A stretch of DNA of 64,000 nt, taken from NCBI GenBank assembly GCA_963971305.1, contig OZ020305.1:43225717-43289716 (forward strand). The letters are read 5' to 3'. The notes under the pieces were generated by a model. It was not told the origin of the DNA, made no database searches, and worked only from the letters and a program-made list of their open reading frames with translations. This document shows, piece after piece, positions 1 to 64,000 of this stretch; the stretch's first letter is position 1; each line of letters starts with the position of its first letter. Both the position numbers and the translations under genes were made by a program. This DNA is from Arcuatula senhousia (lineage: Eukaryota > Mollusca > Bivalvia > Mytilida > Mytilidae).

Positions 1-1075
1 GCAATAGTTTTCATTCTGTAGGACAAAAACATGAAAAACACTATTTTTCAGGGGCTGTAAACCCTATAAGGGGTTATCTGACAACTTCGACCCTATGGAG
101 ACTTTTGTAGAGCTAAATGAGCTAAACATTTAAGCAAGCAACAGCTAATCTCTATCTGCAATAGTTTTCATTCTGTAGGCTAAAAACATGAAAAATCGCT
201 ATTTTTCAGGGGCCGTAACCCCTATAAGGGGTCATCTGACAACTTCAACCCTATGGACAATTTTGTAGAGCTAAATGAGCTGAACATTTAAGCAAGCAAC
301 AGCTAATCTCTATCTGCAATAGTTTTCATTTTATAAGACAAAAACATGATAAATCGCTATTTTTCAGGGGCCGTAATCCCTATAAGGGGTCATCTGACAA
401 CTTCGACCCTATGGAGAATTTTGTAAAGCTAAATGAGCTGAACATTTAAGCAAGCAACAGCTAATCTCTATCTGCAATAGTTTTCATTCTGTAGGCCAAA
501 AACATGAAAAATCGCTATTTTTCAGGGGCCGTAACCCCTATAAGGGATCATCTGACAACTTCGACCCTATGGAAAATTTTGTAGAGCTAAATGAGCTGAA
601 CATCTAAGCAAGCAACAGCTAATCTCTATCTGCAATAGTTTTCATTCTGTAGGACAAAAACATGAAAAAACGCTATTTTTCAGGGGTTGTAACCCCTATA
701 AGGGGTTATCTGACAACTTCGACCCTATGGAGACTTTTGTAGAGCTAAATGAGCTAAACATTTAAGCAAGCAACAGCTAATCTCTATCTGCAATAGTTTT
801 CATTCTGTAGGCCAAAAACATGAAAAATGGCTATTTTTCACCTTTAAGGGGCCGTAACCCCTATAAGGGGTCATCTGACAACTTCGACCCTATGGAGAAT
901 TTTGTAGAGTTAAATGAGCTGAACATTTAAGCAAGCAACAGCTAATCTCTATCTGCAATAGTTTTCATTCTGTAGGCCAAAAACATAAAAAAATGCTATT
1001 TTTCACCTTCAAGGGGCCGTAACCCCTATAAGGGGTCATCTGACAACTTTGACCAAATGGAGACTTTTGTAGAGC
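1..1075 (+). repeat. Tandem array, ~157-bp unit, about 7 copies
   Basis: Units start near 1, 158, 316, 473, 631, 788 and 952, each beginning GCAATAGTTTTCATTCTGTA. Each contains CCCCTATAAGGGGTCATCTGAC and TTTTGTAGAGCTAAATGAGCT. Copies differ by a few substitutions, and two carry an insert CACCTTTAAGGG. The array is the inner part of the CAGGTGAGCT-ended element that finishes at 1417. It lies in the POLR2B intron that follows exon 21. Confidence 0.92.
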
Positions 1076-1417
1076 TTTTGATGCTGAATCAGTAGCGTGG
1101 CCTCAGATTTCCTCTATCTCTTATACTTTTTGATTTATAAGCCAAAAACAGTAGTCTGACCCCCCTAGTCTATTTTTAGTAACGGCGGCCATGTTTTTTA
1201 ACGGATCAAAAATCAAAACACAAGTTTGGTGCAGGACACCCTAAGGATCATTCATACCAAGTTTCATTAAATTCTGTTCGGTAGTTTCAGAGGAGAAGAT
1301 TTTTGAAAAATTGTTAACAGACGACGACGACGACGACAGACGACGACAGACGACGACGACGACGACGGACGCCAAGTGATGGTAATAGCTCACATGGACC
1401 TTCGGTCCAGGTGAGCT
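1076..1417 (+). mobile_element. End of CAGGTGAGCT-type repeat with GACGAC run and UUCG hairpin
   Basis: Continues from the tandem array. It contains GGCGGCCATGTTTTTTAACG, a GACGAC microsatellite (1321-1370), then CCAAGTGATG and a 31-nt terminal hairpin (1387-1417) with a C(UUCG)G loop. No open frame looks coding. The left end is outside the window. Confidence 0.8.
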
Positions 1418-1769
1418 AAAAACGTGCTTTGAAAAACAAAAGAAAAGGAACAATAGAGTTGAAAAAGTAGAACAGGGTTTTCCGAGGGATGATCCGGCTC
1501 AGATCACCCCTGTTAGAACAAAGGAGCTAGGATGTAAAGATTAAGTTTGTTCTTTTCTTAATATTATATTTGAATTGTGCACTCAGTATATAACTATAAG
1601 AATATCATTTTTCAGATAACTTGAAGCAGAAAATGTGCTATTATCTAATCATGGTAAGAAGATTTTAAAATAGCCATGTAGACTTGGCAATAAAGACCCG
1701 CTTCATAGAAATGGAGACGACTTCAACCCAAACTTTCATACATGCTTTCATATAGAGCAACTAAGAAGT

Positions 1770-2080
1770 TTGAATATGTGTGTGTGTGTTGGCGTTTAAC
1801 ATCCTTTATCCAAGCACCTGGGCCATGTAGGGCAGTAAGTTTTAATGGTGGAGGAACCCACCAACCTTGGGCAGGTAACTGACAAACCTTATCACATACA
1901 GTTGGGGAAGTCTCTTGGAGATGTAAGTTTTTGCAGATGCTCTCATATAGAGCAACATGTATACAGACGAAACATAGGATATAATGCATTGCTTATATCA
2001 GATATTGCTTGTCTGTCTATTGATTTAGTCCACGAGGTAAACTGCCATGACTAGACAGTCATGCAGCATTAAAGTGGACT
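1770..2080 (+). repeat. Dispersed repeat ending in 54-nt hairpin motif
   Basis: A TG run, then TTGGCGTTTAACATCC..., a stretch often seen translated as GWWVPPPLKLTALHGP in molluscan sequence, closing with the AGTCCAC...GTGGACT motif at 2027-2080. SINE-like, but no Pol III boxes were established. Confidence 0.5.
2027..2080 (+). repeat. 54-nt hairpin motif, copy 1
   Basis: AGTCCAC pairs with GTGGACT at the ends. Inside, CATGACT pairs with AGTCATG around AGAC. The same ends and length recur at 2926-2979 and 8250-8303. Confidence 0.7.
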
Positions 2081-2466
2081 CATAGTTTTCTTTTGTTTTT
2101 TTTCTATTCCAAAAATTATACATATTTTATAACTTTATGTAAGTATTACTCAAAAACGTCTATTTGGTATAAATACATGAAATTAAACCAAGTACAGTGA
2201 TAATACACAGTCAATTTCAATTTAAAATTTTCATTGAAGTACCAATGTATTATTACTACAATTTCGTATAAACATTTGAAGAATCTAGTACATTTTGAAC
2301 CATTTATGTTATTAAAATAGCAATAGTCAACACAACTCTCTTTAGGTCTACAAAATCATTTAATGAATAATCAGGTCCACTTCAGGGGCTTCTACTGAAA
2401 CAAAACACAGATGGTGTTGGTTCACCTATTTCAAGTCATTTATGTTATAATACAATACGACCTTAC

Positions 2467-22996
<20,530 letters not shown>

Positions 22997-24579
22997 TGTC
23001 CCTCAAGACCGAAAGAGTATTCTTGATCGAATCTGACTAAAATTACATAGTTTCTTTGACTTTAAGGATGATGATTACGTTGGATTTTCTCTCTACGACG
23101 CTCTAGAAAATTGCGCCATTGTTTTGGTTTGAAAATTCTATTTATAGAATTTGTCAGTCGGAACCCTCTACATTGATTAAAAACTCCGAAAAGAGTCCGA
23201 AATACACCAATCCGACTAAGACCCAAACGAAAATGTATAATCAGCATATCGCAAAAAAATGACAACGGGCGTTAATTTTTTTTTATAAAGTTTTAAGACT
23301 TATTTTGGAAACACAACAAGGATGAATTATAAATAAATATAACAAAAACTGAAGGAATTAACCTTTCGAGGTAGAAATTCTTGTCAAAAGCCCATTTTGA
23401 ATTTCATTCAAAATGTCCTCATTTATTTTATAAAAGGATATATGGAGACGAGTAAATGAACATGAGACAATAAGTTATTTAAACACATTTGTAAACTCCA
23501 ACTGCAATTAGTTTTTATGAGCTGTGTGGCTATTTCGAAAATTTATAACCGTCATCATAAGCACTAGAAACCAAACAGGAAATCCCAGTTCTAAAAAGTG
23601 TTAAAAATACATTGATTATAAAACCGAATGAAATCCGACTATTCAACTAAGGATAATCTACGATGGAGGAAGTTGAACCTTATGTTTTAGAATTTACATA
23701 AATTAAGATGATAATTGTAATAAAGAAAGTGTACTCATGAGATTCAATCTTATGTACAAGTACACCATATCTAAGACAAATAAAGAGCATATATACATCT
23801 GAAACAAGGGGAATTGTTCTACCAACTCCACACGGCATGTAATAATAATAATAATAATAATGATAAAGTCTTTATTTAAAGAGGGTAACACAGTTAGTAA
23901 TACAACTAATCTTCCCTGAGGCCCTCATGCAAACAAAATAAAACAAAATGATAAACACAATATGATTACAAACATAAAAGCATGATATTGAATACATAAA
24001 TGTTTTAGAAAATTGGCTAAAATGTTAAAGTGTGACAGGGCCAACGTTAAATTGCTGGCTTAAATTTGAATTCATGTTAAATTTTTAATATAAATTATCA
24101 CGTAAATAGAATTTCCTTATGTAAGCATTTACTTCTGTCATTCAAATGGGATTGAAAAGCGATAAAAAAAATCTCAAATTGGCTTAAATTGCTACTTATC
24201 GCTACTTTTAGTATGTTGCTATCAGCTTTGGTGTTTGCATGGGAAAAAGAATACAAATGATGATAAAAAGAAGAAAAAAAGGCAAAACAAATAATCAGTC
24301 TTTTCACACAAAACAGTCATAGCCTAGAATAGGTATTATAGATGTTTATATTTGAATGTACCCTTATACACGAATAGCAAAATTCATTTGTTTGATTTCT
24401 TTGCTGTAACGTTTTACGATCCTTTGTATTAAACTGTTGACACCTAGTACTTTAATAACATCAGGATAAGTACCTTGAACTTCTTAACAAAGATAACCTT
24501 CTTTGAACGTGCTTTAGATCTAGACCATTATTTATCTAAACTGTGTTCTTAATAAGTAAGCGAAAAACATCGTACAATC
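22997..24579. other. Intergenic region with POLR2B 5' flank
   Basis: Between the POLR2B start codon and the first VDE-like gene, about 1.6 kb. No TATA box was seen in a convincing place for POLR2B. It contains an (ATA)n run at 23839-23862. Short frames here show no family resemblance. Confidence 0.5.
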
Positions 24580-25131
24580 ATGACCAATTGGGTGCTTTTC
24601 GTCGTTTCAGTTGTCACATTGTTCCAAACTGCTTCGTCCTGCAATCGCCCGAAAATAATTGCTCACGACTTTGATATAAAGGACCACGTGGGTGTTCCAT
24701 GGTACTTTGTAAGAGGACTAGATCGACAAAATGATTGTTACGATTGTCACAATATAACATTTCTTGGGCACCCTGAAGGACTATATCTAGCGGAGGAGCA
24801 TTATATTTTAAAGCTGAATGACTCTACAGAACATTTCTTCCTAGAAACGGACGTGTCCCAATGGAATAAATCTACACCTGGTATTATGAAGTTCCAAAAC
24901 AATGACTTCGAAACAACTCTTGAGTGGCGAGTACTTGGTTTTGAGGAATCGTTTATATATTCTTATTACTGTGGAAAATATCCCGGCGGATATCCGTTCG
25001 AAGGTTCGGTAGTTCTTTCTAGACACACTGAATTATCGAATGAGACTCTTTCTAGAATAGAACATGTTGGAACGGCTTCGGGGTTGAACATTTATAATTA
25101 CTGCAAACCCCAGTTTTCAGTGTGTTACTAA
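24580..25131 (+). CDS. Secreted VDE-like lipocalin, barrel domain only
   Basis: 183 aa in one exon. A hydrophobic signal peptide (residues 1-20) is followed directly by CNRP (from C21), which matches the start of the lipocalin domain in the two paralogues near 33.3-36.7 kb. Shared with plant violaxanthin de-epoxidase: a lipocalin-like GxxW (38-41), the DC pair ending C56, SQWN (93-96), and EGSVV with a preceding YY (129-130). The whole N-terminal cysteine-rich domain is absent. At the site of Arabidopsis Asp177 it has Leu114, with Glu115 next to it; the tunnel Tyr (Y198) is kept as Y130. Several NxS/T sites suggest glycosylation. Carotenoid or other lipid binding is likely; de-epoxidase activity is unproven. 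AATAAA signals lie at 25209 and 25232. Confidence 0.85.
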   Translation: MTNWVLFVVSVVTLFQTASSCNRPKIIAHDFDIKDHVGVPWYFVRGLDRQNDCYDCHNITFLGHPEGLYLAEEHYILKLNDSTEHFFLETDVSQWNKSTPGIMKFQNNDFETTLEWRVLGFEESFIYSYYCGKYPGGYPFEGSVVLSRHTELSNETLSRIEHVGTASGLNIYNYCKPQFSVCY

Positions 25132-25208
25132 ACATTTTATAGAGTTTACACTAACAACAAAAAATGATTCTATCTTGACTTGAAAACCGTTGAGTGTTCA
25201 TATATTTC

Positions 25209-25237
25209 AATAAATGTATGTTTTGCTGTTTAATAAA
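25209..25237 (+). terminator. Poly(A) signals of VDE-like lipocalin gene
   Basis: Two AATAAA hexamers (25209-25214 and 25232-25237), 78 and 101 nt after the stop codon. Confidence 0.6.
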
Positions 25238-25539
25238 ATGTTATTTACTTGTTGTGGACAATATTTTCTAGCTTATGATTCAGACTTACACCAATCCCTC
25301 GACTCTTTGCTGTTTTTCGCCCACCTTTAAAGGGCCATTTTAAAATCGTCACCACTGTCTAGTACAAAACAACTCCGAAAAAATCATCAATGGACTGAAA
25401 ACAACACAACAAAATCAATCAGAATTCATATCTGTACGATAGTGAACTCGGATACAATGTATGGATGCAGTAGGTGTTATTCACAGCAAATCTGTCATTG
25501 GTCCAGTAGTGCAATGGAAATTAAGCCCGACCATTGACC

Positions 25540-25720
25540 ATAGAGGGCTACTGTGTATGGAGAGTGCCATGCTTTATGTACTTAAAAGATCCATTTGTGG
25601 ACCACAAAGTAGTGCATCAGAAGGGCCAAATTTCACGTCTCTACCCAACTCATCCCTTTTCCAATACTGTTTCCATGTTTCCCACCCACCCTCACATTTT
25701 TTCAACACCGTTTCATGTTC
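25540..25720 (+). repeat. Dispersed repeat (GAGTGCCAYGCTTTATG family), copy 1
   Basis: GGAGAGTGCCATGCTTTATG then ACTTAAAAGATCCATTTGTG, followed by CCCACC-rich sequence and TTTCATGTTCATTTTAT. Same order as at 53830-54060; related to 29780-29900 (reverse) and 60690-60850. Confidence 0.6.
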
Positions 25721-25889
25721 ATTTTATCTTCATCTTCAGGTGTGCTGCGACAAGCCGAAAATATGCACCCTTTCATTGTATTCGAGTTCATCATCGTACG
25801 GATGTGAATTCTCTTTTCTGTTTTCCGATTGCTTTCCTTGTGTTGTTTTCTGTTCATTCCTTATATTTCGCTGTTTTGTCTAGATTTCC

Positions 25890-28244
25890 CTTCACTTGGC
25901 GTACGTCGTCGTCTGTCGTCGTCTGTCGTCTGTCGTCCGTTAACAATTTTTCAAAAATCTTCTCCTCTGAAACTACTGAACAGAATTATTTAAACTTGGT
26001 ATGAATGATCCTTAGGGTGTCCTGCACTAAACTTGTGTTTCGATTTTTGATCCATCAAAAACATGGCCGCTGTTACTAAAAATAGAGCAGGGGGTCAGAC
26101 TACTGTTTTTGGCTTGTAAATCAAAAAATATAAGAGATAGATGAAATTTTATGCCACCTTACTGCTTCAGCATCAAATGTTCTACAAAAGTCTGCATTTG
26201 GTCAAAAGTGTCAGATGATCCCTTATAGGGGTTACAGCCCCTTACATGTGAAAAATAGCGTTTTTTAATGTTTTTAGCTTATAGAATGAAAACTATTGCA
26301 GATAGAGAAAAGCTGTTGCTTTCTTAAATGTTCAGCTCATTTAGCTCTACAAAAGTCATCATAGGGTCGTCGTTGTCAGATGACCCCTTAAAGGGTATCC
26401 AGTCCCTTATAGGCGAAAAATGGTGTTTTTGGCCTATTGAATGAAAACAATTGCACATAGAGAAAAGCTGTTGCTTGCTTAAATGTTCAGCTCATTTAGC
26501 TTTACAAAAGTCATCATAGGGTCGTCGTTGTCAGATGACCCCTTATAGGGGTTACAGCCCTTTAAAGGCAAATAATAGTCTTTTTGGCCTATCCCAGATA
26601 GCAAAAGTATGTTGGGCCTACGTTGGTTTATGGTTGGCAGTCTCGTTGGCCCATCGTTGGCTAAAGATATTGGCCCAACATCATTTTGCTCATCGGGCCC
26701 ACGTCATTCCCAACCGATGGCTCGACGTTGGCCCGACGTAGTACAAATGTTAATGCCGACGGCGAACCAACGTTAATTATATGAAGAGTTCATTAGATCT
26801 TATATTTATATTTACTCAAATATTCATACACTAAAGTGTACTTTACCGATCAGCAGTCAAGAAGTTTCTTGATGAAACTAGTCTTTGATCTTGCTGATCT
26901 TTTCAAAAATAAGGCAATAACATAAATAGTCAATTCTAAAGGTCTCTATTTTTTGTGAAGTTAAAATGTAATAGGTTAAATTAAAATCTTAATATTGCAT
27001 AAAATTGATTCGAATCATCAGTATTGTCAAAACTTGTTAATCAATTATTAAAGTATGCATTTTTTGTTCCATAATATGTTAGAAACTTGAGTCTTGGTTT
27101 GTGTAACTTGTAAAAATAATTTCATATCATAGCATATTATAATGATTTTAAGGGGAAATAATCAAGTTTTTGACGTTGACCTTATGTTGGGCTAACGTTG
27201 GCCCAACTTTTAATTCTGAATACAACTTAAAACCTCTTACACAGAATTTCTTGACCCTTAGAAATTTGACAGATTAAGAGATGGGAGAAATCTATTCATT
27301 TTTAGGATATAAAGTTCAAAGTATAAATCATGCAAAGTCGATATGAATTCAGATGTAAGTTTACTCAAAAGTACAAATCATTTGCACACAAATTGTGTCA
27401 ATATTGACATCACCACAAAATTGGATCGTAATTCAAAATGAATTTGAAGAATGATAATTATATTAATGCTTGATCCGTGTAATCCTTGAAATATTTACTG
27501 GATTAATTTAATAACATAATCATTTATTCTCGGCTACCCAACGTTTTTCCAACCGATGGCTGTACTTTGGTGGGCCAACAGTGGGTCAATGTCGTACTGC
27601 CAACCGTTGGTTTTGACACATTGGTCCAACGTTGGCCCAAGGTATACAGGCCAATGCCAACCATATGCCAACCTTGCCAACTAAATGCCAACGTTGGCCC
27701 AACAATGTCTTGCTATCTGGGATAGAATGAAAACTATTGCAGATAGGGAAAAGCTGTTGCTTGCAAAAATGTTCAGCTCATTAAGCTCTACATAAGTCTT
27801 CATTAGGTTGAAGTTGTCAGATGACCCCTTATAGGGGTTACAGTCCCTTCAAGGCGAAAACTAGTGTTTTGGCCTATAGCAGATAGAGAAAAGCTGTTGC
27901 TTGTTTATATGTTCAGAGCATTCACAGGGTTGAAGTTGTCAGATGACCCCTTACAGGGATTACAGCCCCTAAATTAGCACGTTTTCATGTTTTTGGCTTA
28001 TATAATGAAAACTATAGCAGATAAAGAAAAGTGGTTGCTTGCTTAAATGTTCAGTTCATTCAAAGTGTTCAGATGGCCCTTTAAATAACATTTTGCACGT
28101 TTTTAGCCTACAGAATGAAAACTATTGCTGAAAGAGAAAAGCTGTTGCCTGCTTAAATGTTTAGCTTATTTAGCTCTACAAAGTCTTTCATAGGGTTGAC
28201 ATCAAGACCAGGTGAGCGATTCAGGCTCTTGGGAGCGGCCTCTT
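25890..28244 (-). mobile_element. CAGGTGAGCT-type element, inverted, with nested insertion
   Basis: Reverse orientation: the CGTCGTCTGTCGTC run comes first (25893-25940). Then several ~150-bp units follow, and it ends CCAGGTGAGCGATTCAGGCT. The UUCG hairpin tip is missing, so the end is truncated. It is interrupted at 26592-27722 by another element. Confidence 0.8.
26592..27722. mobile_element. TA-flanked DNA element with GTTGGCCCAAC repeats
   Basis: Terminal inverted repeat TCCCAGATAGCAA/TTGCTATCTGGGA, flanked by TA on both sides (26590-26591 and 27723-27724). Removing it restores the host repeat GGCCTATAGAATGAAAAC. Both ends carry many palindromic CGTTGGCCCAACG-type motifs. The 1,131 bp have no coding frame. 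Confidence 0.85.
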
Positions 28245-28479
28245 TTTGCTTTTTAAAGGTGAGTCAAAAACAACCAAAGGTCTGGGGATCGCTATTGGCG
28301 CCCAGTGATGGATCAAAGGGGGTGAGCAAGCGATCAGGCCGAAAAGAATTTTAGTAATTTCGAGGAAACCAGAGTGAATCTGCATATCATTTAAAATTGC
28401 ATAGACTTTGTCACTGTAAAAAGGAGACTTTTATAAACCTTGAGACCAAGAAAATTTATGATGACACGTATATCATATA

Positions 28480-28745
28480 GATAATATGAAGCAGGTTAAA
28501 CCTGTGACGCTCCCGAGGTTACAATTAATTTTATTCATTTTTTGTTCGAAAATAAAAACTAACTAGCTTTTCTTGTGGGTCACGCATGCGTTTAATGACG
28601 TCTAAAATTTTCAAAGAAAAAAGCATTAAAAAGACACCGAAAGTTCGGGATTACCAGCGTGCATAACCGGACTTTGAAGGAAAATTCAGCTCATATTGAT
28701 ATTTCTACCATTATCGTATCCTTCGGGAGCGTATGAGAAATCGAA
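28480..28745 (+). mobile_element. MITE-like element with GACGCTCCCG ends, copy 1
   Basis: Starts GCAGGTTAAACCTGTGACGCTCCCG and ends CTTCGGGAGCGTATGAG. It contains TCTTGTGGGTCACGCATGCG and AAGGAAAATTCAGCTCAT. An inverted copy lies at 34529-34860. Confidence 0.7.
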
Positions 28746-28753
28746 ATCTTGAC

Positions 28754-29545
28754 AATTGGCCTTATGCAAAATAGAATTCCAAACTTTAAATAACGAGACG
28801 ACTGCCCCATTACCACAATGGAAGCTCAAGATTCAAATGAACAATTGTTAAAGTAATAATAAAGCAGTTTTGGGAAAAAAATTGCGATGTAAAAATAATC
28901 ACTTAACTGTTGCATAATCATAAAATTAGAGCTTTCGCGCTTTTATGAAGACGAAAATTTTAATAATGTGCGTGTACCGGCTAGAAATTTAGCTCATTTT
29001 CGAAAGAAGTTTGATACCAATGGCCACTTATTAACTTTCGTGAACAACATTCCGATTTTTACCGAACATATCAAAACAAACAAAAATGTATTTTGAAGTA
29101 AGAGCATGTAAAGCTCTGGGTTTAATATAATTTAATATTTAATGTTTGCATAATACAACTCGGGAAGCAAATGATTGTTAAAGACAATTTTTTAATAAAT
29201 TTGGCCAAAATCCTACTGTTTAATGGAGTTTTTGTAGCTTTAATAAAAGTTTATATTAACAATACATATTTTTAAAGCTTAAAAAGACTGTTGAAAATTT
29301 TAAGATTTTTTGATTTATTATTACTTTAATTAATTGCTTTTTCATTCATGTTAAGAAAAAAAGAGACCAAACAATGGAACAGATTTCAAAACCGAAAATC
29401 TTTCTTTGTCATTTAAAAAAAAGGTGTGGCTCTAATCTAAATATTGGCAGTTTGCCTTTAAATATACAAAATGGAGTTCCAAACTTTAAACAACGTTGCA
29501 ACTGCCTCATTGCCTTAATGGAAGACGCCTCAAATCCCATGATTC
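28754..29545 (+). repeat. Pair of ~90-bp direct repeats
   Basis: GCAAAATAGAATTCCAAACTTTAAATAACG (28765) recurs as ACAAAATGGAGTTCCAAACTTTAAACAACG (29467). Both are followed by a CTGCC..TTAC/CTTAATGGAAG block. Confidence 0.6.
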
Positions 29546-29659
29546 AAATGTCTCTTTGGTACGTCTTTGCGTATTCATGTACATGAACTAAGAGAAAGAG
29601 ACCAATCAATCAATCAATCAAAAGCGATTTCAAACACATAATTCTTTGTCATTTTAAAA

Positions 29660-30100
29660 AAGAGTAGTGCTTCTTTGCCTATGTATGAGGCATCTAGCAC
29701 CGATAGTAGTCGGGCGCTTTTATGCGACTGATTTGGTTTTGATACTGATGGTAAATTTTGATGAACCACAGGAAAAGGGGAGAGGTAGGTAGGGGCTAAA
29801 CATTTAGCCTATGTGGTGCATTACTTGGCGGTCCACATTTAGGGTCTTTTACGTGCATGAAGCGTGGCACTCTCCACACACGTTGGTCCACTATGGTCAG
29901 CGATCAGGGTTTCCGTATTATAGACCTGACAACCCTCGGGGACGAGGGCCACCCTATTCAGCCACGTAGGGTACACACTTGGTCGCTCTGTGGGCGGAGT
30001 ACTGAGCCGACGTCAGAATCCCAAGACCCTCACTCGCCTCTTACGACAAGCTAGGCTCTGCTGCGGTCCTATTCGCCTCCCGGGCCTCGCAAGGGACTGT
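29660..30100 (-). repeat. GC-rich dispersed repeat, includes CTTCATGCACGTAAAAG family
   Basis: GC content is clearly above the surroundings. TTTTACGTGCATGAAGCGTGGCACTCTCC is the reverse complement of the motif at 53848-53876. The CCACCCTATTCAGCCACGTAG part and GAGGCGAGTGAGGG-type text are familiar from molluscan repeats. Confidence 0.55.
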
Positions 30101-30155
30101 ACCAAAGAGTATATATATAAAAAAAAAACCAAGTAATTTGGTTATGCTGTACATA

Positions 30156-30292
30156 GCAGGGGCGGATTCAGAGAGAGGCTCCCCCTTTTTCCAAAAAAAA
30201 AAAAGAAAGTTGGATATATAAGAAATCATTGAAGCATAACCAATTAGCCAGTCAGTGTCCCCCTTTTTTCAAAATTTCAGGATCCGCCAAGG
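30156..30292. mobile_element. Short MITE-like element, GGCGGATYC ends
   Basis: Left end GGGGCGGATTCAGAGAGAGG; right end AAATTTCAGGATCCGCC. Both ends hold CCCCCTTTTT followed by CAAAA. Internal sequence is non-coding. Confidence 0.45.
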
Positions 30293-30559
30293 CATGCATA
30301 TTTCAAGGAGAAACCTGTCAGCAGCATTTGAATACAAATATTGGAAGGTCACCCCTCTTACATATTAGCCATATGAACATTAGTTACATTTGGTTTTTTT
30401 ACAAGTACAGCGGTTCTCCTAATCGTGGCAGTACTGCCAGACTTATATTCTTCTTGCTTTCCTAAATTTAAGATTCCTTATATCTATGGTAAACCAGCGT
30501 TGTTGTATACATTTTTGACTTTTTGACACTACGGAACAGAAGACTAATGAGTACATCAT

Positions 30560-30880
30560 GATCATGTCATGAAAATTTCGTATCGTTGACCGTTGTTAGC
30601 AATCATAGAAATAGTGAGATGTGGAATAAGTGAACGCGATATAGCTCACATAAAAAGCGGTAATTTAGAAAAAAAAAACAATGGAAAACCGCCAGCAGCC
30701 TTCAACGAGACAAGAAGGCGCTCCTCACCGTTCTGCATGCAATCGGCCAAGGTCTAAATAAAATGCATATACTTCAAATCCAGCCCTGAAATAGTCACAC
30801 TTCTTAAACATGGAACAGAAAACATCAAAAAGACATGTACAAACAAACGCTTTGTCAAAGATTCCTGGATTAGGACACAC
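30560..30880 (-). repeat. Dispersed repeat, copy A
   Basis: The reverse strand reads TGTCTTTTTGATGTTTTCTG, GTTTAAGAAG, GTTGAAGGCTGCTGGCGGTT, TCTAAATTACCGCTT and ACTTATTCCACATCTCA. The same blocks occur in order at 56010-56260 on the plus strand, and in part at 18840-18910. The 146-aa open frame over it is not supported as a gene. Confidence 0.65.
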
Positions 30881-32337
30881 ATTTAAATGTGGCGGGGTTA
30901 AACTTGTTTTTTGGTCCCAACCTTCCCCCCTTTCAATAACAATGAAAAACCTCAGGCATAGCAAAAAAAATAGCACACAATAAAAATCAAATCGATTACA
31001 TACAATTTCACAAGAGAGAACCTTAGAAAAAAGACGCAAGAACAAACGAACGGAAGATGAACTCTCTATAGAACACTCGCTGTTACCGACAGCTAACTGG
31101 GAATCCTTTATCGACTGATGTAAAAAAACAAACATATCGATTATAAATCCGACACAACACGTCATAGTCTCGAACCCAAACTCATACTACCAAGGTAGTG
31201 AGTCTGGGAAAACACCTATTGATTTCTCGTAACCACTAGGTGGCGATCGTTATACCTTTTAACCTTTACCACGTGTGTATATGACGTGTTTAGCATACAA
31301 GATTCATTTCAATCTGAAATGAACCAACTTTAAAAACTCAACGTTTCATTGGTCTTCCGTGGTTTTTGACAACTGGTTCTGCAAAATCGAGAATCGGATT
31401 GGTCAAACGTGTATGGTTCTGTAATCAAGAATGTCCCAATTTTTAACTCCAATAAACATAAACAATTTCCAAAACCAGGTAGACGCCCGTGAGTACAATT
31501 TAACGATAAAACGATTTTTTTTTATTGTTAACAAAACCAACTTGTGTTCAAAAATGTAAAATATGATGTCTTATTATAAAATAAGAAATGCTATGTTATA
31601 AGAGAACAACTCACATCAATACGAGAAGTTATCTCGCTGTTGCATTTGCATAAATTCACTGAACCATAGGCACGGAATTCTGAACATACGGTTGAGTGAT
31701 TTTCGTCAAACACTATGATAAAGCCTGAAAGTACTCCGAACGTACACATAACAATATATGTAATGGGACTGTTCCAGACTCTTATCATCTATTGATAAGC
31801 GTCTGGGTGATCGAGACTAAACACGTCAAACAATTAATTATTTGGTGGAGTATCATCACACAAAACTGACATACTTGATCGCTTTAATGTTTAATGTAGA
31901 AAATATTTTTTGGTTGTTTGTTATTGGTCAACTTACTTCAAAGCACTGCGAATATTCGACTTTTATTGAGGTTATAAAATGAACATGAAATGATAATGAC
32001 GTTATAATGGGGACAAACATGTTAGACCGGTCAGTTAAACAAGTAGTCTTAGTTCATAATATCAGGCAGCCCTGATTGTAATAACATTTTAAACACATTT
32101 TTACGTAATATAAATCTTCCTAACAGCAAATAAGGTTACCAAATTTGTAGTAAAACTTACTACAGCTAGGGATCAAAACATGTGGTAGCCTTTTGGTGTA
32201 AGATCACTATGTTTTCCGAGCTTTATTATAGTGTGGTGTTTTTTCTCAAACTGTATGGCTATTGACCGCCGTCATTTTTTCTTATCAAGTCATGATTGAC
32301 CTCTTTCAGTTGACCATGTTTTCCATCGCAGAACTGA

Positions 32338-32760
32338 GTTTGTAATCTATTTCTCGAAATTGACACACAAGGAAGGCCTTGCACAAAGCTCTATGACAAA
32401 CGTGATGACTTCAACTTTCCAATAGTTAACTTTCCCTTTTTGTGTAGCAACATTCCGTCCGCTCCAGCATATGGAGTTTACGTATCACAATTGATTCGTT
32501 ATTCCAGAGCATGTGGGGAGTACAACGACTTCCTTGATAGAGCTACACGGCTGACAAGCAAATTGTTAACACAGGGGTACGTTGCTCCCAGGTTGTTGTC
32601 ATCACACAAAAAATTATACGGACGACATCATGTGCTTGTATACAAATACGGAATTTCTATCTCTCAGATGAGCACAGATGTTGGTTTGACATGGAGTTTT
32701 GTAATGTCATCCTTTCCGGATTTGACCAGACCAACACTTAATCGATCTTTGGCAACGTGA
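32338..32760 (+). pseudogene. Retrotransposon reverse-transcriptase C-terminal fragment
   Basis: An open frame without its own start encodes LEIDTQG, TKLYDKRDDFNFPIVNFPFL, SNIPSAPAYGVYVSQLIRYS, RACGEYNDFLDRATRLTSKL and YGRHHVLVYKYGIS. This resembles the end of RT proteins of a very abundant molluscan retroelement (recalled, not searched). The catalytic YxDD part is missing upstream, so this is a 5'-truncated copy, as expected for target-primed insertion. Confidence 0.75.
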
Positions 32761-33030
32761 CGGGTGTGCTATAGCAAGCAGGAACTGCTTACTCTTCCGG
32801 AGCACCTGAGTTCACTCTCGTTTCGACTTGAGTTCGCGTTGCTAAAATGCGGTTTTGTTGTTATGTGTGTGTGTTTTATGTTGTTATGTGGTTTGTTTTG
32901 TTGTGATGATTTTTTGTCTGCCGGTTTTGTTTTTGTCTTTACGGTTTTATGATACTGATTACCCCTTTGGTACACCTTTGCTTCTTGTAGAACTGTTTTT
33001 TGGAGTAACAGTCAAACTTAATTTCTCTAT
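32761..33030 (+). mobile_element. 3' tail of the same retroelement
   Basis: After the RT stop: AGCAAGCAGGAACTGCTTAC, CTTCCGGAGCACCTGAGTTC, a T/G-rich stretch, then GATTACCCCTTTGGTACACC. This order matches 3' regions I know from many molluscan copies. Confidence 0.6.
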
Positions 33031-33341
33031 ACGTTTCTGTCCGGCTTTAAACTTTAAAAATTTACTTTAAACTTAACTAAATTTAGATTTATTGAATCTT
33101 TAAAGACCAACCAAATCATACAACAAAACAATTACCAAGTACATGTACGTACCAATTCTTATATCTGAACATGAAATTAAAATTTTTTTTTCCATTTCGT
33201 GGATATTTTGAGTGATCGCAATTTTATATTAAACACTTTCACACACAAAAAGGATACAATGTTCAAACCCCAATAAGAAATGCAGAGATGTACAAGTCGA
33301 ATTGTTTCATTTTTGGGCGGAAACAAAATTCACTTTTATCT

Positions 33342-34136
33342 TTATTGGTTACAATTGCTATAAGACGGCTTACAATACGAGTTGATATCAAGTCCAGACT
33401 TTGAAGCTGCAATGTGGATTTTTGAAAGAGTGTCGCTTGCTAAAACGGGTGTTTTCGAATAAACAACTGACCCTTCAAAGAAATAATTTGCCGAAATTGA
33501 CCCACAATAGTAAGTGAATATATAGTCCGGACCGAAATCCAAAACTCTCCATTCCGATGTTGTTTCGTGTCCCATTTGAACACTGTTGTATTTGAGAACG
33601 CCAGAGGTCGTTGTATTCCATTGTGTAACTGTATCAATGACGGTTCGATGTTTAACAGTGCCCTCTATTGTGTTGACGTCGAAATGTTCAACGGCAGAAA
33701 AAGCACCGTTGCTGTTTTTCACGAAAGTAGTGTTCTGACAATTAAAACAGTCATAAATTGGGTTTTTACCAAGAACTATGAACCAGGTTCCGACAAGGTT
33801 TTCAAAATTGAAAGATTTGGCTATGGTGCTCGGTCTGTGGCAGACGACAGGTGGATTTGGTGGCGGGATCTCCATGCATTTATGGTCGGTAACTATGCAT
33901 TTCATAAAGTTATCAAATACATCGTCTTCATATGAATACAAGCAGTCGAACTCACAAGTCTGGTTAGAGGTTCCACATCCCGTCATGCACTCCATGGCCT
34001 TTTTACAATCAGAATCTGAAACACAGTCTTTCATCTCGCTAGAGCAATGTTCTACCATGCATAGAATATTTGGAAAAGCACAATGAATCTGTGCAACAAG
34101 GACTAATCCAAGCAAGAACATTAATAATTTAGACAT
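33342..34136 (-). CDS. Secreted violaxanthin de-epoxidase-like protein (Cys-rich + lipocalin)
   Basis: 264 aa, one exon. Signal peptide 1-19. The cysteine-rich domain has Cys at 26, 31, 38, 44, 50, 54, 61, 65, 80 and 87. The spacing 5-7-6-6-4-7-4-15-7 equals that of plant VDE as I recall it, except one gap (7 instead of 9). A lipocalin barrel follows from C99, with GTW (116-118), NPIYDCFNC (125-133), SGVLKYN (178-184), EWRVL (195-199), TYYCG (208-212) and EGSVVYSK (221-228). At the place of catalytic Asp177 of Arabidopsis there is Ser194; Tyr198 is kept as Y210. Plant VDE reduces epoxy-xanthophylls with ascorbate in the thylakoid lumen; here the protein should be secreted. Substrate unknown. 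The stop TAA is part of CAATAAAG, a possible poly(A) signal. Confidence 0.9.
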   Translation of the reverse strand: MSKLLMFLLGLVLVAQIHCAFPNILCMVEHCSSEMKDCVSDSDCKKAMECMTGCGTSNQTCEFDCLYSYEDDVFDNFMKCIVTDHKCMEIPPPNPPVVCHRPSTIAKSFNFENLVGTWFIVLGKNPIYDCFNCQNTTFVKNSNGAFSAVEHFDVNTIEGTVKHRTVIDTVTQWNTTTSGVLKYNSVQMGHETTSEWRVLDFGPDYIFTYYCGSISANYFFEGSVVYSKTPVLASDTLSKIHIAASKSGLDINSYCKPSYSNCNQ

Positions 34137-34528
34137 TTTGAAGTTGGAGACTAGTTTTAAAATTGGTTATCTCAAAGTCAGGTAATAGACTTCGGCCAAC
34201 AATTGTATACGCATGGGTCAAGTACCGGTAGATAATATAGACAATTTTATAACATACTGTCACATGTTTAAACACAACTTTTTATGCTTGTGAATTTGGT
34301 TTATAGATTTCAAAACAAAATAACACTCACTTTACCACATTATCTAAGGAACGTCAGATATATTCAGCATGACTTTTACCAGTGATTTGTTATTGAAATG
34401 TTTAGGCCAAACGGGGTCTGCAATTTTGATTATCGGTCCCGTTCTGTTTTGATTATTAAATTATCATTGTGTTGTTACCATTATTTCACGGGGAGTTGGC
34501 AAAATTAGATAATTCAAACGATTTTTAT

Positions 34529-34860
34529 ACGCTCCCAAAGGGTAGAAACGTCAATATTTTAGTTGTGCTATGAGCTGAATTTTCCTTCAACGTCCCGTTT
34601 AGCACGCTTGTTTTCCTGAAATTTTCGTGCCTTTTTAACGCTTTTTTCATTGAAAATTTCGAATGTCATTAAGCGCACAATTGACCCACAAGAAAAGCTA
34701 CTTTCGTTGTATTTTCGAACATGATAAACCCGATCATAAATTGCTTCAAATTCAATGCATTACAAATGTACAGTATATAATGTTTCAAATTTAATTTTAG
34801 CTTGTAAAATTATAGATACACTTTAACTTCGGGAGCGTCACAGTTTAAACCTGCCTCATA
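34529..34860 (-). mobile_element. MITE-like element with GACGCTCCCG ends, copy 2 (inverted)
   Basis: TACGCTCCCAAAGGG at the left and CTTCGGGAGCGTCACAG at the right. It shares ATGAGCTGAATTTTCCTTC, TTTAACGCTTTTTTC and GACCCACAAGAAAAGCTA with the 28.5-kb copy on the opposite strand. Confidence 0.7.
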
Positions 34861-34869
34861 TTAAGAAAT

Positions 34870-35863
34870 GGTCGATTCTTGAAAGGTTTGATGGCATCAA
34901 TCCCCCCTCCAAACCAGATATTTTTAGTAGCAACGTTGCACTTAAATTTGTATTTTCTTAAAGTGCCATGCAACCTCTCTCTGAATGTGTCGTATACTCA
35001 TTTCTTTGTGCTGTTTTGAAAAATAAGTCAAGTTTTAAAGCTTGCTGAACAACTGCTGAGCTTAAGATAGCATCAATGCGTGAAAGAATTTTTTTTCACA
35101 ATTCTATTGTTAAAAGAAAATGCTCTATATTCATTTTAGTATCTTAAATTCAATTCAAATTAGTATACGGATATATTTATATGCAGTGCTCCTGTGATAT
35201 TTTCATTGCCTTATATCTTGGGTAGACTGATAAATGTCCGTGCTGAAATTGATGGATAGTAAAATTTGAGTTCTATGTTAAGAAATAGATCATACGTCTG
35301 GTGAGACAAGACAGTGGTAATTGTTTCTTCAAAATATTGCATCGAGATAAAACATAAGAATCCATTTTGTGAAAAAATTCTAATATACATTACACTACAC
35401 TAGATAATTAAGAATGTCTAGGCATCAAGCAGAAATATCGCTTCGTCTAGAAAATTTACATTGGTAACAATGGTCTTAACTTTGATTTTTTTTACAATTC
35501 ACAAAAGAATGGATATTAATCCCCAAATAAATTTGTATTTCATTAAGTATCAGTACAAAAGACTCTGCAACATTCATCTAACACTAGAGCATGACTCGAG
35601 GCCTCCTAAGCAAACTTACTTATGTGACCTTAATTGACTTTGAACCATTAGACTACTAATTGTGTAAATTCTTGGTATTCTTGACACTAAGGAAATACTA
35701 GTAATCTGGACTGTTGAAAAGCCCAATTCTATAAGTCTTCCGCTTTCGCAAGAAGGTTGAGGTCAAAATTCGACAATGTTGTCAATGACGAATTAACATT
35801 TATCATCCTCTGATTGAAAAGAAATTCAACCTTTTGTTTGAAATATTATTATATTATTTACAA
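34870..35863. other. Spacer between the two full-length VDE-like genes
   Basis: About 1 kb with no coding frame or repeat that I recognise. Both neighbouring genes point left, so it holds the 5' flank of the 33.3-kb gene and the 3' flank of the 35.9-kb gene. Confidence 0.5.
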
Positions 35864-36658
35864 TTAACAACCATTATTTTTAGGTTCACAAAATGAAGTT
35901 AAATTAAGTCCAGCTTTGATTGCAGCATTCGTTAATCTCTCCTGTAAGCTAACAGGGAGAGCGACCGTTCTAGAATATACAACAGCACCCTCATAGTAAT
36001 ATCCAGCAGAAACATAACCACAGTAATATGCGAAAATATAGTTATAACTTTGATCGAATTCTAGTATTCTCCATTCTGATATTGTGCTCTGTCCTAATTG
36101 TTCACTCTTGTATCTCAAAATTCCGGAAGTTGACTGATTCCATTGAGAGATAGATTCGTTCACATTCCACGTTTTAACTTTCCCGTCTATGGTTTTGACG
36201 TGAAAGCTTTCTCTTGCAGAGATACTGCCATCTTCGTTTTGACTAAATATCGTCTTTTGGCAATCAAAACAATCATATATAGGATTCAACCCACGAACAA
36301 CGTACCACATTCCTTGAAGTTTAGTTAGATTAAAGTTAGCTGCAACATTTGATGGACGTTTGCAGACGATTGGTGGCTTTGGTTTTGGGAGTTCCATACA
36401 CTTGTGGTCACTCGTAATACATTTGATAAAATCATTAAATATTTTTCCTTCGTACGAATATAAGCATTGAAATTCACAAGTCTGGTTTGTCATACCACAC
36501 CCTGTTAAACACAACATGATTTTCCTACATTCCGAATCAGTGAAACAATTTTTCATTTGATTGCTGCAATGTTCTACCATACACAGAACATTTGGCGTGG
36601 AAGCTTTTGTAAAAACAATCCAACAGAAAAACAATGACAGTCCAAAATAACGACTCAT
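35864..36658 (-). CDS. Secreted violaxanthin de-epoxidase-like protein, paralogue
   Basis: 264 aa, one exon, same length and same cysteine positions (26, 31, 38, 44, 50, 54, 61, 65, 80, 87, 99) as the gene at 33342, so a tandem duplicate. Signal peptide about 1-19. Lipocalin GMW (116-118), NPIYDCFDC (125-133), SGILRYK (178-184), SEW (194-196), AYYCG (210-214), EGAVVYSR. Ser194 stands where Arabidopsis VDE has Asp177; the tunnel Tyr is Y212. It ends in Cys, like plant VDE near its C terminus. NQT, NLT and NQS sites may be glycosylated. Head-to-tail with the neighbour 1.7 kb away. It may bind dietary carotenoids; catalysis is uncertain. Confidence 0.9.
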   Translation of the reverse strand: MSRYFGLSLFFCWIVFTKASTPNVLCMVEHCSNQMKNCFTDSECRKIMLCLTGCGMTNQTCEFQCLYSYEGKIFNDFIKCITSDHKCMELPKPKPPIVCKRPSNVAANFNLTKLQGMWYVVRGLNPIYDCFDCQKTIFSQNEDGSISARESFHVKTIDGKVKTWNVNESISQWNQSTSGILRYKSEQLGQSTISEWRILEFDQSYNYIFAYYCGYVSAGYYYEGAVVYSRTVALPVSLQERLTNAAIKAGLNLTSFCEPKNNGC

Positions 36659-36754
36659 TGCAGTGATTTAAATGTTTACCACTTGTAGTTACTTACATGT
36701 ACAACTAAAATGCACTACTATGTTATCAAAAGAAGTAAAAGTAAGACTATTGGA

Positions 36755-36822
36755 ATTATGACCCTACTTTCTGTGCCCTCAAAGACAAATTATGACCTTA
36801 CTTTCTGTGCCATTAAAGACAA
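36755..36822 (+). repeat. Short tandem duplication (~34 bp x2)
   Basis: ATTATGACCCTACTTTCTGTGCC then ATTATGACCTTACTTTCTGTGCC, just upstream of the VDE-like gene that starts at 36658. A duplicated upstream block could be regulatory. Confidence 0.7.
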
Positions 36823-38239
36823 GACGTAATTTGTATCACGCCATACAGAGGCTTTTGAAAGGACGAGCAAGCGTGATCATTGGGATTTAGACATATGTTT
36901 GCAGATAAGGTAAAAATAACGTACGTTGCGCTAACGTTTAAAACCTCAAAAGGTAACTGCGTTCAAGAGCTTTTTTGTCCGCGGAAGTATAAATTTTTTA
37001 CTTAAACGTTTCGTCAAACTATATATTTAGTACTATTCCACATAGGGATCAGGCATGGTGGCACATTGATAATTTCCAAATTTAGATTTGGGTGTATAAA
37101 TGCATTCATTTTACCATAAAAATCGACCCTTTGTAATTTTTACATTTTTAAAATGTATTTTTATAATAAAGATGGTGCTTAGATATTTTTTGACTGACTA
37201 TATAGGGAAAATTATGGTGGGAAATTTTCCGATTCTTTTCATTGTATAATGTAACTAAATTTTAGCTGGTAATATCTCCTAAACCCTAGATTGACTTAAA
37301 AAAACTAGTGGTCAAAACAAAGTTTTCTGGGATTGCTTTGAAAAATTTGTATTTGTTATCGATATGCCTCCCTATAAATGGTATCTGCGCGATTCTTAAA
37401 AAAAGTAGTACTTTAAAAGAGCCATGCTATTTCAGTTACTATTATCAGAAGCAGTGTATTTAGTAAAGTCATTACTTGCAGTCCAATGTAAGGCGAATTG
37501 CGTAAATCCTTAGAGATGAACATGAAATGGTCCTATGTGAGATGGGTTGGGGACACAATGTCATTGGGTTAACTAGAGCGGGTTTCCACTGCCACAGGAA
37601 AATGAAGGGATAAGCAAGGTCGGTAAATTAAGCTTTTTGCAAGGGATCCACGGGTCCTACTCTTACCAAAAACCTGCAGTGGTGTTTTTAACGATAGTGA
37701 AATGTGCAACCCCCTTTTCACCACACACATGATGTACCACTCTATTATATGATTATATGATCAGGTTTTCTGTAACTGACATCAAAGATGATAGCGCTAC
37801 CCAATTAAACTACCTAAAACACATATACTTGTCAGGTCTGAGGACAAAGTAGCCTGACACAACACCTTAGTTAGTCCATTAGTCAAGTTTACAAATGTCA
37901 TTACTGTGGGCTTATGCTTTAAATACTCATTCTGGACCCGCATGGAGTGGGTAGTATTGTTATCTATAACACATCAAACAGTCCATTTGGTAAATATTAG
38001 ATGGTAAAGTATTCATTGTATGAATTCAAATTTACGTATATTTTAAATTATCACCAAATATCTAAATAATGTCATATAAGATGGTGTGTGCAAGTTGTAG
38101 AACACTGTTAAAGTCTCGATAAGAGAAGGGTGCGTATGATCCTCTGCAGCAGGCTAAATTGTCCGACCTAACCCATAATTCATTATTCCAGTGCCCGAGT
38201 CAAATTCTGATTTCCCCGGTAATTTTTGCCGGTTGGCAT
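36823..38239. other. Non-coding spacer
   Basis: No supported gene, RNA or repeat seen in about 1.4 kb between the VDE-like cluster and the transposon. Confidence 0.5.
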
Positions 38240-38710
38240 TGACGTTACGCACGGTGTTGCTACAAACTGTATTTTACGGCTATGTTTTTTGTTCAATATC
38301 AGTGTGATTTTCAAAGAATACGTGTAATAACGATATTTTTTCTTCAAAATGTTTAAAAAATGCATAGTTTTCATTTAATGTACTGTTTAAGACCTGGTCT
38401 CGGCTGTCATAAGATTTTTTTTACTTTAAAAATACAAAATATGACAAAAATAGCGATGTCTAACGTTACAAAAATAATGGGTATCAATCAAATAACAAAG
38501 TATTTTTCCCATTTCCAATTGTCGGATCTCCGTCAAATTTTGCGGGAACAACGTCGTGAACACTTTCTTTGTGACGTTTTACCGGCTTTTCCGTTGGACA
38601 AAATTTGAGATCACCAGTGTCAAAGTTTCATGAACGTCCGCCATGTCCAACGTAAAAAAGTACTCTCAAAAAGTGGTTTGACTTCAAATTGATGTATTAT
38701 TTCTGAAATA

Positions 38711-38723
38711 ATGACGGGAAAAG
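38711..38723 (+). CDS. Transposase-like gene, candidate exon 1
   Basis: ATGACGGGAAAAG followed by donor GTAATT. Joined to the next exon it gives MTGKVFESGAEKVRYYKEL in phase. Support comes only from the phase match and its position inside the TIR-bounded element. Confidence 0.5.
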
Positions 38724-39332
38724 GTAATTTATTTTTTATATATCCTAAAAGTACATTGCATTAGCATTTCAGACAAAAGCTTGAAATAAAAATATCGACA
38801 CAATCAAAATCCTAATGAGCGTTTTTCTACCGGTATATGATTTGTCACAAACAACGTCTTCTACAATACTATGTGAATATTAAATTTTTTTCGACAATTT
38901 GCCTTAAATTATTTACTTTAAAAGTATAAATGTTTGATATCAACACATAGTACATAGACTTGTTTTTTATAAAAGCTTTTCACAGTCTCGGTGCAATGTA
39001 AAACCTTAAAAATACATGACATTGTGTAATGGTAACAAATTTGTCACACTGAGTAAAAAATGACGTTAAGTTGCATTCGGCTAAACGTCTGATCGCCCGT
39101 AAAACATTTTTTACGCTTGCGTAAAATTCATATATAAATTTCCGTCCGGATGCCATTCAATACTGTACTTTTCGTTTTATTACACATGCTCATTTTATTG
39201 TAATAAAAAAATAAAATGCATACCAAAACTATACATGTTGTTTAATATTATATTTATAGCTAGGATAAAGCAAATATACGCAAATGAAATGAAAACATTT
39301 TGTACAGAAAGAAATATCCGATTGTTTTGTAG

Positions 39333-39601
39333 TTTTTGAATCCGGTGCAGAAAAAGTTAGATATTACAAAGAACTGAAGAAAACAAAAGAGAAAGAAAGA
39401 CAGCGACAAAAGTATCTGGCAAATAAAGAACTGCATAAAGCAACTAAAACAGAAAAGAACCAAGAAGGAAATGCAGAGTGCTATATATCGGAGGCCACGA
39501 AGAGACAAAGGTTTTATCGCGAACAAAAAGCAGCAAAAAAGAAAAAGGCAGAGGAATTCAGAATAGAAAGAAATAGAAAGAAAAGGGAATATAGAAATTG
39601 A
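39333..39601 (+). CDS. Transposase-like gene, candidate exon 2 (basic, coiled)
   Basis: After acceptor TTTTGTAG| the frame encodes a very Lys/Arg/Glu-rich helix: SGAEKVRYYKELKKTKEKER, TKRQRFYREQKAAKKKKAEE, then RNRKKREYRN and TGA at 39599. Basic helical N termini precede the catalytic part in related invertebrate proteins I recall. The stop, and the absence of a donor before it, suggest that the exon end was lost, perhaps when the DIRS-like element inserted next to it. Confidence 0.6.
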
Positions 39602-39757
39602 ATTTATTTGTAAATTGTTTTTTAGCTCGCAGGTTTGAATTTACCGCTTACTTGGGGAGCAACCCCGCAGCCTCGTTTTCACTTGCCATGCTTCTTCCTA
39701 TTATAGTTTTTGCTTTCAATGGCGCAGCATTAAATGTTACAGGCTTGCTTTTTGAAA

Positions 39758-40793
39758 ATGGCATCTGACGACTCAGGCGAAAAATTGCATGACATAATCG
39801 AAGGCTTAAGAAGTGGGCGGAGGCAAAGGAATGAAACAGATGTCTCTGGCCAAGAGGAAGTTTTCCATGATCCCTTACAGCCTTCGGATGAAGATGATCC
39901 CCGTGGGACAGAAAATTGCAACGCAGAAATCGAGGACCTTCAACAGCAGTTAACGAACATTAAGTTAGAAAAGAAAAAGGCCCTTTTACGCCAGGCAATA
40001 GAGAAGGAAAGGTATGAGCTGCGAAACGTCCAGGAATCTGCCTTAAGTTCTGATTCGCGTACATTTTTTGAGCCATTTGCGGCGTACCAGTCTAGACAAA
40101 TGAACGCAACTGCCACAGGTGAGACATTTACATCTAATAAGGATAACACCGAACACAAGGCTCTTGACATTCTTTCATTTATTTGGGCAGATTCGGTTGA
40201 ACAATATCAAACGTTTACACTGGGTGGCGATGTCGAATTCCGCGTCGGAAAAAAGAGAACACTCGACAAGGTTACGATCGAGGAATGGGGATATGCGAAT
40301 ACTAGAATTATGCAGGAACTGATCAAACAAAATCGCTTGAACAATGTCAATAGCTACCTTAACTACACCGCTGACATATATCGATTGTCCTCGAGAAATC
40401 TATGGGTCTCCATACTTCTGTACGACAAGGAATACCGCGAAAAACAGGCAACAGAAAAGTTCGAGTGGGGAACATATCGGCAAGACTTACGAGAATTTTA
40501 AGCTCATACCTAAAAGAGAGAATCCGACTACTCGTGCTATTCTCGACGGCTCCCCGCAGATCAAAAGCAAAGGAAAGCGTTCCAATGGGGATCGACGCAA
40601 GGGACCGTTTTTACCCGACGGACGGGAGATTTGTCGCGCTTTTAACTATGCTTCTTGTTTTAGATCGGATTGTAAAATGATGCATAATTGTTCTATATGT
40701 TATTCCAGTCAACACGCGGCGGTCAACGGACATAGTCTACCTCAAAGCGGAATGCAGGCAAAAAACTGCGAATCGCCTCAAAACCTACACTAA
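39758..40793 (+). pseudogene. gag-like ORF of DIRS-like retroelement, frame broken
   Basis: Starts at ATGG (39758; the in-frame ATG at 39734 is less likely). An acidic N part is followed by a helix rich in Lys/Glu (IEDLQQQLTNIKLEKKKALL), then WADSVEQYQTFTLGG and a conserved-looking LSSRNLWVSILLYDKEYR. The frame closes at 40499-40501. The protein continues one frame over from LIPKREN, so there is a one-base difference around the TTTT run at 40495-40498. The shifted frame carries ICRAFNYASCFRSDCKMMH and CSICYSSQH, a Cys/His zinc-binding module, and ends at 40793. The frame change could be decay or a recoding site. Confidence 0.7.
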
Positions 40794-42460
40794 CCGCCGA
40801 TAATAAGGAGACTCCAGCAATAAACACTTTAAACCTCGAAGCATGGAGTCGTCTTCTTCCGAACTTTTACAACGACCGTGAGTTTATTTTAGACGGTGTA
40901 AAGAATGGTTTCTTATTGAGTACCAAATTTGGACCGCATGTTCCTGTTTGTCGTGATAATTATTCGTCTGCTTTTAATAACCGCATCAAAGTTGAAAACC
41001 AAATCAGAACCGAAATAGCACTTGGAAATTATATTGTGACCGACCGTATTCCTACAATTATGAGCTCATTAGGTGCAGTTAAAAAGCCGAATGGAGATAT
41101 TCGTCTTATTCACGACGCTAGCCAGCCTTGTGGTATTTCTTTAAACTCTTATACCTGTGATACTAGTTGTTCATACATGGATATGCGTGACGCTATAAAG
41201 CTTATAAAACCAAATAGTTTTCTTGCAAAGGTCGACCTCAAAAGTGCGTATAGGTCGGTGAGTTGCCATAGTTTTGATCACCCCCTTACAGGCCTCAAAT
41301 GGACCTTTTCAGGTGATAAGCAACCGACATACATGTACGATTCCAAGTTGCCATTTGGTCACTCACGTAGCCCTATGATTTTTCAGAAATTGAGTAAAGC
41401 GGTGTGTTTTATTATGCAATGTACTTATAATGTTATTTGTATAGCTTATCTTGATGATTTTTTGATAATTGCAGATTCTAAGTTTGACTGTAGTAAGGGT
41501 TTATTGTCTTTGATACGTACTTTAAGAGAATTAGGTTTTAATATTAATTGGTCAAAAGTAGAAGGCCCGTCACAGCAATTAACTTTTTTAGGTATTGTTA
41601 TTAACACATGTGAATTGTCGTTGTCTATGACAAATGAAAAGCAAACTGAGTTTTATAATTATTTGTTAACTTTTAAGGACCGTAGACGAGCTAGTGTTAA
41701 GCAAATACAGTCTCTTTGCGGCAAATTGAACTGGGCTTGCCAGATGATCAAAGGCGGAAGAACTTTCTTAAGACGTTTGATTGATTCGATTTCTGGATTA
41801 AAGAACCGTAGTGACAAAGTTTTACTTTCTTCAGACTTCCACGCCGATATATTGTGGTGGATTCGGTTTATGCAAGTGTTTAACGGGACTGTAAAATTTC
41901 TAGATTGTCGTGAAATTACTTCTTTGCAGACCGATGCGTCTTTGTTTGGCGGTGGTGGCTATTACAACGGTGACTATTTTTATGTAAACTGGTCGATAGA
42001 CTACCCTGACATTCAACAGGAACACATTAATGTTAAAGAGACAGCAGCTGTTATTTTGTCCGCTTTTCGCTGGGCACACTTGTGGTCAAATAAAAGTGTT
42101 ATAGTAAGAACAGACAATATGACTGCCAAATGCGTTTTAAACAAGGGTTCTTCAAAAAACAAGTCGCTTATGAAACTTTTGAGACAGCTCTTTTGGCTAT
42201 CCGCTACTTACAACTTTGATATTCGGGCGAAATTTATCAAAGGTTGTGCTAATTCTATCGCAGATGCCGCCTCTAGACTCCACGAAGAAGGACAACTTTC
42301 TAGACTTTATGATACTTTGTCAAGTTACAATTTACTCCCCTTTACTGTGAATGAATTGCTACAACATGTGACTCTTAACTTTTTCAATTACAGATGGAAC
42401 CGGTGGTATCCTGGATTTAGAGGTTACCGTAGCACGTTTGAAAAGCAAGGGATGGGCTAA
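40736..42460 (+). CDS. Reverse transcriptase-RNase H of DIRS-like retroelement
   Basis: Open from 40736, conserved text from NLEAWSRLLPNFYND. RT motifs: KKPNGDIRLIHDASQP, FLAKVDLKSAYRSV (first catalytic Asp), LPFGHSRSPMIFQKL, IAYLDDFLIIA (YLDD), ELGFNINWSK and QLTFLGIVI. RNase H follows at once: SLQTDASLFGGGGYYN (Asp), HINVKETAAVILSAFRWAHL (Glu), VRTDNMTAKCVLNKGS (Asp), FIKGCANSIADAASRL (Asp). RT and RNase H run together with no protease and no DDE integrase, as in tyrosine-recombinase (DIRS) elements. No recombinase is readable downstream, so the element is truncated or decayed. The frame runs over 570 codons without a stop, so the insertion looks fairly recent. Confidence 0.85.
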   Translation, partial: STSKRNAGKKLRIASKPTLTADNKETPAINTLNLEAWSRLLPNFYNDREFILDGVKNGFLLSTKFGPHVPVCRDNYSSAFNNRIKVENQIRTEIALGNYIVTDRIPTIMSSLGAVKKPNGDIRLIHDASQPCGISLNSYTCDTSCSYMDMRDAIKLIKPNSFLAKVDLKSAYRSVSCHSFDHPLTGLKWTFSGDKQPTYMYDSKLPFGHSRSPMIFQKLSKAVCFIMQCTYNVICIAYLDDFLIIADSKFDCSKGLLSLIRTLRELGFNINWSKVEGPSQQLTFLGIVINTCELSLSMTNEKQTEFYNYLLTFKDRRRASVKQIQSLCGKLNWACQMIKGGRTFLRRLIDSISGLKNRSDKVLLSSDFHADILWWIRFMQVFNGTVKFLDCREITSLQTDASLFGGGGYYNGDYFYVNWSIDYPDIQQEHINVKETAAVILSAFRWAHLWSNKSVIVRTDNMTAKCVLNKGSSKNKSLMKLLRQLFWLSATYNFDIRAKFIKGCANSIADAASRLHEEGQLSRLYDTLSSYNLLPFTVNELLQHVTLNFFNYRWNRWYPGFRGYRSTFEKQGMG

Positions 42461-42835
42461 ATAATACGTTTGTTAGACCTGTCAAATCATAACAATATTG
42501 TGTTTTGTTCAGCTTGTTAGACTGGTTTTTGTTTTTAAGACCTAACAGTTTTTATGTCAACGGGGATTTTTTTTTCGGCCGTTAATTTGCCTCGCCATAT
42601 AACTGGGGGTCTTATTGCGTCTTTTGACTTCCCTTATACCCCTTAAACTCCCCCTTTTTTGTATTGGGTTTGGGATTTTAAGTATATATATTCTTTGTAT
42701 AACTGTATGTTGGGGTTAATGTTTGTCAGGGGGTAATTGTAGTTTGATGTTTTTTCAAGCATTATTAAATTTGCCATACTTTATAGTTTGTATTATTCAT
42801 ACCAAGAAAGGTAAAACAAACTGAAAACGTCTCAG
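42461..42835 (+). other. Remainder of retroelement and junction
   Basis: Non-coding and T-rich. A DIRS element should carry a tyrosine recombinase here, but none is seen. The 3' limit of the insertion is not defined; no LTR was found. Confidence 0.45.
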
Positions 42836-43241
42836 AATAAAGCAGTGTGTGAAAATGACCTGTTAAATAACTCTTTTACCTCAAGAACTCAAAAACATAG
42901 AACTATAAAGAAACTGAAACAAAATTTGCCTGCCACGCCAAGAAAGAGAGCGGCTGTACTTACTTCATACTTAAATACAAAAAACAGTCCTACAGTAAAT
43001 ATCATACAAGAGATAAACAAAATACCATCACCGGAAGACGTGAAAACTGTAGAGCTAGCAGAAGCTGTTCTTTTAGACATCAAAACTGTGGTGTCAGAAA
43101 CAAAATTAAAACGAACAAATGATGCACGGGCTACACTTAACATAATGAGTGCAGTTGTAAATGGGGAAAATGTCCAAAATAAAAAGTGTCGAATAGAACT
43201 ATCTAAGAAACTCGGATTCAACACAAGAAGAATGTCAACAG
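42836..43241 (+). CDS. Transposase-like gene, candidate exon 3
   Basis: Acceptor ACGTCTCAG|AAT, then NKAVCENDLLNNSFTSRTQK, LPATPRKRAAVLTSYL and ELSKKLGFNTRRMST. Donor CAACAG|GTAAGC. No ATG opens this frame, which fits an internal exon. The LPxTPRKR block is one I recall from the related uncharacterised invertebrate family. Confidence 0.75.
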
Positions 43242-43619
43242 GTAAGCAAACAAATTGATCGCCCCCAAAAAACATACTCGTTTTGAAGAGTTTACTTTGT
43301 TCAAAAACTGCGCCAAACATTGCATGACATTACAATATACTCTTAATCGTCATAACACAAACTAAAGTATTTATTCTGATTAACAAGACATTTTTTTAAT
43401 ATTCCAAATAGCTTGTAGCTTTAGTTAAATAGTTTTTGGTCTGTCCTTCTGTTCTTCCACCACTCGCGCCTCAGGTTAATGTCTTTTCTAAAAACAAATA
43501 ACGTGTTGACTCGTGAGATTTTGTTGGCTTATAAATAATTTTAAAAAAATGCAATTGCAGCAAGTAGTATAAACAGTATATGTCCTTATTTTTATTGACT
43601 CATATTCAATTTTTTTCAG
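43242..43619 (+). other. Intron of transposase-like gene
   Basis: 378 nt, GTAAGC...TTTTTTTCAG. The phase of the two flanking exons agrees (ACA G|GG AAG). Confidence 0.8.
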
Positions 43620-45604
43620 GGAAGAGAATACGGACAAATGTGTTAACCACAGAAAATTCACCATGGACTTACTCTTTTAGGAAGACCAGATGTGACACTT
43701 TATCGGAAGAGATAAAGAAACAGGTTTATGAGTTCTGGATCGAACCAGAAAATTCGAGACCAACAGGCAACAAAACTGATTTAAAGAGAGTCAGATTGGG
43801 CCCTAAACAATATGCAACTCATATGAAGTATGTCCTCGAAAAAACTCAAACGGAGGTTTATTTGGATTTCAAAGAGAAATTTCCGAATATTAAAATATCC
43901 CAAAGACTGTTCGAAAAATTAAAACCTTTTTTTGTAATACCCGTCCGTCCATGCGACAGAGAAACCTGTTGTTGTAGGTATCATGTGGAAGCTAGGTTTT
44001 TGTTTAAAAGCGCGATGGATTTCCGAAAGAAGAATATCCCAAAAAATAACATGTATCCTATCTACGACCATTTAACAGACTTATTAAATGTAACCCTTTG
44101 CCCAAAAAAAAACGGAGAAAATTTTCATGATTTGAAATGTGTAGAACGCAGGTGCGAGGATTGTGGTATCAAACAGTTCTTACTATCAGAAGAAGAAACA
44201 GCAACCGATGACAAATCGCATGATGTTGAATGGATGAGATACGAATATATAACAATAAAGACAAAAACTACGACCAAGAAAAAACTTTGTCTGGTGAAAA
44301 AGAAAACAAAACCTGGTAAAATGTTTGAATACTTTACTGATATATTGTTTAAATTTTCAGCTCATGTTTTCCGTTCGAAATGGCAAAGCTGTCAGTTAAA
44401 ACATTTAAAAGATAATTTGCCCGAAAATGAGATCATTTGTATTCATGATTTTTCAGAAAATTATGCATGTAAAGACAAGGTCGAAATTCAGTCCAGCTAT
44501 TTTCAAAAAACTGAGGTGTCCTTGCATGTCTCGATTATTTATCGACATCCTGTAAAAGACATTGACGATATGACCGACGATTCGGATCAAGGGTTGATTG
44601 AGGAGCATTTCTTTGTAATAAGTCCTGATCAAACCCACGACCACAATTATACTCACGAAGTACAGAAACAAATTTGTCAGTATTTAAAAAACATCAAATA
44701 CAACTTGAAAACAATTCATGAGTTCACGGACGGGTGTTCTTCTCAGTATAAATCGAGGCACCGCTTCGGAGATGTGAGTTACTCAAAGGATGATTTTGGT
44801 TGTAATATTATAAGGAATTTTTTTGAAACTTCTCATGCTAAGGGAGTTCAAGATTCAGCAGGAGGACTGATTAAAAATCAAGCAGATTATGCTGTTGCTC
44901 GAGGGAAAACAACAATTCAGAATGCAAAAGATTTGTTCGATTTTTGTAACGAAACCTTGATTACACCTAAGCAAACATCATCCTCTTGTAAAAAGCGGTT
45001 ATTCCGGTATGTAGAGGAAATCCCCAGAGAACGAGGAAGGCTATTCAAACCGGTCCCATCAGTTCGATGTATACACCAAATAAAAACTGTAGATAGTTGT
45101 AATATCCTTGTCCGAAACCTGTCTTGTTATACCTGTAGTCAATGTGCCGACCGATGTTACAATAATTGTACTAGTTCTGCCGGGCCGTTTCAGTTATATA
45201 GCCTTAAACCAGAGCAAAATATACCGGACATTTTGAATAACACACAGGTAACTAAAGAGGGTTTTGACGATTTAATACAGCCCGGAATTATTTTAGCCGT
45301 ATTTACAGACTACCCGGGGGAAGATTATTATCTCGTCAAGTGTTTGTCGGATGTGCAAACTTTAGATTCCCCCAAAAACGACGATTGGGGCAACTGTTTT
45401 CAAGTAGGGGCAAAAGTGGTAGACTGTTTTTACTTTGACAAAACAAATGCTAGTCGATTTGAATATAAGTTGTTAAAAAACAAAACAACAATTATTCCAG
45501 TGCTTTCCATAAGGTACATTTGCATCGGCATCGAAACAAAGTATGGAAAATTTTCACTTTCAGAAGATATGCATCTTGACATTTTAGAAGCGTGTGGCAA
45601 GTAA
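43620..45604 (+). CDS. Transposase-like gene, main exon (RNase H-fold)
   Basis: Acceptor TTTTTTCAG|GG; joined to exon 3 it reads MSTGKRIRTN in phase. About 661 codons. Cys clusters RPCDRETCCCRYH (near 43950), CVERRCEDC (near 44140) and CYTCSQCADRCYNNC (near 45127) suggest zinc binding. The core shows ICIHDFSENYACKDKVEIQS (near 44437), VSLHVSIIY, EHFFVISPD, HEFTDGCSSQYKSRHRFGD (near 44717) and ETSHAKGVQDSAGGLIKN (near 44824), laid out like the strands and acidic residues of an RNase H-fold DDE/DDD transposase. A widespread uncharacterised family in cnidarians and molluscs has this order (recalled). Possibly Sola-like, but not established. An intact frame suggests recent activity or domestication. 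Confidence 0.8.
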
Positions 45605-46062
45605 ATAAGAAGTGAATCATGTACAAATAAATTATACCAAACTGAATAGCATGTTAAATATTTACAATAGGGATGTGACAATTAATTTAAAAAAAAAAAC
45701 AAATTAAAAAAAAACCAAAAAAAACCAAAAATTAATAATAAAAAAACGAAATGTAGACATTTTGTTAAAAAAATACAGACACAAGGGGTCCTTCCGCCAA
45801 TAACCAAAATGGACATATCAGAGTCAACAACAAAACTACCGAACCGGGATGATCAATCTCATATATCCAAGAAGAAAACACACAACAAGGCAAAGACACA
45901 CCAGAAAAAACAATGAAGATCGAAAGCAGAGAAAACAACAAGAAATCAAAAAAACAAAAACAAACACTCAACACAATTTTTTACGTTACATGTGTCTGAG
46001 TTAGTAACGCGACGTCAATTTCAGTGTAACGTCAATTAGCATCAACATCGTGCGTAACGTCA

Positions 46063-47069
46063 TAATTGTCATCCTGATCATTTCACATTCGTTTTATCAC
46101 CGCTTCCATGTTCATCTCCCTGACTAACTAGACTGAAGCAATATGTCCACATACCATTCCCACCAGATTGAAATGTAACTGTTTTATAATTTATGCTTCT
46201 TTCTAAAGTTTTGTAGTTTTATCTTTAAGCTCTGGCATTTCCAAACACAAATAAAAGAATCATTTATTGGTTAAGTAGTTTCCCTTATACGTAACAGATA
46301 TTAGAAACACGTCTCATTATTGTTAAATGCTTTTCGATGGCTTGTGTTCTAGACATGACAAACTTCTATGAGATTGTGTTCATACAAGGATTTTGTGTTA
46401 AGTGGAATGCGATATGATGAATCGATACTAATTGTTAGATGGCGCAATTATTGCTATTTCCACTTGGTGTTGTCACCAAACGTTTTGTCCACGCTTTGTG
46501 ATACGTTAATTTCAGTACAATATTGACGGTGCTATTTATCCAGAATTATTTCGTCATTAGAGTTTTATTGAAACATCTATTATGGCACTAGTCAGGCTAG
46601 TTTTGGACTGTTGGAGCCTGATACATGCAATACTTGTAGCATTGATTGAAATCTGTCTAGTCCGATCTTATCTCGCAAGTACTACCAATAAATATATAGG
46701 AGTGGCTGTTTTTGAAGTTTAGATATGTTTTAAAACTACAATGGCGGTCTTCCATGGAAGACAAATGTCGCATGCGTTTAAAATATTCGTTTAACAGGAA
46801 ACAGAGGAGTTACGGGCTTAAAATGACTTTACACCATTTATAACTATAGGAGGAAACTATATGCCAAATATCAAAAGGCTGTGACATGTAGTTGCCCGGA
46901 AAACTTCGACGGAAACTTTAGTGATGCCACAGGACAAATGACGCAAGATGACGGATAGTGCAAAATTTACTCCTATTTGTCGCTTTGCAACACTTTTCAG
47001 GCAATATGAAAAAGTAGCTCTATCGAAACAAAAGAGTACAAAAAGGTTCGGTGCACACAAAACTGATAC
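46063..47069. other. Non-coding spacer
   Basis: About 1 kb with no gene or repeat recognised, between the DNA transposon and the LINE fragment. Confidence 0.5.
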
Positions 47070-47159
47070 ATGAATAAACCAATCAAGACAAAAGACGCGC
47101 AACCTCCCTGGCTGCGCGAATTCGGTTATACATGTATGTTGGAAATAAAAAAAAAAATA

Positions 47160-47560
47160 TTAATGGGAATGTTCAATGATTATAAAGTGAGAAAGGGGAT
47201 AAGGACACAAGGCCAACAAGACCGCCCCCCCCCAAAAAAACCCCAGACAAAATCAAAATATTATGAAACAAGAGAAATATTGCACCAGTACTTTAATGCC
47301 AAAATATTCCAACTATCCATGGACACTGGCTCCATTCCAGACGACTGGCGACATGCCTCTTGTATACCAATCTTTAAGACAGGTGATAGGCATCAGGCCT
47401 CCAATTATTGACAAGTTAACAGCCATATCATGTAAATAACTGAAACACATAGTCCACAGACAGGTTATGGATCATCATGACAGACAGAACATACTGAGCA
47501 AGAAACAACATGGATTCCGGCACAAACGTTCTTGTGTGTGGGAATAGAATAAACTGCCAT
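47160..47560 (+). pseudogene. Decayed LINE reverse-transcriptase fragment
   Basis: FQLSMDTGSIPDDWRHASCI then PIFKTGDRHQASNY is the RT N-terminal block of jockey/CR1-type LINEs. After a stop at 47409 it continues as SCK.LKHIVHRQVMDHHDRQ and KKQHGFRHKRSC. The motif order (DWR..IPIFKTGD..NYRP...HGFR) is that of non-LTR RTs. In-frame stops and frameshifts show it is dead. Confidence 0.75.
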
Positions 47561-48180
47561 CTTCTACTACATCAGCAGGTTCCATCAAAATGTTCCGTGG
47601 GCTCATGAGCAAAGTACCACCTGCCCTGAACATGTAATCCAATACTAGCCTGTTTTAACTGTAAATATCACCCTTTTGGGTTTTTATCCTGATTGCTCAC
47701 GCTCGAGTATAACGTTCCATGGGAATAAACTTCGTATATGACAGAAGAAGAAGAAATGGGTGCTATGAACCTGAATGGATATCTAATATAGATCTGAGAT
47801 AGAGAAAGCCGACAATGACTACATTTTCAGGCCTATTTATTCAATTCTGACTCGTCGGAAGAAGCATTTATTATGTATCCAGAAGCTCTTTCTTTTTTTT
47901 TTCATTTTTTTCAATTCACTCCAGTAGCCAAAGTCATTCAGGGCGTTGTCCGATTGCACCCAATAATACCTCATATACAATCTTTAATCTCGTGTAACTC
48001 ACCATTTTTTTTAAATACATCTAGCAAGTCAGGACCATTTCTTGTTATGTATAACTATCTTATTTTGTCTGACCTTCTTGAACAGGTCCAAGAGTCTACC
48101 TTTTAAAGAAACTTTTAGCCAATGGGTTTTTAAGAGACATAAACAACTACTATCATTAACACGTGCTTTAAAAAAAATAG

Positions 48181-48725
48181 AGGTTCCCAGGAGCCCGAAT
48201 CGTTCACCTGGTCTTTAAACTTTAAGGGTCGCTTGTATGAGCTATTATAATAACCCCTATAAAGGGTCATCTGACATTTTCAAAACAATTAAGACTTTTG
48301 TAGAGCTCAATAAGCTGAAGTTTTAAGCAAACATTAGCCTTTCTCTATCTGCAATAGTTTTCATTCTATAGGGCAAAAACATAACAAAACACTATTTTTG
48401 ACCTATAAAGGGCCATGACCCCTTAAAGAGGTTATCTGACATCTTTGACACAAATGGAGACTTTTGTAAAGCTCAATGAGCTGATTGCTTAAGCAAGCAA
48501 CAGCTTTTCTCTATCTGCAATAGTTTTCATTCTATATGATAAAAACATGAAAAAATGCTATTTTTGACATTTAAATTGTCATAACTCCTATAAGGGGTCA
48601 TCCGACAACTTCGACCCAAATGAAGACTTTTGTAAATTTTTTGATACTGAAAAAGGACAGTTGACTTAGATTTTCGCTAAAAATCTCTAAAACTTTTTAG
48701 AGTTACAAGCCAAAAACAGTATCGT
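48181..48725 (+). mobile_element. Truncated CAGGTGAGCT-type element
   Basis: Starts with AGGTTCCCAGGAGCCCGAATCGTTCACCTGG. It then has three diverged ~155-bp units like those at 1-1075, ending around GCCAAAAACAGTAT. There is no GACGAC run or right tip. Confidence 0.75.
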
Positions 48726-51700
48726 CATACATATATCAACATATCGAAAAATTACGGTCTTGGCCGAATTATCATGGTAATAACTTTAAGTGTTTTCCTG
48801 TTACCCAATTGAGATTTTTACAATTTTTAAAAATCAATTATCACTTTAGGTAACTACATTCATGATAAGTATTTGTGATTGGTGCATTTTCTGAAAATGG
48901 ATTCAGAAAAGTGGCAAAAAATTGTAACATTTTAGAGAATGATATACTATTTCTTGACATATGTTAAATAGCCTCGTTCTGGCTACACAAATACGTAAAG
49001 TGTTGAAACTGTTTTGAATATTGTCAATGAGGTATTAATTAAAAATAAAAAAGTTATATTGAATATGAAATGCTTTTCCCTGAAAAATAGGGTTTTGAAT
49101 ATTATCTTTTTCGGCAGATTGGAATCTGTTCAAAATGGCTGCCATGGTTACCATGGCAACCGTGGTCAATCATGAAAACATTTATTATTTTGTGATCCAA
49201 TGGTCAATTCCAACTTATAAAATGAAATCAGCAAAATCTGAGACATGTCATGTCTCATCCCGGGGTCTCACCCTATCTTGATAATCCTTTTTTTGTTTTG
49301 TTTCCTCAGTACGGTAAATTCCCAGTGTTGATACCAAAATGCAAATGAAGCAGAGGTACCAAAGTACATGTAGGTAAATATAGTCTCAAGCAAACTTTAA
49401 GTAGATCTGTTAAGTGTGGTAATAAGAGTTTCTCTTTTAAAGATGATAAATGCTTTTGATTTCTTTTCACGTATTTCTTTGACTTGTTTTTATTAATAAA
49501 TACAAATGTACAAAATGTTTGCCCATGTATGATCATTTCAAGATTCAAATTAAGTCTAATTGCATTTGTAAATGAAATAAGGAGTTTTAAAACGTTTCAT
49601 ACGACCGGAAGATTTTTAAGAATTCGTTTTAAGACTTCCTCCAATAAAATTCAAAGAAAAAATACGTTTGAAGAGCAATGATCACGCAAGAAAATGTATT
49701 TGATTTTGAGCAAATATACTGCAAAAAATACAATTTAAATTTCCTTATGCATTAAATGTAAGTAGGCTGGCTTCATATGACGTTTAACACACATTTAAAA
49801 TAAGGAAGAATCTTGAAGAGGAATTAAGTGCACACTTTAAGTATTGGGACTCGACGAAGAGTTTTCCCGCACAATCTCTACATGGAATGGGATAGGGTAC
49901 TTTGTCGCCTCCCGTCTGAAGAATAGAATCAACGTGTTTTCCGACTAAATTTCCGTATCAGCTAAAAACTATTATAGTTATTCCAACCGAGTTTGTTCAA
50001 GCAAATCCACATTTTTGAGTGAAGGCGTCATGATTTCCCAACTAGCATCTTCATTGCTTTTCAGTGAGACAAGTTATATAAAATCACTTAATAATATGGA
50101 AACTTCCCATGTTTGATATGATTTTAAACCATATATGCATCATTATTTTGCACTTTTTGTAGTTATAAAGGTTTTGAACACTTTCTTAAACCAAACTCTT
50201 AAATTTTTATTTTTTTTTTAAATTGCAGCTGGAGTTTTATTTTTAAAGACTGATTTAAGTTGCCATTTCTTTTAATCTTTTGAATTGAAAAATAGAAACG
50301 ATGCACTGAAAAGTTTACGTAAAATTTTCGCTTCAGTGCTAATGAAAAATGTTATATAAGTAAAATATATGTTATACAATTTTCAATAACAAGAAGGCGT
50401 TTTTGGTCAAACTTGCACTTTCGAACTACGTGCGATGTTCAATTTTCAATAATGAGTAGGTGTTCGTTCGATTGTCCATTTTACGTAAATTTGGTTGTGC
50501 GATATTTAGTTTTCAAAAATATGTAGGAGTCTTCGTTCTATTGTCCTTTCCAGGGTTAATTCGGTTATGGTGTACATTTCATAAATAATTTTAAAAAACA
50601 ATCAAAAGAGTTTAAAAAGGACTACGTACTATATCTGTTACACACTTTTTAAAAATTTCTAAAAAAAATGCCAATCCACTTGAGAATTTAATTGTTCTTT
50701 GGTACTTTCAACTAATTGTAAAGTAAACACTATAAATAAACAACACAATAAGATAAATGACAGCACCGTGTCAGTTTTCAAATATCTACTTTTATGTTTG
50801 TATTCATTAAAATGTTCCGACACATTGATACTAGCAGAAAATGGACCGATATTTAAACACGAGCCTTAAAATGAATAGCCATTACTGAAATCAAGTCAAA
50901 CATTTATTGACGGGAAGGACAAACTAATGCATTTATTAATAGCAAGCGATCGACCAACTATTAACGCGGTCTACTGTTCTCATTGGCGTTACAGTTTGGA
51001 AGGTAATGAAGCCCTGCTCCTATAAATATTGATGTTATGTTCAAAAACCAATTTCTAACTGTTAATGATTAAAGCAACTTTAGAACATGCCGTTAACATG
51101 GGTTATGATAGGAAATTAATTGGAATTTCTTTACTTTTTGAAAAATTCATTCATAGCAGAACAAAATGTGAAGCACAAACTTTCTATTAAAGTAAGTATA
51201 AATCATTAATTCAAACATTTAGCGATTTTGTTTTAAGCCGATATTTGGGTAAAGTTGAGACTTTTTATTGAAGCTTTCCGTAAGAATCTTTAAAATGACG
51301 AAATTGAAATAAAGCAAAGATCTATGATTTATAAAAAAAAAGTTTAAAACCTCAAGAAATTATAATGTTTTGACCAATCGGAAATGGTAAATGGGTTCAC
51401 ATTACAATATTATGAACTTGAATATTTTTCTCAGAATCATTTAAAGTATGGACTTGAAATCGTGAGAGATTGAAAGTTACAAAAGTGACTTGATCATCTA
51501 AGGTATCATTATACTTAAAGCGGTGCCTAGATTATAAGTTAAAATATCTATTTTAAGTACTTTAAAATTGTTAACACGTTTTGATTTTTTTCATAATTAG
51601 TATTATGTTGTATTATCTTGTGTAGTAGAAATCCTTTTCAGCAAATACCTTTTTTCACACCTCTTATGCGAAAAAGGACTGGAATTAGGCAATCTGACAC

Positions 51701-52109
51701 CTACCTCTAGTTAAAATTACCAGACCCAAAAAGGGCACAATTACATTTGGACTAAAAATTCAGAAATACGGATTTTCATTTGGGCACTCGATGTTTGGAT
51801 TGATAAGACTTAGATGTGGACCCCCCCTTAAATACTGTTAGCACATGTTCAGTTGAACTACTTTCATTTAATAATTATATATATATATGGTTAAAGATTT
51901 TTATTTATAATGAGAAAAGAATAACATAGATTAAATTTTCATTATTATATATTGGGGACATTGGAATAGCCTCAATATATATACATTTTTTTTTTATAAA
52001 AAAATAACTTTAAAGTATAAAACCCCCAAGAGGGTTAGCAAACACAAACAAACAAAAACAATGAACATATAATAATAGACACATAGTACAAAAAAGCCAA
52101 AGAATGATA
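48726..52109. other. Non-coding region
   Basis: No gene recognised in 3.4 kb. Three imperfect ~70-bp units lie at 50372-50580 (TTTTCAATAATGAGTAGGTG, TTCGATTGTCCATTTTACG). Otherwise AT-rich sequence without clear features. Confidence 0.5.
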
Positions 52110-52611
52110 CCACGGCCAGGACCCTACGTCACACGCAAGGATACCGTTTCCAGTTTTTACCGAGATTTCGGTCCGCCTCAAGGTAAGTTGACACTTGGGT
52201 TCTACATGATAACAAATTTATACAGGAAAACTTTCTAGTGCATTTGGTGGCACCAAACTCCAGCTATTTTATCGCTATAGTCGGCCTCTTAAATGTGCTT
52301 TTTTCTATGCAAACACCTCTGTACAGTTCAGAAATCGAGCAAGGATACAGTTTGCATTTTATGCCGATTTTTATTAAGCTGTTGTTTTTTCCATAGTACA
52401 AAGATATTTGCAGTGTATATTTTGTTACAAACCCACCAGAATAAAAATGTATGAGCAAAGGTCCTCTTTTGCATCTAAACAAGGTCTTATGTAAATTACA
52501 AATGACAAAGTCTTAAAATGATACCGTTTACACCCGATCAATTCACGGATACCGTTTGCATTGTAAATACATATTTTTAAAAAGTATATATAAAACTCTT
52601 TATCCTGCACT
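52110..52611 (+). repeat. 502-bp inverted repeat, left arm
   Basis: From CCACGGCCAGGACCCTACGT to ACTCTTTATCCTGCACT. Nearly identical to 54776-55277 on the other strand. It holds GCAAGGATACCGTTTCCAG and TTTCGGTCCGCCTCAAGG. Open frames inside are short and shared with the other arm only as mirror copies. Confidence 0.88.
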
Positions 52612-53029
52612 TTATCGAACTTCAAACCCCTTAAAATAAAAATGCTAAAATACCAATGTAGCTTAAACATATTTATAATCTATTTTCATCTTTCAAAATT
52701 AAAAATGTACATGCGTAGACCTAGTTCTTGCTTAAATTTTTATCGGAGTTGCTAGAATTCAATTCTGGTCGAACTGCTAAAATCATAATTTTTAATTATG
52801 AGATGCACTTAAAAGTGTACGTGGCACAACTGAACACAATAACAACTGAAAAGGTTCGTGGTTCGATATCCGTTTGACATAAAAATTAATGAACCGATTT
52901 TCCAACCGACATTATATGCAATAGTTTACCTAAAAAACAAAACATTGTTGACTGCGTATTTTTAACATTAATTTACCAACGATTCTTAGAAATACAGGGC
53001 ATAGCTGGGATTGAAAGGAAGTGAAGGAA

Positions 53030-53115
53030 TAATTTCAGCAGGGAGTCTGGGGCTGCTCAAGGCCCCCAGTAGGTCCAAGGAAGCGAAGCCCCCGGAAGCT
53101 TCAGGGAGATAGCGT
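53030..53115 (-). repeat. GC-rich repeat shared with 6125-6200
   Basis: The reverse strand reads CTTCCGGGGGCTTCGCTTCC, TTGGACCTACTGGGGGCCTT. It matches AGGAGCTTCCGGGGGGCTTT and CCTGGACCCACTGGGGGCCT at 6130-6172. Confidence 0.65.
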
Positions 53116-53829
53116 TAAGAGCATCATACTAGACCTGTCCTGAATTATATTGTCTTAAAAACTTACCATAACTTTGCAAGTATATTGAGCTTTGGACATA
53201 ATTAGAACTTGAAAGATATTAATTCTAAAGATATTGAAAATATTTCGAGAAAGTTCGGGCAAGCTCTGTAGTTTTCTCAAGGAATAATGTAGGTTTATCT
53301 CAGATGACATTTTACTAAACGTTCTAAATATTCAAATATTTATTCAAATCCTTTAAAATATTCATGATATATATTATTAAAACGATAAAATGCAAATAAA
53401 TGGTCTGGTCATTCGCTGACATATTGTGAAAATATAATCATATTTGTGTGTCACTCAAGGGGAATAAAAGTTATATATTTTATCGCGCATTTTTTTCTCA
53501 AAACATTCTGCACTTCCGTCACAAAATCTTAATTTCTTTTTCCAACAAGAATTTTGACTTACTAGGTTAGATAAACTAGATTTACACGACAAAAAAATCT
53601 TGCCTTCCGTGCAGGGCAGAAGGGTATAGGCACGCAGCAGCGTTCAGCTTGTCAATGAAAGTCCACTAAAATGCGCACAGAAACCTGACATCGGGTTAGG
53701 CCCGACTTAGCCCACAAAACGACTTAGGATTTGTGCCCTAGGTTGTTGAATGGAGCAGCCCGGTCAAAATAAATGCCGGGGTCGTCAGGCTATAATAATG
53801 CAGAAAACCTGACTGCAAACCATAGTGGG

Positions 53830-54060
53830 TCAACGTTTTTGAAGAGTGCCACGCTTCATGCACGTAAAAGACCCATTTGAATCGCCCTGTAGTGCACCAC
53901 ATGACAAAGGCTAAATTTTTCGCCCCTCCCCACCTCTCCACTTTTCCTATGGTCTTCAAAATTTACTGTTCCTTTGTTTCCCACCACATCCACATATTTC
54001 ATTTCTTATCATCATTTCATGTTCATTTTATCATCCATTTCATGTTCATCGCCTCCAAAT
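53830..54060 (+). repeat. Dispersed repeat (GAGTGCCACGCTTCATGCACG), copy 2
   Basis: GAAGAGTGCCACGCTTCATG then CACGTAAAAGACCCATTTG, GGCTAAATTTTTCGCCCCTC, TTTACTGTTCCTTTGTTTCCC and TTTCATGTTCATTTTATC. Members of the same family are at 25540, 29780 (reverse) and 60690. Confidence 0.65.
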
Positions 54061-54775
54061 TACCTTTGTATCGTTACAAGGGCGTAAAACACCAACTCAC
54101 TCACTCATTCATCCTAAAAATCTTACACCACTAATTGTAAACTAGAGAAATGTCACATAACCGAAGGTAATAAAACAATTCTCAGCTTAAAACGTTTCCT
54201 ATGTCAATGTCAATATCCCTAAGTATATGCAGTAGGGCTAATGAAGACAAACGAGAACTAAGCAATATATGTTTGCTCAACCTGCAACAAAGACTTCGCC
54301 TCCAAGTCTGAGCTAAACAGACACTAAAGAATAGAAAAGGTCTCCTCTGTCATATACGAGATGTTTGTAATACCGTATGCAATTTGACAAGTTGAGTGAA
54401 CTGATCATAACATTTTAATTCAACAAACGATTCCAGAGGCCTGGCTCTATTTGAGTCTAATCTATCGAACCATACAAAGGTTTTGAGAATCGTTCCCCCA
54501 ATACGCGGGCAACAATGTTTTGTTCCCCTGGAATACTATTGCAAATGATGTCGGTCGGAAAATCGGTTCATGAAATGTTCACAACTAACGAAGATCGAAC
54601 CATTAATCTTGACAGTTGTTTGAGGAAGGGGGGCTCAGTTATGCCACGTACACTATCAAATATATCTCATATAATCTATGATATTGGCAGTTCGACCAGA
54701 AGAAGCCAATTCAAGCAACTCTGATATGAAATAGGCAGGGGACTTGGTACATAAGGGGAAATTAGAAATTCAGTA

Positions 54776-55277
54776 AGTGCAGGATAAAGAGTTTTATTTA
54801 TTCTTTTAAAAAATATGCATTTACAATGCAAAAGGTATCCGTGAATTGATCGGGTGTAAACGGTATCATTTTAAGACTTTGCCATTTGTAATTTACATAA
54901 GACCTTGTTTAGATGCAAAAGAGGACCTTTGCTCATACATTTTTATTCTGGTGGGTTTGCAATAAAATATGCACTGCAAATATCTTTGTACTGTGGAAAA
55001 AACAACAGCTTAATATAAATCGGCATAAAATGCAAACTGTATCCTTGCTCGATTTCTGAACTGTACAGAGGTGTTTGCATAGAACAAAGCACATTTAAGA
55101 GGCCGACTATAGCGATAAAGTAGCTGGAGTTTGGTGCTACCAAATGCACTAGAAAGTTTTCCTGTATAAATTTGTTATCATGTAGAACCCAAGTGTCAAC
55201 TTACCTTGAGGCGGACCGAAATCTCGGTAAAAACTGGAAACGGTATCCTTGCGTGTGACGTAGGGTCCTGACCGTGG
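54776..55277 (-). repeat. 502-bp inverted repeat, right arm
   Basis: Mirror copy of 52110-52611, ending TAGGGTCCTGACCGTGG. The arms have the same length and differ at scattered bases. Confidence 0.88.
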
Positions 55278-55315
55278 ATACAGTAGAGAGAAAAGTGAAA
55301 TTTAAGTTGCGTTTT

Positions 55316-55720
55316 TTTTCATGTTTTTTTTCTTTAAGAAAGAAAACTATTGTAAATAGAGAAAAGCTGTTGTTTGTTAAAATTTTAGCTCATTCAGCTA
55401 GAATAACCCGTATAGGGGTTAGGGTTTTTTAAAGTAAATGGAACAAATAGTGTTTTTGTCATGTTTTGGGCCTTTAAAATAAAATTATATATAGTAGACA
55501 GAGAAAAGTTGTTGCTTGCTTAAACCATATAGACTCATAGAGCTTTATAAAAGTCTTTATTTGGTCAAATTTGTCAGATGTCCGATTGTAAGACATTCTG
55601 CCCTTTATCGTCATTTTTTTTATTTTTTTGTCTGATATAGTGAAATCGTAAATATAAAGAAATCTTTTGTTAGATTAAATGTTCAAACAAATGAGCTATA
55701 CAAAAGCCTCCAATGTGGAA
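55316..55720 (-). mobile_element. Diverged CAGGTGAGCT-type units
   Basis: GAGAAAAGCTGTTGTTTGTT, AGCTCATTCAGCTAGAA, GAGAAAAGTTGTTGCTTGCT and GTCAGATG. These are reverse-orientation fragments of the ~157-bp unit, clearly older than those at 1-1075. Confidence 0.6.
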
Positions 55721-56009
55721 ATTGTATGACGATTCATTCAAGGGATAGAATTATTATGATAATTCTATTATTAGTCATTTGAAGTCATGTTTTAACTTGT
55801 TTTAGCACTATGCATGTTTAGGACTGTGTTTAAAACCTAAACACTTTTCAAATTAAACAAGTTGAAGATAAATTCATTATGAACCAAAATAATGGCTGAC
55901 ATTGCCTTGTACATTTCAAAGTCGATTTAATATGGCTGAGGCGAACTGTAAATTTAATTGACTGAAGCGAACTGTAAATCACCACAGTTGATTTTTGACA
56001 AGCTTATGT

Positions 56010-56300
56010 AAGTACTTGTCTTTTTTATGTTTTCTGTTCCTTGTTTAAGAAGGGTGTCTATCTGTGACTATTTCAGGACTGCATGGATTTGAATAATATG
56101 AATTTTATTTAGACCACGGGCCAATTGCAGAACCGCGAGCAGCGCCTACTGGCCTCGTTTAAGGCTGCTGGAGGTTATTCATTGTGTTTTTTTTCTAAAT
56201 TACCGCTTGTTATGTGGGCTGTGTCGCGTACACTTATTCCACATCTCATTATTTTCTATTTATTTGATGCAATATCTCCAGTTATTATCAATTTCTATCT
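56010..56300 (+). repeat. Dispersed repeat, copy B
   Basis: Shares TATGTTTTCTGTTCC, GTTTAAGAAGG, TTTAAGGCTGCTGGAGG, TTTCTAAATTACCGCTT and ACTTATTCCACATCTCATTA with the reverse of 30560-30880. The short frame 56125-56325 is part of the repeat, not a gene. Confidence 0.65.
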
Positions 56301-56416
56301 TTTTACTGATTTTAGTTTTCTTTAACTGCAATAGACGATGTCAGTTTATATCAGTCATTTCTGTTATTTGTATCAAATCATGACAGTCATTTTAAATATT
56401 TACCTTGATGTCATTT

Positions 56417-56543
56417 GTTACTGTCATTGTCAGTCATTTTAATAGACCTTAACCTTGTTTTAAAATGGATTAGTTGATACATCTTCAGTCAGCGTCAGGC
56501 ATTTTAAAACAAGGTTAAGGTCTATTAATGACTGACAATGAAA
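56417..56543. mobile_element. Small palindromic MITE
   Basis: Arms of ~45 bp: CATTGTCAGTCATTTTAATAGACC... and the inverse GGTCTATTAATGACTGACAATG, with AACCTTGTTTTAAAATG also mirrored, around a ~30-bp centre. Confidence 0.8.
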
Positions 56544-59500
56544 GTATCAAATCACAGATTTCAAATATGTTTAACTTCATAGAAATATCTATATATATTT
56601 GAAATTTTCTTTATTACATCCGAATTCTGTAATTTTGTTGTTACCTTTATATCATTAACCTAAACAAAATCCTAAACATGTTTAGAGTGAGGCTATAAGC
56701 GTGTGCCTACGATTGTGTTTATAACCTAATTATTTTTTTTACAATGTACATTTCGTGCATTAAATGCCCTAATTGTCCAATTTTGGCTTGATAAGTCAGC
56801 ACTTTGTGCATTAAAGAAGGTTGTCAGACTCACTAGGGGAAGATTTGTTTGATTAAACTATTGAAAACATTACATTTGTGCTTGACCTTAGCAAGGATCT
56901 TATTTTAATACTTGTAGTTTTGCTTGTTTAAAACAAATTTGTCGTTGATTGGTTTTGAGTCATATGCATTGAATATTTGATCTGATACCCATTGCAGGAT
57001 AGCAAACAAGGACCACTAGTCACCTTAAAGGCTGTTAGTTGTTTTCATTGTAAATTTAAAATTCCTGCTGTTTAAACAGGAGGTTGTGTTGCCAGTTGCA
57101 CATATTCCACTTTACCACATCTCAATTACAGTATTTTCAACATTTTCAAACTTTCTGCAATGTGACACATTTATGCATTTTGAAACTACATACAGATTAT
57201 GTTTGGCGCGATTGTATGAAAAGACTCGAAATCCGACACAACATAAAACACTCCAATAAACCAACTACCAATCATCATATTGATATAAAATATCTGTATT
57301 GTTTAAAATTGTTTTTACTTCGGCTTCATAACACAGTAATTCTTTGTATTTTGTAAACAGAATTTTTACACTAAATCGGGTAGCCAGACAAGTTTGACCC
57401 TTAATTGACGACAAAGAGCAAATGTTATCTTTTTACTCCCGTAGTGAAAAAAAAATGTAAAAAAAATCTATAAATTGTTTCTTCATTAAGTTTCCTAATC
57501 AAAAATATTTTGATAAATCTTATATTGTTTATATCAAAAGTTTTTTAATAAACGGTTCAGACATCAAATTGTTTTGCTCTATAGCAAATTCTATACTGTT
57601 GCAATTGCGCCTACTTTGGTTTTTTAGTTTCAACAGATTACAGTTATTTTCGCTGGAATTTTGTTTGCTGTTTGTTTTATTTTACAATATACATAATGAT
57701 TTCCATAAATAAAAATTCAAGCAATTTCATTTAAAAGCATACAAAAGATGGAACGAACGACGACTTAGTTTTTTTTCTCCAATAACATTTTGTATTTTTG
57801 AAATTAAATCATTTTGTCACATAAAAAGTATAATTCAACAATTTTAAAGGTGCATACCATTTTTAAGTACGTACATATAATTAGTTTAACTGTTAATATA
57901 AAACTCTAAAAACCGATCAATATTTCTATTTAGGTCTTAACGCTTCATCTAGACATTATGTTCCATCTTGTTTTAAATTCATAAATTGTTGACAAGTTCA
58001 ATAATCCGACACTTGTGCTTCGAGGACGGCTGCAAATTATATTTCATCTGATATGCCTAGAATCTTTGTAGAACACATTACACCCATTAGTTCTGACAAT
58101 GGGCCTGTATTGACACAGACAGTCTCAGGTTTTTTGCTGTAAATCAGCGGCTTTTGTTTTGCATTGTATTGCAGAATAGAAACAAAAAAGATTAAAACGT
58201 TGGATAAGGTGGGCTTGGCATTCACGCAATTATAAAGATAATTGGTGCATTCATTGACATCTCTGTACTTTTAAAAGAACTACAATGAAACAGCACTTAT
58301 TCCACTCTTGTACTATTGCAGCTCCGTAGCTAGACACTTTTAAAATGTGTTGTGGTTAACATAAGAAATTAAAAACATATTCGAAATAAGGGGGGTGCAT
58401 TCACATCCATCACACACTCTCCTTGCTACTGCGTTGTATCTTTTGATGTACATTTGATTTCATATCCGTTTTGTGTTACTACAGGACCCTAAAATCGCAA
58501 TGGAAAGGAGAGGTATGGCGCGCCATAAAACCAGGTTAAACCCACCATTTCATTTGAAATGCCTGTACCAAGTCAGGACACTTGCGATCTATAACTATTC
58601 CGGTGTGTCTTCCATGTTTTGTCTTTTCTTTTTGGACATTACGATTGATCGGTAATTTTGTTATTTCTTTTATGTTTGCATGCAATTACTTATGCGTACA
58701 ATTTTCTGTACTACTGAACTGAATCATATTTTGCCTTGAAGTACGACCGGTGGAAACATTTACCATTAGTACATTGGGCATGGGTTCATTTTTCTGATGA
58801 ATTTTAATTTTTGAATTACCACTGTTGATACTTTAAGTTTAAACTGTTGAAACAAGCTTGGTGCTTAAATAATTTCCGCTCAAGTTTACAATTTCGGAGT
58901 ATGGCTTTTGAAGCGGTCCATTTTGATCCAAACTTTATTGAACTGCTGTTACTTTTTCTTCTTCGTTGCTTTAGTTAAAAACATTTATATTATTCATTAC
59001 AAATTTTATATTTACATTTTTGAAACATCTTAAAAGATGCATTAAACCAATCTTTGTTGACATACTCATAAAGGTATTATTTTAAGAAATATCGAAAAAG
59101 AAAGTTTGCTAAGATTTAAAGAAAACAAAAGGCTTTGCTAGATTGTGTGTGATTTGGAAAAAATAGTTGTTGGATTTCCGTTTTCCCTTTAATCATTTAC
59201 GATTTCCTCTAGTCTTTGGCAACAAAAAATCGCCAAACCTTTTATGCATATGCTTCTTTTATATCTGCCTTTTAAAACTTCAACATATTGATAAAGCATC
59301 ATATTTCTAAAACATGTTATATTGTGAAATGTAACATGTCAAATAAAACATAACTAAATTCTCATATTTTGACAAATGAAATCAGAGAGCAGGCAACTCT
59401 TAATGCGTTTACAGCAACACATCCATAAACCACGGAAGTATTCTAAAGCATTTCGACCATCTTTATTCATATTGTTTTAAATAAATAAGGTATTACATTG

Positions 59501-60680
59501 GTTTTGAAAGGAACAATCTGCACAGCAGAATATCTCCCTTCAATTTATGTCTGGTATCTGAAATTGAAATCGATTGTAACGGGAGAAGAATTGGTCCGTT
59601 ATGTAAACAAGCCCCGAGCCCCATAATCCTTCTTGATGAGATATGGAAATGAGTTATATGTATAGCCAATATTAATACAAGACTTTCCTTAGCGTACTTA
59701 TATGCATAAATATGCATACGGGTTTTAAAAAGTATTACTTTATTTGCGTAAAAGACGAAATTGGTTAGAAGTTTTCCGTATTGTCAATTTTGTTCCTTCG
59801 TAAGTCATTGACTTTTGCAAGCCATGTTGAAATCCAAAGAATTATGAATAAACTTACAAAAATATGACGTTGTGACATTTTGTCTCTTTTTCTGATCATG
59901 CACAATTAGCATTTTTTGTTATTTTTCAAGTGCCTTATTTTATTTTTCAACAAAATTGCTCTCTGGAAATCAAGACATTTTCCATAGAATGAAGAAGAAA
60001 TGTTTTAATCTTTTTTACCAACAAACTTTCTTAAAATTAAGTTCAATGTAAAAATTTTACTATCAGCAGAATTTCTGTAGATCTTTAACTGCTTTTTCAA
60101 TATAAGCCAGTCTTCCATCATTTAGACCTGTTATATGACTTTTACTTGAATTGCTCATGGTCAACCTTGTAAAGGTCTCGGAAAAAACTAGGTATTTGAA
60201 CGGGTTTAAACTTAAGATATTTCATAATTTTAATATTAATATATTTTATTCGGGCAAGTCAGATGTAAATTAAGTCCTCGGACCGACTATCAACGGGAAT
60301 CGAAAAGACTATCATTTGAGATCAAATAATCTTTAATATAGCACATATTCGATTCCCATCGAATGTGGTTCAGAGTATTACAAATTGTCCAAATTGAAAA
60401 CAGTTCCAACACCAAGCTATATGCTTGTCCTTCACAAGGTCGATATTTTTTTTGCATATATAGCTTTTGTAGCTTGCTTCAAAAACTTTCAACTTTAAAA
60501 AAAATCTAGTCTTGTTCTAAATGTTGCTCATCCATTTCACTACTAAAAAACTTCTGGCACTTTGTATCTTAAGACTATTACCGATGGACTAGGGGCAGTG
60601 TGGGACAACGCTAATCTATTACTTAGGAAACATATTAACCAAAATCATCGTCGGCTAACCGCTGACGACAGATTGGCATG
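56544..60680. other. Non-coding region
   Basis: About 4.1 kb of AT-rich sequence. I see no gene, RNA or clear mobile element. All open frames are short and lack recognisable motifs. Confidence 0.45.
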
Positions 60681-60689
60681 TGTGTGGAG

Positions 60690-60860
60690 ATGCCAATTTT
60701 ACGCTTCATGCTTGTAGAAGATTTCGTTTTGGATTGCTTAGTACATGTAGTTGTACACATTAGCTAAATTTTTCGCCCATCCGTTTTTCAATGATCTTCA
60801 AAATTTAATGTTCCTTTGTTTCCCGACCCATCCCCATTTTCGCCCCAAGCTATGGGACGT
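60690..60860 (+). repeat. Dispersed repeat (CGCTTCATGC family), copy 4, diverged
   Basis: TTTTACGCTTCATGCTTGTAG, AGCTAAATTTTTCGCCCATCC, TTCAAAATTTAATGTTCCTTTGTTTCCC in the same order as at 53840-53990. Confidence 0.55.
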
Positions 60861-61797
60861 ATATTCAACCATTCAGCACCGTATCTTCAACAGATAATTT
60901 AACGGGTAATTTACACGAAAAAGGGTAAGGGTTGACTAGATCCCACTCTGGCATAAGTGTTCCAACTATGTATGACGACATTTCAGGTAAGGGTAAGGAT
61001 TCCAGATTTTGCGAAAAATGCCGAAGGTTTTGTCACTTTCTGGGTACCTTAACATATGGTGCCATGAGGGTACATTGGTCTGTCTTGTGCATGAGCTGGT
61101 TCTTTTACTTTCTAATTTGCGATCGTACATTAATTTGCCCTTTTCGCATGACATATATGACTTACATATGTTATGAGTGCTGTGTTCTGGAAGTTCTCTA
61201 CAATTCAATTTGTTCTTGTCCTGTGTATGATGAAATACTGTCGACTGGACATTAACAAATAACAACCAATCAACCAATTCCCTTACGGTAACAAAAAGCC
61301 CCTGTTCATCTTTCCGGGCCAAACGACTTTGCAGTTTACATAAAATGAATTTGGATCTCTCTGTAAGTTTAATTTCATGACAAAATGAAAAATAAGTCTC
61401 ACAGTAACGGCCTTATAAATTCATCTTTGTCAACAGCTAAAAATAAAAAAATAAAATAAAACGTGCAGATTTTAAACATTTTTTTGTGAATGAACAACTT
61501 TATAGATATATTGATCCCCAAACTATGTCTCACTTTAAATATCTTTGAACGAGATGTTTTTGTCGACTCCATGACGTCATATTGTTCCGAAACGGATTCA
61601 ACATCCCATTCATAAAATGAATATTAATTCAAGAGCTCGATAAATCTTTGATTTTTTAGCTAATATTGCCACTTAGTAAATATGTAGGGTAATGGGATAA
61701 ACAACTAAGTTGCTTTTATGCAGAGGTTTATTTTTATCTGAATGATTTTTATGTGAAAACAAACTTTATAATCGGGTTAACAACGAAATGATACGAG

Positions 61798-62436
61798 CAC
61801 AGGCACTTGTTTTAAAAAAATATATATACTCATGGAAAAAAGAAACTGTGCATGTCTATTGGAAATCAATTGTACCCATATTTCTCTTCTTCAGAAAATC
61901 GTAAAAAATACAGTTATCGAGTTGAAATTTTCACTGAATGTCGAGTTGACCATGCAGATCATTTTGGGGTAAAAATCCGAAAAAAATTAATTCCAGTTTC
62001 TGAGATTCAAAAAACCACTTTTTTAACCCAAAAATGAAAAATCAAGATTTTCACTCAAAATTTAACCTGTTAACTTTCAACCATTAAAAGGAGAAACGAT
62101 TTTGGTGAAAATCAGCTAAAAAAACTTAATTTCAAAAATGTGCATTTTTTCCAAAGTGTGATTTTGTGAATTTCAAATTGACACTACCTGATTTCAAACT
62201 GCAAACAAAACATCTTTTAGGGGTCTAAAAATGATTTTTTTGGTCTAGATCTTGAGAAAAATGATTTTGCAATACTTTTGTGATGAAATGTATCAAATAC
62301 TTAATAAAATTTAGAATTTGTGATTTTTCAAAGTGATGCACAGTTTCTTTTTTCCATTAGTATACTTATATACTTGCCATACCACAGTGGTATGGTAGTA
62401 TATAAGTATTTTTTTTTCTAGAAACAAGTGCCTGTG
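61798..62436. mobile_element. Nested inverted-repeat element (MITE-like)
   Basis: Outer 15-bp perfect inverted repeat CACAGGCACTTGTTT (61798-61812 and 62422-62436). Inside it a second inverted repeat TATACTCATGGAAAAAAGAA ACTGTGCA-type (61825-61852) pairs with 62336-62364. A perfect CCATACCAC/GTGGTATGG hairpin lies near 62377-62395. The body is non-coding. Confidence 0.8.
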
Positions 62437-62660
62437 GATACAAAAGGGTACATACATAGTTGAACCTTATATTAAGGAAAGTAGCTTTTGCTTTTGAAAA
62501 ACGGTCTATTAATAATTGCACTTGGTTGGTTTTATTCAACGTAGCCCCATAATTTCGTAAAAAAACTAAAATCTTATTAAGTAAAAATATGTTCGCATCC
62601 TTCAAAACTATTATCGCAACTCAAGTTAAGAACAATATACGATATTTCATACTGAATAAT

Positions 62661-62792
62661 ACATGGCAAAATCTGTATCATATGCTGTATATACCCGAGA
62701 CACCTATATAATACCGAGGGCCAACGGCCCGAGGTATGATATAGGTCGAGGGTTAATACAGCATGTGATGCAGATTTTGGCATGTAATGTTC
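62661..62792. mobile_element. Long hairpin element
   Basis: ACATGGCAAAATCTGTATCA... mirrors ...GATGCAGATTTTGGCATGT. The centre ACCGAGGGCCAACGGCCCGAGGT is itself a strong stem-loop. About 130 bp can fold almost end to end. Confidence 0.8.
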
Positions 62793-62826
62793 ATTATATC
62801 ATATAGAATAAAATATTGATATTTTG

Positions 62827-62940
62827 TAGGGGTGCGATATAGGGTATGCGATATAGGGTTAGGGGTGCGATATAGGGGGTGCGATATAGGGTAAGAGGTG
62901 CGATATAGGGGATGCGATATAGGGTATGCGATATAGGTAA
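62827..62940 (+). repeat. GCGATATAGGG minisatellite
   Basis: About six units of GGTGCGATATAGGG or ATGCGATATAGGG. A degenerate relative is at 10660-10700. Confidence 0.85.
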
Positions 62941-64000
62941 TGTACTTTGTCCTATAATGCATATTAAAAAAGACTATATTTATACTTAAATATATGATAT
63001 AAAATGATATTAAGAAAAGGTTAGTATACTGTAAATTATAATTATTTTGTATATGTTATGTAACAGGTTACCGTGTTAAAGTATCTTTTTCGGAAAACCA
63101 CTGGCTTTCGAAGCCCCAACCCAGCATACATGGTAGGCCATGATTTTATTTTTTTTCTGCATGGTACGGAATTTGAATATATTATATCGATTTGTTTTTC
63201 TATGTGTTCGGGTTCTCTTAATTTTTGGTCCTTTTTTTTCTTAGAAAACAATTTTGAATACGCATTCGAAATTTCCAATAAAGAAGTTGTATTTGCAAAA
63301 ATAAAATGTCGCCTGTTAATGTCGTCTGTTAACTCGTTTTGTCTGTTTTACTAATGCTTTGCATATCTTAGTTTGATTTGACAGATATAAAATCTCCATA
63401 ATAATCACATTACTTGAAATTGAATACACGCTTTATTAATATTTGATTGTGGACTCTCGACAAAAAAAATCCAATCAAAAGCAGAAATTCTCTTGTCTAT
63501 GATCAATTAATTCTTAAAACTTGATGGGATTATTTTCGTCATTTGTGTTTTATAAATGACGGTTGAATGTCGGAATGGCATCGAGCCTTCCGGTAATTAA
63601 TAAGTTCTTGATCAACATTCCTCCCGATGTCTTTTCAGTGAACATCTCGTAGAAACCTACCCAATCTTTCAGAATAAATCTATTAATTATCTGTTTATTG
63701 TCCAATTCTAGTTTAATCACTGAACAATTTGTTCAAGATGGATACCGGAAATGCGATATATTTAGACTTTAGTTGACGAGTCACTAGAAAATATTTTGAG
63801 CCATTAAGTGTCTTGACTTTATGAAAGATAGTCTAAGAATATCTTGCGTAGGAAAATGAATAAAACGATTAATTTTAAGCTCCATTTATTTAATGTTGTT
63901 TTTATACTTATATTAAAACTGAACATGTTTTACTTCACATTTTCCAAATATCATAAAAAAGAACAAAATAGGTAAAACCTCATGTAGTCAGGGGTATAAA
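62941..64000. other. Non-coding right end
   Basis: About 1 kb with no supported gene. Frames at 63042-63354 lie over each other on both strands and show no family motif. Confidence 0.45.

Follow-up and report, generated by a model that had tools for sequence, protein, structure and literature searches.

Three VDE-family genes in an animal contig

The window analysed here is the whole 64,000-nt stretch C3:43225717-43289716, which belongs to a contig of 74600347 bases (C3); the assembly totals 1036387356 bases in 1803 contigs. It contains three copies of the violaxanthin de-epoxidase (VDE) family within 12 kb, designated A, B and C, together with exons of POLR2B:

33342..34136, minus strand: VDE-family gene A (P0001, 264 aa); Pfam PF07137 VDE, E 1.1e-45, 156.5 bits
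35864..36658, minus strand: VDE-family gene B (P0002, 264 aa); Pfam PF07137 VDE, E 8.2e-51, 173.2 bits
24580..25131, plus strand: VDE-family gene C (P0003, 183 aa); Pfam PF07137 VDE, E 1.1e-15, 58.2 bits
12235..13189, minus strand: POLR2B exons (Rpb2 domains 4, 5, 6; Pfam)
15128-15610: weak further POLR2B match, to Rpb2 domain 1, below the cut-off at E 0.004

All three proteins scored above the curated PF07137 cut-off of 25.7 bits, and the profile search thus bore out the assignment of A and B to the VDE family made in a preliminary description of this locus. A and B are each a single, uninterrupted open frame with an ATG start and one stop. Protein A consists of a hydrophobic leader, a ten-Cys domain (C26-C87) and a lipocalin domain with six Cys, and B follows the same plan; both leaders comprise about 20 hydrophobic residues, as judged by eye. 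The tandem pair of genes for leader, Cys-rich domain and lipocalin barrel was therefore found as described, but it is accompanied by a third member. In C, the leader is followed directly by the lipocalin domain; a tblastn search of the window found no Cys-rich piece for this gene and aligned its lipocalin domain with those of A and B at 40% and 34% identity, respectively.

A and B were identical at 135 of 262 aligned residues. Identity by codon position was 66, 73 and 40%, and the Cys-rich part was better kept than the barrel (66% vs 49%), indicating that both proteins are under constraint. The stop codon of A overlaps an AATAAA signal, no AATAAA or ATTAAA was found within 250 nt of the stop of B, and C has polyadenylation-type signals approximately 77 and 100 nt after its stop. 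AlphaFold2 models reached a pLDDT of 89 for B and 91 for C, with the short leader modelled as a helix at low confidence. The lipocalin barrel was nearest to VDE in both sequence and fold among the solved chains listed by VIA-align. No NCBIfam match was obtained for five proteins.

The pair had also been described as lying beside POLR2B. The POLR2B exons are indeed in the window, but 18-20 kb from the pair and with gene C in between. Five copies of a degenerate repeat of approximately 155 nt occupy 26104-28252, between C and the A/B pair, and a 153-nt inverted pair lies at 28543-28695 and 34569-34721. A retroelement-like region on the plus strand (39734-42460) has open frames of 255, 150 and 574 aa, of which the 574-aa frame matched reverse transcriptase (5.5e-18) and, weakly, RNase H-like profiles; the other two had no Pfam match. 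A 678-aa open frame at 43568-45604 (plus strand), possibly a transposon protein, had no match in Pfam at E 0.1 or in NCBIfam at 0.01.

A family search of the whole genome gave three matches, exactly A, B and C and all without internal stops; this search proceeds one exon at a time and gives minimum counts, as split or far-diverged copies may escape it. The only COX1 match in the assembly lies on a 22940-base contig (C1803) and contains 11 in-frame TGA codons, and it is uninterrupted under the invertebrate mitochondrial code. Its nearest PDB chains were those headed by 8d4t and 1occ, the latter bovine. This COX1 reading identifies the host as an animal. It is probably a bivalve such as a clam, in keeping with the preliminary description, with the mention of VDE in the Manila clam genome (PMC5499747) and with the unusually large mitochondrial genome of Ruditapes.

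Relatives outside the window

Protein searches identified five further proteins resembling A, B and C (P0004, P0005, P0009, P0010 and P0014), for which, together with the window proteins, we coined the working label clam-type. The other relatives were P0029, which has Asp at position 177, plant-type VDEs, and proteins from metagenome and other collections, labelled here the second group (or plankton). The third search listed 120 of 1409 matches, 7 of them second-group and 113 plant-type; these 113 were 75-100% identical to Arabidopsis VDE, and 12 of them were used here. Fourteen second-group rows were aligned (P0006-P0008, P0011-P0013, P0015-P0021 and P0034). P0022-P0028 and P0030 were also counted with this group; by eye, P0023-P0028 resemble genomic copies in which an intron of about 40 nt is read through. 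The fragment P0022 was left out of the trees, and P0023-P0028 and P0030-P0033 (fragments, read-through introns and weak hits) remained outside the alignment.

In the first tree, a branch at 99/97 separated the eight clam-type sequences from the rest. C and P0029 sat on very long branches, and a second tree was built without both, in which the groups held and the seven remaining clam-type proteins formed one side of a branch at 97/94. Both trees included plant VDEs but were unrooted and without named VDL or VDR; consequently, they set the clam-type group apart but do not settle the origin of the family between descent and transfer. Its presence in the host could reflect either ancient inheritance, with the family lost in other lineages, or a transfer long ago. 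Among prokaryotic and viral contigs, 8 and 4 stretches, respectively, matched a single peptide pattern and tblastn confirmed none, a search that distant relatives may escape.

The second group shares with A and B the ten Cys (13/14 rows, P0012 beginning downstream of the first Cys) and with the clam-type proteins an Arg after W179 in 14/14 rows. Its N-terminus was hydrophobic by eye and its N-terminal segment longer, and its lipocalin domain was 29-35% identical to that of B.

Cysteine pattern and predicted secretion

All ten Cys (10/10) in both A and B are spaced 5-7-6-6-4-7-4-15-7. As the preliminary description had recognized, this is the plant pattern apart from one gap (7 vs 9): Arabidopsis VDE and 11 other plant VDEs showed 5-7-6-6-4-9-4-15-7 in 12/12 rows tested, and the cysteine and disulfide numbering that a 2026 review gives for plant VDE agrees with that spacing (PMC13181403). 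The spacing of B was reproduced in none of 200000 shuffles of protein B. Additionally, the lipocalin domain carries four extra Cys (C99, C130, C213 and C257 in B numbering), which were present in all eight clam-type rows and all 14 second-group rows and in 0/12 plant rows; two of these Cys occur in P0029.

Sequons for N-glycosylation numbered 3 in A, 5 in B and 4 in C, although they lend little weight to secretion, as plant VDEs also carry some by chance. No plastid transit peptide was recognized by eye in the three proteins. Taken together, the extra Cys, the sequons and the hydrophobic leader point to an oxidising secretory route, and secretion of A, B and C is likely on these sequence features. 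A and B would then each comprise a ten-Cys domain locked by disulfides and attached to a lipocalin barrel, and C the barrel alone.

Active-site positions

Positions published for the Arabidopsis enzyme (PMC13181403) were mapped onto the alignment of family proteins, which is gap-free between the 177 column and W179. At position 177, the catalytic Asp of VDE, its proton donor, is replaced by Ser in A and B and by Leu in C. Among all clam-type rows, the residue is Ser in 7/8 and Leu in 1/8, whereas the second group has Glu in 14/14 aligned rows covering the site and the plant VDEs have Asp in 12/12. According to the same review, VDE becomes inactive when D177 or Y198 is mutated, and the residue at 177 is Glu in both VDL and VDR (PMC13181403). 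The window proteins, with Ser or Leu here, thus lack a residue essential to a VDE enzyme and also the VDL/VDR signature.

Several other active-site residues were kept. D114, Q119, F123, W179, the catalytic Y198 and Y214 are all present in A and B; C retains F123, but its residue 119 is His and its residue 214 Leu. Across the clam-type rows, W179, Y198 and D114 were kept in 8/8 and Q119 in 7/8. None of the three window proteins has Q153 or F155. The pH switch, formed by H121 with Y214 and by R138, has lost both H121 and R138: H121 became Thr in A and B and Ile in C, and R138 became Asp, His or Ile. Y214 persists in A and B. The Glu-rich C-terminal domain is absent, with 0-2 residues after the last Cys vs 100 in Arabidopsis. 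Nevertheless, the barrel is of plant-VDE length, 163 of the 166 lipocalin positions of B aligning with Arabidopsis VDE.

On these residues, A, B and C are not plant-type VDEs, and a working VDE by the known mechanism is not supported. The family assignment of the preliminary description stands, but the loss of D177, H121, R138 and the Glu-rich tail gives no support to a plant-type mechanism. The claim of an animal VDE is better phrased as one of animal VDE-family lipocalins without the VDE catalytic acid.

Origin of the genes and earlier reports

An animal VDE, which the preliminary description had called unexpected, is not wholly unheard of. Coesel and co-workers reported in 2008 that an EST of the oyster Crassostrea virginica resembled VDE, stated serious reservations about its identity and speculated on algal contamination, holding the combination of Cys-rich and lipocalin domains to be confined to photosynthetic eukaryotes (PMC2483416). 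One sentence of the 2017 Manila clam genome paper places VDE among the families found in that clam and absent from oyster, snail and octopus (PMC5499747). A genuine oyster EST would be hard to reconcile with the lack of VDE in that oyster genome. No study devoted to such animal proteins was found in the literature searched, which left out most subscription journals.

The same argument, that the family is otherwise reported from photosynthetic eukaryotes (PMC2483416), could be raised for the present genes as algal contamination of the assembly or recent transfer from algae. However, the genes lie at 43.2 Mb on a 74.6-Mb contig with POLR2B exons in the same window, the assembly yielded a single COX1 match, which reads in the invertebrate code, and no plastid transit peptide was seen by eye. 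Moreover, B was identical to the 12 plant VDEs at only 51-57 of its 162-163 aligned lipocalin residues, and the clam-type group stood apart in the trees (97/94). Contamination or recent transfer is therefore very unlikely, and A, B and C are genuine nuclear animal genes as far as is testable, in line with the animal host assumed in the preliminary description.

Possible functions: carrier, enzyme or other lipocalin

The reading that we favour, with a probability of about one half, is that A, B and C are carriers or scavengers of dietary xanthophylls or similar algal lipids rather than VDE-type reductases. Loss of D177 disfavours epoxide reduction by the plant mechanism, and loss of the pH-switch residues disfavours activation by acid. 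In contrast, retention of W179 and of the barrel favours a long hydrophobic ligand, for which dietary xanthophylls or similar algal lipids would be the leading candidates. With the catalytic acid absent and the proteins having the look of secreted ones, binding of food pigments appears likelier than a plant-style cycle, and secretion would suggest the gut lumen or haemolymph as the site of action. A role in handling algal epoxy-carotenoids, with W179, Y198, D114 and Q119 kept in A and B, is possible.

The same residues, with F123, would also suit enzymes acting on dietary epoxy-carotenoids, either by ascorbate-dependent de-epoxidation through another acid or by VDL1-like isomerisation of the 5,6-epoxide without net reduction; the products would be mytiloxanthin, crassostreaxanthin or de-epoxyneoxanthin derivatives, as occur in bivalves. 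VDL1 is described as tautomerising violaxanthin to neoxanthin and as having a changed residue 177 (Glu) (PMC13181403). Bivalves reportedly metabolise fucoxanthin and peridinin by opening their epoxides, and a 7',8'-didehydrodeepoxyneoxanthin is described from Corbicula clams, with no enzyme for these steps named in the relevant passages (PMC3093257, PMC6949322). Nonetheless, this reading is unlikely, as all eight clam-type rows have a non-acid (Ser or Leu) at 177 where VDL and VDR keep an acid, and C has His for Q119 and lacks the Cys-rich domain that VDE needs. One form of it, in which a separate, secreted, disulfide-rich animal branch has algal xanthophylls as substrates and either isomerises them with opening of the epoxide or de-epoxidises them in a non-canonical way, is decidedly improbable. 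Alternatively, the resemblance to VDE may reflect ancestry only, and the proteins may be secreted lipocalins for another lipid or with a pheromone, immune or shell-matrix role. We regard this as somewhat doubtful, since the nearest match in sequence and fold among the chains listed was VDE and not another solved lipocalin, and since W179, proposed to stack on violaxanthin, was kept in 8/8 clam-type rows and F123 in A, B and C. Binding of xanthophylls or similar algal lipids thus remains our preferred function.

Significance and comparison with known systems

In this animal, the fusion of Cys-rich and lipocalin domains occurs far inside a chromosome. Two copies carry it, a third consists of the barrel only, and their changes are consistent: the catalytic acid and the pH-switch residues are lost and disulfide cysteines have been added. 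This probably makes contamination a less likely explanation of such animal sequences in general. The genes offer a natural test of the VDE scaffold without its acid, and their products are specific candidates for binding carotenoids, or acting on epoxides, in filter-feeding animals. Were the epoxide-isomerase or de-epoxidase reading true, they would supply the missing enzyme behind bivalve-specific carotenoids, and the fusion would not be restricted to photosynthetic eukaryotes, contrary to the 2008 view.

Among secreted lipocalins, apolipoprotein D was farther than VDE in sequence (E 3.6e-5), and sandercyanin, crustacyanin and other secreted lipocalins were not among the matches listed at E ≤1; we know of no VDE-type ten-Cys domain in any of these proteins. 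The VDE family is best known for protection against bright light in plants and algae, VDE itself being an ascorbate-dependent de-epoxidase that DTT blocks. Compared with Arabidopsis VDE (PDB 3cqn/3cqr), the window proteins have Ser (A, B) or Leu (C) for D177, lack H121, R138 and the Glu-rich C-terminal domain, carry what by eye is a short leader in place of the plastid transit peptide and have four added lipocalin Cys, and C is without the Cys-rich domain. VDR, compared by its published description, has the same plan of Cys-rich and lipocalin-like domains, but it reportedly has no PF07137 match and shares 12% identity with VDE in Arabidopsis (PMC2483416), whereas the window proteins match PF07137 strongly. 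VDL1 and VDL2 of chromalveolate algae, likewise compared by published description, resemble A and B in their ten Cys, the kept Y198 and W179, the changed residue 177 and the missing Glu-rich tail (PMC13181403, PMC2483416). In VDL, however, residue 177 is Glu and the lipocalin domain is enlarged, whereas the proteins described here have Ser or Leu and a barrel of plant-VDE length. A, B and C form a divergent branch of the VDE family, one that is probably secreted.
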